Assembly (NCBI RefSeq): GCF_001270745.1
Contig: NZ_KQ434755.1
Coordinates: 62,001 to 126,000 of the forward strand
DNA length: 64,000 bases
Direction: 5' to 3'
Origin: Jiangella muralis
GTDB lineage: Bacteria; Actinomycetota; Actinomycetes; Jiangellales; Jiangellaceae
This document shows, in pieces, positions 1 through 64,000 of the stretch; within the stretch, counting starts at the first letter, position 1; each line of letters opens with the position of its first letter. The notes below the pieces were generated by a model. That model was not told the DNA's origin. It saw only the letters and a program-made list of their open reading frames with translations, and ran no database searches. The translations under genes were made by a program, and so were the position numbers.

Positions 1-1184
1 TCTTCCTCAGTGACCGCACCGGCTGGTGGAACGTCTACCAGCACGGCGCCGCGGGAGTCCTGGCCGGCATGGAGGCCGACATGGGCGGGCCCGTGTGGTT
101 CCTCGGCCTGCGCAGCCTCGACGTCTTCGCCGACGGGCGGCTGGTGGTGAAGTGGACGATCGACGGCGTCGAGCACCTGGGCGTCCGGCACCCCGACGGC
201 CGGCTGGACGAGATCGCGACGCCGTACACGCAGTTCGTCTCGCCGACCGTCGTCGGCGACCGGATCGCCGTCATCGCCGCCGGATACCGGCACGCTCCCG
301 CGGTGGTCCTGCTCGACCCGGCCGCCGGCGGCGCCGGCGAGGTGGTGCGCGACAACGGCACCCAGGCGCCCGAGACCATCGCGGTGCCGGAGGCGATCAC
401 CTATCCGACGACCGACGGGGCGGTGGCGCACGCCTTCTGGTACCCGCCCACCGTGCCGGTCGACGGCCCGCCGCCGCTGATCGTCAACTGCCACGGCGGC
501 CCCACCGGCCACGTCGTGCCGGTGCTCGACCTGCGCCAGCAGTACTGGAACAGCCGCGGGTACGGCTACCTGGAGCTCAACTTCCGCGGTAGCAGCGGGT
601 ACGGACGCGCCTACCGCGACGCTCTCAAGGGCACCTGGGGCGTGGTCGACGTCGACGACGCCGTGGCGGGCGCCGAGTACCTCGTGGCCAAGGGACTGGC
701 CGACGGGTCGCGGCTGGTGATCCGTGGCCTCAGCGGCGGCGGCTGGCTGACGCTGTGCGCCATGGCCTTCCGCGACGTGTTCGCGGCCGGCGGCAGCATG
801 AACGGCGTCGCCGACGCCTACAAGATGGCGACGGACACCCACAAGTTCGAGTCCCGCTACCTCGACTCGCTGATCGGCCCGCTGCCGGAGGCGAAGGACC
901 TCTATGCCGAGCGGTCGCCGGTCACGGCGGCCGAGCACATCACGGCACCGCTGATCCTGCTGCAGGGAGAGGCCGACAACGTGGTCCCCGCCGACCAGGC
1001 CGAGGCGATCGCCGTCGTGCTGCGTGAGCGCGGCGTCGACCACGAGCACCACGTCTACGCGGGCGAGGGCCACCTGTTCGCGAAGGCCGAGAACCTCGTC
1101 CACGCGCTCGAGGCCGAGCGTGACTTCTACGCCCGCGTCCTGGCCGCGGCGGGCTCGTCAGCGCCAGAAGGAGGAACGAGATGA
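1..1184 (+). CDS. S9 family peptidase, C-terminal part (5' end outside window)
   Basis: The reading frame is open from the first bases, so the N-terminal beta-propeller region is mostly missing and the true start lies upstream. The C-terminal half is an alpha/beta-hydrolase of the prolyl oligopeptidase (S9) type. It has an oxyanion segment NCHGGP, the nucleophile in GLSGGG (Ser codon at 732), the acid in LLQGEADNVV and the base in GEGHLF near the C-terminus. The nucleophile elbow has Gly where most S9 members have Tyr (GxSYGG). No secretion signal can be judged. The stop overlaps the next ATG by four bases (ATGA), so it is translationally coupled to the dipeptidase gene. Members of this family cleave short peptides, often after proline. 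The S9 family call is strong; the substrate is inferred. Confidence 0.9.
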   Translation, partial: FLSDRTGWWNVYQHGAAGVLAGMEADMGGPVWFLGLRSLDVFADGRLVVKWTIDGVEHLGVRHPDGRLDEIATPYTQFVSPTVVGDRIAVIAAGYRHAPAVVLLDPAAGGAGEVVRDNGTQAPETIAVPEAITYPTTDGAVAHAFWYPPTVPVDGPPPLIVNCHGGPTGHVVPVLDLRQQYWNSRGYGYLELNFRGSSGYGRAYRDALKGTWGVVDVDDAVAGAEYLVAKGLADGSRLVIRGLSGGGWLTLCAMAFRDVFAAGGSMNGVADAYKMATDTHKFESRYLDSLIGPLPEAKDLYAERSPVTAAEHITAPLILLQGEADNVVPADQAEAIAVVLRERGVDHEHHVYAGEGHLFAKAENLVHALEAERDFYARVLAAAGSSAPEGGTR

Positions 1185-2179
1185 TCAACATCTACGTCGG
1201 CCCCACCATCGCGCACGTGATGTCGGGCCACAGGGCCGACCCGCACGCCCAGATCCTGCGCGAGAACTACCTCGAGTCGTGGCGGGCCGGCGGCCTGACC
1301 GGGGCCATCATGCAGGTCTCCGACTGGCCCACGGTCGGCATGCTGCTGTCCGAGGTCCGCGGCTCGGAGGGCGAGATCACGTTCTGTACGTCCAGGGCCG
1401 ACTTCGACAACCGTCCCGAGGGGTCGTTCGGCCTGTTCATGTCGTTCGAGGGGTACGGCCCGCTGGTCGGCGACTTCGAGGCGCTGGAGACGATGTCCCA
1501 GTTGGGCGTCACCACGTTCACGTTCTCGCACAACATGCAGAACCTGCTGTGCACCGGCTGCAACGAGCGCTTCGGCGAGGGCGGGTTCAGCCACCTCGGC
1601 AAGCAGGTGCTCAAGGAGCTGAAGTCGCTGCCGCTCATGGTGGACCTCGTCCACATGTCCCGGGGGTCGTTCTGGGACGCGCTGGACATCTACGACGGCG
1701 ACATCTTCGTCTCCCACGCCAACGCCGACGCCGTCTCCCCGCACCGGCGCAACCTGACCGACGAGCAGATCAAGGCCGTGGCCGCGCGCAACGGCGTCAT
1801 CGGCATCACCACCTACCGCGGCTACGTCACCGAGGACCCCTACCGGGCGACGCTGTCGGACGTGCTCGACCACGCCATGCACATCTACGACCTGGTCGGC
1901 GCCGAGCACCTGGCGATCGGGGCGGACTACTCGGGCTCGCCCATGGAGATGATCTCGGCCGGCCTCAAGCAGGCCGACCCGGACAACGCCTACGGCCTGA
2001 ACGAGATCGGCCCGGACGTCTACGCCGTCGGGCCCGAGGGCATGGAGGACGCCAGCCGCCTCGGCAACCTCGTCGGCGGCCTCGCCGAGCGCGGTCTGAG
2101 CCAGGCCGAGCTGGACCTCGTCACCGGCGGCTCCTATCTGGCGATGCTCGAGCGGGCCCGGCCCGAGACGGCGAGGTGA
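1181..2179 (+). CDS. Membrane dipeptidase-type metallohydrolase (peptidase M19 family)
   Basis: A 332-residue protein of the renal-dipeptidase (M19) family, which hydrolyses dipeptides with a binuclear zinc site in a TIM barrel. Visible family motifs are FEG in MSFEGYGPL (bridging Glu), VDLVHMS (metal His), VSHANAD followed by HRRNLTDE (second metal His and substrate loop) and IGADYSG near residue 245. The usual N-terminal DGHND metal motif is replaced by SGHRAD, so the first metal site may be altered. There is no signal peptide, so a cytosolic enzyme is expected. The start is well supported by a strong AGAAGGAGG Shine-Dalgarno and the ATGA overlap with the preceding peptidase. It lies in an operon with S9 peptidases, which fits a role in final dipeptide cleavage. 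Confidence 0.88.
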   Translation: MINIYVGPTIAHVMSGHRADPHAQILRENYLESWRAGGLTGAIMQVSDWPTVGMLLSEVRGSEGEITFCTSRADFDNRPEGSFGLFMSFEGYGPLVGDFEALETMSQLGVTTFTFSHNMQNLLCTGCNERFGEGGFSHLGKQVLKELKSLPLMVDLVHMSRGSFWDALDIYDGDIFVSHANADAVSPHRRNLTDEQIKAVAARNGVIGITTYRGYVTEDPYRATLSDVLDHAMHIYDLVGAEHLAIGADYSGSPMEMISAGLKQADPDNAYGLNEIGPDVYAVGPEGMEDASRLGNLVGGLAERGLSQAELDLVTGGSYLAMLERARPETAR

Positions 2180-2186
2180 GCACCTC
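2173..2186 (+). promoter_or_regulatory. Hairpin over the Shine-Dalgarno of the next peptidase gene
   Basis: GAGGT-GAGC-ACCTC is a perfect five-base inverted repeat that ends at the base before the ATG at 2187. It contains both the ribosome-binding GAGG and the stop codon (TGA, 2177-2179) of the dipeptidase gene. A ribosome finishing the upstream gene would melt it, so it could couple translation of the two genes. This reading is inference. Confidence 0.4.
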
Positions 2187-4076
2187 ATGGCCGCACCGAG
2201 GGTGATCGACGTCGAGGAGCTGTTCGCCGACCCGGAGTTCTCCGGCGCGTCGATCTCGCCCGACGGGAAGCGCCTCGCCTACCTGGCGCCGTGGAGCGGG
2301 CGGACCAACGTCTGGGTCCGCGGCGTCGACGAGGAGCACGAGGACGCCGTGTGCGTCACGCACGACGCGCGCCGCGGCATCAAGACCTACTACTGGACCG
2401 ACGACCCGCGGTGGCTGCTGTACCTGCAGGACACCGACGGCAACGAGGACTGGCACCTCTACCGGGTGGACCTCGACGCGCCGGACGAGCCGGCCGTCGA
2501 CCTGACGCCGCTGCCGCCCGGGTCCCGGGTCATGGACGTGTCGCCGCTGTCGTCGCTGCCGGGCACGGTCGTGGTGTCGATGAACCGGCGGCACATGTTC
2601 GTCGACGCGTTCCGGGTCGACATCGCCACCGGTGAGACGACCCTGCACCGGGAGAACCCCGAGTCCGCGGGGCACTTCCTGTTCGGCCGGGCGGGCGAGG
2701 TCTTCTACTCGCGGATCGCCGAGGCCGGCGTGTGGGAGTTCTCCGCGGTCGACGAGCAGACGGGCGAGCTGCGCCCGTTCCACCGGATCGGCGGCCCGGA
2801 GTATCCGATGGGCGTCTACCCGGCGCACGTCGCGGCCGACGGGAAGGGCCTGCTCGTCGGCGTCTATCAGGGCACCGACGACCTGCGCCTGGTCCGGGTC
2901 GACGCCGGGACCGGCGCCGAGACCGTGGTCGCCGCGATGGACGGACACAGCCTCTGCACCATGGGCTACGTCTCGCGCACCTATCCGCCCACCCTGTTCA
3001 CCAGCCGGCGCACCGGCGAGGTCCTGGCCGCGCGGTTCGTGGGCGAGCGGCCGGAGCTCCTGGTGCTCGACCCGCACTTCGCGGACGTGTACGCGGAGCT
3101 GTCGAAGCTGTCCGACGGTGTGCTGGCGGCGGTCTCGTCGGACGAGACGGAACAGCGGTGGGTCGCGACGTTCGCGCACGACCGGGAGCCGGGCCTGACC
3201 TACTACTACGACCACGGCACGCGGGAGAGCCGGCTGCTGTTCCGGCCCCACCCGCGGTTTGACCCGGCGGAGCTGGCGCCGATGACACCGGTCGCGTTCG
3301 CGGCGCGTGACGGGCTGCCGCTGCACGCGTTCCTCACCCTGCCCGTCGGCGTCGAGCCCACCGGCCTGCCGCTGATCGTGAAGGTGCACGGTGGGCCCTG
3401 GTGCCACGACTCGTGGGGGTTCGACCCGCAGATCCAGTTCCTGGCCAACCGCGGCTACGCCGTGCTCCAGGTCAACTTCCGCGGCTCGTCCGGGTACGGC
3501 GCGAAGCACATCACCGCCGCGATCAAGGAGTTCGCCGGCGCGATGCACGACGACCTGATCGACGCGGCGAACTGGGCCGTCGAGCAGGGCTACGCCGACC
3601 CGGCCCGCATCGGGATCTACGGCGGGTCCTACGGCGGCTACTCGACGCTCGTCGGCGTCACGGTCACCCCGGACTTCTTCGCTGCGGCCGTCGACTACGT
3701 CGGCATCTCCAGCCTGCCGAACTTCATGCGCACGCTGCCGGAGTTCCTGAAACCGCTCATCGGCAACAGCTGGTACCGCTACGTCGGTGACCCCGAGGAC
3801 CCGGCGGACGAGGCCGACATGCTCACGCGCTCGCCGATCACCATGGTCGACCGCATCCGCACCCCGCTGCTGGTGGTCCAGGGCGCCAACGACTCCAGGG
3901 TCGTCAAGGCGGAGGCCGACAACATCGTCGGCGCCCTCCGTGAGCGAGGGGTCGCGGTCGAGTACATCGTCGCCGACGACGAGGGCCACGGGTTCCAGAA
4001 CCCCGAGAACCTCGTCGGCATGTTCCGGGCCATGGACCGCTTCCTCGCCGAGCACCTCGGCGGGCGGTCGGCATGA
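2187..4076 (+). CDS. S9 family peptidase (acylaminoacyl/prolyl oligopeptidase type), first of a tandem pair
   Basis: A full-length 629-residue S9 peptidase. Residues 1 to about 350 form a WD-like beta-propeller with repeated SPDG and VDxxTGE strands. The rest is an alpha/beta-hydrolase with the VKVHGGP oxyanion segment and a clear triad of Ser481 (GGSYGGYS), Asp569 (QGANDSRV) and His601 (DEGHGF). The GxSYGGY elbow is typical of acylaminoacyl-peptidase and dipeptidyl-peptidase relatives. No signal peptide is present. It lies seven bases downstream of the dipeptidase stop. Its stop overlaps the ATG of a close paralogue that has the same residue numbers for all three catalytic positions, so this is a recent tandem duplication. 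Exact substrate specificity is unknown. Confidence 0.93.
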
Positions 4077-5971
4077 ACGCCCCCGGGCTGATCCAGGTCG
4101 AGGAGCTGTTCGCCGACCCGGAGTTCTCCGGCGCGTCGATCTCGCCCGACGGGACGCGCCTCGCCTACCTGGCGCCGTGGAGCGGGCGGACGAACGTCTG
4201 GGTCCGCGGCATCGACGAGGAGCACGCCGGCGCGGTGTGTGTGACGCACGACGGCCGGCGCGGCATCCGGCGCTACTTCTGGACCGACGACCCGCGCTGG
4301 CTGCTGTACCTGCAGGACACCGACGGCAACGAGGACTGGCACCTGTATCGGGTGGACCTCGACGCGCCGACGGAGCCCGCGGCGGACCTGACGCCCATGG
4401 CGCGCGGGTCGCGGGTGATGCACGTCGAACCGTTCAAGGCCGTGCCGGGCAGCGTCCTCGTGTCGATGAACCGCCGGCCGCTGGACGTCGACGTGTTCCG
4501 CATCGACGTCGCCACCGGCGAGACGGTGCTGCACCGGGAGAACCCGGACCGCAGGGGCGGGTTCGTCTTCGGGCCCGGCGGCGAGGTCGTCGCCCAGTCG
4601 CAGGCCGGCGACGGGACGTTCGAGTACCACGCCGTCGATGCCGCGACCGGGCACCGGCGGCTGTTCCACCGGCAGGACGGTCCGGAGCACCCGCTCGGCG
4701 TCCACCCGGCCCGGATCACCCCCGACGGCGGCGGCCTGCTCGTCGGGTCGTACCAGGACTCCGACGACCTGCGGCTGGTCCGCGTCGACATCGCGACCGG
4801 CGAGCAGAGTGTCGTGGCCGGCTTGCCCGGGCTCAGCCTGTGCGTCGCCGAGGCCGTCTCACCGGCAGCGCCGCCGACCCTGTTCACCAGCCGGCGCACC
4901 GGTGAGGTGCTGGCGGCCCGGTTCGTCGGCGACCGTCCCCTGATCCACGTGGTGGACCCGGGGTTCGCCGACGTGTACGCGGCGCTGTCGCGGCTCTCGG
5001 ACGGGGTACTGGCCGGGTTGTCGTCGGACGACTCGGAGCGGCTGTGGGTGGCGACGTTCGCCCACGACCGCGAGCCGGGCCTGACCTACCTCTACGACCA
5101 CGGCACCGGCGAGAGCCGGCTGCTGTTCCGGCCGTATCCGCGGCTGGACCCCGCCGCGCTGGCACCGATGACGCCCGCCGCGTTCGCGGCGCGGGACGGG
5201 CTGCCCCTGCACGGCTTCCTCACCCTGCCGGTCGGCGTCGAGCCCACGGGCCTGCCGCTGGTGCTGTTCCTGCACGGCGGCCCGTGGTTCCACGACGTGT
5301 GGGGCTACAACCCGACCGCGCAGTTCCTGGCCAGCCGCGGCTACGCCGTGCTCCAGGTGAACTTCCGCGGGTCGTCGGGCTACGGCCGGCGGCACATGAC
5401 GGCGGCCATCAAGGAGTTCGCCGGCGCGATGCACGACGACGTCATCGACGCCGCGGACTGGGCGGTGAAGCAGGGCTATGCCGACCCTGCGCGCATCGGC
5501 ATCTTCGGCGGCTCGTACGGCGGGTACTCGGCGCTCGTCGGCATCACGGTGACGCCGGACTACTTCGCCGCGGCGGTCGACTACTGCGGCATCTCCAGCC
5601 TGCCGAACTTCATGCGCACGCTGCCGGAGTTCCTGCATCCGCAGATGGTGAACAACTTCCTGCTCTACTGCGGCGACCCGGCCGACCCCGAGCAGGAGGC
5701 GGACCTGCTGGCCCGCTCGCCCATCACGATGGTCGACCGGATCCGGACGCCACTGCTGGTCGTCCAGGGCGCCAACGACGTCCGCGTGGTCAAGGCGGAG
5801 TCCGACGCCATCGTCGAGGCGCTGCGCTCCCGCGGCGTCGCCGTCGAGTACCTCGTCGCCGATGACGAGGGGCACGGCTTCCAGAACCCGGAGAACGTCA
5901 TGACGATGTTCCGCACCGTCGAACGCCACTTCGCCGAACACCTGGGCGGCCGCGGGGAGGCACAGCCGTGA
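4073..5971 (+). CDS. S9 family peptidase, second of the tandem pair
   Basis: A 632-residue paralogue of the preceding gene, nearly identical in many blocks (for example the first 60 residues and the FRGSSGYG segment). The catalytic triad is conserved at Ser481 (GGSYGGYS), Asp569 (GANDVRV) and His601 (DEGHGF). Differences concentrate in the propeller between about residues 150 and 250 and just after the nucleophile, around [10 protein letters not shown]. This suggests that the two copies differ in substrate entry or binding. The ATG overlaps the upstream stop by four bases, and the downstream GTG overlaps this stop, so translation is coupled through the operon. It is predicted to be cytosolic. 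Confidence 0.93.
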
Positions 5972-7533
5972 ACGATCCCGGGTACGACGTCATCGTCGTC
6001 GGCGCCGGTTCCGCGGGCGCGGCACTGGCCTCCCGGCTGACCGAGGACGACGGCCGCCGGGTGCTCGTCCTGGAGGCCGGTCCCGACTACCGGTCGGCCG
6101 ACGCGCTCCCGGAGATCCGCAGCATCGAGCCGATGATCGTCCAGCCGACCGCGACCCTGCTGAACACGCACATGTTCCCGGGGCTGCTGGCGGCCCGGAC
6201 GCCTGCGCAGGACCGGCTGCCGTACGCGCGCGGCCGCGGCGTCGGCGGCAGCTCCGCGGTCAACGGGCTGTTCGCGATCCGGGCGACCGTCGAGGACTTC
6301 GACGGCTGGGCCGCGCGGGGCTGCGCCGGCTGGGGCCACGACGACGTCCTGCCGCTGCTGCGCCGGCTCGAGAACGACCTGGACTTCGGCGACGAGGCGT
6401 ACCACGGCGGCGACGGGCCGATCCCGATCACCCGTCCGCGGCACGAGGACTTCGCCGCCGTCGACGCGGCCGTCGACCAGGCCGCCCGGAGGCTGGGCCA
6501 CCCGTGGGCGCCGGACCACAACGCGCCGGGCTCGACCGGGGTGTCGCCCTACGCGCTCAACAGCTTCGGCACCGTCCGGGTCTCGACCAACGACGGGTAC
6601 CTCGAACCGGCGCGCGACCGTCCCGGCCTGCGGGTCGTGGGCGACACGCTGGTCGACCGCATCCTGTTCAGCGGTAGCCGGGTCACCGGCGTGCGGGCCA
6701 TCGTCGCCGGTGAGCCGGTCGAGTTCCGCGCCGCCGAGGTCGTGGTGGCGGCCGGCGCCATCCACTCGCCGGCGGTGCTGCTGCGCTCGGGCGTCGGCCC
6801 GGCCGGCGAGCTGCGCGACGCCGGCGTCGATCCCGTCGCCGACCTTCCGGTCGGGCGCGGCCTGCAGGACCATCCGAGCATCGCGCTGGGCCTCGGTCTG
6901 CATCAGGAGGTCGACTACCGCGGTGTGCCCATGCGCGGCCAGGTCTGCGTCCGGTTCACCACCGGCGTCGGGGGCGAGGTCAACGACGCCATGATCGCGG
7001 TGACGGGCGCGCTGGGCCTCGGCGTGCCGGCCGCCGGCGTCGTCGGCTGGGTCAACCGGGTCACCTCGACCGGATCGGTCCGGCTGGCCTCCACCGACCC
7101 GGCCACCGACCCGCTGGTCGACTTCGACCTGCTGTCCCACCCCGACGACCTGCGCAGGTTCCGCGCCGTGACCGACGAGTTGCGGTCCTTCGCCGCGCAG
7201 CCGGAGTTGCGGTCGATCGCGTCGGCGATGAGCCTCAGCGGTGTCGGCTCCGTGAGCGCCGATCCGGCCGAGACCATGTCCGACGACGAGTTCGCGCGGT
7301 TCGCCCTCGCCGCCGTGTCCGACACGGTGCACGCGACCGGATCGTGCCGCATGGGCGCGCCCGGCGACCCGGATGCCGTGGTCGACCCACACGGCCGCGT
7401 CCTCGGCGTCGACGGCCTGCGCGTGGCCGACGCGAGCATCCTCCCGTGGGTGCCACGGGCGAACACCAACCTGACCGCGATCCTCGTCGGCGAGAAGGTC
7501 GCGGCATCGATGCGTGACGGGAGCACCTCGTGA
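5968..7533 (+). CDS. GMC family FAD-dependent alcohol dehydrogenase/oxidase
   Basis: A 521-residue glucose-methanol-choline oxidoreductase. The N-terminal VVGAGSAGAALASRL is the FAD-binding Rossmann motif. GRGVGGSSAVNG is the first GMC signature, and AAGAIHSPAVLLRSG is the second. The C-terminal active-site pair is visible as His in HATGSCRMG and Asn in PRANTNLT. The family oxidises alcohols to aldehydes; choline dehydrogenase is a member. GTG is chosen as the start because a GGGGAGG ribosome site precedes it and it overlaps the upstream peptidase stop (GTGA). The aldehyde dehydrogenase gene follows with another four-base overlap, so the pair probably oxidises an alcohol to an acid. The substrate is unknown, but the surrounding genes suggest a peptide-linked or peptide-derived alcohol. 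Confidence 0.92.
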   Translation: MNDPGYDVIVVGAGSAGAALASRLTEDDGRRVLVLEAGPDYRSADALPEIRSIEPMIVQPTATLLNTHMFPGLLAARTPAQDRLPYARGRGVGGSSAVNGLFAIRATVEDFDGWAARGCAGWGHDDVLPLLRRLENDLDFGDEAYHGGDGPIPITRPRHEDFAAVDAAVDQAARRLGHPWAPDHNAPGSTGVSPYALNSFGTVRVSTNDGYLEPARDRPGLRVVGDTLVDRILFSGSRVTGVRAIVAGEPVEFRAAEVVVAAGAIHSPAVLLRSGVGPAGELRDAGVDPVADLPVGRGLQDHPSIALGLGLHQEVDYRGVPMRGQVCVRFTTGVGGEVNDAMIAVTGALGLGVPAAGVVGWVNRVTSTGSVRLASTDPATDPLVDFDLLSHPDDLRRFRAVTDELRSFAAQPELRSIASAMSLSGVGSVSADPAETMSDDEFARFALAAVSDTVHATGSCRMGAPGDPDAVVDPHGRVLGVDGLRVADASILPWVPRANTNLTAILVGEKVAASMRDGSTS

Positions 7534-8954
7534 GCGGCCACGACTGCACGATCCGGGAACTCGTGGGCACGACGGCCGCGCTCCCGGCGGACACCCTGGA
7601 CCCGGTCCTGACCGACGCCGACACCGGGCGGGAACTGCACCCGCAACTGGCCAGCTCCGCCGCGAGCGTCGACGCGGCCCTGGCCACCGCGTGGGCCGCG
7701 CACACCGACGGAACCTGGTTCGGGCTGCCGCGTGCGGAACGCGCCGCGGCCCTGCGAGCCCTGCGCCTCGAGCTGCAGGCCCGCGTCACCGACATCGCCC
7801 GGGCCGACGCCCAGGACACGGGGGTGCCGCAGGCGACGATCACCGCGTTCGCGGGCGCCGTGGCGATGCTCCTGGATGCCGGCGCGGCGCAGATCGAGGA
7901 GGGGTTCGGCCACGCCGAGCAGGCCACGTCGGCCGGTGCGAGCGACCAGTGGCGGCTGCCGTGGGGCCCGGCCGCGGTGTTCCTCCCGTGGAACGCCCCG
8001 GCCCACCTGGCGATGGTCAAGACCGCCGACGCCCTGACGGCCGGCTGCCCGGTGATCATCAAACCGTCGGAGTGGGCGCCGCACTTCACCGGGATCTTCG
8101 CCGAGGCGGTCCAGGCGACCCTGCCCGCGGGTGTCGTGCAGATCGTCCACGGCGGCAGCTCGGTCGGTGCCTCCCTGGTCAGCGACGAGCGCGTCGCCGC
8201 CGTCTCCTACACCGGCGGGGTGGCCGGTGGCACCGCCGTGGCGCAGGCCTGCGCGGCGCAGCTCAAACCCGTCGACCTCGAGCTGTCCGGCAACAACCCG
8301 GCCGTGGTGCTTCCGGGTGAGGACCCGGCGACGGTGGCCGAGCACGTCGTCACGGCGATGCTGACGCTGAACTCGCAGTACTGCGTCGCGCCGCGACGGC
8401 TCATCGTCCCCGAGGCAGAGGCGCAGGGATACCTGGCCGCGTTCGCGACCGCCCTCGGCGCGGTGACCATCGGTGTCACGGCCGACCCCGCCACCCAGCT
8501 GGGTCCGCTGGCACACGAGCCGCATCGCCGCCGGGTCGAGGAGCAGCTCGCCCAGTTCGCCGCGCGCGGCTGCGAGGTGCGCCGATACGGGAAGGTGCCG
8601 GAGTCCGGGGGCCACTTCGCCGCGCCGGCCGTGGTGCTCGCCGACGGTGCCTCGGACCTCCGCGAGGAGATCTTCGGACCCGCGCTGCTGGTCCGGACGT
8701 ATCGGGATCTGGACGAGGCGGTCACCATCGCCAACGACCACTCCTACGGCCTGGCCGGCTACGTGTTCGCCAGTGATCGCGATGCCGCCCGTGCCGTGGG
8801 CCGCCGGTTGCGCGCCGGCCTGGTGCGGTTGAACTCGCCCTACGGTCCGCCTGACTCCGACCCCGTGATGGGCATGTGGGGCAGCAGCGGTATCGGGCAG
8901 ATCGGATCAGGTCAGGGGCCGCAGTTCTTCAGCGGCGCCCGGTACGTCGGATGA
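7530..8954 (+). CDS. NAD(P)-dependent aldehyde dehydrogenase family protein
   Basis: A 474-residue aldehyde dehydrogenase superfamily member. Visible parts are the coenzyme segment FLPWNAPAHLA and IIKPSEWAP, the catalytic Glu in LELSGNNPAVVL and the catalytic Cys in LNSQYCVAPRR. The C-terminal segment EEIFGPALLV is also typical. The family converts aldehydes to carboxylic acids with NAD or NADP. The GTG start overlaps the stop of the GMC oxidoreductase gene, and the GGGAG ribosome site lies in its 3' end. The likely role is to take the aldehyde made by the GMC enzyme. The LELSG and NSQYC variants differ from the common LELGG and GQxC forms, so specificity should not be assumed from known members. 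Confidence 0.92.
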   Translation: MSGHDCTIRELVGTTAALPADTLDPVLTDADTGRELHPQLASSAASVDAALATAWAAHTDGTWFGLPRAERAAALRALRLELQARVTDIARADAQDTGVPQATITAFAGAVAMLLDAGAAQIEEGFGHAEQATSAGASDQWRLPWGPAAVFLPWNAPAHLAMVKTADALTAGCPVIIKPSEWAPHFTGIFAEAVQATLPAGVVQIVHGGSSVGASLVSDERVAAVSYTGGVAGGTAVAQACAAQLKPVDLELSGNNPAVVLPGEDPATVAEHVVTAMLTLNSQYCVAPRRLIVPEAEAQGYLAAFATALGAVTIGVTADPATQLGPLAHEPHRRRVEEQLAQFAARGCEVRRYGKVPESGGHFAAPAVVLADGASDLREEIFGPALLVRTYRDLDEAVTIANDHSYGLAGYVFASDRDAARAVGRRLRAGLVRLNSPYGPPDSDPVMGMWGSSGIGQIGSGQGPQFFSGARYVG

Positions 8955-8971
8955 CCCGAGGAGTGGATATC

Positions 8972-11260
8972 GTGACCATGGATCTTGCCGCCCGCTACGC
9001 CCGGGCCGAGGCACTGCTGCCGCACCACTTCAAGAAGCTGGTCGACGCGCCGCGGGTGAGCCCGGTCTGGATCCGCGACACCGAGACGTTCTGGTACCGC
9101 AGGACGACGGCGAACGGGTCGGAGTTCGTCCTGGTCGACGCGGTGGCAGGCACGAAGAAGCCGGCGTTCGACCATGCCCGGCTGGCGAAGTCGCTCAGCG
9201 GTGTCGTCGACGACGACGTCGATCCGGCCGCGCTGCCGTTCGTCGCGATCGACCTCGTCGACGAGGCGGTGCAGGTCGTCGTCGGCGACAAGCGCATCGA
9301 GGTCTCACTCGACACCTATGCGGCGATCGTCGTCGGGCCGGCCCACCCGGCCGAGGTCCGCTCTCCCGACGGCCGCTGGTCCGTGGGCGCGCGCGACCAC
9401 AACCTGTACGTCCGCGACACGTCGACCGACGAGGAGCGGTGGCTCACCACCGACGGCGTCGAGTCCTACTCCTACGGCTCGATGAACGACGCGGTCGCGT
9501 CGCGGGTGATGCAGGAGAACCTCGGCTTCACCCTGCCGCCGCAGGTGGTGTGGTCGCCGGACTCGACCCGGTTCGTCACCCACCGGCTCGATCAGCGCGG
9601 CGTCGAGCTCATGCACCTGGTCCGCTCCACCCCCGCCGACGGCGGGCGTCCCAGGCCGATGAGCTACCACTACCCGTTGGTCGGCGACGAGAAGATCGCC
9701 ACGGCCGAGTTCCTCGTCGTCGACGTGGCGACGGGGAAGGGGACATGGTCGACGGCTGGACCGATCCCGACACCGTTCGTGCCGACGATCGCCTACGGGT
9801 TCCTCTGGTGGAACGACGACGGCACCAAGATCCACTGGGTGTGGGGCGACCGTGGCGACACGACGTCGAGGGTCCGCGAGCTCGACCCGGCGACCGGCGC
9901 GGACACCGTGCTCGTGGAGGAGACCAGCCAGACCCAGATCCTGTACGCGCCCCACCACCACGAACGCAACGTCACCGTCCTGGAGACGGGGGAGGTGCTG
10001 CTGTGGTCCGAGCGCAGCGGCTGGGGCCACCTGTACCTGCACGCCCCCGACGGCGCGGTCACCACCGTCACCTCCGGTGACTGGCTGGTCCGCCGGATCG
10101 TCGGCGTCGACGAGCGGGCCCGGCGGGTCGTCTTCACCGCGGCCGGTCGTGAGCCCGGTGCCGACATCTACCTGCAGGAGCTCTACTCGGTGTCGCTGGA
10201 CGGTGGCGAGATCACGGCCATCACCTCCGGTGGACTCGACCACGACTGCCTGCCGTCGAGGTCCGGGAAGTACTTCGTCGACGTCACGTCCCGGATCGAC
10301 GTCCCCGCCGTGTCGGTGCTGCGCGACGGGACCACCGGCGAGGTGGTGCTGGACCTGGAGCAGGCGGACGCGTCGGCTCTCTACGCCGCCGGCTGGACAC
10401 CGCCGGAACGCGTCGTGGTCAAGGCGGCCGACGGCGTGACCGACATCTACTGCGCCATCTACACGCCGTTCGACTTCGACCCGTCGCAGCGCTACCCCGT
10501 CCTCGACGAGATCTACGCCGGCCCGCAGGTGTCGACCACGCCGCTGCGGTTCCCGCTGTCCGGCGGCGCCCTGACCGGATCGCGCAACGGGCACGTGTTC
10601 GCCGCGCTCGGCTTCGCCGTCGTCGCCGTCGACGCACGGGGGACCGCGCTGCGGCACAAGGCGTTCCAGGACCACGAGCGCCTGCACGGCGCCGGCCAGT
10701 ACGTCGACGACCATGTCGCGGCGATCACGCAGCTCGCCGAGACCCGGCCGTGGATGGATCTGGACCGCGCCGGCATCTTCGGCCACTCCGGCGGCGGGCT
10801 CGGGTCCACGAGGGCGCTGCTGCAGGCCCCCGACTTCTTCAAGGTCGCGGTCTCGTCCTCCGGCGACCACGACGACAAGACCTACCACGCGTGGTGGGGA
10901 GAGAAGTTCTTCGGGCGACCCGGCGAGTTCGACTACGGGGCCCATTCCAACGCCTCGCTCGCCGGCAACCTGAAGGGCAGGCTCTTCCTGGTGCACGGCG
11001 AGATGGACGACAACGTCACGCCGCATCTGACGATGCGGCTGGTGGACGCGCTGATCGCGGCGAACAGGGACTTCGACCTGCTCATCGTCCCGAACGCCGA
11101 GCACTCCCTGCTGGTGCATCAGGAGTACTGGCTGCGGCGGCGCTGGGACTACCTCGTCCGTCACCTCATGGGCGAGACGCCCCCGGCGTACCGCATCGCG
11201 GACATCCCGCTGGACGCCGAGGTCCTGGCGGCCCTGGGCGCCCAGGCCGGTGGCGCCTGA
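8972..11260 (+). CDS. DPP-IV-like S9 peptidase (S9B type), copy 1 of 3
   Basis: A 762-residue protein with a large N-terminal propeller (to about residue 500) resembling the DPPIV N-terminal region, including VMQENLG and WSPDSTRFVTHRLDQR. A C-terminal hydrolase follows, with a triad of Ser606 (GHSGGG), Asp679 (GEMDDNVTPH) and His711 (NAEHSL). GTG at 8972 is chosen because a GAGGAG ribosome site lies eight bases before it and the two paralogues at 21 and 23 kb begin at the same residue. An ATG at 8951 overlapping the upstream stop is the alternative. The DPP-IV family removes X-Pro or X-Ala dipeptides from N-termini. The elbow has Gly in place of the usual Tyr. No signal peptide is seen. It is the last gene of this operon. 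Confidence 0.92.
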   Translation: MTMDLAARYARAEALLPHHFKKLVDAPRVSPVWIRDTETFWYRRTTANGSEFVLVDAVAGTKKPAFDHARLAKSLSGVVDDDVDPAALPFVAIDLVDEAVQVVVGDKRIEVSLDTYAAIVVGPAHPAEVRSPDGRWSVGARDHNLYVRDTSTDEERWLTTDGVESYSYGSMNDAVASRVMQENLGFTLPPQVVWSPDSTRFVTHRLDQRGVELMHLVRSTPADGGRPRPMSYHYPLVGDEKIATAEFLVVDVATGKGTWSTAGPIPTPFVPTIAYGFLWWNDDGTKIHWVWGDRGDTTSRVRELDPATGADTVLVEETSQTQILYAPHHHERNVTVLETGEVLLWSERSGWGHLYLHAPDGAVTTVTSGDWLVRRIVGVDERARRVVFTAAGREPGADIYLQELYSVSLDGGEITAITSGGLDHDCLPSRSGKYFVDVTSRIDVPAVSVLRDGTTGEVVLDLEQADASALYAAGWTPPERVVVKAADGVTDIYCAIYTPFDFDPSQRYPVLDEIYAGPQVSTTPLRFPLSGGALTGSRNGHVFAALGFAVVAVDARGTALRHKAFQDHERLHGAGQYVDDHVAAITQLAETRPWMDLDRAGIFGHSGGGLGSTRALLQAPDFFKVAVSSSGDHDDKTYHAWWGEKFFGRPGEFDYGAHSNASLAGNLKGRLFLVHGEMDDNVTPHLTMRLVDALIAANRDFDLLIVPNAEHSLLVHQEYWLRRRWDYLVRHLMGETPPAYRIADIPLDAEVLAALGAQAGGA

Positions 11261-11319
11261 GAGAGCGGCGGCGTCGATGGGTGATGGATGTGTGCTGCCC
11301 TGGCTACGCGAATCCCTCA

Positions 11320-11339
11320 TCCACGCGCGGTGGCGTGGG
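11320..11339. terminator. Possible hairpin between convergent operons
   Basis: CCACGC-GCGGTG-GCGTGG (11321-11338) is a perfect six-base stem between the ends of two convergent genes. There is no T-tract, so it is only a weak terminator candidate. Confidence 0.25.
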
Positions 11340-11363
11340 AGACCCGCGACGCCCGGGCGGCGC

Positions 11364-12005
11364 CTACGGGTGCCGGAGGTGGCGCTCCATCAGCGCCTCG
11401 GCGGCCGCGCCGTCGCCCGCCTCGATCAGGTCGACGAGCTCGAGGTGCTGGGCGGCGGCGGGCACGAGGGCGCCCTGCTCGACGAGCGGGGCGAGGGCGG
11501 CCAGGCGCGTCTTGTAGCAGAGCTGGGAGATCAGGTCGACGAGGCGCTGGTTGCCCGCGTAGTCGAGGAGCCGGACGTGGAAGCGGTGGTCGCCCTCGTT
11601 GTAGGCGATCAGGTCGCCGGCGCTCGCCCGGCCGGCGATCTCCTGGGCGAGTCCGCGCAGGGCTGGAACGTCGTGGCGGGGGATCGACGCGGTCGCGCGG
11701 CGTACGGCCGGGGGCTCGAGCAGCAGGCGCAGGTCGGTGATCTCGTCGAGGTCCTGGTCGGACAGCTCGGCGACGCGGAACCCCTTGTTCGGCACCGCCG
11801 ACACCAGGCCCTCGCCGAGTAGGTCGAGCAGCGCCTCGCGCACCGGCGTCGCGGAGATCCCGAAGCGCTGCCCGAGACTCGGTGCGGAGTACACCGTGCC
11901 GGGCTCCATCTCGCCCGAGACGATGGCCTCGCGCAGGGCGCGGGCGACGCTCACCCGCAGCCCTTCCCGTCTGGGGATCTCGGCGAAGGCCGGCATCGAC
12001 ATCAC
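11364..12005 (-). CDS. GntR-family transcriptional regulator (FCD/FadR subfamily)
   Basis: A 213-residue regulator. Residues 15-80 form the winged helix-turn-helix, with SLGQRFGISATPVREAL as the recognition part. The C-terminal FCD ligand domain shows the metal-binding pattern in LRLLLEPPAV, DHRFH and AQHLELVDLI. GTG at 12005 or ATG at 12002 are equally possible starts. The gene is the last of the minus-strand operon that encodes the peptide importer, a CocE-like hydrolase and an SDR. It probably controls that operon, and perhaps the flanking peptidase operons, in response to an acidic metabolite. The operator is not proven; an inverted repeat upstream of the importer at 19767-19781 is the best candidate. 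Confidence 0.9.
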   Translation of the reverse strand: MMSMPAFAEIPRREGLRVSVARALREAIVSGEMEPGTVYSAPSLGQRFGISATPVREALLDLLGEGLVSAVPNKGFRVAELSDQDLDEITDLRLLLEPPAVRRATASIPRHDVPALRGLAQEIAGRASAGDLIAYNEGDHRFHVRLLDYAGNQRLVDLISQLCYKTRLAALAPLVEQGALVPAAAQHLELVDLIEAGDGAAAEALMERHLRHP

Positions 12006-12012
12006 GGCGTGG

Positions 12013-12822
12013 CTACTTCGGGGGCAGCCGCACGCCGCCGTCGACCCGGACGACCGAGCCGTTCATGTAGGGGTTCGTCAGGCACTCCACCACCATGCGG
12101 GCGACCTCGTCGGGCCGGCCGAGCCGCTTGGGGAAGAGCACCGACTGGCCGAGCCGGGCCTTGAACTCCTCGGCCTCCTCGCCCACACCGTAGATCGGGG
12201 TGTCGACGAGGCCCGGCGCGATGGTGTTGAGCCGGATCCCGCTGACCGACAGGTCGCGGGCCACCGGGAGCGTGAGACCCACGATGCCGCCCTTGGACGA
12301 CGAGTACGCGGCCTGGCCGATCTGACCGTCGAACGCGGCCACGCTCGCGAACGCCACGATCGCTCCGCGCGCGCCGTCGGCGTCGGGCTCGTTGCGGCTC
12401 ATCGCGGTGGCGGCGAGCCGGATCGTGTCGAAGGTGCCGATCAGGTTCACCCCGAGGACCTTGGTGTAAAGCTCGAGGTCGTGGGCCGAGGTGAACTCGC
12501 CGTCGCGGCCGATGGTCCGCTGGGCCGGCGCGAAGCCGGCCGAGCAGACCACCGCGCGCAGCGGTGCCAGCTCGACGGCCCGTTCGACCGCGGCCTGGAC
12601 CTGCTCGGTGCGGGTGACGTCGACCTCGACGAAGACGCCGCCGAGTTCGTCGGCCAGCGCGCTGCCCTTCTCGGCCTGCAGGTCGGCGAGGACGACCCGC
12701 GCGCCGGCCGCGGCCAGCTGCCGGGCCGCCGCCGCGCCGATGCCCGAAGCGGCGCCGGTGACGAGCGCGGACGCGCCCGTCAGCACCGTGGCCCCGGGTG
12801 CGGCGATGCTGTCACTGGTCAT
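12013..12822 (-). CDS. Short-chain dehydrogenase/reductase (SDR)
   Basis: A 269-residue classical SDR. The NAD(P) site is VTGAASGIGAAAARQL near residue 20, with Asp after beta-2 in VVLADLQ, which favours NAD. The catalytic Tyr-Lys pair is in AAYSSSKGG with a Ser upstream (VAFASVAAF). RLNTIAPGLVDT and the C-terminal GSVVRVDGGVR are standard SDR features. The ATG at 12822 overlaps the stop of the CocE-like gene (ATGA). It probably interconverts an alcohol and a ketone during breakdown of the imported compound, alongside the GMC oxidoreductase and aldehyde dehydrogenase of the facing operon. The substrate is unknown. Confidence 0.92.
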   Translation of the reverse strand: MTSDSIAAPGATVLTGASALVTGAASGIGAAAARQLAAAGARVVLADLQAEKGSALADELGGVFVEVDVTRTEQVQAAVERAVELAPLRAVVCSAGFAPAQRTIGRDGEFTSAHDLELYTKVLGVNLIGTFDTIRLAATAMSRNEPDADGARGAIVAFASVAAFDGQIGQAAYSSSKGGIVGLTLPVARDLSVSGIRLNTIAPGLVDTPIYGVGEEAEEFKARLGQSVLFPKRLGRPDEVARMVVECLTNPYMNGSVVRVDGGVRLPPK

Positions 12823-14519
12823 GACTCGATCTCCAATCGGATCCGCGACGGTCGCTCGTCGCCGTGGAAGACGCTGTTGTGCGCCACGCGTGGTTCGGCC
12901 TGGGTGGCGATCGGCTCGAACGTGTTGAGGTTCCGGGCGAACCAGGGGAACTCCGAGCTGGCCAGCACCAGCCTGATCCGGTGGCCCGGCCGGATCGTGT
13001 GGAACATGGGGGTGAGCTCGATCGGGTAGCGCTCGACCGCGCCCGGCGTGACGGCCTCGGGCGCGGACAGGTCGTTGCGGTGCGACGCGCGCAGACAGCC
13101 CCAGGCGACGCAGAGCGCCCGGCCCTCCTCGTCGACGTCGGCCAACTTCACGTGCCACTCCGTGTCCTCGCCGTCAGTGGACGCCCACAGCTCGGCCTCG
13201 CCCCAGCCGCGGATGGTCACGGCGCCGTCGAACGGCGCACTGGTCCACGACACGACGCCGGGCTGGGCCTCGAGTTCGGCGAGATCCAGGTCCGGCTCCA
13301 GGGGCAGGTTCTCCAGGTCGACGCTCAGGCCGTTGGGCGACAGCGGGTCGTAGTCGTAGCTCCGCGACCCGGCCGCGCCGGGCGACGCGCCGAGGGAGGC
13401 GTCGTCGCCGAGGTACAGGCTCAGCTCCCGGGTGCCGCCGGTCCAGGCCGGCCGGACCTGCCACGACTTCGCGCCGGGGTCGTAGATCTGCACCCGCGGC
13501 TCGTCGTCGACCCCGTTGTCCTCGCCGCGCAGGAACCGGTCGAAGAAGCGCAGCTGGATGCCGGCCATGTCGACCGTCCCGCCGGGGTACTCGATGCCCT
13601 TGTACGTGCTGGTCGGGTAGTACGACGACACGTGGCTCCACGGCCCGACGAGCAGCCACTGCCGGTCGCGGGCGGGCGAGTGCGCCATCATCTGCTCGTA
13701 GTGGTGGAACGCGGCCTGGATGTCCTCGCGGTCGTGCCAGCCGGTGACGTGCAGGGTCGGGACGTCGAAGGTGTAGGCGCCGTCGAAGCGGCGGCCACGC
13801 CACACGTCGTCGAGGGCGTCGTGCTCCATCCACTCCGCCCAGCCGGGCCCGGCGGTGTCGAGGACGTCGCCCATCGCCTGGACCGGCAGCAGGTCGAACA
13901 GGGCGGGCACGTCGAGGCTGGAGTCCATGATGCGGCGCCGCACCGCCGCCCACCACCACACGAAGAACAGCTGGAAGCACCCGTAGGTGTACGGGATCTC
14001 CTGCTGCCACCGTCCGGCCGCGGAGAACGGGGTCGCCGCCCGCAGGTGCGGCGGGTTCTGGCTGACGGTGGCCATGGTGGTCCACCCGTCGTAGCTCAGG
14101 CCCTCGGCGCCGACCGCGCCGTCGCACCAGTCCTGCGCCGCCACCCACTCGACGACGTCGTGCCCGTCCTGCGCCTCGGTGATGGTGAACGGGTGCCACA
14201 GGCCCTCGGACTTGCCGCGCCCACGGACGTCGTACCGGATGTGCACATAGCCGGCGTCGACCTTCCGGCTGACGTCCTCCGGCATCCCGGCGCTCTTGTC
14301 GTACGGGGTCCCGCGCACGATCGCGGGCGCGGGCAGCGCCGCGGCCGCCGGAAGGTGCACGGTGGCCGCGAGCTCGACGCCGTCGCGCATCGGGATGCCG
14401 GCCTCGAACGATCGCGGCGCCGTCAGGTCGACCTGCCGGTAGGCGTCGAAGACGTCGCGTGGCGGACGGTCCGGGGTCGACGCTCCGAACGGCGCGCGTC
14501 CGAGGGTCCCGTACGTCAT
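12819..14519 (-). CDS. CocE/NonD-type hydrolase, X-Pro dipeptidyl-peptidase (S15) family
   Basis: A 566-residue enzyme with the S15 architecture: an alpha/beta-hydrolase with a helical cap, then a C-terminal jelly-roll domain from about residue 340. The triad is Ser142 (GLSYDGWT), Asp263 (GWHDRED) and His296 (GPWSHVS), matching the layout of cocaine esterase and X-Pro dipeptidyl-peptidase. An IVRGTPYDKS block near residue 75 is typical of the family. The ATG overlaps the upstream ABC ATPase stop. In a peptide-importer operon, an X-Pro peptidase or an acyl/amide esterase are both reasonable, and the sequence alone does not separate them. No signal peptide is present. Confidence 0.9.
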   Translation of the reverse strand: MTYGTLGRAPFGASTPDRPPRDVFDAYRQVDLTAPRSFEAGIPMRDGVELAATVHLPAAAALPAPAIVRGTPYDKSAGMPEDVSRKVDAGYVHIRYDVRGRGKSEGLWHPFTITEAQDGHDVVEWVAAQDWCDGAVGAEGLSYDGWTTMATVSQNPPHLRAATPFSAAGRWQQEIPYTYGCFQLFFVWWWAAVRRRIMDSSLDVPALFDLLPVQAMGDVLDTAGPGWAEWMEHDALDDVWRGRRFDGAYTFDVPTLHVTGWHDREDIQAAFHHYEQMMAHSPARDRQWLLVGPWSHVSSYYPTSTYKGIEYPGGTVDMAGIQLRFFDRFLRGEDNGVDDEPRVQIYDPGAKSWQVRPAWTGGTRELSLYLGDDASLGASPGAAGSRSYDYDPLSPNGLSVDLENLPLEPDLDLAELEAQPGVVSWTSAPFDGAVTIRGWGEAELWASTDGEDTEWHVKLADVDEEGRALCVAWGCLRASHRNDLSAPEAVTPGAVERYPIELTPMFHTIRPGHRIRLVLASSEFPWFARNLNTFEPIATQAEPRVAHNSVFHGDERPSRIRLEIES

Positions 14520-15349
14520 GGGGTGCTCCTCTGCTTCGGTTGCCGGTGCTCGAGGTCCAGGTCCAGCGGTGGCAGGTCCGTCGCCGCCGCGAGGAGGGTC
14601 CGGGTGAAGTCCGCCGACGGCTCGGTCAGCACCTGGCCCACCGTGCCCTCCTCGACGATCAGCCCGTCGGCCATGACGGCGACGCGGTCGCACAGCTGCC
14701 TGACGACGGCGAGGTCGTGCGAGATGAACAGCATGGTCAGCCCCAGCTCGCGCTGCAGCTGCTTCAGCAGGAGCAGCACCGAGGCCTGGATCGAGACGTC
14801 CAGCGCGGACACCGGCTCGTCGGCGACGAGCAGCGACGGCTCGACGGCCAGCGCCCGGGCGATGCCGAGCCGTTGCCGCTGCCCGCCGGAGAAGGCGCGG
14901 GGACGCTGGTCCAGCGCGCTGCGCGGCATCCCGACCAGGTCGAGCAGTTCGGCCGCCCGCCGTTCCGCGGCCTCGCGGCCGGCGGCCAGGCGGTGCACGC
15001 GCAGGATCTCGATCAGCGCGGCGCCGATCGTCATGCGCGGGTTCAGGCTGCTGTACGGGTCCTGGAAGATCATCTGGATGGCCCGGCGCTGACCATGGTC
15101 GCGGGCCGGGTCCAGCGGGGCGCCCGCGAACGTGATGGAGCCGCGGGTCGGCTTCTGCAGCCCGACGACGCACTTGGCGGTCGTCGACTTGCCCGACCCC
15201 GACTCGCCGACCAGGGCGAACGCCTCGCCGGGGCGCACGGAGAAGTCGACGCCCCGGACGGCGTGGATCCGGCCGCGGTCACCGCCCCAGCCCCGGCCGG
15301 AGGCGAACGTCACCACGAGGTCCCGCACGTCGAGCAGGGGTTCGGTCAT
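14516..15349 (-). CDS. Peptide ABC importer ATP-binding protein (DppF/OppF type)
   Basis: A 277-residue ATPase of the oligopeptide/dipeptide importer class. Walker A is GESGSGKST, the Q-loop is in MIFQDPYSSLNP, the signature is FSGGQRQRLG, Walker B is LLVADEPVSALD and the switch His is in FISHDLAV. It is shorter than most OppF proteins and lacks the C-terminal Cys-rich oligo_HPY extension that the partner ATPase has. The ATG at 15349 overlaps the stop of that partner. It powers the importer formed with the two permeases and the lipoprotein encoded upstream in this operon. Confidence 0.93.
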   Translation of the reverse strand: MTEPLLDVRDLVVTFASGRGWGGDRGRIHAVRGVDFSVRPGEAFALVGESGSGKSTTAKCVVGLQKPTRGSITFAGAPLDPARDHGQRRAIQMIFQDPYSSLNPRMTIGAALIEILRVHRLAAGREAAERRAAELLDLVGMPRSALDQRPRAFSGGQRQRLGIARALAVEPSLLVADEPVSALDVSIQASVLLLLKQLQRELGLTMLFISHDLAVVRQLCDRVAVMADGLIVEEGTVGQVLTEPSADFTRTLLAAATDLPPLDLDLEHRQPKQRSTP

Positions 15350-16341
15350 GACGTCCCTCCCGCCATGGCGGCCAGCAGGGGATGGCGCCGGCAGGCGGTC
15401 GAGCGGCCGGCGCCGATCGGGACGAACTCGACCTCGCTCCGGCACTCGGGTTCGGCGTACTCGCAGCGGGGCGCGAACGCGCAGCCGGGCAGCTCCTCGC
15501 CACGCTGCGGCGGGTTGCCGGGGATCGCCCGCAGGCCGTCGATGTCGCGGTCGCGGGTGGGCACGGCCCGCAGCAGCGCCAGCGTGTACGGATGCCGGGG
15601 ACGGCGCAGCAGTTGCTCCGTCGGTCCCTCCTCCACGACCTGGCCGGCGTACATCACGGCGATGCGGTCGCAGATCCGCGCCGCCACGCCCAGGTCGTGC
15701 GTCACGAAGACGATCCCGATGCCGAGGTCGCGGACGAGGTCCGCCAGCAGGTCCAGGATCTTGAGCGTGACGGTGGCGTCCAGGGCGGTGGTCGGCTCGT
15801 CGCACAGCAGCAGCGACGGGTTCCCGGCCAGGGCGATCGCGATGACCACGCGCTGGCGCATCCCGCCGGACAGCTGGTGCGGGAACTGGCGGTAGCGGCG
15901 GGCGGGCTCGGGGAAACCGACCCGTTCCAGCAGCTCGACGGCCCGGGTCCGCGCCTGGGACCGGGAGAGGTCGCCGCGGGCCATCGCGGCCTCGGCGATC
16001 TGCCGCCCGATCCGCATCGTCGGGTTCAACGCCGTCATCGGCTCCTGGAAGACCATGCCGACGGTGTGGCCGCGCAGCCTGCGAAGCACCTGCGGGCCGG
16101 CCCTGACCACGTCGACCCGGTCGACCTCGATGTCGCCGCCGGCGACGGCGACGCCGGTGGGCAGCAGCCCGGCGATCGCCCGCAGGGTCAGCGACTTCCC
16201 GGACCCGGACTCGCCGGCGATGCCGACGACCTCGCCGCGGGCCGCATGCAGCGACGCGCCGCGCACCACGTCGTGCGTCTCGTCGCCGACGCGCAGCCGC
16301 AGGCCTCGCACCGAGAGCAGGTGCTCGGCCGGCCCGGTCAC
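15346..16341 (-). CDS. Peptide ABC importer ATP-binding protein (DppD/OppD type)
   Basis: A 331-residue ATPase. Walker A is GESGSGKSL, the signature is LSGGMRQRVV, Walker B is LLLCDEPTTALD and the switch region is FVTHDLGV. The C-terminal extension has a Cys cluster (PGCAFAPRC, then CEYAEPEC), as in the oligo_HPY domain, where related proteins can bind an iron-sulphur cluster. The GTG start at 16341 overlaps the upstream permease stop. It pairs with the shorter ATPase encoded next in the operon. Confidence 0.93.
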   Translation of the reverse strand: MTGPAEHLLSVRGLRLRVGDETHDVVRGASLHAARGEVVGIAGESGSGKSLTLRAIAGLLPTGVAVAGGDIEVDRVDVVRAGPQVLRRLRGHTVGMVFQEPMTALNPTMRIGRQIAEAAMARGDLSRSQARTRAVELLERVGFPEPARRYRQFPHQLSGGMRQRVVIAIALAGNPSLLLCDEPTTALDATVTLKILDLLADLVRDLGIGIVFVTHDLGVAARICDRIAVMYAGQVVEEGPTEQLLRRPRHPYTLALLRAVPTRDRDIDGLRAIPGNPPQRGEELPGCAFAPRCEYAEPECRSEVEFVPIGAGRSTACRRHPLLAAMAGGTS

Positions 16342-17219
16342 TGGGCGTTCCACTTCTGCGAGAGGCCGTCGGCGATCAGCGACAGCCCGAGGCCCGCGGC
16401 GCAGATGGCCAGGCCGGGGAAGACGGCCAGCCACCAGTGCGTCGTGAAGTACGGCTGGGCGTCGGCGATCATCGTGCCCCAGTCGGGCGCCGGCGGCGGC
16501 ACGCCCAGGCCGAGGAAGCCGAGCGCGGTGATGAACAGGATGATGGCGACGGCGTCGGACATCGCGAACGTGACCGGCTGCGCGATGATGTTGCGCAGGA
16601 TGTGCCGGCCCAGGATGCGCCGGGTCGGCAGTCCGCTCACCTTCGCCGCGAGCACGTAGTCCATCGAGCGTTCCCGCCGCACCAGGTCCCTGGCCAGCCG
16701 GGCGTAGGAGACCCAGCTCACCAGCGTCACCGCCACGATGATCGTCGGGATGCCGGGCCCGAGGATGAACACGAGGGCGATCAGGAGGACCATCACGGGG
16801 AAGGCGAACACGACGTTGACCACCCCGGTGACGACACGGTCGACGATCCCGCCCCGGTACCCGGCGATCGTGCCGACGGCGACGCCGATCGCCAGCGGCA
16901 GCAACACGGCGCCCACGGCGACGAACAGGTCGGTCCGGGCGGCGTACAGCATCCGGGTCAGCACATCGCGGCCGAGCGCGTCGGTCCCGAGTGGATGGCC
17001 GTCCGTGCCGGGCGGCGCCAGCGCGTTGGGGATGTCCTGGCGGATCGGATCCGCCGGCGACAGCACGCCCGCGAGGAGCGCCGCCAGCATCATGATGCCG
17101 ATGATGGCCACGCCGATCGCCAGCGACGCGTCGGCGCCGCGCGACGAGCGGCGGCGCCGGGACCGGCGCTCGTACCATGCCGCCACACCGGTGCGGGACA
17201 GGCTGCTGCTGATGCTCAC
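16338..17219 (-). CDS. Peptide ABC importer permease (DppC type)
   Basis: A 293-residue inner-membrane permease. A basic N-terminus is followed by one hydrophobic segment and the DppC-type extracellular region with HPLGTDALGRDVL. The BPD_transp_1 core comes next, with the ATPase-contact loop around LVRRERSMDYVLAAKVSG. The C-terminal part includes FLGLGVPPPAPDWGTM, which is diagnostic of DppC/OppC. It forms the channel with the DppB-type permease, whose stop it overlaps. Confidence 0.93.
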   Translation of the reverse strand: MSISSSLSRTGVAAWYERRSRRRRSSRGADASLAIGVAIIGIMMLAALLAGVLSPADPIRQDIPNALAPPGTDGHPLGTDALGRDVLTRMLYAARTDLFVAVGAVLLPLAIGVAVGTIAGYRGGIVDRVVTGVVNVVFAFPVMVLLIALVFILGPGIPTIIVAVTLVSWVSYARLARDLVRRERSMDYVLAAKVSGLPTRRILGRHILRNIIAQPVTFAMSDAVAIILFITALGFLGLGVPPPAPDWGTMIADAQPYFTTHWWLAVFPGLAICAAGLGLSLIADGLSQKWNAQ

Positions 17220-18157
17220 TGGACCTCCACGCGGGGGTCGATCAGCGCCTGGGCCAGGTCGCCGAGGATGTTGACGATGACGACCAGGACGGCCAGCACC
17301 AGCGTGACCGCCTGGACGAGCGGGAAGTCGCGGGCGTCGATGCCGGTCAGCATGAGGTCGCCGAGGCCGCCCAGCCCGAAGACCCGCTCGATCACGAGCG
17401 TGCCGCCGATCAGGAAGCTCACGTTCACCGTGAGCACCGTGACCGACGGAGCCAGGGCGTTGCGCAGGAGGTGCCGCATCCGGATCTGGTGCGGCGTCAG
17501 CCCCTTGGCCCGCGCGGTGGTCACGAAGTCGGACTCGGTGACCCGCAGCACCTCGGTGCGCAGGCTCCGGACGATGAGTGGGGTCATCCCGGCGGCGATG
17601 GTCAGGCTCGGCAGGAACAGCGACTCGAGGTGGCCGAGGAGGCCCGGCTCGACGCCCGCGGCCGGCAGCAGCAGCCAGTTCACCGACACCACCTCGATCA
17701 GCACCAGTCCCAGCCAGAAGCCCGGCACACCCAGGCCGACGACCGAGATGACGCGGACCACCCGGTCACGCAGCGCCGCGGGCCGCGACGCCGCCCACAG
17801 CGCCAGCGGCACGGCGAACAGGCAGGCCAGCACGGCCGCGTACGCGATCAGCCACAGGGTGACCGGCAGCCGGGCGGCGATCAGGTCGCCGGCCGACTGG
17901 CCGAACCGCAGCGACGTGCCGAGGTCGCCGCCGAGGAGCCGCTCCATGAACAGCAGGTACTGCTCGTGCAGCGGCTGGTCCAACCCCCACTGGCTGTGCA
18001 GCGCGTCGACCGCGTCCGGCGTCGCCCGCGCCCCGAGGGCGGTCTGGGCCGGGTCACCCGGCACCAGATGGATCAGGACGAAGACCACCAGCGTCACGCC
18101 GAGCAGGACCGGCACGGCCTGCAGCAGGCGGCTGGCGAAGAACCTCGCGAAGGCCAT
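17216..18157 (-). CDS. Peptide ABC importer permease (DppB type)
   Basis: A 313-residue permease with the DppB N-terminal segment LVFVLIHLVPGDPA, then LGVPGFWLGLVLI and the ATPase-contact loop LRVTESDFVTTARAKGL. The C-terminal VIERVFGLGGLG is also typical. About six membrane segments are visible. It lies three bases downstream of the binding-protein gene stop and forms the transmembrane channel with the DppC-type partner. Confidence 0.93.
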   Translation of the reverse strand: MAFARFFASRLLQAVPVLLGVTLVVFVLIHLVPGDPAQTALGARATPDAVDALHSQWGLDQPLHEQYLLFMERLLGGDLGTSLRFGQSAGDLIAARLPVTLWLIAYAAVLACLFAVPLALWAASRPAALRDRVVRVISVVGLGVPGFWLGLVLIEVVSVNWLLLPAAGVEPGLLGHLESLFLPSLTIAAGMTPLIVRSLRTEVLRVTESDFVTTARAKGLTPHQIRMRHLLRNALAPSVTVLTVNVSFLIGGTLVIERVFGLGGLGDLMLTGIDARDFPLVQAVTLVLAVLVVIVNILGDLAQALIDPRVEVQ

Positions 18158-18160
18158 CGC

Positions 18161-19723
18161 TCACTCCCGGAATCCGGTGTCGGCCAGCCATGGGACGCCG
18201 GTCATGGGCACCTCGTAACCGACGACGTCCGCCCGCCAGGCCCAGATCCACGGCTGGTAGCCGAGCACGACCAGGCTGCGGTCGTCGTACACGATCTGCT
18301 GGATCCGGGCGTAGAGGTCGCCGCGGGTCTGCTGGTCGACGGCCTGCTTCGCCTCCTCGAGGAGGGTGGCCACCTCGGCCGTCTCGCCGCCGGTCCAGAG
18401 GGCGTTCAGGTCGACGTAGTAGCCGATGACCTCGAGGGGATCGATGATGTCGCTGGTCATCGTGAAGAGCGTGGCGTCGTAGCGGCCCGCGCCGACCTCC
18501 GCGAGGACGGTCGCGCCGTCGAGCTGCTCGATGGTCACGTCGAAGCCCGCGTCCTCGAGGTTCTCCTGGATGATCTGCGCGGTCAGGTTCGCGTACGTCC
18601 CGCCCGCGGCGACCGAGAGGGTGAAGTGCCGCTCCGCGCCGTCGGCGACCGCCTCGTCGAGCAGCTCCGCCGCCCGTTCGGGGTCCCGCTCGACCTGCTC
18701 GAGCGACTCGTCGTGGAAGTTCAGGGCGGGCGCGAGGAAGGAGCCGCCGAGCTCGCCCACGCCGCCGCCCGCCGCCTCCAGGATGTTGGTGCGGTGGATC
18801 GCGAGGTCGACGGCCTCCCGGATCCGGGGGTCGCCGAAGGCGTCGGACTCCTGGTTGAGCAGCAGATAGTTCGGGAAGGCCATGGCGAACTCGCCGACCA
18901 CCGTGGCCGGCGCCTCGTCCAGCGCCTCCAACTGCGGGCGGGGCGGCGTCGCGATGATGTCGAGATCGCCGCCGCGCAGCTGCTGGGTCCGGTTGCTGTC
19001 GCTGGGCACCGCCTCGAAGACGACGCTGTCCAGGTACGGGCGCCCGGGGACCCAGTAGGACTCGTTGCGCACCAGCGTGATCCGCTGCCCGCTCGTCCAC
19101 GACTCCAGCCGGAACGGCCCGGTGCCGATGGGGTGCTGCCCGAACTCCTCCGGGGTCATGCCGGCGAGGTCCGCCGGCACGACCGGGGCGAACGGCAGTG
19201 AGAGGCTGGCCTCCAGGGCGGGGGAGGGCACCGACGTCGTGACCACGACGGTCGACGGCGAGGCGGCCTCGACCCTCTCGATCTCGGCGAACATCGACAC
19301 CCACGCTTCGGACTGCCGCACCGTCTCGATGCTGTAGACGACGTCGTCGGCGGTCATCGGGGTGCCGTCGGAGAACGTGACGCCCTCGCGGAGACGGAAC
19401 GTCCAGGTGGTGAAGTCGGCGTTCGCCTCGCTGCTCTCGACCAGCCACGGCACGACCTGGCCGTCCTGGTCGGTCCGGAACAGGGTCTCGAGGATCTGGG
19501 CGAAGACGTGCGCCGAGTTGTTGTCGATCGCCGTGTAGGGGTTCAGGGCGGTCGCCTCGCGCTCGCCGGCGATGTGCAGCGTGCCCCCGGTCGCCGGCGT
19601 CGCCGTCGGGTCGGCCGAGACCGGCTCCGTGGCCTCGCCGGCCGAGCACGACGCGAGGGCCAGGGCGGCCGCGACCGCGGCCAGGACTGTGCGGGCATGC
19701 CGTGCGACGTGAATCACCCTCAT
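18161..19723 (-). CDS. Peptide-binding lipoprotein of ABC importer (SBP family 5)
   Basis: A 520-residue extracytoplasmic solute-binding protein of the DppA/OppA family. The N-terminus is a lipoprotein signal: a basic start, a hydrophobic stretch and the lipobox LASC. The mature protein has family-5 blocks such as LRTDQDGQVVPWLVES, WTFRLREGVTFSDGTPMTADDVVYS and HPIGTGPFRLESW. It would be anchored outside the membrane and determine which peptide is imported. It is the first gene of a minus-strand operon running to the GntR gene. A candidate promoter and two inverted repeats lie in the 200 bases upstream. The exact ligand cannot be read from sequence. Confidence 0.94.
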   Translation of the reverse strand: MRVIHVARHARTVLAAVAAALALASCSAGEATEPVSADPTATPATGGTLHIAGEREATALNPYTAIDNNSAHVFAQILETLFRTDQDGQVVPWLVESSEANADFTTWTFRLREGVTFSDGTPMTADDVVYSIETVRQSEAWVSMFAEIERVEAASPSTVVVTTSVPSPALEASLSLPFAPVVPADLAGMTPEEFGQHPIGTGPFRLESWTSGQRITLVRNESYWVPGRPYLDSVVFEAVPSDSNRTQQLRGGDLDIIATPPRPQLEALDEAPATVVGEFAMAFPNYLLLNQESDAFGDPRIREAVDLAIHRTNILEAAGGGVGELGGSFLAPALNFHDESLEQVERDPERAAELLDEAVADGAERHFTLSVAAGGTYANLTAQIIQENLEDAGFDVTIEQLDGATVLAEVGAGRYDATLFTMTSDIIDPLEVIGYYVDLNALWTGGETAEVATLLEEAKQAVDQQTRGDLYARIQQIVYDDRSLVVLGYQPWIWAWRADVVGYEVPMTGVPWLADTGFRE

Positions 19724-19750
19724 TCCCAGGACAGCCAGTCTTCCCAGAGG

Positions 19751-19766
19751 CGGCCCGTTCGGGCCG
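19751..19766 (-). promoter_or_regulatory. GC-rich hairpin in the leader of the peptide importer operon
   Basis: CGGCCC-GTTC-GGGCCG is a perfect six-base stem with a four-base loop, between the candidate promoter and the start of the binding-protein gene. It could form in the 5' leader of the mRNA. Its function is unknown. Confidence 0.35.
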
Positions 19767-19781
19767 TTCTATTGCCTAGAA
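19767..19781. promoter_or_regulatory. Candidate operator upstream of the peptide importer
   Basis: TTCTA-TTGCC-TAGAA is a perfect inverted repeat with five-base arms. It lies just downstream of the candidate minus-strand promoter and 44 bases before the binding-protein start. It is a plausible site for the GntR regulator encoded at the end of the operon, but the match is by position and symmetry only. Confidence 0.35.
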
Positions 19782-19799
19782 GACAGAGTCGATCTGGGC

Positions 19800-19828
19800 A
19801 TAATTCACTATCAAGAAGCCTCCGTCAA
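19800..19828 (-). promoter_or_regulatory. Candidate promoter of the peptide importer operon
   Basis: Read on the minus strand, TTGACG (19823-19828) and AATTAT (19800-19805) are spaced by 17 bases, like a -35/-10 pair. This would give a leader of about 70 bases before the binding-protein gene. It sits in the divergent region shared with the serine hydrolase gene. Confidence 0.4.
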
Positions 19829-19927
19829 CGATGAATGCTCGGTGGTGCGGCGGATCAGGTGAGGTCTAGCGTGGCTGCTGCAGTTGGGGTAATCTGCGCC
19901 TACTTCACTAGGTGGAAGGATGCGCCG

Positions 19928-21046
19928 TTGAGTGCCGTCGACCTCCCCGGCCTGGTGGCCGGCATCGAGAAGGACGCCGAGGAGTACCTCTCCACCCGCG
20001 ACGAGGCCACGCTGATGATCGGCCTGTCCGTGCGGGGTGAGCGTCAGGTTCGCAGCTACCGGTCGCCGGGCGCCGAGCAGGCCCGGCTGCCCGACGCCGA
20101 CACCATCTACGAGATCGGATCCGTGTCCAAGGTCTTCTCGACCACGGTCCTGGCCGCGCTGGATGCCCAGGGGCTGATCGCCCTGGACGACCCGATCGCC
20201 GCGCACCTCCCGAAGGAGCTCCGGCTTCCGGAGCACATCGCGTCGATCACGATCGAGCAGCTCGCGACGCACAGCTCCGGGCTCGGCTCCGTCGGGGCGA
20301 TCCACCAGGCGTTCATCGACGAGGAGCTGCGGGGCACCGAGCCGCCGTTCGCGACGTCCACCCACTACCTGCGCTACAAGAAGGAACACCTCTACGCCGA
20401 CCTCGAGACCGCCGAGCTGGTCTACCCCACCGGACAGGGTTGGACCTACTCGGTCATCGGCATGGGCACGCTCGGCCACATCCTGGAGCTGGTGGCCGGC
20501 AAGCCGTACGAGGAACTCCTGAAGGAGACGGTCTGTGCGCCGCTGGGGCTCACGGACACCGGCTACACGCTCTCCCCGGAGCAGCAGGGCCGGGTGATGC
20601 ACGCCTACGACGCCACCGGACAGCCGTGCCCGAACTGGTACCACGACGTCATGCTCCCGCAGGGCGGGCTGCGCTCGACCATGACCGACCTGCTCACGTT
20701 CGTGGAGGCCAACCTCGCGGCCGGCGCCGAGGACGACGGGCCGGTCCTGTCCCGGGCCATGCGACGCGCCCGTGAGCAGTACTTCGCCGTGCCCGGCGGG
20801 TTCACCATGCCCGACGGGAGCGACGCGCCCGACTTCGTCCAAGGGCTGGGCTGGCGCGGGCTGGAGCACCCGGAGGGCCTGGCCTGGTGGCACGGCGGGA
20901 CGACGCTGTTCTACCTCGCGTCCGCCGGCGTCGACGACCGCGCCGGCGTCGGCATCGCCACGGTGTACTCCGGCCGCCGCGCTCTCGTCGAGCGCGACGA
21001 GCTGCATGCCCTCGAGCGGGAGTGGTTCCTCCGGGCCTGTCAGTAA
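19928..21046 (+). CDS. Beta-lactamase-fold serine hydrolase (class C-like / D-aminopeptidase type)
   Basis: A 372-residue cytosolic serine hydrolase of the penicillin-binding/beta-lactamase family. The SxxK motif is SVSK in EIGSVSKVFSTT near residue 65. The KTG-equivalent is HGG in WWHGGTTLF. The usual YxN Tyr motif reads YSV in WTYSVIGMG, so the Asn is missing. The TTG at 19928 is chosen because GGAAGGA precedes it by seven bases and the protein then starts just before a conserved helix; the frame stays open to 19835, so a longer form is possible. Family members include esterases, D-aminopeptidases and peptidase-like enzymes. It leads a plus-strand operon with two DPP-IV-like peptidases and a DUF885 protein, which favours a peptide-related role. 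Confidence 0.85.
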   Translation: MSAVDLPGLVAGIEKDAEEYLSTRDEATLMIGLSVRGERQVRSYRSPGAEQARLPDADTIYEIGSVSKVFSTTVLAALDAQGLIALDDPIAAHLPKELRLPEHIASITIEQLATHSSGLGSVGAIHQAFIDEELRGTEPPFATSTHYLRYKKEHLYADLETAELVYPTGQGWTYSVIGMGTLGHILELVAGKPYEELLKETVCAPLGLTDTGYTLSPEQQGRVMHAYDATGQPCPNWYHDVMLPQGGLRSTMTDLLTFVEANLAAGAEDDGPVLSRAMRRAREQYFAVPGGFTMPDGSDAPDFVQGLGWRGLEHPEGLAWWHGGTTLFYLASAGVDDRAGVGIATVYSGRRALVERDELHALEREWFLRACQ

Positions 21047-21072
21047 CCGACCCTTCTCCCCGAGGAGTTGTT

Positions 21073-23340
21073 GTGACGACGACCGATCTGCGAGCACGGT
21101 ACGCCACCGCCGAAGGGCTCTTGCCGCACCACCTCCGAGGGCTGATCACGTCGCCCCAGGTGCAGCCGGGCTGGATCCACGGCGCGGAGACGTTCTGGTA
21201 CCGGAACGTCACGGGCGACGGGGTCGAGTTCGTCCTCGTCGAGGCGGAGACCGGGTGCAGGCGGCCGGCGTTCGACCACGTGCGGCTGGCCGCCGCGCTC
21301 GGCGGCGTGCTGGGGGAGGAGACGGACCCGAAGGCGCTGCCGTTCTCCTCGATCGAGCCGCGTGACGGCGCGGTGCGGGTGGCCGTCGGGGAGCAGCTGA
21401 TCGAGATCTCCCTCGACACCTACGAGGCGACGATCCTCGGCCCGGTCCGGATGGGTGAGGCACCGTCCCCCGACGGGCGCTGGGCGGTGTTCCAGCGCGA
21501 CCACGACCTCCATCTCCGCGACACCGTCACGGGCACGGAGCGGCGGCTCACCACCGACGGGGTGGAGGCGTACGCCTACGGCGGAACGAACGACCAGGTC
21601 GCGGGCTTGGTGATGCAGGAGAACCTCGGTATCACCCCGCCGCCGCAGGTGGTCTGGTCGCCGGACTCGACCAGGTTCGTCACACACCGGCTGGACCAGC
21701 GCGGCCTCGACCTCATGCACCTCGTCCGGTCCGCGCCCTTCGACGGCGGCCGCCCGAAGCTGCTGTCCTACCGCTACGGGCTCCCGGGCGACGAGGACCT
21801 CCCGACCGCGGAGTTCTTCGTGTTCGACGCGGCCACCGGCGAGTCGGTCCAGGCGAAGTGCGAGCCGATCTTCATGCCGTTCGTGCCGGCGATCACCTAC
21901 GGCTGGGTGTGGTGGAGCGAGGACGGGTCCGCCGTCCACTGGCTCGCCAACGACCGCGGTGACCACAACGTCGCCCTCTCCCGGCTCGATCCGGACAACG
22001 GCGAGGTGAGCGTGCTGGTCGAGGAGAGCAGCAGCTCGCAGATCCTCTACGGCCCGCAGCAGATGGACCGCAACGTCCGCACGCTCTCGACGGGCGAGGT
22101 GCTGTGGTGGTCGCAGCGCTCCGGCTGGGGGCACCTCTACCTCTACGGCGCCGACGGGACGGTCAGCGCGCTCACCTCGGGCGACTGGCTGGTGCGCGAC
22201 GTCGTCGCCGTCGACGAGGACGCCCGCCGGGTCGTGTTCACCGGCGCCGGGCGCGAGCCGGGGTCGGACCCATACCTGCGGGAGCTGTACTCGGTGTCGC
22301 TGGACGGCGGCGAGCTCACGGCCATCACCTCCGACGGCCTCGACCACGACCCGCGGCCGTCGCCCTCCGGTAGGTACTTCGTCGATGTCGCCACCCGCTG
22401 GGACGTTCCGGCGGTGTCGGTCCTGCGCGACCGCTCCGGCGCCGTAGTGCTCGAGTTGGAACGGGCCGACGCCTCCGCGCTCTACGCGACCGGCTGGGCC
22501 GCGCCGGAACGTGCCGTGGTGAGGGCCGCGGACGGCGAGACCGACCTCTACTGCGCGGTCTACCGGCCCTTCGACTTCGACCCGGCCGGGAGCTACCCCG
22601 TTCTCGACTGCGTCTACCCAGGGCCGCAGCTGTCGTGCGCGCCGCTGCGCTTCCCGCTGTCCGGCGGGCCGAACATCGGCGCGGCGATGGCGTTCAACGT
22701 CCCGGAGACCTTCGCCGCGCTCGGGTTCGTCGTGGTGATCACGGACGGGCGGGGCAGCGCCATGCGCTCCCGGGCCTTCCAGGACCAGGCCCGGGTGGCC
22801 GGCGGCACCGCCTTCGTCGACGACCACGTCACCGCGATCGAGCAGCTCGCGCGGACCCGTCCGTGGATGGACCTGGACCGCGTCGGGATCTACGGGTACT
22901 CGGCGGGCGGGTACGCGTCGGCCCGGGCGCTGCTGCAGGCGCCGGACTTCTACAAGGTCGCGGTGTCGTCGGGCGGCAACCACGACAACCGGATCAACCA
23001 CTCCTGGTGGGGCGAGAAGTACTTCGGCCTGACGGACGACTTCGACTTCGCCGCGCAGGCGAACGAGTCGCTGGCCGAGAACCTCGCGGGCTGGCTGCTG
23101 CTGGTGCACGGCGAGATGGACGACAACGCCACGCCGCACGGCACGATGCGTCTGGTCGACGCGCTCATCAAGGCGAACAAGGACTTCGACCTGCTCATCG
23201 TGCCCAACGCCGACCACCACATGATGGTGAACCGGGCGTACTTCCTGCGCCGCCGGTGGGACTACTTCGTGCGGCACCTGATGGGCGCGACGCCGCCGCC
23301 TTACCGCGTCGAGGACATCCCGATCGAGGTGTACCGGTGA
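21073..23340 (+). CDS. DPP-IV-like S9 peptidase, copy 2 of 3
   Basis: A 755-residue paralogue of the gene ending at 11260. The N-terminal propeller shares VMQENLG and WSPDSTRFVTHRLDQR. The hydrolase triad is Ser610 (GYSAGG), Asp683 (GEMDDNATPH) and His715 (NADHHM). Its nucleophile elbow (YGYSAGGY) is nearer the classical DPP-IV form than those of the other two copies. The GTG start follows GAGGAG by five bases. It lies 26 bases after the serine hydrolase stop. It is predicted to be a cytosolic dipeptidyl-peptidase, with proline or alanine at P1 as the family preference. Presence of three divergent copies suggests divided specificity. Confidence 0.92.
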   Translation: MTTTDLRARYATAEGLLPHHLRGLITSPQVQPGWIHGAETFWYRNVTGDGVEFVLVEAETGCRRPAFDHVRLAAALGGVLGEETDPKALPFSSIEPRDGAVRVAVGEQLIEISLDTYEATILGPVRMGEAPSPDGRWAVFQRDHDLHLRDTVTGTERRLTTDGVEAYAYGGTNDQVAGLVMQENLGITPPPQVVWSPDSTRFVTHRLDQRGLDLMHLVRSAPFDGGRPKLLSYRYGLPGDEDLPTAEFFVFDAATGESVQAKCEPIFMPFVPAITYGWVWWSEDGSAVHWLANDRGDHNVALSRLDPDNGEVSVLVEESSSSQILYGPQQMDRNVRTLSTGEVLWWSQRSGWGHLYLYGADGTVSALTSGDWLVRDVVAVDEDARRVVFTGAGREPGSDPYLRELYSVSLDGGELTAITSDGLDHDPRPSPSGRYFVDVATRWDVPAVSVLRDRSGAVVLELERADASALYATGWAAPERAVVRAADGETDLYCAVYRPFDFDPAGSYPVLDCVYPGPQLSCAPLRFPLSGGPNIGAAMAFNVPETFAALGFVVVITDGRGSAMRSRAFQDQARVAGGTAFVDDHVTAIEQLARTRPWMDLDRVGIYGYSAGGYASARALLQAPDFYKVAVSSGGNHDNRINHSWWGEKYFGLTDDFDFAAQANESLAENLAGWLLLVHGEMDDNATPHGTMRLVDALIKANKDFDLLIVPNADHHMMVNRAYFLRRRWDYFVRHLMGATPPPYRVEDIPIEVYR

Positions 23341-23366
23341 TCGGGGTCCGGACCGGAGAGGACGCC

Positions 23367-25634
23367 ATGACCACCGATATCGCCGCGCGCTACGCCAAGG
23401 CCGAGGCCCTGCTCGCCCACAACCTGAAGAAGCTGATCCACTCCCCGCAGGTCATGCCGCAGTGGATCCGGGACACCGAGACGTTCTGGTACCGGAACCC
23501 GACGGCCGAGGGTGTGCGGTTCGTGGTCGTGGACGCCGAGGCCGGTACGAAGGAGCCCGCGTTCGATCACGAGCGGCTCGCGGCGGCGCTCGGCGGCCTG
23601 CTCGGCGAGGAGTTCGACCCGGCCGAGCTCCCGTTCCACGGGATCGAGTTCGCCGGCGGCGCGGTGCGCGTCGTCGTCGAGGAACAGCGGGTCCAGGTCT
23701 CGCTGGACGACTACACCGCCACGATCCTCGGACCCGCGCACCCGTCCGAGACGGCGTCGCCGGACGGGCGCTCGGCGGTGGGGCTGCGCGACCACAACCT
23801 CTACCTGCGCGACCTGGCCACGGACGAGGAACGGCAGCTGACGACGGACGGAACGGAGGCGTTCTCGTACGGGACGCCGCCGGACGCCAGCGCGAACCGC
23901 GTGATGCAGGAGAACCTGGGCATCACCGCGGCGCCGCTGGTCGTGTGGTCGCCGGACTCGACGCGGTTCCTCACGCACCGGCTCGACCAGCGCGACCTCG
24001 AGCTGATGCATCTCGTGCGGTCCGCGCCGAAGGACGGCGGCCGCCCGAAGGCGATGACCTACCGCTACGCGATGGTGGGCGACGAGCACGTCGCTACCGC
24101 CGAGTTCTTCGTCTTCGACGCCGCCACCGGGCAGGTGACCCAGGCCAAGGGCGACCCCGTCCCGATGGACTACGTGTCGGCGATCGCGCTGGGACACGCG
24201 TGGTGGGGCGACGACGGCACGAAGGCCTACTGGTTGTCGGTGAACCGCGGCGGCCGCACGGCCCGGCTGCACGAGCTGGACCCGTCGACCGGCGAGGTCG
24301 CGGTGCTCCAGGAGGAGTCCAGCGACACCAACGTCCTGCACGGGCCGCAGTTCTACGATCGCAACGTCAAGGTCCTGGACTCCGGCGAGGTGCTCTGGTG
24401 GTCCGAGCGCAGCGGCTGGGGGCACCTCTACCTGTACGCCCCGGACGGCTCGGTCCGCGCCGTCACCGAGGGCGACTGGCTGGTCCGCGCGATCGTGAGC
24501 GTCGACCAGCGGGCCCGGCGGGTCGTGTTCACGGCGGCGGGCCGCGGGACCGGCGCGGACCCGTACCTGCAGGAGCTGTACTCGGTGTCGCTCGACGGGG
24601 GCGACATCACGGCCATCACCGCCGACGGTCTCGACCACGACCCGCGGCCGTCGCGGTCCGGCCGGTTCTTCGTCGACGTCACCTCGCGGGTGGACGTCCC
24701 GGCCGTCTCGGTGCTGCGCGACTCGGCCGGCGCCGTCGTGCTGGAGCTCGAGCGGGCCGACGGGTCCGGCCTGTACGCGGCCGGCTGGACGCCCGCCGAG
24801 CGCGTGGTCGTCAAGGCGGCCGACGGCGTGACGGACCTGCACTGCGCGATCTACAAGCCGCACGACTTCGACCCGTCGGCGACGTACCCCGTGCTGGACG
24901 AGATCTACCCGGGGCCGCAGGTCTCCACCGCGCCGCTGCGCTTCCCGCTGTCCGGCGGCACCATGACGGCCGAACGGCACGCGGCCACCTACGCCGCCCT
25001 CGGGTTCGTCGTCGTGGCCGTCGACGCGCGGGGGACCGCGATGCGTGACCGGGCCTTCCAGGACCACGCGCGCCTGGGCGGCGGGGAGTTCGCCGACGAC
25101 CACGCCGCGGCGATCCGCGAGCTGGCACAGACCCGCCCCTGGATGGACCTGGAGCGCGTCGGCACCTACGGCCACTCCGGCGGCGGCTACGCGTCGACGC
25201 GGTGCCTGCTGCTGGCCCCGGACCTGTTCAAGGTCGCGGTGTCGTCCGCGGGCGACCACGACGACCGCATCTACCACGCCTGGTGGGGCGAGCGGTTCTT
25301 CGGCCTCACCGACGAGTTCGACTTCGGCCCGCACTCCAACGTCGGGCTGGCCGGCAACCTCGAGGGCAAGCTCCTGCTGGCGCACGGCGGCATGGACGAC
25401 AACGTCACACCACACCTGACGCTGCGGCTGGTGGACGCGCTCATCGACGCCGGCAAGGACTTCGACCTGCTGATCGTCCCGAACGCCGACCACCGGATGT
25501 TCCATCAGCAGGCGTACTGGCTGCGCCGCCGCTGGGACTATTTCGTGCGCCACCTGATGGGCGAGACGCCACCGGCCTACCGCATCGCCGACATCCCCGC
25601 CGACCCCGAGCTGCTCGCCACGTACGGAGGCTGA
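23367..25634 (+). CDS. DPP-IV-like S9 peptidase, copy 3 of 3
   Basis: A 755-residue paralogue immediately downstream of copy 2. The triad is Ser604 (GHSGGGY), Asp677 (GGMDDNVTPH) and His709 (NADHRM). The ATG has GGAGAGG upstream. In the catalytic half it looks closer to the copy at 9 kb (shared GHSGGG and AGDHDD-type segments) than to its neighbour. The three copies therefore probably arose by more than one duplication rather than a single recent tandem event. The protein is predicted to be cytosolic. The DUF885 gene follows six bases after the stop. Confidence 0.92.
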   Translation: MTTDIAARYAKAEALLAHNLKKLIHSPQVMPQWIRDTETFWYRNPTAEGVRFVVVDAEAGTKEPAFDHERLAAALGGLLGEEFDPAELPFHGIEFAGGAVRVVVEEQRVQVSLDDYTATILGPAHPSETASPDGRSAVGLRDHNLYLRDLATDEERQLTTDGTEAFSYGTPPDASANRVMQENLGITAAPLVVWSPDSTRFLTHRLDQRDLELMHLVRSAPKDGGRPKAMTYRYAMVGDEHVATAEFFVFDAATGQVTQAKGDPVPMDYVSAIALGHAWWGDDGTKAYWLSVNRGGRTARLHELDPSTGEVAVLQEESSDTNVLHGPQFYDRNVKVLDSGEVLWWSERSGWGHLYLYAPDGSVRAVTEGDWLVRAIVSVDQRARRVVFTAAGRGTGADPYLQELYSVSLDGGDITAITADGLDHDPRPSRSGRFFVDVTSRVDVPAVSVLRDSAGAVVLELERADGSGLYAAGWTPAERVVVKAADGVTDLHCAIYKPHDFDPSATYPVLDEIYPGPQVSTAPLRFPLSGGTMTAERHAATYAALGFVVVAVDARGTAMRDRAFQDHARLGGGEFADDHAAAIRELAQTRPWMDLERVGTYGHSGGGYASTRCLLLAPDLFKVAVSSAGDHDDRIYHAWWGERFFGLTDEFDFGPHSNVGLAGNLEGKLLLAHGGMDDNVTPHLTLRLVDALIDAGKDFDLLIVPNADHRMFHQQAYWLRRRWDYFVRHLMGETPPAYRIADIPADPELLATYGG

Positions 25635-25640
25635 AACGTC

Positions 25641-27398
25641 ATGACGCAGGACACCGAGAGGGCCGGCTCGATCGCCCGCCTCGCCGACGACTACCTGGAG
25701 ACCACCAGCTCCGCCAACCCGTTCACCGCCTCCGTCTTCGGCGTTCCCGGGTACGACGACCGAGTCCCCGACCTCGGCGAGGCGGCCGAACTGGCCGCCG
25801 GCGAACGGCTGCTGGACCTGGCGGCACAAGCCGAGGCGATCCCCGCCGACGGCCTCGGCGACGACGACCGTGTCACCCGCGATGTGCTGATCCACTCGGC
25901 CCGCTCGGAGGCGGCTCCACTGGTGGACCGGCACCTGGAGTTCACGGTCTCCGGGCATGCCGGGCCCGTGGCGGGCGTGCTGGCCACCCTGGCGTACACC
26001 AGCCTGCGCACCCCGCAGAGCGAACGCGACTACCTGAGCCGGATGACGGGGATCCGGGCGTACGTGGACGGCATCACGGTGCGCGCATCGGCGGGCGTGG
26101 CGTCCGGGCGCGTGCCCACCCGCCGCGGAGTCGAGCAGACGATCGAGCGGGTGCGCGCCTACCTCGCCACGCCCGCCGACGCCGACCTGATGGTGGCGCC
26201 CGCCGCGGGCACCGGCGTCGAGGACGACGTCCGCGCTCTCGTCACCGACAGCATCCGCCCGGCGTTCACGGCGCTGCTGGAGACGCTGTCCGGCCCGGTG
26301 CTGGCGGCGGCCCGCCCGGACGAGCGCAGCGGGCTGCTGCACCTGCCGGACGGCGGCGAGATGTACGCGCGCGCCGTCGCGGCACACACCACGACGTCGC
26401 GGACGCCGGAGGAGCTGCATCGGCTCGGGCTGGACCTGTGCGCGCAGCTGCGCGAGGAGTTCTCCGAGCTGGGGCAGAAGGTGTTCGGCATCAGCGACTT
26501 CGACACGCTCGTCGAGAAGCTGCGCACCGATCCGGCCCTGCGCTACGCGTCGGCCGAGGACATCGTCGCCGACGCGCGGGCGGCGGTGGCCCGGGCGGAG
26601 GCGGCGCTGCCCCGCTGGTTCGGCCGCATCCCGTCGGCGGACTGCGTGGTCGAGCCGATGAACGCGGTAGTCGCGCCCGCGGCGGTGATCGGGGAGTACA
26701 TGCCGCCGGCCGGGGGACGGCCCGGCCAGTACAACGTCAACACGTACCAGCCGTGGACCCGAACCCGGTTCGAGTACGAGACGCTGGCGTTCCACGAGGG
26801 CGTGCCCGGCCACCACCTGCAGTTCGCCGCCGCCCAGGAACTCACCCGGCTGCCGGCGTTCCGCCGCTACCACTACATCGCCGCCTTCGGCGAGGGGTGG
26901 GGCCTCTACGCCGAGCGGCTGGCCGACGAGATGGGGCTGTACTCGGACGACCTGTTCCGCTTCGGCATGCTGTCGTGCGATGCGTGGCGGGCCTGCCGCC
27001 TGGTTGTCGACACCGGCCTGCACCACCAGGGCTGGACGCGTCAGCAGGCGATCGACTTCATGCTCGCCAACAGCGCCGTCTCGCCGCCGAACGTCGTCAA
27101 CGAGGTGGACCGGTACATCGCCTGGCCCGGCCAGGCGCTGGCCTACATGACCGGCCGGCTGGAGATCGACGCGCTGCGCCGGGCCGCCCGCGAGCGCCTC
27201 GGTGCCGGCGTCGACATCCGCGCCTTCCACGACGCCGTCCTGGGCAACGGTGCCGTCCCCCTGGCCGTCCTGTCCACCGAGATCCACCGCTGGATCGGCA
27301 ACCAGACGCGAACGAACAGCCCTGGCGAGATTGTCGGTGGGTGGACCGGCGCTGCCAGACCACTCCGAGACGGTTCGGCGCACCGCTCGGGCAGCTAA
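25641..27398 (+). CDS. DUF885 family protein, probable metallopeptidase
   Basis: A 585-residue DUF885 protein. The HEGVPGHHLQ motif near residue 390 resembles the zinc site of gluzincin-like peptidases, with a downstream Glu in FGEGWGLYAE as the likely third ligand. The C-terminal helix VDRYIAWPGQALAYM is characteristic of the family. Members of DUF885 are generally regarded as metallopeptidases, but few have been tested. The ATG lies six bases after the previous stop with GGAGG upstream. No signal peptide is seen. As the last gene of a peptidase operon it probably helps to finish peptide hydrolysis. Confidence 0.88.
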   Translation: MTQDTERAGSIARLADDYLETTSSANPFTASVFGVPGYDDRVPDLGEAAELAAGERLLDLAAQAEAIPADGLGDDDRVTRDVLIHSARSEAAPLVDRHLEFTVSGHAGPVAGVLATLAYTSLRTPQSERDYLSRMTGIRAYVDGITVRASAGVASGRVPTRRGVEQTIERVRAYLATPADADLMVAPAAGTGVEDDVRALVTDSIRPAFTALLETLSGPVLAAARPDERSGLLHLPDGGEMYARAVAAHTTTSRTPEELHRLGLDLCAQLREEFSELGQKVFGISDFDTLVEKLRTDPALRYASAEDIVADARAAVARAEAALPRWFGRIPSADCVVEPMNAVVAPAAVIGEYMPPAGGRPGQYNVNTYQPWTRTRFEYETLAFHEGVPGHHLQFAAAQELTRLPAFRRYHYIAAFGEGWGLYAERLADEMGLYSDDLFRFGMLSCDAWRACRLVVDTGLHHQGWTRQQAIDFMLANSAVSPPNVVNEVDRYIAWPGQALAYMTGRLEIDALRRAARERLGAGVDIRAFHDAVLGNGAVPLAVLSTEIHRWIGNQTRTNSPGEIVGGWTGAARPLRDGSAHRSGS

Positions 27399-27474
27399 GA
27401 GTCTCCCCTGGTTGGCCGTAAAGTGGTGCGATAGATAGGTCAATTGTCGTGCTAATCTGATGTGTTCAACGGCG

Positions 27475-27488
27475 GGCGGTCAACCGCC
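27475..27488. promoter_or_regulatory. Inverted repeat upstream of the CobK-like gene
   Basis: GGCGGT-CA-ACCGCC is a perfect six-base inverted repeat 16 bases before the ATG at 27505. It could be an operator or a leader hairpin. The upstream 70 bases are noticeably AT-richer than the genes around them, which fits a promoter, but no clear -35/-10 pair stands out. Confidence 0.3.
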
Positions 27489-27504
27489 GGGCCGGGAGTT
27501 GGGC

Positions 27505-28284
27505 ATGGCGACTCTGATCATCGGATCGACCACGTTGGTCACAGACCTGGTGATGGCATTCGAATACGGAGACCCGGACTACGTCCGGCTGGTGACTGAG
27601 GACAAGCCTGGCCGTGGCGAAGGGATCGTGTACGACGCTCACCCCGAGCCGACCGCGTTGGTGACGATGTTCCAGAGATATGCGGTGGACATGGTGATCA
27701 ACGCCGCAGAGCCCTATGCAGAGGACATGTCCGCTGCGGTGGCGGCTGCCTGCGACGTTGCCGGGCTACCGCTTCTCCGTGCGGTGCCACCGCCGTTCGA
27801 CGACGTTGCGGGATCTCCGCGGTGGAGGTGGGTGGCCTCGTTCGACGCAGCCGTGCGCGAGGCATCGCGACACCCGGGCGACGTCATGATCGCGCTGGAA
27901 CCGCTGCATCTCACGGCGCGGCTGGGCGACCTGGGCGGGCGATCGGCCATCAGCCACCGCAGACGGACCTCCATGGACCCTCAACTCCCTGGCTGGGTGC
28001 GGCAACCGGACGCCACTCGATACGGGCTTCGGGGAGCGATTTCCGTCATGGGCGCCGGGAACGTGCGTCTGCTGGTCGCGGCCGATTCCGGTGACACCGG
28101 TGTCAGGAACTTCCTGGAGGCCGCCGACCATCTCGGCATCGAGGTGATCATCGTTCGGAGACCGGAGCTGTCGAGCGGCCTCCATCGGCGCAGCGGGCCG
28201 GCCGGGCCCGTAGTGACCGACGCCTTGTCCGCTCTGGCCTGGCTTAGCGACGTACGAAGGCGCTCGGCCCAGCGTCGTTGCTGA
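27505..28284 (+). CDS. Divergent precorrin-6A reductase (CobK/CbiJ)-like protein
   Basis: A 259-residue protein with the layout of CobK, the NADPH-dependent reductase of aerobic cobalamin synthesis. The N-terminus TLIIGSTTLV corresponds to the Rossmann GGTxEA segment. INAAEPYAEDMSAAVAAAC corresponds to the conserved DATHPFA helix block. PRWRWVASFDAAVREA matches the GDRWxxV region. SGDTGVRNFLEAADHLGIE then IIVRRP match the C-terminal KNSGGxGT...VMVxRP block. Several key family residues are changed: GGT to GST, THPFA to AEPYA and KNSGG to ADSGD. No other cobalamin gene is present in the window. It may be a pathway enzyme displaced from its cluster or a homologue with a new role. The ATG is the first start that begins with the Rossmann strand. 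Confidence 0.7.
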   Translation: MATLIIGSTTLVTDLVMAFEYGDPDYVRLVTEDKPGRGEGIVYDAHPEPTALVTMFQRYAVDMVINAAEPYAEDMSAAVAAACDVAGLPLLRAVPPPFDDVAGSPRWRWVASFDAAVREASRHPGDVMIALEPLHLTARLGDLGGRSAISHRRRTSMDPQLPGWVRQPDATRYGLRGAISVMGAGNVRLLVAADSGDTGVRNFLEAADHLGIEVIIVRRPELSSGLHRRSGPAGPVVTDALSALAWLSDVRRRSAQRRC

Positions 28285-28567
28285 ATCCTGCTCTCGGCAC
28301 AAATGTCCGCCGCGTGGCCGGCTTCGTGCGTGGGCACGATGAACGCCGGCGACGGGATGTTCCAGCCGCCGGCCGTCGTCACTACCGCGAGCAGGGCGCC
28401 GCTGCCGTCGACTTCTTCACCCGGGTCACATCCGTCTACGTCGGACACGACTGAGCACGCCCACGAGCCCATCCCGGGGCACCCGGGAGCCGGCGTCTCG
28501 TCCCCGGCCCACCGGAGCCACCCGGTCGCGCTGCTGCCGGGGCCGGAGATCCGGGTGGGGGTCGACT
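28285..28567. other. Intergenic stretch between convergent genes
   Basis: About 280 bases without a convincing gene. A short plus-strand frame (GTG 28314 to stop 28454, 46 codons) ends in a protein-like segment, YREQGAAAVDFFTRV, with no recognisable start context. It could be a remnant of a lost gene. No clear terminator or promoter was found. Confidence 0.5.
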
Positions 28568-29554
28568 TCACGCACCGCCGGCGTCGCGTGATCCTTCGTG
28601 ATCATAGGTTGCTGTAGGGACCGCGAGCCCGGCGGCGCCGGGGGCGGACGCCGTCGCTCCCGTGTGGTGCCGAGCGAGGAGGTCCAGTCCGAGCCGCGCC
28701 CGGCGCACGCGTTCGCGGCTCAGCGCGACGGCAGTGGCCTCGAGATGGGTGCCGGACGGGTACACGTCGGGCGCGTTGCGCAACCCGAACTTCACGTGCA
28801 CGGGTGCGGCGACGGTGATGATGCGGCCGATCTCGTGGTGCCGGACGAACCCGCCGATGTTGTCGGGCGCCTCGACGTAGACGTCCAGGGGCACGGACAC
28901 GGCGGCGCGGATCGCGGCCAGCTGCGGCAGCGTCAGGTCGGTCGGCACGTTGATGGTGTCGGCGCCGAGATCCTCCAGGACCCGCGCCGTCGCCGGGTTC
29001 GACGCGGGCAGCATGACCGACGTCTTGGCCTGCATGTCCGGAGGCAGGTCGCCGGACGAACGCAGCCGGCCGAATACCGACAGCACGCCGAGGTCGGCGA
29101 TGAGCACGCTGCGGAAGCCATGCTCGGCGGCCCGCACGATCTCGTCGACGACGGCGGCCACCTGGTCCTGGCCGTGCGCGGTCGGCGCGACGGCCGCGCC
29201 CGCGGCAGCACGCGCCATCGCCGACGTCCCCCAGCCGGCGCACGGCCGGGCGAACAGGCTGACCTCCACGGCGGCAGCGGCGGCCGTCGCGGCCATCCGA
29301 TCCAGCTCGTCGGCGGTGAGCAGCCCGACGCCGGTGCCCTGGGAGATCCGGGTGACCGGGACGTCCAGCTCGCGGGCCACCTCGAGGACGGCGTCGAGGC
29401 AGGCCGGGCCCTCGACGCTGGGGATCTCGACGCGGTACTCGGCGCCGTCGGGGAACCGCAACTGCGACGCCGGCAGGTCGTACGCGTCCGAACCCGGCAG
29501 CCCGACGCGGGCCAGCAGCGCCGCCGGGTCCGGAGCGGTGCGCGCGGCGGTCAC
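28568..29554 (-). CDS. U32-peptidase-like TIM-barrel protein of uncertain function
   Basis: A 328-residue protein. The central part looks like the U32 (collagenase-like) TIM-barrel fold: HGFRSVLIADLGVLSVFG, then VLEDLGADTINVPTDLTLPQ. This resembles the segment in which U32 proteins place a short beta-strand before a conserved Glu. VDEIVRAAEHG and VPLDVYVEAPDNIGG are other recognisable blocks. Clear Cys residues of the classical U32 iron-sulphur motif are not seen. The ATG overlaps the stop of the enolase-superfamily gene, so the two proteins probably act in one pathway. The fold call is moderate and no reaction is assigned. Confidence 0.5.
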   Translation of the reverse strand: MTAARTAPDPAALLARVGLPGSDAYDLPASQLRFPDGAEYRVEIPSVEGPACLDAVLEVARELDVPVTRISQGTGVGLLTADELDRMAATAAAAAVEVSLFARPCAGWGTSAMARAAAGAAVAPTAHGQDQVAAVVDEIVRAAEHGFRSVLIADLGVLSVFGRLRSSGDLPPDMQAKTSVMLPASNPATARVLEDLGADTINVPTDLTLPQLAAIRAAVSVPLDVYVEAPDNIGGFVRHHEIGRIITVAAPVHVKFGLRNAPDVYPSGTHLEATAVALSRERVRRARLGLDLLARHHTGATASAPGAAGLAVPTATYDHEGSRDAGGA

Positions 29555-30720
29555 GACGACACCGCCGACAGCGAGTCGCGCCGCTCCCAGCCCTCACGCA
29601 TGAGGTTGAAGTGGACGTGGGTGCGCGGATGCTCGGCGCACGCGTCGTGGTCGAGCCGGACGCCGAGCCCGGGCGCCGTCGGCAGCGCGAAGGCGCCGTC
29701 GGAGGCGTCGACCGACGGCGCCCCCGTCACCAGGCCGGCCACCCACGGGTCGGCGAAGTCGTTGAAGTGTTCGAGCACCTTGAGTCCGGGAGCGGCGGCC
29801 GCGAAGTGCACGTTCGCGGCGGTGCCGACCGGGCCGCAGACGTTGTGCGGCGCGAGCTGCAGGTTGTACGCCTCGGCCCAGCCGGCCAGCTTGCGCAGCC
29901 CGGTGAACCCGCCGATGTGGGTGAGATCGGCCTGAATGACGTCGACCAGCCCGCCGGTGATCAGCTCGCGGAACTCCGGCACGCTGTGCACCCGCTCGCC
30001 GGTCGCGATCGGCGCCGTCGTGGCCGCCCGGACTTGACGGAGTCCGGCGACGTCGTGCGGCGGGACCGGCTCCTCCAGCCACGCGGGATCGAGTGGCGTC
30101 AGCGCCGCGGCGACCCGGGCCGCGGTGGCCGCGGTGAACCGTCCGTGCATCTCGATCATCAGCGCGACGTCGGGCCCGACGGCGTCGCGGACGGCGCCGA
30201 CGATCGCGACGGCGCGCCGCAGCTCGGACGGCGACAGCTCGGCCGTCGCCGCGCCGAACGGGTCGATCTTCAGGCCGCGGTACCCGCGCGCGACGACGGC
30301 GCGCGCGAGCGAGGCGATTTCCTCCGGGTCGCGGCCGCCCTGGTACCAGCCGTTGGCGTACGCCGGAATCCGGGAACGCATCGTGCCGCCGAGCAGCCGG
30401 TGCACCGGCACTCCGAGCGCCTGGCCCATGAGGTCGTGGTATGCCATGTCGAGCGTGGCCAGCGCCGTGGCAGTGACCTCGCCGACGCGGCCGTACTCCT
30501 CCCACGTCAGCTGCCAGGCCAGCTTCTCGACGTCGAACGGGTCGGACCCGATGACGTAGCGGCGGGACAGTTCGGCGATGCAGGCCAGCAGCGTGTCGGT
30601 CTTGTTGAGCATGCGCGCCTCGCCCAGCCCGACGCGGCCGTCGTCGGTGATGACCTCGACGAACGTCAGCTCGCGCCAGGGCGTCCCGACGACGGTGGTG
30701 CGGACTTCACTGATCTTCAC
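29551..30720 (-). CDS. Mandelate racemase/muconate lactonizing enzyme family protein (acid-sugar dehydratase-like)
   Basis: A 389-residue enolase-superfamily enzyme. The N-terminal capping domain runs to about residue 125 (MKISEVRTTVV, then WEEYGRVGEV). The barrel shows LKIDPFG, IEMHGRF, WLEEPVPP, IATGERV and APHNVCGP. The His in MHGRF and the His in APHN sit where galactonate-dehydratase-type enzymes keep their catalytic histidines. The first metal ligand position is Glu (IEMHG) rather than the usual Asp. The likely reaction is dehydration of a sugar acid. It is encoded between the GntR gene and the U32-like gene, opposite a sugar importer and a beta-L-arabinofuranosidase, which suggests an arabinose-related or other plant-sugar acid as substrate. 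Confidence 0.88.
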   Translation of the reverse strand: MKISEVRTTVVGTPWRELTFVEVITDDGRVGLGEARMLNKTDTLLACIAELSRRYVIGSDPFDVEKLAWQLTWEEYGRVGEVTATALATLDMAYHDLMGQALGVPVHRLLGGTMRSRIPAYANGWYQGGRDPEEIASLARAVVARGYRGLKIDPFGAATAELSPSELRRAVAIVGAVRDAVGPDVALMIEMHGRFTAATAARVAAALTPLDPAWLEEPVPPHDVAGLRQVRAATTAPIATGERVHSVPEFRELITGGLVDVIQADLTHIGGFTGLRKLAGWAEAYNLQLAPHNVCGPVGTAANVHFAAAAPGLKVLEHFNDFADPWVAGLVTGAPSVDASDGAFALPTAPGLGVRLDHDACAEHPRTHVHFNLMREGWERRDSLSAVSS

Positions 30721-30735
30721 GCGTGCTCCTGTCGG

Positions 30736-31488
30736 TCATTCGGGGTGCGTGGTGCCGGCCGCGAGATCCGGCGGCCGTGACAGCGCGGTGCGCAGGTCGT
30801 GGCGGGTGTGGACGAGGTGCGAGCGCATGGCCGCGGCGGCTGCCTCGGGGTCGCGGGCGCGGACGGCGTCGAGGATGGCGCGGTGCTCGGCGAGGAGGTC
30901 GTCGATGGCCTTGCCGCGCACGAGGTAGGCGCGCAGGCTCTTCAGCCGGCTGCTGTGCAGCGGCTCTTCCATGCCCTCGACCAGGAAGCTGAGCATCTGG
31001 TTGCCGCTGGCGGCTGCGACGGCCGCGTGGAACCGGACGTCGGCGAGGTTCAGCGCCTCCTCGTCCTCGGCCCGGTACATGCTCTCCAGGCTCAGCTCCA
31101 GCGCGGTGACGTCGGTGCGGCTGGCGTTGGTGGCGGCCAGCAGCGCGGCGTGCACCTCGATGGCCATGCGGACCTCGAGGAGGTCGAGCAGCGTACGCGG
31201 GTCGCGGCGCAGCGCGGCGGTGAAGAATCCGCTGACGGGCGCTGCGTTGGGGAACGCGACGGTCGGGCGGCGGCCCTGCCTGATCTCCAGCAGGCCGCGG
31301 GCGCTGAGGTTGCGCACCGCTTCGCGTACGGTCAGCCGGCTGATGCCCAGCTGGCCCGCGAGCTCCGCCTCCGACGGCAGGGCCGCGCCGGGCTGCACCT
31401 CGCCGGCGAAGATCAGGTCCTCGAGATGCCGGACCGCTCGATCGGTCAACGGCTCGGACCGGCCGTCGCCGTCCTGACTGCTCGTCAC
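30736..31488 (-). CDS. GntR-family transcriptional regulator (FadR subfamily)
   Basis: A 250-residue FCD-type regulator. The winged helix is near residues 15-80, with AELAGQLGISRLTVREAVRNL as the helix-turn-helix. The C-terminal all-helical FCD domain includes LEVRMAIEV, DVRFHAAV and HRAILDAV, the usual positions of metal-binding Asp and His residues. GTG at 31488 is chosen because GCGGAGAG lies about eight bases upstream; the frame is open further (GTG at 31503 and 31512). It is the first gene of a minus-strand operon and faces the sugar importer operon. It probably controls both through the shared 230-base region, where two palindromic elements are seen. Confidence 0.9.
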   Translation of the reverse strand: MTSSQDGDGRSEPLTDRAVRHLEDLIFAGEVQPGAALPSEAELAGQLGISRLTVREAVRNLSARGLLEIRQGRRPTVAFPNAAPVSGFFTAALRRDPRTLLDLLEVRMAIEVHAALLAATNASRTDVTALELSLESMYRAEDEEALNLADVRFHAAVAAASGNQMLSFLVEGMEEPLHSSRLKSLRAYLVRGKAIDDLLAEHRAILDAVRARDPEAAAAAMRSHLVHTRHDLRTALSRPPDLAAGTTHPE

Positions 31489-31517
31489 TGTGCTCTCCGC
31501 CACGGACGTCACTATGG

Positions 31518-31527
31518 CAGATATCTG
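31518..31527. promoter_or_regulatory. Palindromic operator candidate upstream of the GntR gene
   Basis: CAGATATCTG is a perfect ten-base palindrome 30 bases upstream of the chosen GntR start. The flanking ATCTGAT recurs at 31632-31638 in the same intergenic region, near the sugar importer promoter. It is a candidate autoregulatory site. Confidence 0.35.
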
Positions 31528-31661
31528 ATGAGCTTCCAAGACCATGTGGCGAAGATTCGCCGTCGAGCTGCACGTTAGGGGGGAACTGGGCGGCAGCGGG
31601 TCACACTGTCGGCACAAGCTCTTGCTAACTCATCTGATAGGTGTCATGGTGTCCCGCAGAT

Positions 31662-31671
31662 AGGTAGACCT
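31662..31671. promoter_or_regulatory. Operator candidate upstream of the sugar importer
   Basis: AGGT-AG-ACCT is a perfect inverted repeat with a two-base centre, within a longer imperfect repeat GCAG-N10-CTGC (31656-31673). It is 48 bases before the binding-protein start. It may be a GntR site, but its arms differ from the CAGATATCTG element. Confidence 0.3.
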
Positions 31672-31719
31672 GCAATCCGGTCCGGCCGACGGCGGCCGGT
31701 GTGATGAGGAGAGACGGGC

Positions 31720-33009
31720 ATGGCGCGACACAGTGGTCGGCGACGGTGGTCTGTCGGGCTCGCGGCGGCGGTGACACTCGCCCTGGCCGCGTGCGGCTCG
31801 GGCGACGACGCGGCGGAGATGACGGGCGAGGCCGTCGACGACGGCACCACCATCACCATGTGGGTCCGGGCGGCGACGGCGGCGCAGAGTCAGGCGCTGG
31901 TCGACGCGTACAACGCCTCGCACGAGAACCAGGTGCAGCTCACCGTGGTGCCGACCGACAACTACCTGCAGAAGGTGGGCGTCGCGGCCGGCTCCGGCGA
32001 CCTGCCCGACCTGCTCGCGTCGGACGTCATCTACACGCCGAACTTCACGTCGAAGAACATGTACCTCGACATCACCGACCGGGTCGAGCAGCTGGACTTC
32101 GCCGACGCGCTGGCGCCGTCGCACATGAAGCTGGGCACGTACGAGGGCGAGACGTACACCGTCCCGCACAACGTCGCGGTGTCCGCGCTGTTCCAGAACG
32201 ACGTGCTGCTCGAGCAGGCCGGCGTCGACCCGTCCGTCGCGCCGGCCACGCTGGCCGACCTCGCCGCCAACGCCGAGAAGGTCGCGGCGCTCGGCGGCGA
32301 CGCCGTCGGGCTCTACTACACCGGCAACAACGGCGGCAGCATCTCGTTCACGCACTTCCCGGCCGTGTGGGCGTCCGGCGGCGAGCCGCTGAACGACGAC
32401 GGCACCGCGGCGAACCTCGACAGCCCCGAGGTCGTCGAGGTGTTCCAGGCGTTCAACGACATGTTCGCCTCGGGCGCGACGGCCGACGCCGTCCGCAACG
32501 AGTCCGGCCCCACCCGTGACGAGGTGTTCGCCGGCGGCAACGTCGGCTACATGCTGGCCAGCAACTCGGTGCTGCAGAACGTCACCGAGACCGACCAGCT
32601 GAAGATCGGCGTCAACGGCATCCCGGGCACCACCGGCGACGTGTCGACGTTCGTCGGTGGCGACGTCATCGGCATCTCGGCCAACTCCGAGCACGCCGAC
32701 GCCGCGTGGGACTTCCTGTCCTGGTCACTGTCCGACGACGCGCAGCTGGAGGTGTTCGCGAAGAGCGACAACCTCACCGTGCGCACCGACCTCGCCGACA
32801 ACGAGTACGCCGCCGCCGACCCCCGGCAGGTCACGCTGAACGAGCTGATCGTCAAGGGGCACACGCCATACGCGCTCAATTACGGCCAGACCTTCAACGA
32901 CCCGAACGGGCCGTGGCTGGAGGCCGCCCGCGGCGCGCTGTTCGGCGACGACGCGGCCGGCGCGCTGTCCGCGTCGCTCGACGCCGTGAACTCGTCGCTG
33001 GCCCGGTAG
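31720..33009 (+). CDS. Carbohydrate ABC importer substrate-binding lipoprotein (family 1)
   Basis: A 429-residue extracytoplasmic binding protein of the CUT1 class. The signal peptide ends in the lipobox LAAC at about residue 27. The mature protein shows TITMWVRAATAAQSQALVDAYN, LPDLLASDVIY and the C-terminal AWDFLSWSLSDDAQ, all typical of MalE-like sugar-binding proteins. It starts an operon with two permeases and the GH127 enzyme. No ATPase gene is in the operon, so it probably uses a shared MsiK-type ATPase encoded elsewhere, as is common in actinomycetes. The sugar is probably an arabinose-containing oligosaccharide, inferred from the GH127 gene. Confidence 0.93.
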   Translation: MARHSGRRRWSVGLAAAVTLALAACGSGDDAAEMTGEAVDDGTTITMWVRAATAAQSQALVDAYNASHENQVQLTVVPTDNYLQKVGVAAGSGDLPDLLASDVIYTPNFTSKNMYLDITDRVEQLDFADALAPSHMKLGTYEGETYTVPHNVAVSALFQNDVLLEQAGVDPSVAPATLADLAANAEKVAALGGDAVGLYYTGNNGGSISFTHFPAVWASGGEPLNDDGTAANLDSPEVVEVFQAFNDMFASGATADAVRNESGPTRDEVFAGGNVGYMLASNSVLQNVTETDQLKIGVNGIPGTTGDVSTFVGGDVIGISANSEHADAAWDFLSWSLSDDAQLEVFAKSDNLTVRTDLADNEYAAADPRQVTLNELIVKGHTPYALNYGQTFNDPNGPWLEAARGALFGDDAAGALSASLDAVNSSLAR

Positions 33010-33015
33010 CTCCGC

Positions 33016-33948
33016 GTGGCCGCCACCTCCACCACACCGGCCGTCCGGCCCGGTGCCCCGCCGCGGCGCACGTCGCGGCGGGGCCTCCGGGGCCTGGTCG
33101 GCCTGGCCTACGCCACGCCCGCCGCGCTGATCGTCGTCCTGCTGTTCCTGGTGCCGATCGGCATGGCGGTGTGGATGTCGGTGAACGACTGGCCGCTGAT
33201 CGGCGAGCCGGAGTTCAACGGCGTCGACAACTACCGGGCCATCGCCGACAACCAGCTGTTCCTCGACTCCATCTGGTTCACCGTCAAGTACACGGTGGTC
33301 GTGACCGTCCTGTACCTGGTCATCGGGCTCGGGCTGGCGCTGCTGGTGCAGGAGTCGCGGCCTGGCGTCGGGCTGTTCCGGACGGCGTTCTTCCTGCCCT
33401 CCGTGGTGGGGCTGGCGTCGGCGTCGCTGCTGTTCTACGCGCTGTACAACAACGAGTACGGCCCGCTCGACGACCTGCTGCGGGCGATCGGGCTGTCCAG
33501 CGGCAACCCCGACTTCCTCGGCACCCCGGACAACGCGTTCGCGTCCACCGTCGTGATGGTGACCTGGCGGTTCGCCGGCTTCAACATGCTGATCCTGCTG
33601 ACCGGGCTGCAGGCGATCCCGGGCGAGGTGTACGAGGCGTCGCGCATGGACGGCGCGTCGTGGTGGCAGACGCTGCGGCACGTGACGCTGCCGCTGCTGC
33701 GTCCGTCCATCGCGCTGGTGCTGATCCTGACCGTGACCGGCTCGCTGCTGGCGTTCGAGCCGTTCTACGTGCTGACCGCCGGCGGTCCCGACAACAGCAC
33801 GGTGACCATGGTCATCGCGATGTTCCGCGAGGCGTTCACGCTGTTCGACCTCGGCCGCTCGGCCGCGCTGGCGATCGTCCTGCTGGTGGTGCTGGTCGCG
33901 CTGAACGCCGTCCAGCTGCTGGTGCTGCGGAAGGACAAGACCCGATGA
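33016..33948 (+). CDS. Sugar ABC importer permease (MalF/UgpA type)
   Basis: A 310-residue membrane permease with six hydrophobic segments after a basic N-terminus. The EAA loop is EVYEASRMDGASWWQTLRHVTLP, which contacts the ATPase. It begins with GTG six bases after the binding-protein stop. Together with the next gene it forms the channel of a CUT1 sugar importer. Confidence 0.93.
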   Translation: MAATSTTPAVRPGAPPRRTSRRGLRGLVGLAYATPAALIVVLLFLVPIGMAVWMSVNDWPLIGEPEFNGVDNYRAIADNQLFLDSIWFTVKYTVVVTVLYLVIGLGLALLVQESRPGVGLFRTAFFLPSVVGLASASLLFYALYNNEYGPLDDLLRAIGLSSGNPDFLGTPDNAFASTVVMVTWRFAGFNMLILLTGLQAIPGEVYEASRMDGASWWQTLRHVTLPLLRPSIALVLILTVTGSLLAFEPFYVLTAGGPDNSTVTMVIAMFREAFTLFDLGRSAALAIVLLVVLVALNAVQLLVLRKDKTR

Positions 33949-34841
33949 GCGCGACGATGCAGCAGACGGCGAGCGCCCGGCCCACGCCGCCGCCGCCCGC
34001 GGCCGCGACGCGGCGCCGCCGCGTCCGCAGGGCCGCCCGCAGCACCGGGTTCTACGGCTTCGCGACGGCGCTGGCGGTGCTGTTCCTCAGCCCGCTGGTG
34101 TGGTCGTCGGTGCGCTCGGTCACCGGTGGCCAGGCGACCGGCGGCGAGGGCACCTACGGCACGAAGAACTACGAGCGGCTGGCCGACTACGGCGAGGGCC
34201 TGCTCGTCTACCTGTGGAACAGCGTCGCGGTGTCGGCGCTGACGGTGGCCGGCACGCTGGTCGTGGCGGTGCTGGCCGGGTACGCGTTCGCCCGCTACGA
34301 GTTCCCGGGCAAGAACCTGCTGTTCCTGTCGGCGCTGGCGATCCTGATGATCCCGCACCCGACCATCCTGGTACCGCTCTACCAGCTGTTCGGCTACGTC
34401 GGGCTGCAGAACTCGCTGGTCGGGCTGAGCCTCGTGCTGGTGATGTTCCAGCTGCCGTTCGCGCTGTTCATGATGCGCAACGCATTCGAGGCGCTGCCCA
34501 AGGAGCTGGAGGAGAGCGCACTGATGGACGGCTGCACCTCGTTCGGCGCGCTGCGCCGGGTGCTGCTGCGCGCGGTGCTGCCGTCGATGATCACGGTCGG
34601 GCTGTTCGCGTTCCTCGCGTCGTGGAACGAGTTCATCGCGCCGCTGATCTTCCTCAGCGACGGCGCCAAGTTCACCCTGCCGGTGGCGCTGGTGAGCCTG
34701 CGCAGCGGCGAGTTCGGCTCGGTCGACCTCGGCGCGCTGCAGGCCGGCATCGTCGTGACGGCCATCCCCTGCGTGCTGATCTTCCTGCTGCTGCAGCGGC
34801 ACTACATGCGCGGGTTCATGTCCGGCGCACTGAAAGGCTGA
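33945..34841 (+). CDS. Sugar ABC importer permease (MalG/UgpE type)
   Basis: A 298-residue permease. A Pro- and Arg-rich cytosolic N-terminus of about 35 residues is followed by six membrane segments. The EAA loop is LEESALMDGCTSFGALRRVLLRAVLP. The ATG overlaps the previous stop (ATGA). It completes the importer channel; the GH127 gene follows three bases after the stop. Confidence 0.93.
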   Translation: MSATMQQTASARPTPPPPAAATRRRRVRRAARSTGFYGFATALAVLFLSPLVWSSVRSVTGGQATGGEGTYGTKNYERLADYGEGLLVYLWNSVAVSALTVAGTLVVAVLAGYAFARYEFPGKNLLFLSALAILMIPHPTILVPLYQLFGYVGLQNSLVGLSLVLVMFQLPFALFMMRNAFEALPKELEESALMDGCTSFGALRRVLLRAVLPSMITVGLFAFLASWNEFIAPLIFLSDGAKFTLPVALVSLRSGEFGSVDLGALQAGIVVTAIPCVLIFLLLQRHYMRGFMSGALKG

Positions 34842-34843
34842 CG

Positions 34844-36778
34844 ATGACGACGGAGAGGACGGAACCGGGCGTGGACGGACGGGGCACGGTGGCGGCGGTG
34901 CGGCCGCGGACGGCGGGCCGGTACGAGCCGCTGGGGCTGGGCGAGGTGCGCATCGGCGGGGGCTTCTGGGCCGACCGGCAGCGGCTGAACCGCGACGCGA
35001 TCATCCCGCACTGCGACGAGTGGCTGGAGCGGGCCGGGTGGGTCGAGAACTTCCGCGCCGCCGTCGCCGGCACGCTACCCGCCGCGCGGAAGGGCCGGCT
35101 GTTCACCGACTCCGACGTCTACAAGTACGTCGAGGCCCTGGTCTGGGAGACCGGCCGCGAGCCGGCGCCGTCGTCGGACCAGCGCATTCGCGAGCTGACC
35201 GCACTGTTCCGCGCCACGCTGGAGCCCGACGGCTACCTCAACACGTTCTACGGCCGCGACGGCCAGCCGGAGCGCTACTCCGACCTCGCCTGGGGCCACG
35301 AGCTGTACTGCTACGGCCACCTCATCCAGGCCGCCGTCGCGCGCGCCCGCACGACCGGCCCGGACGACGACCTCGTCGCGCTGGGCGTCGCGGTGGCCGA
35401 CCATGTGTGCGCGACCTTCGCCGACGGCGCCAACCCCGGTCTCTGCGGGCACCCGGAGATCGAGACCGCGCTGGTCGAGCTGTACCGCGTCACCGGCGAG
35501 CGGCGCTACCTCGAGCAGGCCCGCGTCTTCGTCGACCGCCGCGGCCACGACACCCTCGGCGACACCATGTACGGCGGCGCCAGCTACTACCAGGACCGCC
35601 GCCCGATTCGTGAGCTGGACGCGTTCGAGGGGCACGCCGTGCGGGCGCTGTACCTCGCCGCTGGCGCCGTGGACGTCGCGGTCGAGACCGGCGACGACGC
35701 GCTGCTCGACGCCGTCCGCCGTCAGTACGACCGCACGCTGGCCCGGCGTACCTTCCTGCACGGCGGCATGGGCTCGCACCACCACGGCGAGACCTACGGC
35801 GCCGACTTCGAGCTGCCGTCCGACCGCGCGTACGCCGAGACCTGCGCCGCCGTCGCCTCCGTCATGCTGGCGTGGCGGCTGCTGCTGGTCACCGGCGAGG
35901 AACGGTACGCCGACGTCATCGAGCGGGCGCTGTACAACGTGGTGGCCACCTGCCCGGCCGACGACGGCCGCGGCTTCCATTACGTCAACACGCTGCACCG
36001 GCGCGCGCCGAGCCTGGTGCCCGACGCCGACAACCCGAGCCTGTTCCGCACCGGCGGTATGCGCTCGCCGTGGTTCACCACGTCCTGCTGTCCGACGAAC
36101 GTCGCGCGGCTGCTGGCCTCGCTCGGCGGCTATCTGGCGACGGCCGACGACGATGGCGTGCAGCTGCACCAGTACGCGGCCGGCACGGTGTCGGCGGCGC
36201 TGCCCGGCGGCGCGGCGGTGCGGCTCACCGTCACGACCCGCTACCCCGACGACGGCGTCGTCGCGGTGACGGTCGACGCGGCGGATCGGCCGGTCGAGCT
36301 GTCGCTGCGGGTGCCCGGGTGGGCGTCCGGCGCGACGTTGGCGGCTCGCGGCGGTGCGCCCGACCCCGTCGAACCGGGCCGGGTGACGGTCACGGTCGTG
36401 GCGGGCGACGAGGTGGTCCTGACGCTGCCGGTCGCGCCGCGCGTCACCGTCGCCGACCCACGCATCGACGCCGTCCGCGGCTGCGTCGCGGTCGAGCGCG
36501 GCCCGGTCCTCTACTGCGCCGAGTCCGTCGACCAGCCCGACGTCGACCTCGACCTGGTCGCCGTCGCTCCCGGCGTCACCCCGGTCGAGGCCGGTGGTGT
36601 CGTGGAGCTGGCCGGCCTGGTCGCCCCGGCGCCCGACGAAGCCGGCTCGTGGCCGTACGACGGCGCCGAACCGCGCCCGGAACCGCGCGCCGTGACGCTG
36701 CGGCTGACCCCGTACCACTCCTGGGGCAACCGCGGCGTCTCGACGATGCGCGTCTGGCTCCCCGCCGATCCGGCCTGA
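34844..36778 (+). CDS. GH127 family beta-L-arabinofuranosidase-like glycoside hydrolase
   Basis: A 644-residue protein of glycoside hydrolase family 127 (HypBA1 type). The N-terminal YEPLGLGEVRIGGGFW and the helical barrel with LYCYGHLIQAA and GGMGSHHHGETYG are family blocks. The zinc/nucleophile cluster is present: Glu332 and Cys334 (in AYAETCAA), then Cys415 and Cys416 (in TTSCCPTN). This matches the Glu/Cys/Cys/Cys set described in HypBA1. A C-terminal beta domain follows from about residue 480. HypBA1 releases L-arabinose from beta-L-arabinofuranosides linked to hydroxyproline in plant glycoproteins. No signal peptide is present, so it acts on sugars after import by the preceding transporter. 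The ATG overlaps nothing but lies three bases after the permease stop. Confidence 0.92.
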   Translation: MTTERTEPGVDGRGTVAAVRPRTAGRYEPLGLGEVRIGGGFWADRQRLNRDAIIPHCDEWLERAGWVENFRAAVAGTLPAARKGRLFTDSDVYKYVEALVWETGREPAPSSDQRIRELTALFRATLEPDGYLNTFYGRDGQPERYSDLAWGHELYCYGHLIQAAVARARTTGPDDDLVALGVAVADHVCATFADGANPGLCGHPEIETALVELYRVTGERRYLEQARVFVDRRGHDTLGDTMYGGASYYQDRRPIRELDAFEGHAVRALYLAAGAVDVAVETGDDALLDAVRRQYDRTLARRTFLHGGMGSHHHGETYGADFELPSDRAYAETCAAVASVMLAWRLLLVTGEERYADVIERALYNVVATCPADDGRGFHYVNTLHRRAPSLVPDADNPSLFRTGGMRSPWFTTSCCPTNVARLLASLGGYLATADDDGVQLHQYAAGTVSAALPGGAAVRLTVTTRYPDDGVVAVTVDAADRPVELSLRVPGWASGATLAARGGAPDPVEPGRVTVTVVAGDEVVLTLPVAPRVTVADPRIDAVRGCVAVERGPVLYCAESVDQPDVDLDLVAVAPGVTPVEAGGVVELAGLVAPAPDEAGSWPYDGAEPRPEPRAVTLRLTPYHSWGNRGVSTMRVWLPADPA

Positions 36779-36889
36779 CGGGTCGAGGCCGGCCCGACGG
36801 TGCGCGGAGCGTCACGCCGGTCGGTGCCCGTGCCGCGCCAGTGTCCTGAGTGGTTAGTTCGTGGTCGGCGGCGACGACTGATGAGGCGC

Positions 36890-37912
36890 TCACGCGGGCC
36901 GGGCGAGGATGTTGACGGTGGCGCCGAACAGACGTGGGAGAGCGGCCGCGAACGGAACGAGGGCTCGCCGTCCGATGGTGGTCGACGTCGCGCCGACGAG
37001 GGCACGGGTGATCACCTCGTAGCGCCAGGTCAGACGCCGCCACGCCAGCTCGTAGCGGGCTGGCGTGTCGGCGACGATCGCGGCCACTGCGGCCCGGGCC
37101 TGGGCCATGCCCAGTGCCACTCCTTCGCCGGTGAGCGCGTCGACGTAGCCGGCGGCGTCGCCGACCAGGAGCGTGCGGCCGGCGACCCGGTGCAGCGACC
37201 GCTGCCGGAGCGGACCGGCGCCGCGTACCGTCGTCATCGGGCGGCCGGCGATGCGTTCGCGCAGTTCCGGGAAGGCATCGAGGTGCGCGTCGAACTGCGC
37301 ACGCACCCTGGTCAGCACCGCGACGCCGACGAGACCCGGACCGACCGGCGTCACGTACGCCTCGGCCGCCGGTGCCCAGTGCACCTCCACGTAGTCGGTC
37401 CACGGCGCCATCCGGACGTGGGAGCGCAGCCCGAACCGGCGCGCCGACCCGACCGGGACGTCCAGACCGAGGTGGCGGCGGATCGGCGAATGCAGCCCGT
37501 CAGCGCCGACGAGGTACCGGGCGCGGACGCCGTCGACATCGACCCCATCGGGTGCCTGGACGACCGTCCCGACGGCAGCCGGCACGACGGGGACACCGGC
37601 GTCATCGACCGCCTGGCGCAGCGCGGCGTGCAAGGTCGTCCGCCGGACCCCGCGACCGGGGCCGGCGCGGAAGTCCGCCCCGACCGACCGGGATCCGGAC
37701 ACGTAGCGGATCCCGCGCAGCGACTGCCCCTCCGGGTGCACACCGAGCTGTGTGAGGGCGGCGACGGCGCCGGGCATGAGTCCCTCACCGCACGCCTTGT
37801 CGATCGGCGCGGGACGCGGCTCGTACACCACCACCTCGAGGCCGCTGCGCGCCGCGTAGAGTGCCGCCGTCAATCCGGCCGGGCCGCCGCCGGCGACGAC
37901 AACGTCGATCAC
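36890..37912 (-). CDS. FAD-dependent oxidoreductase, geranylgeranyl-reductase/hydroxylase family
   Basis: A 340-residue flavoprotein. The N-terminal VVAGGGPAGLTAALYAARSG binds FAD, CGEGLMPGAV is the family substrate loop, VGADGLHSPIR is the DG motif and LLVGDAAGYVDALTGEG is the second FAD motif. The family includes geranylgeranyl reductases and aromatic hydroxylases. The GTG start overlaps the methyltransferase stop, and the gene is the last of a minus-strand operon headed by a type III polyketide synthase. Its position resembles srsC, the flavoprotein hydroxylase of the Streptomyces srsABC phenolic lipid operon, so ring oxidation to a quinone is a reasonable role. Confidence 0.88.
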   Translation of the reverse strand: MIDVVVAGGGPAGLTAALYAARSGLEVVVYEPRPAPIDKACGEGLMPGAVAALTQLGVHPEGQSLRGIRYVSGSRSVGADFRAGPGRGVRRTTLHAALRQAVDDAGVPVVPAAVGTVVQAPDGVDVDGVRARYLVGADGLHSPIRRHLGLDVPVGSARRFGLRSHVRMAPWTDYVEVHWAPAAEAYVTPVGPGLVGVAVLTRVRAQFDAHLDAFPELRERIAGRPMTTVRGAGPLRQRSLHRVAGRTLLVGDAAGYVDALTGEGVALGMAQARAAVAAIVADTPARYELAWRRLTWRYEVITRALVGATSTTIGRRALVPFAAALPRLFGATVNILARPA

Positions 37913-38439
37913 GACGCCGTCTCTGGGGTCAGCTCGGTCAACGCGGCGTTCTCCACCGACAGCCGGACGGCGAGCAGGACGGCGTTGAGCGCGGTGAACA
38001 CGACGGCGGTGATCCAGGCCGAGTGCACGAGCGGCAGGGCGAACCCCTCGATCACGACGGCGACGTAGTTGGGGTGACGGAGCCAGCGGTACGGCCCGCC
38101 GTGCACGAGAACGAGGCCGGGCACGACGATCACCCGGGTGTTCCACTGCGGCCCGAGCGTCGCGATGCACCACCAGCGCAACCCCTGGGCCAGCACGACG
38201 AGCGCCAGCATCGTCCAGCCGAGCGCGGGCACGAAGTCCGGCCGGCGGATCCACACCTCCGCGACGGCGCCCACCAGCAGGGCCGTGTGCAGGACGACCA
38301 TGACGGGGTAATGGCCCCGGCCGTACTCGACCCCACCCCGGGCGAAGCTCCAGGCCGCGTTGCGCTTCGACACCACCAGCTCGGCCAGCCGTTCGAGGCC
38401 GACCAGTCCCACCAGCACGGTGAACAGCACGTCAGACAT
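37909..38439 (-). CDS. Isoprenylcysteine carboxyl methyltransferase (ICMT)-family methyltransferase
   Basis: A 176-residue membrane protein with about five hydrophobic segments and the ICMT signature HGGPYRWLRHPNYVAVVIEGFALPL. The family methylates lipid-like substrates with SAM at the membrane. Small members of this type sit beside type III polyketide synthase genes in actinomycetes, like srsB, and O-methylate the phenolic lipid. The start lies three bases after the polyketide synthase stop. Confidence 0.88.
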   Translation of the reverse strand: MSDVLFTVLVGLVGLERLAELVVSKRNAAWSFARGGVEYGRGHYPVMVVLHTALLVGAVAEVWIRRPDFVPALGWTMLALVVLAQGLRWWCIATLGPQWNTRVIVVPGLVLVHGGPYRWLRHPNYVAVVIEGFALPLVHSAWITAVVFTALNAVLLAVRLSVENAALTELTPETAS

Positions 38440-38442
38440 CGC

Positions 38443-39522
38443 TCACCCTCGCAGCAGGACGAGTTCGAGGCAGAATCCCGGGCCCATGGCCAGCATGATC
38501 CCGTACGACCCCGGCCGTGGCGGGCGCAGCTCGAGGGTATCGGCGAGCACGTGCAGCACCGACGCCGACGACAGGTTGCCGATGCGGTCGAGCGAGTCCC
38601 ACGTCAGCGCCAGCGCGTCGTGGTCGACGCCGAGCGCCTCCTGCATGGCCTCCAGCACCTTCGGCCCGCCCGGGTGGCACACCCACCACTCGACGTCCTC
38701 GCGGCGCAGGCCGTGGCCGGACAGGAACCCGTCGAGGTCGTCGCCGACCTGGGTGCGCACCAGCTCGGGCACGTCGGCGCTCAGCACGATGCGCAGCCCG
38801 GTCGCACCGACGTCCCAGCCCATGGCCCGCTCGGTGTCGGCGTAGAGCCGGCTCCGGCTGGCCAGCACGGCGGGCCGGACCCGCCCGGCCGGTGGGTCGA
38901 GGCCGGCGGCGCGTTCGGCGCCCACCGCGACGGCGGCGGCGGCGCCGTCACCGAACAGGCCACTGGCGACGAGGTTGGGGATCGACGCGTCGGCGCGCTG
39001 CACCGTCAGCGAGCACAGTTCGACGGACAGCAGGACCGCGACGTCGCCGGGGTGGCCGAGCAGGTAGTCGTGCACCCGCGCGATCCCCGCCGCGCCCGCC
39101 ACGCAGCCGAGGCCGACGATCGGCACCCGCTTCACGTCGGGGCGCAGCCCGATCCGCCCGGCGATGCGGGCGTCGAGCGACGGGACCGCGAGGCCGGTGA
39201 TGGTGGTCGAGACGATCAGGTCGACGTCACCCGCCGTCAGACCGGCGGCGTCGAGGGCGTCGGTGATCGCCCGGACGCCGAGCTCGACGGCGGCCTCGAT
39301 GAACGCGTCGTTGGAGGCGCCGAAGTCGCTCAGGGCGGCGTAGCGCTCCTTCGGCAGCGCGAGGTGCCGAGTGCTCACGCCGGCGTTGGCGTGGAAGCGT
39401 TCCAGCAGCGCGTGGTCGTACCGGCCGGCCGGGGCGATCATGCCGGCGAACTCCGCCGTCAGATCCGCCTGCGCGTACTTGTGATCGGGTAGGGCACCGC
39501 GAACAGACAGAATGCGCGTCAT
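38443..39522 (-). CDS. Type III polyketide synthase (alkylresorcinol/alkylpyrone synthase type)
   Basis: A 359-residue chalcone-synthase-fold enzyme. The catalytic triad is Cys140 (GLGCVAG), His283 (CHPGGPKVL) and Asn316 (IGNLSSAS). FVSTTITG-like [12 protein letters not shown] and [11 protein letters not shown] at the C-terminus are also typical. It condenses malonyl units onto a starter, usually a fatty acyl-CoA in this subgroup, to make alkylresorcinols or alkylpyrones. The ATG gives the usual family N-terminus. It heads an operon with a methyltransferase and a flavoprotein, and a UbiA prenyltransferase is divergent from it 42 bases away. The product is therefore probably a methylated, oxidised and possibly prenylated phenolic lipid. 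Confidence 0.92.
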
Positions 39523-39564
39523 GGTCAAGTAATACGCCAATTCGGCGGCCTTAAACTTCGGACG
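39523..39564. promoter_or_regulatory. Compact divergent promoter region of the polyketide cluster
   Basis: Only 42 bases separate the start codons of the type III polyketide synthase and UbiA genes. The stretch contains CGCC-AATTC-GGCG (39535-39547), an inverted repeat. With so little space, one or both mRNAs probably have a very short or no leader. Confidence 0.4.
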
Positions 39565-40371
39565 GTGGCGGTAAGAATTGCAGCGGCGGGCCTGGTGCGA
39601 GCCTGCCACCCGGAGCCGACGGCGGCGGTCACCGCGCTGAGCGGGCTGCTGGCGCTGCGCCTCGGCCACGACGCCGCGACTCTCGCCCTCGTCATGGCAG
39701 CCGTGTTCACCGGCCAGCTCACCATCGGCTGGTCCAACGACCTGATCGACGCCGGCCGCGACCGCGCCGTGGGCCGCGCGGACAAGCCGCTGGCCACTGG
39801 CCGTGTGTCGGTTTCGGCGGTGCGCGGCGCGCTGGTCGTCGCGGGGGTCGCGTGCGTGGCCTTCTCGTTGGCTCTGGGGTGGGCCGCAGGATCGTTGCAC
39901 CTGGGCTTGGTCGCCTGTGGCGTGGCCTACAACCTGGTGGTGAAACGTACGGCGCTGTCGTGGTTGCCGTATGCGGTCGCGTTCGGGCTGCTGCCTGCCG
40001 TGGTGAGCCTCGCCCTGGACCCACCTGAGTGGCCGCCCGGCTGGATGGTCGCTGCCGGTGCCCTGCTCGGCGTGGGCGCACACCTCGTCAACGTGCTGCC
40101 CGACCTCGAGGACGACGCCGCCACCGGCGTGCGCGGCCTGCCGCACCGGCTCGGTCCAGCGCGCGCCCGGCTCACGGCGGTGGTCGTGCTGTCCGTCGCG
40201 TCCGCGCTGGTGGTGCTGGGCCCGGGCCGGCCGCCGGCGTGGGCCTGGGGCGGCCTCGGCGTCGTCGGCGTCCTCGTCGTGCTGGCATTGCGTGGCCGCG
40301 GGGCGACCCCGTTCCGCGCGGTGATGGCCATCGCCCTTGTCGACGTCGTGCTGCTGGTGTTGCGCAGCTGA
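39565..40371 (+). CDS. UbiA family prenyltransferase
   Basis: A 268-residue polytopic membrane protein with about eight hydrophobic segments. The first Asp-rich motif is [14 protein letters not shown] and the second is [12 protein letters not shown], the magnesium-pyrophosphate binding sites of UbiA enzymes. The family attaches a prenyl chain to an aromatic acceptor. GTG at 39565 gives a start just before the first hydrophobic helix; no strong ribosome site precedes it. Next to a type III polyketide synthase, the acceptor is probably the phenolic polyketide, but membrane quinone or chlorophyll-like roles cannot be excluded by sequence. Confidence 0.9.
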
Positions 40372-40395
40372 ACCCGCGTTGGGTAATGGACTCGC

Positions 40396-41526
40396 ATGGA
40401 CGACCCATGGGACCTCATCGTCGTGGGCGCCGGCCCGGCCGGAGCGGCGGCGGCGCTCGGCGCGCTGACGGCGGCCCCCGGGCTGCGGGTGCTGGTGCTC
40501 GACCGGGCCGCCTTCCCTCGCGACAAGGCATGCGGCGACGGCATCTCGCCGGACGTGACGGATGTGCTGGCCGAGCTCGGCGTACCGGGCCTCCTGGACG
40601 ACTGGGCACCGGTGCGGCGGCTGGAGCTCTCGCACGGCGAACACCGGGTAGCGCGTCCGATGCGGCGACCGGTCCGGGTCGTCCCGCGGGCGGTCTTCGA
40701 CCACCGGCTGCTCGAGGCCGCGATCACAGCCGGTGCCCGCTTCGAGCGTCACCGAGTGCGCACCGTCCGGCAGGAGGCGGGCGGCGTGGCCATCGACGAC
40801 GACCTCACCGCGCGGGTCGTGGTCGGCGCTGACGGCGCCTACTCCGTCGTCCGCCGGGCCGCCGGCGTCCCCGCCGTCCGGCAACGGGCCGTCGCCCTGC
40901 GCGGCTACGTCGCGACGCCACCACGCTGGTCGGGCCGGCAGATCATCGCCTTCGACCAGGAGCATGCGCAGGCCTACGCCTGGTGCTTCGACCGCGGCGA
41001 CGGCCTGGCCAACGTCGGCTACGGTGCGTTCGGCACCGATGGGCTGTCGAAGGCGGCGCTGCTCCGGCGCCTGGGCGAACTGCTGCCCGGCGCGGACGAC
41101 GGGACCGATTGGCGCGGCCACCACCTGCCCCTGTCGTCATGGCGCTGGTCCCAGCCCGACGGCCGCCTCCTGCTGGCCGGCGATGCCGCCGGCCTGATCA
41201 ACCCGATGACCGGCGAGGGCATCCACTATGCGGTGGCGACCGGGGCGCTGGCCGGCCGGGTCACCGCGGCGGCCGTCAGATCGCAGCGGCCGGAGACGGC
41301 CGGTCGCCGGCACCGGACCGAGGTGCGGGCGCTCCTCGGGCGGCACCTGCGACACACGGCCGCGGCGGCTCGGCTGACCGCGGTCCCGGCCGTGTTGACC
41401 GGCGGCATCACGGCAGCCGGCAGGGACCAGGGCGTGTTCGACGACCTGGTCGACCTCGGACTGGGGCAGGGACGGCTGACGCGGCGAGTACTGAGTGGGC
41501 TGGCCCGCGCACTCGCCGGACACTGA
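40396..41526 (+). CDS. Geranylgeranyl reductase family FAD-dependent oxidoreductase
   Basis: A 376-residue flavoprotein related to the one ending at 36890. FAD motifs are [28 protein letters not shown] and [17 protein letters not shown], with the family loop [11 protein letters not shown]. The family reduces prenyl side chains or hydroxylates aromatic rings. It lies 24 bases after the UbiA gene, so it probably acts on the same product, for example by saturating the prenyl chain added by UbiA. The two flavoproteins of the cluster are clearly divergent, so they should have different steps. Confidence 0.88.
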
Positions 41527-41576
41527 CGATGTGGCGCACAGCCGGGCTACTTCTGCTGCGGCTCCTGCGGCCCGCC

Positions 41577-42236
41577 CTAGGACGCCGACCCGGCGACGTC
41601 AACAGTCCTCTGCGCGGGCGCGGCGTAGCGTGCGGCGATCGTCCGAGCTGCTTCGTCGACCACGTGGAACGTCTCGTCTTCGCTGAGCGACCAGTTGCCG
41701 TGGACGAGGCGGGGCCAGAAGACGACAGTAGCGATCATGCCCAGGAACTGCGCTGCCGCCACGTCCGGGTCATCCACGTCGGCGGTTCCCGCAGCGTTCT
41801 CCGCCAGGAGGTAGCGCCGAAGTGCCGCGAGCACGGGTAGCGTGCCGAAATCGAAGGTCCGCTCGCGTAGTTCCGGGAACCTCGGGGACTCGGCGATCAC
41901 GGCCCGGATCAAGTCCGCCATGCGAGGCCGGGACAGCAGCTCCGCGTACGCGAGGCCCAGGACGACCAGGCCCGCTCGGAAGTCTCCGGACGGCGGGTCG
42001 ACGAGCTTTCCTTCAGACGCGTCCCCGGCCGCGAGCACCGTCGCCTCGAAGAGCTCTGCCTTCGTCGGGAACTGCTTGAACAGCGTCGCCCTGGAGACTC
42101 CGGCGCTCTCGGCGACGCGCGCCAGCGAGGTCCGGTCGTAGCCGAACTCGAGGAACAGGCCTGCCGCCGCGTCGAGGATGGCCGAACGGTTGGCCGCAGC
42201 GACCTGCCGGTGGTACGCCGAGAGTTCGCGTGGCAT
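41577..42236 (-). CDS. TetR-family transcriptional regulator
   Basis: A 219-residue repressor. The helix-turn-helix is near residues 28-50, TSLARVAESAGVSRATLFKQF. A helical ligand domain follows. The ATG at 42236 is chosen because it starts shortly before the DNA-binding domain and lies 21 bases from a clear operator. Two copies of a GTGAGTC inverted repeat occupy the divergent region it shares with the DHFR-like gene. It therefore almost certainly represses its own gene and that neighbour. The inducer is unknown. Confidence 0.9.
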   Translation of the reverse strand: MPRELSAYHRQVAAANRSAILDAAAGLFLEFGYDRTSLARVAESAGVSRATLFKQFPTKAELFEATVLAAGDASEGKLVDPPSGDFRAGLVVLGLAYAELLSRPRMADLIRAVIAESPRFPELRERTFDFGTLPVLAALRRYLLAENAAGTADVDDPDVAAAQFLGMIATVVFWPRLVHGNWSLSEDETFHVVDEAARTIAARYAAPAQRTVDVAGSAS

Positions 42237-42256
42237 GCCGCCAGTGTGGCACAGAG

Positions 42257-42274
42257 GTGAGTCGGTTGACTCAC
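42257..42274. promoter_or_regulatory. TetR operator 1
   Basis: GTGAGTC-GGTT-GACTCAC is a perfect inverted repeat with seven-base arms. It overlaps the -35 element of the plus-strand promoter and lies 21 bases upstream of the TetR start. Confidence 0.75.
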
Positions 42275-42294
42275 GACCCAAGGGTCAATACGGT
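42266..42294 (+). promoter_or_regulatory. Promoter of the DHFR-like gene
   Basis: TTGACT (42266-42271) and TACGGT (42289-42294) are spaced by 17 bases, a good -35/-10 pair. Transcription would start near 42301, just before operator 2, so both operators are placed to block it. Confidence 0.6.
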
Positions 42295-42303
42295 CAGCTA
42301 GAG

Positions 42304-42321
42304 GTGAGTCACCTGACTCGC
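42304..42321. promoter_or_regulatory. TetR operator 2
   Basis: GTGAGTC-ACCT-GACTCGC repeats operator 1 with one mismatch in the right arm. Its centre is 47 bases from that of operator 1. It lies at the predicted transcription start of the DHFR-like gene. Confidence 0.72.
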
Positions 42322-42342
42322 CACAAGCAGAAGGAGCCGAAC

Positions 42343-42900
42343 ATGGCCAAGCTCATCTACTCGATGATCACCTCACTCGACGGCTACGCCGAGGCGGCGG
42401 AGGGTGACCTCGGACGGGGGGCCGAGGACGAGGAGGTGCACACGTTCATCGGCGACGTCTTCCGCCACGTGGGCACGTTCCTCTACGGCCGGCGGATGTA
42501 CGAGACGATGGTCTTCTGGGAGACCGCGCACGCCGAGCCGGAGGTGCCGCCGCACATCCTGCAGTATGCCCGCGACTGGCAGGCCGCGGAGAAGATCGTG
42601 TACTCCACGACGCTGGAGTCGGTGTCCAGCGCGAAGACCAGGATCGAGCGGACCTTCGATCCGGACGCGGTGCGCAAGCTCAAGGCCGAAGCCGATCACG
42701 ACCTCAGCGTCGACGGCCCGAACCTCGCGGCCCAGGCGATCGCTGCCGGACTGGTGGACGAGTACCACCTGTTCATCACCACGAGCGTGGTCGGCGGCGG
42801 CAAGCGGTTCTTCCCCGACGGGGTGCGCCTCGATCTCGACCTGGTCGAGGAGCGTGCGTTCGACAGCGGACTCGTCTACGCGCGTTACCGGACCCGTTGA
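42343..42900 (+). CDS. Dihydrofolate-reductase-family protein (RibD C-terminal-like)
   Basis: A 185-residue protein of the DHFR/RibD-C fold. Visible blocks are the N-terminal MITSLDGYAE, FLYGRRMYETM (nucleotide-binding helix), DGPNLAAQAIAAGLVDEYHLF and VVGGGKRFFP. Such stand-alone proteins are reductases that use NADPH, and very few have a known substrate; they are not normal folate enzymes. AAGGAG precedes the ATG. Expression is predicted to be repressed by the divergent TetR protein through two operators, so it is probably induced by a small molecule. Confidence 0.88.
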   Translation: MAKLIYSMITSLDGYAEAAEGDLGRGAEDEEVHTFIGDVFRHVGTFLYGRRMYETMVFWETAHAEPEVPPHILQYARDWQAAEKIVYSTTLESVSSAKTRIERTFDPDAVRKLKAEADHDLSVDGPNLAAQAIAAGLVDEYHLFITTSVVGGGKRFFPDGVRLDLDLVEERAFDSGLVYARYRTR

Positions 42901-42952
42901 TCCCACCCCCGACGCCAGCGATCGCCGCTGACAGGTCTCGAGCCGCGCGGCG

Positions 42953-44353
42953 TCAGATCATGGGGACCCGGCCACGCCACGGGCGCGCCCGTTCCAGTTG
43001 CCCGGCGAGTGAGAGAACGACGTCGTCGCGTTGTGGTCCTCCGATGAGCTGGGCGCCGAGCGGCGTCGGCACGGCGTCGATCACGGGGATCGAGATGGCG
43101 GGCAGACCGAGCAGGTTGGCCGGAAATGTCATGGCAGCCAGGGCTTCGACGCGATGCAGGCCCTTGATCGGATCCTCGCCGGGCGCCGTGCCGACCTCGC
43201 CCACGCGGGGCGCCGGGATCGCGCTGGTGGGCGTCAGCACCACGTCGACATCTCGCCACAGGGCGTACATCGGGATCGACTGGGCGACCAGCGAGTCCAG
43301 TGCCGAGACATAGGCGAGCGTGTCGGTCTGCAGTGCTCGTTGTCGGAGATAGGCGTTGAGCGGATCGAGGCTGTCCTCGTCCTCGATCGTGTAGCCCGCG
43401 GAGATGCAGCTCCAATAGGTCTCGAACGGCTCCTGCAGACGGGCCGGATCGAGACCCGGGATGTCCCGGCGCACGAGGTCGTGCCCAAGATCGGCGAGAA
43501 GGTCGGCCACCGCCTCGACGACCCGGGAGGCTTCGGGGTCGACCTCCACCGGGAGCGCCGGCATGGTGCTCACCGCTACCCGCAGGGGCGGCGGATCGGT
43601 TCGGGCTGCTTCGAGGAAGGACCTCGACCGCTCCGGCGGCCGGTACCAGTGGGGAAGTTCCGCCGCGGCAAGGGCGTCGAGAGCGGCCGCCGTGTCCTCG
43701 ACCGTCCGGGTCAGCACGCCCTCGGACGCCCACCCCACACCGTTGCTCGGGACCCGGCCGCGGCTGGCCTTCATCCCCACCAGACCGCAGTAGCTGGCAG
43801 GTTCCCTGATCGACCCCGCCCCATCCGAGCCGTGGGCGACGGTCAGGATGCCGGAGGCCACGGCCACCGCCGCTCCACCGCTGGACCCGCCGCTGATCCG
43901 CTCGGCGTTCCACGGGTTGATCGCCACGCCGTGGAGAGGTGACTCGGTCACGGCCGAGACCCCGAACTCGGCCGAGACGGTTGCGCCGATCGACACCAGC
44001 CCGGCGTCACGCAACGCTCTGATGGCCGGAGAGTCCGCGTCCATCACCGGATGCTTGATGGCGGCAGACGAACTGCACAGCGGTTTGCCGCGCTCTGAAT
44101 GGAGATCCTTCATCGCCGTCGGCACGCCGGCCAGCGGCCCTGGCATCGCGGCGCCCTGAGCGACCCGCTGATCGAGCTCTGCCGCAACTTCGAGCGCCTC
44201 GTCGTGGTCGACCCGGCAGAAGGCATGGGTCAGGGGATCGAGGCGCCGCGCCGCTTCCAAGGCCGAAGTGACGAGCTCGGCGGCGCTGACATCTCCTGCG
44301 CTGACGCGTGCGCCGAGTTCCAGAGCGGTGGGCCAAGCGCTGGGCGTCGTCAC
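42953..44353 (-). CDS. Amidase signature family enzyme
   Basis: A 466-residue amidase. The Ser-cis-Ser-Lys triad is visible as Lys82 (AMKDL), the cis Ser157 (ISGGSSGGA) and the nucleophile Ser181 (DGAGSIREP). The GMKASRGRVP block follows as in most family members. The family hydrolyses amides, including amino acid amides, peptide C-terminal amides and aryl amides. GTG at 44353 is chosen because the usual N-terminal helix follows at once; it has no ribosome site, and a TACCGT element lies six bases upstream, so the mRNA is probably leaderless. It diverges from the oligopeptidase-B-like gene over a shared palindrome. It is likely to open the substrate imported by the transporter of this locus. 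Confidence 0.9.
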   Translation of the reverse strand: MTTPSAWPTALELGARVSAGDVSAAELVTSALEAARRLDPLTHAFCRVDHDEALEVAAELDQRVAQGAAMPGPLAGVPTAMKDLHSERGKPLCSSSAAIKHPVMDADSPAIRALRDAGLVSIGATVSAEFGVSAVTESPLHGVAINPWNAERISGGSSGGAAVAVASGILTVAHGSDGAGSIREPASYCGLVGMKASRGRVPSNGVGWASEGVLTRTVEDTAAALDALAAAELPHWYRPPERSRSFLEAARTDPPPLRVAVSTMPALPVEVDPEASRVVEAVADLLADLGHDLVRRDIPGLDPARLQEPFETYWSCISAGYTIEDEDSLDPLNAYLRQRALQTDTLAYVSALDSLVAQSIPMYALWRDVDVVLTPTSAIPAPRVGEVGTAPGEDPIKGLHRVEALAAMTFPANLLGLPAISIPVIDAVPTPLGAQLIGGPQRDDVVLSLAGQLERARPWRGRVPMI

Positions 44354-44359
44354 TCGCAG

Positions 44360-44389
44360 ACGGTAGCATTTTTTGTCGATCGATTGACA
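44360..44389 (-). promoter_or_regulatory. Candidate promoter of the amidase gene
   Basis: On the minus strand, TACCGT (44360-44365) lies six bases before the amidase GTG, with TTGTCA (44384-44389) 19 bases further upstream inside the palindrome. The spacing is a little long, but the -10 position would make a leaderless mRNA, which fits the absence of a ribosome site. Confidence 0.4.
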
Positions 44390-44391
44390 AA
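44372..44391. promoter_or_regulatory. Operator-like palindrome between amidase and S9 peptidase genes
   Basis: TTTGTCGATCGATTGACAAA is a 20-base palindrome with a single mismatched pair (positions 44378 and 44385). It covers the -35 elements of both divergent promoters. A related sequence is present at 54563-54584 in the other divergent region of this locus. The TetR encoded at 55725 is the likely binder. Confidence 0.6.
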
Positions 44392-44413
44392 CTTTCGGTG
44401 CCGTTGCGACACT
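44384..44413 (+). promoter_or_regulatory. Promoter of the oligopeptidase-B-like gene
   Basis: TTGACA (44384-44389), a perfect -35, and GACACT (44408-44413) are spaced by 18 bases. The start of transcription would fall at or next to the GTG at 44420, so a leaderless mRNA is predicted; no ribosome site is seen before that GTG. Confidence 0.55.
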
Positions 44414-44419
44414 CCGCTG

Positions 44420-46471
44420 GTGAGCGATCCACCGGTTCCCCGGCCGCTGCGCCGGCCGCGAGTCGTCACGCGTCACGGCGAGGTGTTCGTCGATCCGTAC
44501 GCATGGCTGGCCGACCGGTCGTCGGGAGCGGTTCTCGAGCATCTCGCCAGCGAACGTGCGTATTACGACGCGCGTCTCACGACATCGGCCGCGGAACGGG
44601 CGGCGCTGTTGACCGCGATGCACGAAGGACTGCCGAAGCGGGTCGCGCGGCCCGTGGGCTGGTGGGGTGCCGACGAGCTGTGGCATCGCTGGGACCGGGG
44701 CGACGAGTTCGGGCGAATCGTCGCCGGTCGGAGCGAACGGGTGGTGCTCGACCTCGATGCGATCGCCGACGGCCACGGCCACGTCGCCCTGGGCACGTTC
44801 GAGATCAGCCCGGACGGTCGCTGGCTCGCCTGGTCGATCGACCGTCGTGGCGACGAGGGGTTCCGTCTGACCTTCCGTGATCTCGTGACCGGGACGGATC
44901 ACGACGTGGTCGATCGGGCCACGGCGCCCGGTGGGGCCTGGGATGCAGCCTCGGAGAGCTTCCACTACGTCACCATGGACGCGGCGGCCAGGCCGTTCCA
45001 GGTGTGGCGTCACCGACTCGGGGCCGGCGATGACGAGCACGTCCTGACGGAGAACGATGAGCGTTTCCGCATCACCACGCGACGCGCTCGGGATGGGACG
45101 GCCGTTCTGATCGAGAGCCACTCGCGCGACACCGGAGAGTGCTGGCACGTCGCTGCCGAGCCGCCCGCCGCGCGGAGCATCGGGGGGCGCCACCACGGGG
45201 TGGACTACACGGCAGAGTCGTGGACGCGTGCTGGCGTACCTGGATTCGCCCTCGTCACCGACTGGCGGGCCCGCGAGTTCCGTCTGATGTGGACACCGAT
45301 GAGCGACGGCGCTGCCGCACCCCCGACCTGGGTCGAGGTGCGGCCGGAAGAGCCGGGAACCCGCCTGTACTCGGTTCACCCGTTTGCCGGGCACCTTGTG
45401 CTCGACGAGCGCTCCGGCGGCCGGCGTCGGCTGACGGTGGCCCGTGACGCTGCTCCGGCCGTCGCGACGCAGGTCATCACGAGCCGCCATCCTGCCGGCA
45501 CGGTGTGCCTGGATCCGAAGACTCCGTGGTCGAGCGACCAGCTGTGGGTCCGCGACGAGTCACGCGTCGACCCGGCCGAGTGGCGGCGGATCGCGCTGAC
45601 CGCCTCGGAGCCGATCGCTCCGGGGCCGCCGGCTGTCGCCGCTCCGGTCCACGCGTACGTGTCGCGCCGCCTCCGGGTCGGGAGCCCGTCCGTCCCGGTC
45701 ACGGTGATCGCGCACTCGAGCACACCCATGGACGGCACCGCACCGGCGCTGATCTACGTCTACGGGGCGTACGAGCTGGTTTTCGAGCCGCACTACGACC
45801 CGGCCTTGTCCGCGCTCCTGGATACCGGGATCGTGTTCGTCCACGCGCACGTCCGGGGAGGCGGCGAGCAAGGTCGCGCCGGCTGGCTCGACGGACGGCT
45901 CGGCCTCAAGACGAACACGTTCGACGATGTCCTGGCGGTGGCTGACGCGATCAGCGACGGATCCGCCGCACCCGCCGTTCACGTGGACGGATCTCGTCTC
46001 GTGCTTCGTGGCATGAGCGCGGGTGGGCTGGCGGTAGCTGCTGCCATGAGCCGGCGACCAGGCCGGTGGCGCGGGGTCATCGCCGAGGTGCCGTTCGTCG
46101 ACGTCCTCAATAGCATGAGCGACCCCACCATTCCGCTCATCGTCAACGAGTACGACGAGTGGGGTGATCCGTCGGACCCGGAACAGTGGGCGTGGATGCG
46201 GACCTACTCGCCGTACGAGAATCTGCCGCCCGCCGGTGATCGACCGGACGTGCTGGTGACCGGAAGTCTGCATGACGCCCGCGTCCCGGTGCACGAGCCG
46301 GCCAAGTGGGTGGCGGCATTGCGCGACAGTGCCCCGGAGTGGGGCAGCCGCTGCCTGTTCCGCTGTGAGCTGCAGGCGGCTTCCCACAGCCGTCCCACCG
46401 GCCTCCGGTCGCGGCTCGAGTACGAGGCCGAGCTGGCAGCATGGGTCGTGAACCTGGTCGGGCGCAGGTGA
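44420..46471 (+). CDS. S9 peptidase, oligopeptidase B/PtrB-like
   Basis: A 683-residue S9A-type peptidase. The N-terminal RPRVVTRHGEVFVDPYAWL is the classic start of oligopeptidase B. A beta-propeller follows to about residue 430. The catalytic domain has VYGAYE, HVRGGGEQG and the triad Ser533 (GMSAGG), Asp619 (LHDARVP) and His656 (ASHSRPTG). Oligopeptidase B usually cleaves after Arg or Lys, but the acidic residues that set this in known enzymes cannot be placed confidently here. The start is the GTG predicted to begin a leaderless mRNA. The following M20 gene overlaps the stop by one base. It is predicted to be cytosolic. Confidence 0.9.
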   Translation: MSDPPVPRPLRRPRVVTRHGEVFVDPYAWLADRSSGAVLEHLASERAYYDARLTTSAAERAALLTAMHEGLPKRVARPVGWWGADELWHRWDRGDEFGRIVAGRSERVVLDLDAIADGHGHVALGTFEISPDGRWLAWSIDRRGDEGFRLTFRDLVTGTDHDVVDRATAPGGAWDAASESFHYVTMDAAARPFQVWRHRLGAGDDEHVLTENDERFRITTRRARDGTAVLIESHSRDTGECWHVAAEPPAARSIGGRHHGVDYTAESWTRAGVPGFALVTDWRAREFRLMWTPMSDGAAAPPTWVEVRPEEPGTRLYSVHPFAGHLVLDERSGGRRRLTVARDAAPAVATQVITSRHPAGTVCLDPKTPWSSDQLWVRDESRVDPAEWRRIALTASEPIAPGPPAVAAPVHAYVSRRLRVGSPSVPVTVIAHSSTPMDGTAPALIYVYGAYELVFEPHYDPALSALLDTGIVFVHAHVRGGGEQGRAGWLDGRLGLKTNTFDDVLAVADAISDGSAAPAVHVDGSRLVLRGMSAGGLAVAAAMSRRPGRWRGVIAEVPFVDVLNSMSDPTIPLIVNEYDEWGDPSDPEQWAWMRTYSPYENLPPAGDRPDVLVTGSLHDARVPVHEPAKWVAALRDSAPEWGSRCLFRCELQAASHSRPTGLRSRLEYEAELAAWVVNLVGRR

Positions 46472-47730
46472 TGGTCACCGCTGCCGCGCTGCCGGGCCCA
46501 GCGGACGTCATCGAGCTGGCACGTGACCTGATCCGGCTCGACACGAGTCGTGCGAACGAGACCGCCGCCGCCGAGCTGCTGAGCGACTACCTCGGTTCCC
46601 ACGGCGTCAGCTGCGAGCTGGTCGCCCGCGACCCGGCCCGGGCGAACCTGGTCGCCCACCTTGCCGGCGGCGACGGCGACTCGCTGGCGTTCGTGGGGCA
46701 CACGGATGTCGTTCCGGCGAGCCCGGAAGGCTGGACGTACCCACCGTTCGAGGCGGTGGTGGACCCCGACGGCTTTCTCCACGGACGGGGCGCACTCGAC
46801 ATGCTGGGCGAGCTCGCCGCCCGGGCGGTGGCCATGGCGGCCATCGCAAGGTCGGGTACCGAGCTGTCGGGCGACCTGTGGCTGCTGGCCGTGGCGGACG
46901 AGGAGGACGGCTCCGCCGACGTCGGCATGCGCTGGCTGCTCGAGACTCGTCCCGATGTCCGGCCCACGTACTCGGTCAACGAGGGCGGCGGCGAGCGGCA
47001 CGTCGACCGCGCCGGCCGGACCGTCGCGCTCCTCGACATCGGCGAGAAGGGATCGTTCCCCGTGCGGATCACCGCTCGGGGGGAGGCCGGTCATGCGTCC
47101 ATGCCGACGCTGGGCCGGAACGCGGTGACGATGCTCGCCCGGTTGGTGCAGAGGCTCGGCGACCACACGCCCGAGCCGTCGGCGCCGTCGCCCCTGGTCG
47201 ACCTGGCGCCGTCGAGCCCGATTCTCGCGCACCGCGCCAGGGCTCTTGCGGGCAGCACCCTGGCGCCGACGAGGCTCCGCGGTTCGGCCGCCATCAACGT
47301 GATGCCGGCGCGAGCCAGTGTCGATGTCGACTGCCGGGTCCTGCCGGGAACGACCGGGGCGCAACTCCTCGCGGAGCTGGACGCGGTCCTGGGCGACGAC
47401 CTGCCGTGGGACGTCGAGGCGCTCACGCCGTGGGTGCCGGGCAGCAGCTCGCCTCCGGGAGGCCGTTTCGTCGAGGCGGTCCGGCGTTCCCTCGTCGAGT
47501 GCGGCGATCCCGTCGACGTTCTGCCCACGCTGATCACCGGATTCTCGGACTCGGTTCACCTACGCCAGGTGGGCACGCACGCCTACGGCTTCACGATCCT
47601 TCGCCACACGTCCGCGGAGCGGGTGCTCACGGGGCTCCACAATGTGGACGAGTCGATCCATACCGCCGATCTCCTCGAAGCCAGCCGATGGCACCAGAGC
47701 CTGGCTCGTCACCTGTTGGTACCGGCCTGA
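46471..47730 (+). CDS. M20 family metallohydrolase (ArgE/DapE/CPG2-like)
   Basis: A 419-residue M20 peptidase/deacylase. Metal ligands are visible in order: His of FVGHTDVVP, Asp of GRGALDMLG, Glu-Glu of ADEEDGS, a later Glu in VNEGGG and the C-terminal His in HNVDESI. The dimerisation domain begins at ARGEAGHASMP. The family removes N-acyl groups or cleaves dipeptides. ATG at 46471 shares a base with the upstream stop (TGATG), so it is coupled to the S9 gene. Its 3' end overlaps the convergent DJ-1-like gene by 22 bases. It probably completes the hydrolysis started by the S9 peptidase and the amidase. Confidence 0.9.
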   Translation: MVTAAALPGPADVIELARDLIRLDTSRANETAAAELLSDYLGSHGVSCELVARDPARANLVAHLAGGDGDSLAFVGHTDVVPASPEGWTYPPFEAVVDPDGFLHGRGALDMLGELAARAVAMAAIARSGTELSGDLWLLAVADEEDGSADVGMRWLLETRPDVRPTYSVNEGGGERHVDRAGRTVALLDIGEKGSFPVRITARGEAGHASMPTLGRNAVTMLARLVQRLGDHTPEPSAPSPLVDLAPSSPILAHRARALAGSTLAPTRLRGSAAINVMPARASVDVDCRVLPGTTGAQLLAELDAVLGDDLPWDVEALTPWVPGSSSPPGGRFVEAVRRSLVECGDPVDVLPTLITGFSDSVHLRQVGTHAYGFTILRHTSAERVLTGLHNVDESIHTADLLEASRWHQSLARHLLVPA

Positions 47731-48383
47731 GCGACTCGCTCACCCCAGGGTGGGCCGTAGTGGGCCCGCATGACCTCGGTCAGGTGCTGAACCACGCCCT
47801 CGGGTGCGGTTCGCACGCTGCCCGCGTCGAACGGCGGCTGCGGGTCGTACTCGATGCTGAGTTGTGTCGCCATCGCGTACTCCTCGTCGACGAGCTGTGC
47901 GACAACCGTCAGCGCCATGTCGATGCCGGCGGAGACACCAGCACAGGTGATGACCTTGTCCGAGGACACCACCCGTTCGGACACCGGTTCGGCACCGAAG
48001 GCCCGGAGGCTCTCCAGCTCGTACCAATGGGTCGTGGCTCGCCGGCCCTCGAGGAGCCCGGCGTCGCCCAGGATGAGAGCCCCCGTGCAGACGGACGAGA
48101 CGACCCGGGAGTTCTCCGCACACGCACGCAGCCACTCGCGCAGATCCTCGCGGCCGAGCTGGTCGTGGGTCCTGCTCCCGCCTGCCACGACGACGACGTC
48201 GGGCGGCGCCGTGTCCGCCATGGCATCGCTCGGCAGCCGGAACGTCGGGTAGTCGGCGACCACGTCGCCGCCATCAGGTGAGATGAACGTGATTTCGGCC
48301 TGCGGGAGCCGGTTGAAGACCTCGAAGGGTCCGGTGGCGTCGAGTGCGGTGAATCCGGGGTAGATCAGGATCGCGACCTTCAC
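47709..48383 (-). CDS. DJ-1/PfpI family protein, isonitrile-hydratase-like
   Basis: A 224-residue DJ-1/PfpI protein. The N-terminus VAILIYPGFTALDATGPFEVF and the nucleophile elbow SSVCTGALILGDAG match isonitrile hydratase and related single-domain proteins, including the Asp in LDATGP. There is no AraC DNA-binding domain, so it is an enzyme rather than a regulator. Isonitrile hydratase converts isonitriles to N-formamides; other relatives have different or unknown reactions. GTG at 48383 follows TTGGAGG closely and overlaps the ATPase stop. It is the last gene of a minus-strand operon with an amidohydrolase and a peptide importer. Confidence 0.85.
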   Translation of the reverse strand: MKVAILIYPGFTALDATGPFEVFNRLPQAEITFISPDGGDVVADYPTFRLPSDAMADTAPPDVVVVAGGSRTHDQLGREDLREWLRACAENSRVVSSVCTGALILGDAGLLEGRRATTHWYELESLRAFGAEPVSERVVSSDKVITCAGVSAGIDMALTVVAQLVDEEYAMATQLSIEYDPQPPFDAGSVRTAPEGVVQHLTEVMRAHYGPPWGERVAQAGTNR

Positions 48384-49324
48384 GCTTCCTCCAAGGCAGT
48401 CGTCCAGGCGTGGTGACAGCGCACTTGGTGCGCGGGACCGACGAGCGCGGGCTGATCGGTGGCACATTCGTGCGTTGCCAAGGCGCATCTCGGCCGGAAC
48501 CGGCAACCGGTGGCCGCGGCGTCGTCGGCTCGCGCGTCGTCGTCGCGGAGCACCGGTCCCGTGGTCCGTCGCTCGACGCTGGGAACGGAGTCGATCAGGG
48601 CCCTGGTGTAGGGATGTCCCGGCTTCTCGAAGAGATCCGCGGTCGGTGCCTGCTCCACGACCTGGCCCCGGTACATCACGATCGTCCGGTGACACAGGTT
48701 TCGCACGACCGACAGGTCGTGCGAGATGAACAGGACGCCCGCGCCGAGCTCGGTGCTGATCATGCGCAGGAGGTCGAGTACGGCGCCCGCGGCGGAGACG
48801 TCCAGCGAGGACACGACCTCGTCCGCGATCACGACGTCCGGCTCGGCCGCGAGGGCGCGAGCGACGGCGACGCGCTGGCGTTGCCCGCCCGACAACTTCG
48901 CGGGCCGCTCGCCGGCCACCTCGGGCGGGAGTCCCACCTGGCGCAGCAGGTCCGCCACGGTTTCGTCGGCGATATCGCCGGCCCGCAGACCCGGAGAAGC
49001 CGCCCAGGCGAGGGTGCGCGCCACCGTCAGCCGTGGGTCCAGCGAGGTCCCGGGGTCCTGGAACACCATCTGGATGCGGCGGCGCTCGGCCGAGGACCGG
49101 CGAGGTCCCAGCCGGTGGCCGTCGAGGCTGATCACACCGGAACCCACGGGCACGGCGCCGACGATCGCACGCGCGATGCTGGTCTTGCCGCATCCGCTCT
49201 CGCCGACGAGCCCGACGATCTGGCCTCTGTCGACGCGGAACGTCACGTCGTCCACCGCGGGGACAGCGGCCCGTCGTTCCCTCCGGGAACCGTAGGTGAC
49301 GCTCAGCGAGTCAACCTCGAGCAT
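48380..49324 (-). CDS. Peptide ABC importer ATP-binding protein (DppF/OppF type)
   Basis: A 314-residue ATPase. Walker A is GESGCGKTS, the signature is LSGGQRQRVA, Walker B is VVIADEVVSSLD and the switch His is in FISHDLSV. Walker B has Val in place of the usual Pro (DEVV for DEPV). A C-terminal extension holds a Cys cluster (GCRFRPRCALATHEC) of the oligo_HPY type. The start codon overlaps the end of the partner ATPase gene by 14 bases. It belongs to the second peptide importer of the window. Confidence 0.92.
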   Translation of the reverse strand: MLEVDSLSVTYGSRRERRAAVPAVDDVTFRVDRGQIVGLVGESGCGKTSIARAIVGAVPVGSGVISLDGHRLGPRRSSAERRRIQMVFQDPGTSLDPRLTVARTLAWAASPGLRAGDIADETVADLLRQVGLPPEVAGERPAKLSGGQRQRVAVARALAAEPDVVIADEVVSSLDVSAAGAVLDLLRMISTELGAGVLFISHDLSVVRNLCHRTIVMYRGQVVEQAPTADLFEKPGHPYTRALIDSVPSVERRTTGPVLRDDDARADDAAATGCRFRPRCALATHECATDQPALVGPAHQVRCHHAWTTALEEA

Positions 49325-50291
49325 GGGTCCACTCCCGGCTCGGCGTGTCGTCTTCGTGCACGCAGTCGCTGCGGTGTTCGAGGCTGAGGCCGTCGAGCCC
49401 GACGAGTGGGAGGTCGCAGCCCGCGTCGTGGTGCGGGCAGCGGCTGGCGAATCGGCACCCTTCGACGTACGCCGCCGGGGCCGGTGGCAGGCCCGGGATC
49501 GATCTGAACGCTCCACCGGGCGCGGCGTTCGCCGGCATCGACTCCAGCAGCATCCGCGTGTAGTGATGGCGTGGCCGATCGATGACGTCCTCGGTGGATC
49601 CGGTCTCCACGATCCGGCCCGCGTACATCACCGCAACGCGGTCCGCGACCTGCCTGATCACACCCATGTCGTGGCTCACGAACACCATCGCGAGCTCTCG
49701 GGCGTCCATCCGTTCCCGGAGCAGGCGCAGGATCCGGGCCTGGGTGCTGACGTCCAGCGCGGTCGTCGGCTCGTCGCACAGGAGCACGGCCGGTGCCGTG
49801 GCGAGCGCGAGCGCGATGGCCGTCCGCTGCCGCAGTCCGCCGCTGAGCTGGTGGGGAAACGCGTTCATGTGGACCTCCGGGTGCGAGATCCCGACCTCGG
49901 ACAGCAGGAGCAGCGCCGCCTCCCGCGCGCTCCGGGCATCATGCCCAGCAGCACGGCGCAGGACACGCACGAGGTACGAGCCGACACGCATGGACGGGTT
50001 CAGGGACGTCGCAGAGTCTTGGAACACCATCGCGACTCCCGGAGGCGGTGTGCCGTCTCCCAGCACCTCTCGCCCCGCCACGCGCAGCGCCGACAGGTCG
50101 CGCTCCACTCCCAGGGGCACCAGGCCCATCACACTCCGCAGGGTCAGCGACTTCCCACACCCCGACTCACCGACGATGCCCAGGCAGCGGCCCGCCTCGA
50201 TGCCCAAGGTGATGCCGTCGACCAGTACGACCTGCCCGTCCTCGTGCGACAGCCGGACAGTGAGTTCGGACACCTCCAGACCCGTGGTCAT
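49311..50291 (-). CDS. Peptide ABC importer ATP-binding protein (DppD/OppD type)
   Basis: A 326-residue ATPase. Walker A is GESGCGKSL, the signature is LSGGLRQRTA, Walker B is VLLCDEPTTALD and the switch His is in FVSHDMGV. The C-terminal Cys cluster is GCRFASRCPHHDAGC. The ATG overlaps the permease stop. It pairs with the next ATPase to drive the importer. Confidence 0.93.
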   Translation of the reverse strand: MTTGLEVSELTVRLSHEDGQVVLVDGITLGIEAGRCLGIVGESGCGKSLTLRSVMGLVPLGVERDLSALRVAGREVLGDGTPPPGVAMVFQDSATSLNPSMRVGSYLVRVLRRAAGHDARSAREAALLLLSEVGISHPEVHMNAFPHQLSGGLRQRTAIALALATAPAVLLCDEPTTALDVSTQARILRLLRERMDARELAMVFVSHDMGVIRQVADRVAVMYAGRIVETGSTEDVIDRPRHHYTRMLLESMPANAAPGGAFRSIPGLPPAPAAYVEGCRFASRCPHHDAGCDLPLVGLDGLSLEHRSDCVHEDDTPSREWTHARG

Positions 50292-51139
50292 CGTCGCCTC
50301 TCTCTCATCGCGTCGCCGATGGACGCCATCGACAAGCCGAGGAGCACGAGCGCGACGCCCGGGAACAGGCCCAGCCAGAGGTTGGTCTGTATGTAGAGGC
50401 GCGCGTCGGCGATCATCGCGCCGAGCTCGGGGGTTTCCTGGGAGACACCGAGGCCGAAGAACGACAGGCCGGCGATGATCTGTAGTGCCATTCCCATGTC
50501 CGTGACGAAGTACGCCATGAGCTGGGCTCTGCTGTTGGGGATCACATGGCGGAAGAACACGAGCATCCTGGGTGTGCCCGACAGATACGCGGCGAGGACG
50601 TAATTGTCCTCCCGTACCCGGCGCACCTCGGTGCGAGCGATGCGGGCGTAGACGATCCAGCCCATGAGGGTGAACGCGATCAGCAGACTGCTCGCTCCGT
50701 TCCCGAGGACGGCGACGAGCGCCACGAGCAGCACGTACGCCGGCATTCCCTGGAACACGTCCAAGGCCCATCGCACCCCCGTGTCGAAGATCCCGCCCAC
50801 ATAAGCCGCGGCGCCGCCGATCAACCCCCCGAGGAGGAGCGGGATCCCGGCTGCTGGCACGACCAGCGCCAGGTCAGTGCGCAGGGCGTACATCATCCGG
50901 GACAGCACGTCGCGACCGAGCGGGTCCGTCCCGAACCAGTGCTCAACCGATGGTGCCTGGTTGATCGCCGTCAAGTTCTGTTCGCCCGGGGGGTACGGCG
51001 CCAGCCAGGGTGCGAGCAGCGCGGCGGCCACCGCTGCAGAGATGATCACGACGCCGAAGGGCCACAGACGCACCCTCCGGGACCTCTCACGCGAGCGATG
51101 GGTGAGCCTTGCTTCCGGGGCGACGAGGAGGCCGGCCAT
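50288..51139 (-). CDS. Peptide ABC importer permease (DppC type)
   Basis: A 283-residue permease with a basic N-terminus, a first hydrophobic helix, the DppC-type EHWFGTDPLGRDVLSRM block, an ATPase-contact loop near VRREDNYVLAAYLSGTP and the C-terminal FFGLGVSQETPELGAM. The ATG shares its first base with the end of the upstream stop (TGATG). Confidence 0.92.
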   Translation of the reverse strand: MAGLLVAPEARLTHRSRERSRRVRLWPFGVVIISAAVAAALLAPWLAPYPPGEQNLTAINQAPSVEHWFGTDPLGRDVLSRMMYALRTDLALVVPAAGIPLLLGGLIGGAAAYVGGIFDTGVRWALDVFQGMPAYVLLVALVAVLGNGASSLLIAFTLMGWIVYARIARTEVRRVREDNYVLAAYLSGTPRMLVFFRHVIPNSRAQLMAYFVTDMGMALQIIAGLSFFGLGVSQETPELGAMIADARLYIQTNLWLGLFPGVALVLLGLSMASIGDAMRERRR

Positions 51140-52083
51140 CAGTCCCACCGCGTCCGTGGATCGAGCACCGCGACGGCGACATCGCCGGCGGCGTTGACGA
51201 GGATGATCGCGGCTCCGAGGACGAGCGTGAGGCCCTGCACCACCGCGAAGTCGCGGCTGGCGGCTGCTTCGAGCAGCGCCGACCCGAGTCCCGGCAGCGC
51301 GAACACCTGCTCGACCACGACGGCGCCGAACAGGAGACTGCCGGCCTGCAGGGCGAGCAGCGTGACGGTGGGCGGCAGGGCGTTGCGCAGCAGGTGGTGC
51401 AGGAACAGCGACCATCCCGAGAATCTCAGGGATCGTGCCGTGGTGACGAAGTCAGACGCCAAGATGCCGCCGATGCTCGTGGCCACGCTGCGCGCGACCC
51501 ACGGGGCGGCGACCAGCCCGACGGTGAGACAAGGCAGGATCATGGAACGTATCCAGCCGGTCACCCCCGGCTCGAGACCCCCGACGGGGAGCACGCCCCA
51601 TCGGAGGCCTACCAGGATCGAGAGCATCAGGCCCAGCCAGAACGCGGGCACGTTGACCACGGCGATGAGCACAGCCGAAGCGGCGTCCGCATCCGCCCGT
51701 CCCCGTCTGAGCGCCAGGTACCAGCCGAGCGGGATACCGATCAGGAAGGTGGTCGCCACGGCCCCGATGGCGATCGACAACGTCACCGGCGCGCGCTGCA
51801 CGATGAGCTCGGCCACCGGTTGGTGGGTCCGGTTCGATACGCCGAGTTGACCCTGGGTCACGTCCTCGAGGAACGACGCGAACGCGACCGGGAGCGGTTC
51901 GTCGAAACCGAGGCGATCGCGCACCTCCTCGACCTGTGCCTCGGTTGCCCGGGGTCCCGCGATCGACCGCGCCGGGTCGCCCGGCAGGATCGCGCGCAGT
52001 GCGAACACGGTCAACAGCAGGAGGAGGAGTACAGGCAGAACCTGTGCCAGCCTCCGCAGCGCCAGTTGGGCTCGTCCCGACAT
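51139..52083 (-). CDS. Peptide ABC importer permease (DppB type)
   Basis: A 314-residue permease with LRAILPGDPARS near the N-terminus, VNVPAFWLGLMLSI and the contact loop GILASDFVTTARSLRFSG. The C-terminal VVVEQVFALPGLG is typical of DppB. The ATG overlaps the binding-protein stop (TGATG). It forms the channel with the DppC-type partner. Confidence 0.92.
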   Translation of the reverse strand: MSGRAQLALRRLAQVLPVLLLLLLTVFALRAILPGDPARSIAGPRATEAQVEEVRDRLGFDEPLPVAFASFLEDVTQGQLGVSNRTHQPVAELIVQRAPVTLSIAIGAVATTFLIGIPLGWYLALRRGRADADAASAVLIAVVNVPAFWLGLMLSILVGLRWGVLPVGGLEPGVTGWIRSMILPCLTVGLVAAPWVARSVATSIGGILASDFVTTARSLRFSGWSLFLHHLLRNALPPTVTLLALQAGSLLFGAVVVEQVFALPGLGSALLEAAASRDFAVVQGLTLVLGAAIILVNAAGDVAVAVLDPRTRWD

Positions 52084-53633
52084 CACTGACCTGAACGCCA
52101 GAGCTGGTCCGCCGGATACATGAGGTAGGACGTCGCAGCGAAGCCGTGGATCTCCGGCCCCAGCGCAACGATGCGGTCGGGGTTGGCGATCGGGACGTAC
52201 GGCTGCTCTTCCGCCCACCACTGCTCGAGGCGCTGGGTGGCCGCGACTCCGCTCGCCTGGTCGGTCGCCGCGTCGAGGTCCGCGAACCCGTTGTTGATCG
52301 TCGCGGTGGCTTCCTCGTCCAGCCCGGGGATCATGTAGGGCATCAGGCTGAACACGTCACCGACGCTCGGGGACACGCTGCTCATGTCGGCGATGTTGAG
52401 GTGGTACTCACCGTTCATCAGGAGGTCGTTCATCACTTCGAGCTCGACCGGCTGCAGGGCAATGTTGATACCGACGTCCTCGAGCATCTGTTCGACGATC
52501 TGACTCCCTCGGTTGAGCACGGGGTTGTCGCCCGGTGCGAGCATGACGATCTCCTCGCCGTCGTAGCCCGACTCCGCGAGCTCGGCACGAGCCCGCTCCG
52601 GGTCGAAGGAGTAGTCGTCGCACTCGCATGCCGCCGAGCCCTCGACACCCTGTGGCAGAGCGGCGCCCGCCACCTCGGCGAAGCCGCGGTAGACAGCGTC
52701 GACGTAGGCGTCACGGTCGATCGCGAACGACACCGCGCGCCGGAACCGGACGTCGTCGGTGGGGGAGCGTTGGAGGTTGAACCACGCACTCTGCACCGTC
52801 GACGCCGGGTGGACGACGTACCTGTCCGATTCGGGAATGACGTCCGCGACGTCGGCGGGCACCGCCTCGATCACATCGATGTCGCCACGCTGGTACTGAA
52901 GCAGTCTCTGGTTCGCGTCGGCGACGATCTCGTAGGTGATCGAGTCCAGGTAGGGGCGCTCGTCGTCGTAGTAGTGCGGGTTCCTGACCATCGTCAGCGT
53001 CTGGCCGGGCTTGTACTCGTCGACCATGAACGGGCCGGCACCCACCGGCGAGGCGTAGAAGTCCTCACGCGTGCGTCCACCGAAATCCTTGGGGACGATC
53101 ACCGACGCGCCTGCGCCGATCCAGCTGAGCGTCACCGAACTCGGCTGCTTCAGCTCGATGGCGACTGAGTCGTCGCTCAGCGCCGTGGCTCCGGTGATGC
53201 TGGCGTACAGCGGGCCGTACCCGACGTTCTGCTGCCACTGCTCGACAGAAAAGACCACGTCAGCGGCCGTGACCGGGGATCCGTCGCTGAAGGTCGCACC
53301 GTCGCGCAGGTGGAACGTGATGGTGCGACCGGACTCCTCGACCTCCCATTCCTCCGCCAGCCCGCCGGACACGCCGGAGGGTGCTTCGGGATCGGGCCGC
53401 AACAGGCCCTCCATGACCATCGGCAGTGTCTGCAGGCTCTGGACCGTGAACGCCGTGTCGGGGTCCCAGCTGCCGATGTCCGCGGCGCGGGCGATCGTGA
53501 CGCTGCCGCCGCGTACCGGTTCAGCGGCCTCTTCGTCGTTCCTGGATGTCGTGGACGCTGACGAGCAGGCCGCAAGAACGGTCGCGCCGAGCAAGGCGCC
53601 GACGGCCAGCCTCGTCGAGTTCGAGTACCGCAT
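52083..53633 (-). CDS. Peptide-binding lipoprotein of ABC importer (SBP family 5)
   Basis: A 516-residue solute-binding lipoprotein. The signal peptide ends in the lipobox LAAC at about residue 23. Family-5 blocks include TFHLRDGATFSDGSPVTAADVVFS, SPVGAGPFMVDEYKPGQ and YDDERPYLDSITYEIV. It is only distantly similar to the binding protein at 18-19.7 kb, so the two importers probably recognise different compounds. It is encoded 60 bases after the amidohydrolase on the same strand. Confidence 0.93.
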   Translation of the reverse strand: MRYSNSTRLAVGALLGATVLAACSSASTTSRNDEEAAEPVRGGSVTIARAADIGSWDPDTAFTVQSLQTLPMVMEGLLRPDPEAPSGVSGGLAEEWEVEESGRTITFHLRDGATFSDGSPVTAADVVFSVEQWQQNVGYGPLYASITGATALSDDSVAIELKQPSSVTLSWIGAGASVIVPKDFGGRTREDFYASPVGAGPFMVDEYKPGQTLTMVRNPHYYDDERPYLDSITYEIVADANQRLLQYQRGDIDVIEAVPADVADVIPESDRYVVHPASTVQSAWFNLQRSPTDDVRFRRAVSFAIDRDAYVDAVYRGFAEVAGAALPQGVEGSAACECDDYSFDPERARAELAESGYDGEEIVMLAPGDNPVLNRGSQIVEQMLEDVGINIALQPVELEVMNDLLMNGEYHLNIADMSSVSPSVGDVFSLMPYMIPGLDEEATATINNGFADLDAATDQASGVAATQRLEQWWAEEQPYVPIANPDRIVALGPEIHGFAATSYLMYPADQLWRSGQ

Positions 53634-53693
53634 GTCGATCGTTCTCCTCGTCTGTGCCGGTGTGATCGAAGAGAGCCGGAAGGGACGGGCGCC

Positions 53694-54548
53694 CTAGTCC
53701 TTCCAGAACAGGCGCCGTGCGTTCTCGCCCATCAGGGCCGCTGTCACCGTCGCCGGCAGGTCGATGTCGGACCACTCACGCACGACCCGCTGGATCGGCA
53801 TGACCGGCCAGTCGGAGGCGAACAGCACCTGCCCCGCCAGCAACGAGGGGAGGTAGCTGCGCACGACGTCCCACCCGGTGCCCGGACGGTCGATGTACTT
53901 CGGAGCCAGCCCGCCGAACTCGAGATGCACCGTGGGGTGCCGACGCGCGACGGCGCACAGCTCCGCGGCCCACGGCCACCCGGCGTGGCAGGCCACGAGC
54001 TGCAGGTCCGGGAAGTCGCACGCGACCTGGTCGAGGAGTTCGGGGCGCTCGTGGCGCATCGGGTGCATCCGGGAGTAGTTGATGCCCGTGTGGATCGCGA
54101 CGACCAGGCCCAGCTCCTCTGCGCGGGCGTAGCTGGGGTACAGCCGCCGGTCGTCGATGGAGAGCCCGAAGAAGGCAGGTTGCACGTTGACGCCGACCAG
54201 ACCCATGCGATGGATCGCGTCGACCTGCCGGGCCGCGACCGTCGGCCGCTCCGGCGGCATCGTGAGGGTGCCGACGCCGACGAACACGTCGCGGTGTGCC
54301 TCGACCATCTCCGCTGTCGCGTCGTTGAGCTGCTCGGCGTCGAATCCGCCCTCGTACTCGGCATGCAGGACGGCCTGGGACACGCCGGCGTCGGCGAGGT
54401 CGGTCAGCAGTCTGTGCCGGGTGCCGTTCTCGGACTTCGCGCTCAGGTCGAGGACGCGGTCGTACTGCTCCAGCAGCCGTGCCGGCGTACCGCCCACGGT
54501 CGGTTTCCGGCACTCGAATGGAAGCCTGACGCGCGCATCGATGAGCAT
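53694..54548 (-). CDS. Amidohydrolase family 2 (TIM-barrel metal-dependent hydrolase/decarboxylase-like)
   Basis: A 284-residue TIM-barrel protein of the ACMSD/amidohydrolase-2 group. Metal-site residues are the His of AIHTGINYS, the His of ACHAGWPW and the Asp of FASDWPV. The usual N-terminal HxH pair is missing (LIDARVRLP), so the metal site is altered or uses other ligands, as in some decarboxylases. The family hydrolyses or decarboxylates ring compounds. GGAGGAC lies four bases before the ATG. It is the first gene of the importer operon and diverges from the phosphotriesterase-like gene. Confidence 0.85.
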   Translation of the reverse strand: MLIDARVRLPFECRKPTVGGTPARLLEQYDRVLDLSAKSENGTRHRLLTDLADAGVSQAVLHAEYEGGFDAEQLNDATAEMVEAHRDVFVGVGTLTMPPERPTVAARQVDAIHRMGLVGVNVQPAFFGLSIDDRRLYPSYARAEELGLVVAIHTGINYSRMHPMRHERPELLDQVACDFPDLQLVACHAGWPWAAELCAVARRHPTVHLEFGGLAPKYIDRPGTGWDVVRSYLPSLLAGQVLFASDWPVMPIQRVVREWSDIDLPATVTAALMGENARRLFWKD

Positions 54549-54562
54549 TCAAGTCCTCCGAA

Positions 54563-54584
54563 TTTGATCGATCGTTCGACACAG
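54563..54584. promoter_or_regulatory. Operator-like element between amidohydrolase and phosphotriesterase-like genes
   Basis: On the minus strand the sequence reads TGTCGAACGATCGATCAAA. Aligned to TGTCGATCGATTGACAAA from the 44.38 kb palindrome it agrees at 14 of 18 positions. It lies just upstream of the amidohydrolase ribosome site and about 70 bases before the phosphotriesterase-like gene, so a bound repressor could block both. Confidence 0.5.
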
Positions 54585-54648
54585 GGTCCGCCCGGGAGCT
54601 GATAATGTCAAGACCTGAAGTTGGCCATTCGTTCGATGAAGGTTGAGC

Positions 54649-55728
54649 ATGAGCGAACCGGTGCAGAGGGTCCTCCGCACAGTCCTGGGCGACATCCCCG
54701 TCGCGGCCGCAGGACACATCCAGCCGCACGAGCACGTCCTCTGCGACATGAGCGGCCTCGTCGACCCGGCGAACCCGAACGCTCGCGACTGGCACACCCT
54801 GCCCGCGACGGTTCGCGAGGCGATCGACCTCCCGGTCCGGCCCGACACCTACGACGCGATCAAGCGATCCGTCCTCAACCGGGACAACCTGCGCCTGTGC
54901 TCCGAGGAAGACGCGATCTCGGAGCTCATGGAGTACGTCGGCCTGGGCGGCGGCACCATGGTCGACTCCTCCACGATCGGCCTCGGGCGCGACCCGCTCG
55001 GCCTGGCCCGGGTCTCACGACGCACCGGCGTCCACATCGTGATGGGCTCCGGCTACTACGTGCACGCGTTGCACCCGCGCCATGTGGCCGGGGCGACGGT
55101 CGACGATCTCACCGAGGAGATCAGCGCGGACGTCACCGTAGGGATCGACGGCGTCCGAGCGGGCCTCATCGGGGAGATCGGACTCAGCTCCCCCCTGCAT
55201 CCCGACGAGGCGAAGGTGCTCGAAGCGGCGCTGCAGGCGCAGTCGCACACCGGAGCGGCAGTGCAGATCCACCCAGGCCGTGCCACGACAGCCCCGTTGG
55301 AGGCGATGTCGCTGGTGGAGCAGTTCGGGGCCGATCCCAGCCGCGTGATCATGTCTCATCTCGATCGCACCATCTGGCACGCCGATGACTTCCTCGCCCT
55401 GGCCCGCACCGGCTGCTATCTCGAGTTCGACCTGTTCGGGCAGGAGTCGAGCTATTACGCCTTCAACCCAGACGCCCGCCGGCCCAATGACCGGACCCGC
55501 GTCGAATGGCTGACCACGCTCGCCGCGGAGGGGTACGCCGACCGGCTGCTGGTGTCTCAGGACATCTGCCAGAAGGTCTACCTGCGGCGCTACGGTGGAC
55601 CGGGGTACGGCCACATCCTCCGGTCGGTGCTCGGCCTCATGCGCAGCTGCGGATGGCGGGACGAGGACATCGAGCAAGTCACCCATCACAACCCCGCAAC
55701 AGCACTGGGAATCCAGGAGGTCCGGTGA
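54649..55728 (+). CDS. Phosphotriesterase-family metallohydrolase (lactonase-like)
   Basis: A 359-residue enzyme of the PTE superfamily. The first metal pair is in GHIQPHEHVLCD. The bridging position reads GEIGLSS, with Glu instead of the carbamylated Lys of true phosphotriesterases. The other ligands are the His of IHPGR, the His of SHLDR and the Asp of SQDICQK. Many natural members of this family are lactonases or have no known substrate, so phosphotriester hydrolysis should not be assumed. ATG at 54649 is preferred over TTG at 54643 because GAAGG precedes it. The TetR gene overlaps the stop. Confidence 0.88.
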   Translation: MSEPVQRVLRTVLGDIPVAAAGHIQPHEHVLCDMSGLVDPANPNARDWHTLPATVREAIDLPVRPDTYDAIKRSVLNRDNLRLCSEEDAISELMEYVGLGGGTMVDSSTIGLGRDPLGLARVSRRTGVHIVMGSGYYVHALHPRHVAGATVDDLTEEISADVTVGIDGVRAGLIGEIGLSSPLHPDEAKVLEAALQAQSHTGAAVQIHPGRATTAPLEAMSLVEQFGADPSRVIMSHLDRTIWHADDFLALARTGCYLEFDLFGQESSYYAFNPDARRPNDRTRVEWLTTLAAEGYADRLLVSQDICQKVYLRRYGGPGYGHILRSVLGLMRSCGWRDEDIEQVTHHNPATALGIQEVR

Positions 55729-56435
55729 GCACAGCCGCCGCACGAGGCAAGACCCCGACACGACAGACGCGCGGCAAGCGGACCGAGCAGGAGATCTTGA
55801 GCGCCGCGACCTGGCTTCTGTCGGAGCGGGGCTTTCATGGCACCGGCATCCGCGACATCGCCGACGCCGCGCAGGTCGCGGTCTCCGCCATGTACTACTA
55901 CGCCGCGTCCAAGCAGCAGCTGCTGGAACAGATCATGACCGACTCCCTCGACATCCTCGCTGCGAGCGCCCGCAAGGCAACCGCCGATCTCGAGGACCCC
56001 GCCGCCAAGCTGGTGACGGTCATCGGCACGCACGTGCTGTTCCACACCACCAACCCGCGGTCCGCCCGAGTCACCGACCAGGACTTCCCGGCCTTGACCG
56101 GCGCCCTGCGCACGCGCATCCTCGCACGGCGTGACGACTACGAGTCCGTGTGGAGAGACATCATCGAGGACGGCGTCCGGCAGGGGACGTTCGCCGACCG
56201 CGGATCGCTGGCGCGGCTCGCGTTGTTGCAGATGACCACCGGTGTCGCCCAGTGGTACCGGCCGCGTGGGGGCTTGACGGCCGAAGAGGTCTGGCAGCAG
56301 TTCGCGGTGATGTCACTGGCCATGCTCGGCTCGAACCGGATGGTGGACGACCTGGAGATTCCTACGGCGGCGACACTCTCGGCGCTCGTCCAGCTCTCCA
56401 GCGAACCACGTCGGCGACCGCCCGGGCTCCGGTGA
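55725..56435 (+). CDS. TetR-family transcriptional regulator
   Basis: A 236-residue TetR protein. The helix-turn-helix is IRDIADAAQVAVSAMYYYAASKQQLLEQI near residues 42-70, followed by an all-helical ligand domain with a DQDFPAL segment. The GTG start follows CAGGAGG and overlaps the phosphotriesterase-like stop. It is encoded between two enzymes of the catabolic locus, and related operator-like sequences occur in two divergent regions of the locus (44.38 and 54.57 kb). It is therefore the probable local repressor, relieved by an intermediate such as an acyl-CoA or a lactone. Binding has not been shown. Confidence 0.9.
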   Translation: MSTAAARGKTPTRQTRGKRTEQEILSAATWLLSERGFHGTGIRDIADAAQVAVSAMYYYAASKQQLLEQIMTDSLDILAASARKATADLEDPAAKLVTVIGTHVLFHTTNPRSARVTDQDFPALTGALRTRILARRDDYESVWRDIIEDGVRQGTFADRGSLARLALLQMTTGVAQWYRPRGGLTAEEVWQQFAVMSLAMLGSNRMVDDLEIPTAATLSALVQLSSEPRRRPPGLR

Positions 56436-56440
56436 CACCG

Positions 56441-57952
56441 ATGAACAATCGATCGGACCGTGCCGGCATGGGCACACGAATCACCGACTTCGTCGCCAGC
56501 TGGGCGGCAGCCAGCCCCGGCCGCGAAGCAGCGATCGACTCGCACCGCAGACTGACGTACCACGATCTGCTCGCCGAGGTCGACCTGTGGTCATCGGCCC
56601 TCCTGCATGCCGGTGTGTCCCGGGGAGACAGGGTCATGTGCCGGAGCAAACCCGGTGTCGACTCGTGGGCGTGCTTCCTCGGGACCGCGTCGATCGGCGC
56701 GATCTGGGTCGGCGTCACAGCACGTCAGACGCCGCGGGAGCTGTCGGCGTTGGCAACCGACAGCGCTCCGGCCGTCAAGATCGACCTCCTCGATCACGAC
56801 GCCGGTGTCGTCGACGAGACCTGGTGGTCGAAGGACACGGTTCTCGGATCGAACGTGCTGAACGGGCAGCTGGCACGCGCGCGGAGACGGGTCGAGGCCA
56901 CCGATCCGGCGGCCATGATCTACACCTCGGGCACGACCGGTGTACCGAAGGGCGCCTTGATCCCCCATCGCGCGTTGGTCTACTGCGGCCGGATCCAGGC
57001 CGGCCATTGGTACCCGCTGCCGCCGCGCCAGCTCTGCGATCTTCCGATGAACCACATCGGCGGCCTGGGCGACATCTGCACCTCGACCCTCGTGGCCGGC
57101 GGAACGCTCGTGTTCCGCGACCGGTTCGACCCCGAGGCCGCCGTACGGCTGATCGACCGCGAGGGCGTCACCCACTTGTACTACATCCCCACCCAGCTGC
57201 TCGCGATGGTCAGGAGCGACGCCTGGAAGAACGCGGACCTGTCGTCGCTCGAATGGATCATCTGGGGCGGAGCGAGCGCACCGCGCGAGCTGCTGGTCGC
57301 GCTGAGCGCTACCGGCGCGCGTCTGGGGACGAGCTACAGCCTCACGGAGTCGGTCGGATCGATCACCTACACGGATGCCGAGGATCCGATCGGCACCTTG
57401 ACGTGGAGCATCGGCCGGGTCGACCCGAACTACGAGGTTCGGCTTGCCACCGCCGACGGAGCCGACGCCGCCACCGGAAAGATGGGGGAGATCTGGACGC
57501 GCGGCGACCACGTCTTCGCCGGGTACCACTGCGACCCGGAGAAGACGGCCGCCACCATCGACGCTGAAGGTTGGCTGCACACAGGCGATCTCGCGGTCCA
57601 GGAGCCGGACGGCAGCATCCGGCTCGTCGGGCGGCTCAGCGACATGTTCAAATCAGGCGGCTTCAACGTCTACCCGCGCGAGATCGAGAACGTGCTGGAG
57701 CAGCATCCTGCCGTCCGGATCGCGGTCGTCGTATCCGCTCCACACCCCACCTGGGGAGAAGTCGGCCACGCGTTCGTCGTCGCCGAGCCGGGCACGTCAC
57801 CCGAGGTGCTACGCGACTTCGCCGCTCAGCGCCTGGCCAACTACAAGATCCCGAAGCGTTTCGGTCTCGTACCCGAGCTTCCGCTCCTGAGCAACGGCAA
57901 GGTGGACCGAAAGGCACTCGCCCGGCTCGCACGCGCGGAAACAGTCACCTGA
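56441..57952 (+). CDS. Acyl-CoA synthetase/ligase (AMP-binding, ANL superfamily)
   Basis: A 503-residue adenylate-forming enzyme. The P-loop is IYTSGTTGVPKGAL, the A5-like region is GTSYSLTESVG, the A7 motif is LHTGDLAV, the hinge is RLSDMFKSGGFNVYP and the catalytic Lys is in LLSNGKVDRK. It activates a carboxylic acid as an acyl-AMP and transfers it to CoA. ATG at 56441, five bases after the TetR stop, is the simplest start; ATG at 56468 is an alternative. In this locus it probably activates the acid released by the amidase, M20 or S9 enzymes for further breakdown. Confidence 0.92.
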   Translation: MNNRSDRAGMGTRITDFVASWAAASPGREAAIDSHRRLTYHDLLAEVDLWSSALLHAGVSRGDRVMCRSKPGVDSWACFLGTASIGAIWVGVTARQTPRELSALATDSAPAVKIDLLDHDAGVVDETWWSKDTVLGSNVLNGQLARARRRVEATDPAAMIYTSGTTGVPKGALIPHRALVYCGRIQAGHWYPLPPRQLCDLPMNHIGGLGDICTSTLVAGGTLVFRDRFDPEAAVRLIDREGVTHLYYIPTQLLAMVRSDAWKNADLSSLEWIIWGGASAPRELLVALSATGARLGTSYSLTESVGSITYTDAEDPIGTLTWSIGRVDPNYEVRLATADGADAATGKMGEIWTRGDHVFAGYHCDPEKTAATIDAEGWLHTGDLAVQEPDGSIRLVGRLSDMFKSGGFNVYPREIENVLEQHPAVRIAVVVSAPHPTWGEVGHAFVVAEPGTSPEVLRDFAAQRLANYKIPKRFGLVPELPLLSNGKVDRKALARLARAETVT

Positions 57953-58041
57953 ATCGGCCGTGGCCGGTCGGGCGCCACGACGTCTGCCAATCCTGAACCC
58001 ATGAGCACATTCTGGCCCTGCGGAGTACACGGCGGAGTCGT

Positions 58042-58057
58042 GACAGGTGCACCTGTC
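58042..58057. promoter_or_regulatory. Perfect 16-base palindrome upstream of the DedA-family gene
   Basis: GACAGGTG-CACCTGTC is a perfect 16-base palindrome, 31 bases before the DedA-type start. Its size and symmetry suggest a dimeric repressor site. No regulator gene is next to it, and the sequence does not match the TetR elements at 42 or 44 kb. Confidence 0.5.
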
Positions 58058-58088
58058 GATTGATCGGTGGATCGCTCAGCCTTGAATC

Positions 58089-58811
58089 ATGAGCATCGTC
58101 GACCGAACGTCCAGCAGCCTGGCGGCTGCCGGCGCCATTCCGAGAGAGACCAACTCCTGGCGCCGGTTCGTGCCGTGGCAGGGGCGCGCCACCCGCCTGG
58201 ATATGGCCCTGATGGGCGCGATCCTCGGGGTGGTGGCGCTCGGGTTGGTGTTGCGGCCGCTGAAGCCGTTCCTGCTCGCCTCGCATCCGGTCATGCTGGC
58301 GTTCCTCACCGGCGACCTCACGGCGATCGGCGCCGCCGCGGCGTTCGCCCGGATCGGTGAGGCCCCGCTCTGGCTGGTCGTGGTCGCCGGAGCCGCCGGC
58401 ATGGTGAAGTTCGACTGGCTCACCTGGTGGACCGGGCGGCAGTGGGGCTTGGGCATCGTCAGGATGTTCACGACCAGCGAGCGCGCCCTGCGGTTCGCCG
58501 GCCGCGCCACCGAGCTGCGGCCGTGGGCCCTGCGCGTCGCGGTCGTCCTCGCGGTGCTGCCCGGTGTCCCCACCCCGGTCGTGTACGCCATGGCAGGCAT
58601 GGCCGGGATGCGCCTGGCGACCTTCCTGATCCTGGACTTCGCCGGCGCGGTGGCGATGACCGGCCTGGTCGCGGGCCTCGGCTACGGGCTCGGTCAGCAG
58701 GCGGTCGGCGTCGTCCTGCTCATCGACCGGTACGCCTCGGTCGTGAGCCTCGCGATGATCGCCATCGCCGCACTGATCCCGGTGCTCAAGCGGCTGATCC
58801 GACGTCGATGA
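58089..58811 (+). CDS. DedA/VTT-domain integral membrane protein
   Basis: A 240-residue membrane protein with five or six hydrophobic segments. The segment LPGVPTPVVYAMAGMAGMRLATFLILD resembles the conserved region of DedA-family lipid scramblase/transporters, in which a Gly- and Pro-rich re-entrant hairpin precedes a helix. KFDWLTWWTGRQWG is also of that type. The natural substrate is unknown; some relatives affect membrane lipids or polymyxin resistance. The assignment is by family resemblance, and the gene stands alone between two small intergenic gaps. Confidence 0.75.
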   Translation: MSIVDRTSSSLAAAGAIPRETNSWRRFVPWQGRATRLDMALMGAILGVVALGLVLRPLKPFLLASHPVMLAFLTGDLTAIGAAAAFARIGEAPLWLVVVAGAAGMVKFDWLTWWTGRQWGLGIVRMFTTSERALRFAGRATELRPWALRVAVVLAVLPGVPTPVVYAMAGMAGMRLATFLILDFAGAVAMTGLVAGLGYGLGQQAVGVVLLIDRYASVVSLAMIAIAALIPVLKRLIRRR

Positions 58812-58925
58812 GGCCCCGAAGGTCACCGCGACCACCGGCGAAAGACAGGGAAGCGTCCCGACGTACGCGAGCCGGTTTCGGGCCTAGTGTCGGTCTCATC
58901 AGCACCGACCCAGGGGGGGACGATC

Positions 58926-59750
58926 ATGTCCAGCACTGTCAACGACCAGGAACTCAAGAGCCGCCTCCGCGCCATGTGGGCCTCCGGCGACTACCCGCAG
59001 ATGGTCGGCACCTTCCTGCTTCCGCTCGGTCCGCGCCTGGTCGAGGTGTGCGGCATCCAGGCCGGTGACCGCGTGCTCGACGTCGGATCCGGCACCGGCA
59101 ACGCGGCCATTCCGGCGGCGCGTGCGGGCGCGGACGTCACGGCCAGCGATCTCACGCCCGAGCTGCTCGACGTCGGCCGTACCGTCGCCGGGGCCGAGGG
59201 CCTGGAGCTGACCTGGGTCCCCGCCGACGCCGAGCACCTGCCCTTCGCCGACGACGAGTTCGATGTCGTGATGTCCTCGATCGGGGTCATGTTCGCTCCG
59301 CACCATCAGGCGGCCGCGGACGAGCTGGTGCGGGTCTGCAAGCCGGGCGGGACGATCGGGCTGCTGAGCTGGACCCCGGAGGGCATGATCGGCGACCTGT
59401 TCGCGACGATGAAGCCGTTCGCGCCGCCGCCCCCGCCCGGCGCGTCGTCCCCGCCGCTGTGGGGGAGCGAGGCCCACCTGGACGAGCTCCTCGGCGACCG
59501 GGTGACCTTCGCCAGGCGTGAACGGGCGATGTTGGAGATCACGGCGTTCACCCGCGCCCACGACTACGGCGAGCACTTCAAGGCGTTCTACGGACCCACG
59601 ATCGCGGCGCGCGCCAACGCGGAGAAGAACGACCTGGCGGAGAAGTTCGACGTGGCGCTCGAGGCGTTCTGCGACCGGTGGAACCGCGGCACCGACGAGC
59701 AGGCGCGGTTCGAGGCGGAGTACCTGCTGGCGGTCGGGACCAAGGGCTAG
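58926..59750 (+). CDS. Class I SAM-dependent methyltransferase
   Basis: A 274-residue methyltransferase. The SAM site is GDRVLDVGSGTGNAAIPAAR, the acidic residue after beta-2 is in VTASDLTPELL, and FDVVMSSIGVMFAP is the next motif. CKPGGTIGLLSW ends the Rossmann domain. A long C-terminal helical part follows. The ATG is preceded by a GGGGGGA run. It stands alone between the DedA gene and the convergent PhzF gene. The substrate is unknown. Confidence 0.88.
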   Translation: MSSTVNDQELKSRLRAMWASGDYPQMVGTFLLPLGPRLVEVCGIQAGDRVLDVGSGTGNAAIPAARAGADVTASDLTPELLDVGRTVAGAEGLELTWVPADAEHLPFADDEFDVVMSSIGVMFAPHHQAAADELVRVCKPGGTIGLLSWTPEGMIGDLFATMKPFAPPPPPGASSPPLWGSEAHLDELLGDRVTFARRERAMLEITAFTRAHDYGEHFKAFYGPTIAARANAEKNDLAEKFDVALEAFCDRWNRGTDEQARFEAEYLLAVGTKG

Positions 59751-59852
59751 GACGACGCGACGGACACCCCTGACCGTGACACGCCCCGCCCGGACGATCT
59801 GCCCAGCCGTGCCGCCTCGGCTGAGGAACGGATCCTGCCCACACGCATGGCG

Positions 59853-60779
59853 TCATCCCCTTGCCAAGGGATTCTCCGTGGACGGCCGGTGCTGGCCTCC
59901 GAGGTGGAGGATCCCGTCGGCTACGACCAGGCCGCCGCCGCTGAGCCGTACGAGGTCACCGGCGACGGTCACGCTGAGGCGGCTCGGCCGGCCGATCGCG
60001 TGGCCCTGCTCGACGACGACGGTGCTGCCGTCCGGAACGACGCCGTCGGCGACCAGGCGGGCGGCAAGCGGTCCGGCGGCGGTCCCGGTCGCCGGGTCCT
60101 CGCCGATTCCCATCGCGGGATTGAAGAAGCGGGCGTACGCGTGTGCCTCGTTCCGCGGGTCCTCCAGGCAGTACACGTAGCAGCCCTCTCCTCCCACGGC
60201 CCGCAGCGCAGCGGAGAGCCGGCGCGGGTCCGGTCGCGCCCGGTCGACGGCCTCGCTGGTCCGCAGCGGAGCCAGCAGATGCCCCGCGCCGGTCGAGACG
60301 ACCACGGCATCCGCCGCCGCGAGATCGTCCACACCGATGCCCAGGGCCGCGGCCAGCTCTGGCCGGTCCGGTGCGACACGTCCGAATCGGGGCGCCGCCT
60401 GGTCCATGGACACCACCACGCCCTCGTCCCACCGGTCGATCAGTACCGGGAGGAGGTCCCGGCCGATCTGCTGCACGAACCGTTCCCGGTCACGAGGCAA
60501 CCGCGCGGCTGCCAGCCACAGACAAGCCCCGAGGGCGTTGTGCCCCGCCCCGCCGACTTCTGCTCCGGTCGGTGTGAACGAGCGCAGCTTCCAGTCGGCG
60601 CCCTCGAGGTCGGGCTCGAGGATGAACGTGGTCTCCGACTGGTTGAACTCACGGGCCAGCGCCTGCATCTGCGGCTCTGACAGCTCGTCCGCATCCGGCA
60701 CGACGACCAGCGGGTTGCCTGACAGTGGACGAGACGCGAACACGTCCACGAAGAAGAACCGAGGTTCGATCACGGCCAT
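59853..60779 (-). CDS. PhzF family isomerase-like protein
   Basis: A 308-residue protein with the two-lobed diaminopimelate-epimerase-like fold of PhzF. The N-terminal FFFVDVFASRPLSGNPL is the family start. NQSETTF contains the catalytic Glu, GGAGHNALGA is the anion-binding loop of the first lobe and GEDPATGTAAG is the matching loop of the second. PhzF acts in phenazine synthesis, but most family members are not in phenazine loci, and none of the other phz genes are in this window. A general isomerase role is the safe call. Confidence 0.88.
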   Translation of the reverse strand: MAVIEPRFFFVDVFASRPLSGNPLVVVPDADELSEPQMQALAREFNQSETTFILEPDLEGADWKLRSFTPTGAEVGGAGHNALGACLWLAAARLPRDRERFVQQIGRDLLPVLIDRWDEGVVVSMDQAAPRFGRVAPDRPELAAALGIGVDDLAAADAVVVSTGAGHLLAPLRTSEAVDRARPDPRRLSAALRAVGGEGCYVYCLEDPRNEAHAYARFFNPAMGIGEDPATGTAAGPLAARLVADGVVPDGSTVVVEQGHAIGRPSRLSVTVAGDLVRLSGGGLVVADGILHLGGQHRPSTENPLARG

Positions 60780-60841
60780 GTCCCCTCAGTGGAGGGTGGG
60801 TTGGTAGACGAGTTCTCGGGTGTGGCTGTCGAGGGGTGAGG

Positions 60842-62428
60842 TCAGTCATCGCTCGCTCCGGTCCTTGGACGCTGGAGATTGACGGCCAAGCACACTGCCA
60901 CGATCGCGAGGCCGACGGCGGTGGTCAGGGCGACGGCGTGCAGTCCGGTCGCGTATGCGTCGTGGGCGGCCGCCAGCAGCGGCAGGACGGTCTCGCTGGG
61001 AACGTCGGCGGCTGATTCGACCGCGCCGGCGAGACTGTGGCGCGCCGCGTCGGGTATGTCGAGGCCCGATCCGGTCATCTGGATGCGGTACGCCGCGGCG
61101 AGGACGCTGCCCAGGACGGCAACCCCGAACGCATACCCGAACTCGTTCGCCGTCTGAGCGATCCCGGACGCCGAGCCCGCCTTCTCCGGAGGTGCGGAGC
61201 CGACGACGAGGCCGATACCCACGGTGAGCAGCGGACCGCCACCGACACTGCTGATGGCGAATCCGATGATGAGCGGTGCCACGCCCGAACCCGGGGTTGT
61301 CTGGAGCATGACCAGGAACCCCACGACCGACACCGCCAGGCCCGCGGGAAGCAGCACTCCGGGCCGGATCCTGCGACTCAGGATCGGAGCGACCTGAAAG
61401 CTCAGCAAGCCGGCAACCATGCCGGGCAGGAGAGCGTAGGCGGCCCGAAGCGGCGACCAACCCTCAACCAGCTGGACGTACTGGGCCAGGAAGATCATCG
61501 CGCTGCCGCTGAGCATGGTGAAGGCGAACATGCTGCCCAGAGTCGTGTTGAACACCTTGTCGGTGAAGAGACGCAGGTCGATGAGGGGATCGGCGAGCCT
61601 GGACTGTCTGCGGACGAAGCACCAGCCCGCGACGACGCCGATCACGACGGACGCGAACGGCACGACCTGCCAGCCTTCGCGGGCGAGTTCCTTGAGCCCG
61701 AAGATGATGGGCAGGATCATCGCCAGGCTGAGCGCGACACTGGCCATGTCGAGGCGCCCGGCCTTGTGATCGCGATATTCGGGCAGCAGCGCCGGACCGA
61801 CGACCAGGAGCAGCACCATTGCCGGGACACCGAGCAGCATCACCGACCCCCACCAGAAGTGCTCCAGGAGCACTCCGCCCGCGATGGGGCCGAGGATGGC
61901 ACCGGCTGCGAAGCATGCGGCCCATACGCCGATAGCGGTGGCGCGCTGCTTGGCATCGGTGAAGATGTTGGAGATCAGAGCGAGGGTGGAGGGGGTCAAG
62001 GCAGCACCAGCGATGCCGAGCGCGGCCCGCGCCCCGATCAGCATCAGCGCGCTCGTGGAGAAGGCGGCCACCAGGGAGGCGACCCCGAAGCATGCGCCGC
62101 CGATCAGAAGCAGCCGCCGCCGCCCGATCCTGTCGCCGAGCGTACCCATGGTGATCATCAGGCCGCCGACCATGAACCCGTAGATGTCCATGACCCACAG
62201 CTGTTCGGTGCTGCTCGCACCCAGGGACGTGGCGATCTCGGGAAGGGCGAGCACCATGACGAACGTGTCCAAGGAGACCAGCAGCGTGGGCAGCGCCAAT
62301 ACGGCGAGTGCCACCCATTGCCTGACACCGGCACGCTTCGGAGGGGCCGGCTCGCCCTCGTGTCTGCTCCCCACGGGGTGTGCCGGAGCCGGCTCATGCC
62401 CCTGCGCGATGGCATCTTGGGAGGTCAT
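60842..62428 (-). CDS. MFS multidrug exporter (DHA2, 14-TM EmrB/QacA type)
   Basis: A 528-residue transporter with 14 predicted membrane helices. The N-terminal half shows LPTLLVSLDTFVMVLALPEI (motif D1-like) and GDRIGRRRLLLIGG (motif A), and motif C is in AAGAILGPIAGGVL. The family exports drugs and secondary metabolites with protons. A hairpin-like repeat and the AfsR-like regulator gene lie immediately upstream on the same strand, so control by that regulator is likely. Confidence 0.92.
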   Translation of the reverse strand: MTSQDAIAQGHEPAPAHPVGSRHEGEPAPPKRAGVRQWVALAVLALPTLLVSLDTFVMVLALPEIATSLGASSTEQLWVMDIYGFMVGGLMITMGTLGDRIGRRRLLLIGGACFGVASLVAAFSTSALMLIGARAALGIAGAALTPSTLALISNIFTDAKQRATAIGVWAACFAAGAILGPIAGGVLLEHFWWGSVMLLGVPAMVLLLVVGPALLPEYRDHKAGRLDMASVALSLAMILPIIFGLKELAREGWQVVPFASVVIGVVAGWCFVRRQSRLADPLIDLRLFTDKVFNTTLGSMFAFTMLSGSAMIFLAQYVQLVEGWSPLRAAYALLPGMVAGLLSFQVAPILSRRIRPGVLLPAGLAVSVVGFLVMLQTTPGSGVAPLIIGFAISSVGGGPLLTVGIGLVVGSAPPEKAGSASGIAQTANEFGYAFGVAVLGSVLAAAYRIQMTGSGLDIPDAARHSLAGAVESAADVPSETVLPLLAAAHDAYATGLHAVALTTAVGLAIVAVCLAVNLQRPRTGASDD

Positions 62429-62453
62429 GGTGTTCTCCTCGCTTGCGGCTGCG

Positions 62454-62470
62454 GTCCGTCGGTCGCGGAC
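62454..62470. promoter_or_regulatory. Inverted repeat upstream of the exporter gene
   Basis: GTCCG-TCGGTCG-CGGAC is a perfect five-base inverted repeat 26 bases before the exporter start, within the 64 bases separating it from the AfsR-like gene. It may be a leader hairpin or an operator. Confidence 0.3.
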
Positions 62471-62492
62471 ACGATGACGCTAGGCGGCAGGG

Positions 62493-64000
62493 CTATCGGT
62501 CATGTATTGCCGCCGTATCGCCGGGCCACCGGTCGAGGAGGGCCCGGGCTTCGTTGCCGATGCCGGCCAGGCCCAGGCCGTCGGCGAGGATCTCGGCCCG
62601 ACGTAGGTGCTCGACCGCGAGGCCCGTGTCACCGGCCTGCTGCTCGATCTTTCCCAGGCCCAGCAGTACGTACGGCGTCCCGACGTCGTCATCGATCTCG
62701 CGCACGAGGTGCAGCGCCTCCAGCGACGCGCTACGAGCGAGCTCGAGGTCGCCGGCGCGGGTGTGGATCGTTGCGGAGGTGTCCAGCCCCTGTGCGATCC
62801 CGCGCCGATACCCGACCTCACGAACGAGCACCAAGGCCTGATCGACCAGAGTCCTGGCGCCGGCCAGGTCATTGCTCCGGCTCTGCAATCGGGCCAGTTG
62901 AACCAGCACATGCGCCTCGGCCACGGGGTCGGCCACCGCACGGAGCAGCTCGAGCGCTTCGTTCGCGCAGCGGACGGCCGTCTCGGCCTCACCGCGCCCC
63001 CGGTAGACGCTGGTCAGATTCCGCAGCGCCAGTCCGAGGCCGTGCCGGTTGCCGAGCACCCGGAAGTCCGCGACCGCCTGGAGAAGTGGTTCGAATGCCT
63101 GGTCGTACTGGAACCTCTGTACGTGCAGTGATCCCAGCGAATACCGCATCGCGGCGAGACCGAGTAGGTTGCCGGTCCGCTCGACGGCGCCAAGCCCCGC
63201 GCGCGTGGTCTCGAGCCAGTCGTCGAAGTAGCCCTTGGTCTCATAGAGGGTGATGAGGGTGAGCGCGAGGTCCCAGCACAGCTCGTCGAGACCGGTGTCG
63301 GCGGCCTGATTCACCGCGGCGACCAGGCCCCGTCGTTCCCCCTGGTCGAGTCGCGGGAACGGGTCGCCCGGCCACGGCATCACGCCGGAGGGCGGGCGCC
63401 ATCGCGGCGCCGTGCCGTGAATGGTGGTGTGGTCGCCGCCGTACACGTGGCGGTGCGCGTCGTCGGCGAACGCCAGCCAGCCACCCAGGAGGCGGTCCAG
63501 CGCGGCGCCGCGTTCGGCATCGGATTCCGCCGCGGCCAGTGCCTCCGTCGCGTAGAGCCGGACCACGTCATGAAGGCGATAGCGGCTGTCGGAGTCGCCT
63601 TGCCGCCCGGTGGCGGTGACCAGCCGCGCGTCGACGAGGCGGTCCATGACCGCGACTGCTCTCTCGACGCTCGCGTCGCACAGGGCCGCCGCGGCCCATG
63701 CAGGGGCATCCGGCGCGGTCACCAGCGCGAACCGGCGAAACAGGCGCTGCGCATCCGGGTCGAGGCCCTGGAAACTGATGCCGATCGTGGAACGCACCCG
63801 CAGCCGGCGGTGGGCCAGTTCGTCGAGCCGGCGGCTCTCGTTCTCCAGCCGTTGGACCAACCGGTCGAGCGTCCAATCGGGTCGCGCCGTCAGCCGGGCC
63901 GCACAGATGCGGAGCGCCAGCGGCAGGCCGGCGCACAGCTCGGCCAGGCGCCGCGCGGCGACGGGGTCGGCACGGACTCGTGCCGCGGTGGTCATCCGGG
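62493..64000 (-). CDS. AfsR/SARP-like regulator, C-terminal NB-ARC and TPR part (N-terminus outside window)
   Basis: A partial protein open to the window edge, at least 500 residues. The part present begins in the ARC subdomain (LAELCAGLPLALRICAARL, typical of AfsR-type STAND ATPases), continues with a winged-helix-like region (LHDVVRLYATEAL) and then at least six tetratricopeptide-like repeats from about residue 260, with alternating Ala and Gly patterns such as GLALRNLTSVYRGRG. The DNA-binding domain and the P-loop would lie in the missing N-terminal part. Such proteins switch on neighbouring genes; the exporter next to it is the most likely target. The start cannot be determined. Confidence 0.85.
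   Translation of the reverse strand, partial: RMTTAARVRADPVAARRLAELCAGLPLALRICAARLTARPDWTLDRLVQRLENESRRLDELAHRRLRVRSTIGISFQGLDPDAQRLFRRFALVTAPDAPAWAAAALCDASVERAVAVMDRLVDARLVTATGRQGDSDSRYRLHDVVRLYATEALAAAESDAERGAALDRLLGGWLAFADDAHRHVYGGDHTTIHGTAPRWRPPSGVMPWPGDPFPRLDQGERRGLVAAVNQAADTGLDELCWDLALTLITLYETKGYFDDWLETTRAGLGAVERTGNLLGLAAMRYSLGSLHVQRFQYDQAFEPLLQAVADFRVLGNRHGLGLALRNLTSVYRGRGEAETAVRCANEALELLRAVADPVAEAHVLVQLARLQSRSNDLAGARTLVDQALVLVREVGYRRGIAQGLDTSATIHTRAGDLELARSASLEALHLVREIDDDVGTPYVLLGLGKIEQQAGDTGLAVEHLRRAEILADGLGLAGIGNEARALLDRWPGDTAAIHDR

Follow-up and report, generated by a model that had tools for sequence, protein, structure and literature searches.

A CobK derivative confined to one genus has probably left precorrin-6A reduction for another role

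Introduction

What does a CobK-like protein do in a genome that lacks key genes for making the corrin ring? To our knowledge, CobK serves just one step of B12 synthesis, and it can be used as a marker of that synthesis. The window, i.e., the whole stretch of 64,000 nucleotides that was analyzed, contains an open reading frame that a sequence-only reading had described as a lone, CobK-like protein with altered core motifs, perhaps repurposed. Comparing this protein (hereafter "the variant") with ordinary CobKs, we conclude that it is likely a genus-restricted CobK derivative that no longer reduces precorrin-6A and has been kept for another job. The gene and its main features are:

27505 to 28284, + strand: the variant (P0001), a CobK/CbiJ-derived protein; intact open reading frame of 259 amino acids
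27494 to 27498, + strand: GGGAG, a putative ribosome-binding site preceding the ATG at 27505
27640 to 27651, + strand: HPEP motif, residues 46 to 49, at the position of the GGFGG NADPH loop of CobK; in all four orthologs
27706 to 27720, + strand: AEPYA, residues 68 to 72, which replaces THPFA; His73 of the solved CobK becomes Glu or Asp
28078 to 28095, + strand: AADSGD, residues 192 to 197, which replaces TKDSGG; Lys196 of the solved CobK is gone

Results

The variant is a divergent homolog of CobK

The description of the protein as CobK-like was borne out by three comparisons that rule out chance similarity: The Pfam model PF02571 (CbiJ) matched the variant with 67.3 bits (cut-off, 28.6), the solved Rhodobacter capsulatus CobK (4x7g) matched it with E = 1e-9, and a profile-profile alignment (hhalign) gave a probability of 99.2 over 232 columns. 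Six NCBIfam models of precorrin-6A reductase also matched the variant, but every score lay below its cut-off, with 36.5 versus 129.85 for TIGR00715, 71.9 versus 231 for NF005968, and 22.8 to 36.0 versus 245 to 431 for the remaining four. Its identity to ordinary CobKs was 21 to 31%; among themselves, ordinary CobKs share at least 44% (median, 55%). Matches to alkaline phosphatase (E from 0.0028 to 0.88) were rejected as chance, the best reaching only E = 0.13 with a profile, and an ATPgrasp_N match stayed below threshold (E = 0.019; 16 versus 27 bits).

A longer in-frame start at 27460 would extend the variant to 274 amino acids. We regard 27505 as the likelier start, since GGGAG ends 6 bases before its ATG and since, in the copy of one related species (G003), a 2-base gap interrupts the stretch from one start to the other; GGGAG is identical in all four species that carry the variant. 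A promoter and terminator scan of 27380 to 28560 returned a single promoter-like site, on the opposite strand and within the variant gene. An antisense gene was considered and rejected: The 178–amino acid frame at 27766 to 28302 gave no sign of being a gene. One antisense frame had 4 to 5 stops and 82 to 85% identity between species (82 to 88% in the sense frame), another had 7 to 10 stops, and another had 1 stop and 71 to 78% identity.

Residues that hold NADPH and the tetrapyrrole are replaced

According to the structural account of CobK (PMC4663756), main-chain amides of Phe50-Gly51-Gly52 hold the 2'-phosphate of NADPH, His73 packs against the nicotinamide, a closing loop spans approximately Ala32 to Thr35, and the C-terminal domain contacts the tetrapyrrole carboxylates through basic residues that are conserved. 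We took Lys136, Arg153, Arg173, Lys196, and Lys206 as the set of five basic residues in Table 2 of that account. Residues of the solved protein were mapped via Paracoccus CobK, with numbering offset by one, and compared with 33 ordinary CobKs, among them one identical pair, in a set that excluded the altered CobK of G003.

All 33 ordinary CobKs carry Phe50, Gly51, Gly52, His73, Arg153, Arg173, Lys196, and Lys206, and Arg at site 136. The three intact variants instead have His, Pro, and Glu at sites 50, 51, and 52, Glu or Asp at 73, and Pro, His, Ala, Ala, and Phe at 136, 153, 173, 196, and 206. The broken copy in G003 covers sites 50 to 52, 73, 136, and 153 and has the same residues there, so that the change of FGG to HPE and the acidic residue at site 73 are found in four of four variants versus none of the 33 ordinary CobKs; it was the sequence-only reading that had proposed a search for shared variant motifs. 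The alignment between variant and CobK is firm at sites 50 to 52, 73, 136, 196, and 206 and unsure at 34, 153, and 173, and the first 50 residues of the variant align poorly. Arg residues lie one to three positions from sites 153 and 173, and one alternative alignment pairs an Arg with 153. At least three of the five tetrapyrrole-binding basic residues (136, 196, and 206) are thus gone. As for the three motif swaps reported earlier, all are real, namely GST for GGT, AEPYA for THPFA, and AADSGD, for which ordinary actinobacterial CobKs read TKDSGG or near it. The list was short, however: SLAGR and GGFGG are also absent, and GRQ has become EPL.

The window's genome lacks key corrin genes

The genome of the window (G000; 7.27 Mb in 76 contigs, completeness 100) contains no CbiC and no CbiE/CobL match over cut-off, the better of two subthreshold matches reaching 29.8 versus 92.9 bits. 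Because of these absences, G000 should not make a corrin ring. The claim that the variant occurs without cobalamin genes therefore holds for these key markers. The variant is also the sole Pfam CbiJ match in G000, which answers the earlier question of a second, canonical cobK in the genome. Being the only CobK does not, here, indicate cobalamin synthesis, since other steps of the pathway are missing. Domains that bind B12 were found in all five genomes tested, with five matches in G000, and a genome that has such domains and would make no corrin ring probably takes up external B12 for its use.

CbiC is present in only 2 of the 12 genomes of the genus (G008 and G010; neither G000 nor G004 has it), and CbiE exceeds its cut-off in the same two, which are also the two with an intact normal CobK. 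In the sister species G010, the variant (C1:3202456) coexists with a normal CobK, which lies on the same contig (C1:4625576). As a separate observation, the corrin genes of G003 are decaying, with CbiC missing and both the ordinary cobK and the variant damaged. These two genes account for the damaged loci at C1:4336936-4337670 (L054 and L043) and C1:4402112-4402755 (L052); within the normal CobK, an internal stretch flanked by sound ends has ceased to look like CobK.

The variant is restricted to one genus

Across the genus, the variant was found in 4 of 12 genomes, intact in G000, G004, and G010 and broken in G003; a raw tally of five also counts G008, where the match is to a normal CobK. G008 has the upstream DUF885 gene as an ortholog at 87% identity, and its contig stops 102 bases past the DUF885 match, at the spot where the variant would lie. 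The other seven genomes hold DUF885 relatives at 48 to 49% identity only (E ≤ 1e-100). No variant was found outside the genus in its family (22 genomes including the genus, E ≤ 1e-20). In the class sample, 14 of 393 genomes matched at E ≤ 1e-16, 4 with the variant and 10 with proteins having all CobK motifs. The family of the nearest CobKs (that of G180) gave 5 matches in 297 genomes, all ordinary CobKs, and the single match among the 396 genomes of the phylum sample (E ≤ 1e-22) was that of the window itself. These samples overlap, and only six or eight candidates were scored per genome. Every reported match outside the genus coincides with a place called ordinary CobK, and intermediates between CobK and variant, sought in the family, class, and phylum samples, were absent. 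Named genome contigs, a set that may omit the genome of the window and those closest to it, held no relative, nor did viral contigs; phages gave no match, and plasmids gave four matching records, all from Paracoccus yeei and annotated as cobalt-precorrin-6A reductase. The notion of a repurposed CobK family was thus not upheld in the samples searched: The variant is an orphan of 4 of the 12 genomes of one genus.

A maximum likelihood tree was built from 37 rows, of which 36 were distinct. It gathers the variants into a single clade, carried on a branch of 5.98 changes per site and nested in ordinary actinobacterial CobKs beside genus g72 (enclosing group, 98/97; last node, 94/69). The best tree grouping the variants with Paracoccus was 7.8 log units worse and was not rejected (AU p = 0.193). 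In the maximum likelihood tree, the variants thus fall inside the normal CobK clade, which by the sequence-only reading's own standard speaks against repurposing, but only halfway, as they do so at the end of a branch of about six changes per site, with a deep placement not rejected. As this branch is saturated, we treat the placement only as a lead.

By DUF885 distances, G004 and G010 are narrowly each other's nearest relatives within the genus, and the protein tree, whose root lies on a very long branch, pairs G000 with G010 instead (98/86). The corrin genes tested are absent from G000 and G004 and present in G010, and we infer for the order of events that, under either grouping, there were two losses of the pathway or G010 reacquired it. 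Separately, the ordinary CobKs of G008 and G010 (L041 and L042) cluster with family f26 (G184, 99/92) and not with CobKs from their own family (L022 to L027 and L037), which hints that cob genes may have been gained horizontally in the genus.

Neighboring genes include peptide and sugar genes

Ten neighbors of the variant were scanned with Pfam, and none is a corrin gene, in line with the earlier description of a gene standing alone beside peptide and sugar genes. One side holds parts of an oligopeptide-type ABC transporter (SBP_bac_5 and a permease) and a β-lactamase–family hydrolase, followed by the genes that lead up to the variant:

21040 to 25634, + strand: two tandem S9/DPP-IV-type peptidase genes; the start is approximate, and G003 has one gene here
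25641 to 27398, + strand: DUF885 protein, the conserved upstream neighbor (Pfam and cross-species comparison)

On the other side lie a gene with weak similarity to U32 peptidases, one of the enolase superfamily, a GntR/FCD regulator, and a solute-binding gene of the sugar type. In all four species, the same DUF885 gene precedes the variant, which sits at the edge of a shared block; immediately beyond it, the stretches compared (G003, G004, and G010) no longer resemble the window. The first three genes on that other side (28571 to 31617, − strand) form a likely operon in G000 and are unmatched by the sequence that follows the variant in the other three species. The position beside an oligopeptide-type transporter and peptidases is suggestive, and only that, of a role for the variant.

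A further observation concerns the second S9/DPP-IV gene of G000 (23361 to 25634, + strand), which differs from its counterparts in G004, G010, and G003 by dS of 0.44 to 0.50; the adjacent DUF885 gene is much closer between species (dS of 0.13 to 0.21). We hypothesize a replacement, a conversion, or the loss of a copy.

The variant is under purifying selection between three species

The variant is under purifying selection between the three species with intact copies. Pairwise differences at codon positions 1, 2, and 3 numbered 27/18/59, 25/19/50, and 19/14/45, and NG86 dN/dS was 0.309, 0.399, and 0.291. Nonsynonymous changes made up 27 of 54 on the G000 branch and 17 of 39 on the G004 branch (neutral means, 39.9 and 28.9), both below all 2000 neutral simulations, which used set values (GC of 0.72 and transition bias of 2). 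On the G010 branch, 16 of 29 were nonsynonymous (simulated mean, 21.3; minimum, 12; binomial p = 0.03), a result that is not clear. The constraint is looser than on the neighboring DUF885 gene (dN/dS of 0.179 to 0.200, i.e., about half that of the variant), yet within the range of its other neighbors: The two S9 genes gave 0.255 to 0.319 and 0.274 to 0.503 among G000, G004, and G010. G003 has one S9 gene rather than two, so one of its S9 comparisons is with a paralog. The G003 variant itself has gained one base near its start, has lost 107 bases, and has gained another 4 bases, and the gene is therefore dispensable at least in that species.

A possible acidic cleft

The likeliest reading is a CobK paralog that has left the corrin pathway and been repurposed in one genus. 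In the mechanism proposed for it, the two-domain CobK fold, made of two strand-swapped Rossmann-like domains with a ligand cleft between them, would persist; the CobK cleft, which is basic and grips a polycarboxylate, would have become acidic through Glu32, Glu48, Glu or Asp69, Glu or Asp132, and Asp197, together with His46, and would bind a cationic small molecule or a metal without NADPH, the cationic ligand perhaps being tied to the adjoining peptide-uptake and peptidase genes. Asp194 of the variant is common to ordinary CobKs. At the six basic sites (34, 136, 153, 173, 196, and 206), the net charge is +6 in all 33 CobKs and −1 in all three variants; over all cleft sites as defined here, CobKs average +2.6 (−1 to +6) and the variants have −5, −3, and −3. 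The whole protein, however, is also more acidic (−3, −7, and −9 versus an ordinary-CobK mean of 0.1), which weakens the argument from the cleft. Conservation of the cleft did not exceed that of the rest, either among the intact variants (45 of 54 versus 148 of 192 sites, p = 0.21) or with the G003 remnant added (20 of 34 versus 69 of 117, p = 0.59), and a single-sequence AlphaFold2 model had a mean pLDDT of 38.5, too poor for a fold search. We thus regard binding of a cationic ligand as a rather doubtful proposal. An equally speculative history would have CobK duplicated or acquired in the ancestor of a few actinobacteria and rebuilt with an acidic, NADPH-free, cation-binding cleft to work outside tetrapyrrole chemistry, so that it survived in two lineages that lost the B12 pathway.

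Discussion

Could the variant still be a working, if unusual, precorrin-6A or cobalt-precorrin-6A reductase? It exceeds the Pfam CbiJ cut-off and is the sole such match in its genome. That genome, however, has neither CbiC nor CbiE over cut-off, the NADPH loop, His73, and sites 136, 196, and 206 are lost, the scores fall under the NCBIfam cut-offs, and G010 keeps a normal CobK alongside. A reductase is accordingly very improbable, and the variant is almost certainly not one that acts on precorrin-6A. It might instead handle a corrinoid or another tetrapyrrole without reducing it, e.g., in salvage of external B12, given that the ancestral CobK bound a corrin precursor, that all five genomes tested have B12-binding domains, and that G000, unable to make B12, probably uses it nonetheless. 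We consider such handling quite unlikely, as the basic residues gripping the carboxylates are mostly lost and none of the ten neighbors serves B12 salvage or transport, the transporters there being of oligopeptide and sugar type.

A more serious competitor, although still an improbable one, is a fading relic of CobK, functionless and kept open by chance or by weak residual constraint. The broken G003 ortholog, a dN/dS about twice that of DUF885, and the failure to find the gene in 8 of 12 genomes of the genus (one with its contig ending at the spot) all fit this explanation. Against it stand three intact, full-length copies beyond a branch of about six changes per site, over which an unselected frame would not be expected to last, the nonsynonymous counts below every neutral simulation on two of three branches, and the excess of differences at third codon positions. 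The absence of key corrin genes, the purifying selection, and the coexistence with a normal CobK in G010 make a role other than precorrin-6A reduction likely, much as the sequence-only reading had suggested, and a selected, different function is what we consider quite probable.

As the variant exceeds the Pfam threshold in genomes without CbiC and CobL, calling the pathway from Pfam alone misleads here. A new function, if found, would be an instance of the CobK fold beyond corrin synthesis; in the literature covered, which was mostly open access and included PMC4663756 and PMC7242693, we found no report of one.

The nearest ordinary CobKs are those of genus g72, family f17 (G125, G180, G458, and G478), which form the nearest tree branch and the best matches outside the window's genus (E from 3.6e-28 to 6.7e-25) and, unlike the variant, carry the full CobK motifs. 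Overall, the variant resembles CobK/CbiJ (PF02571; R. capsulatus PDB 4x7g, 5c4n, and 5c4r) in being homologous across nearly its whole length and in retaining Pro and Ala within the THPFA turn, the DSG turn, a strand resembling VIIVRRP, and an A-x-x-W close to the C terminus. It differs from CobK in that the NADPH loop, His73, and the majority of the contacts to the tetrapyrrole are missing, and its genome has neither CbiC nor CobL.
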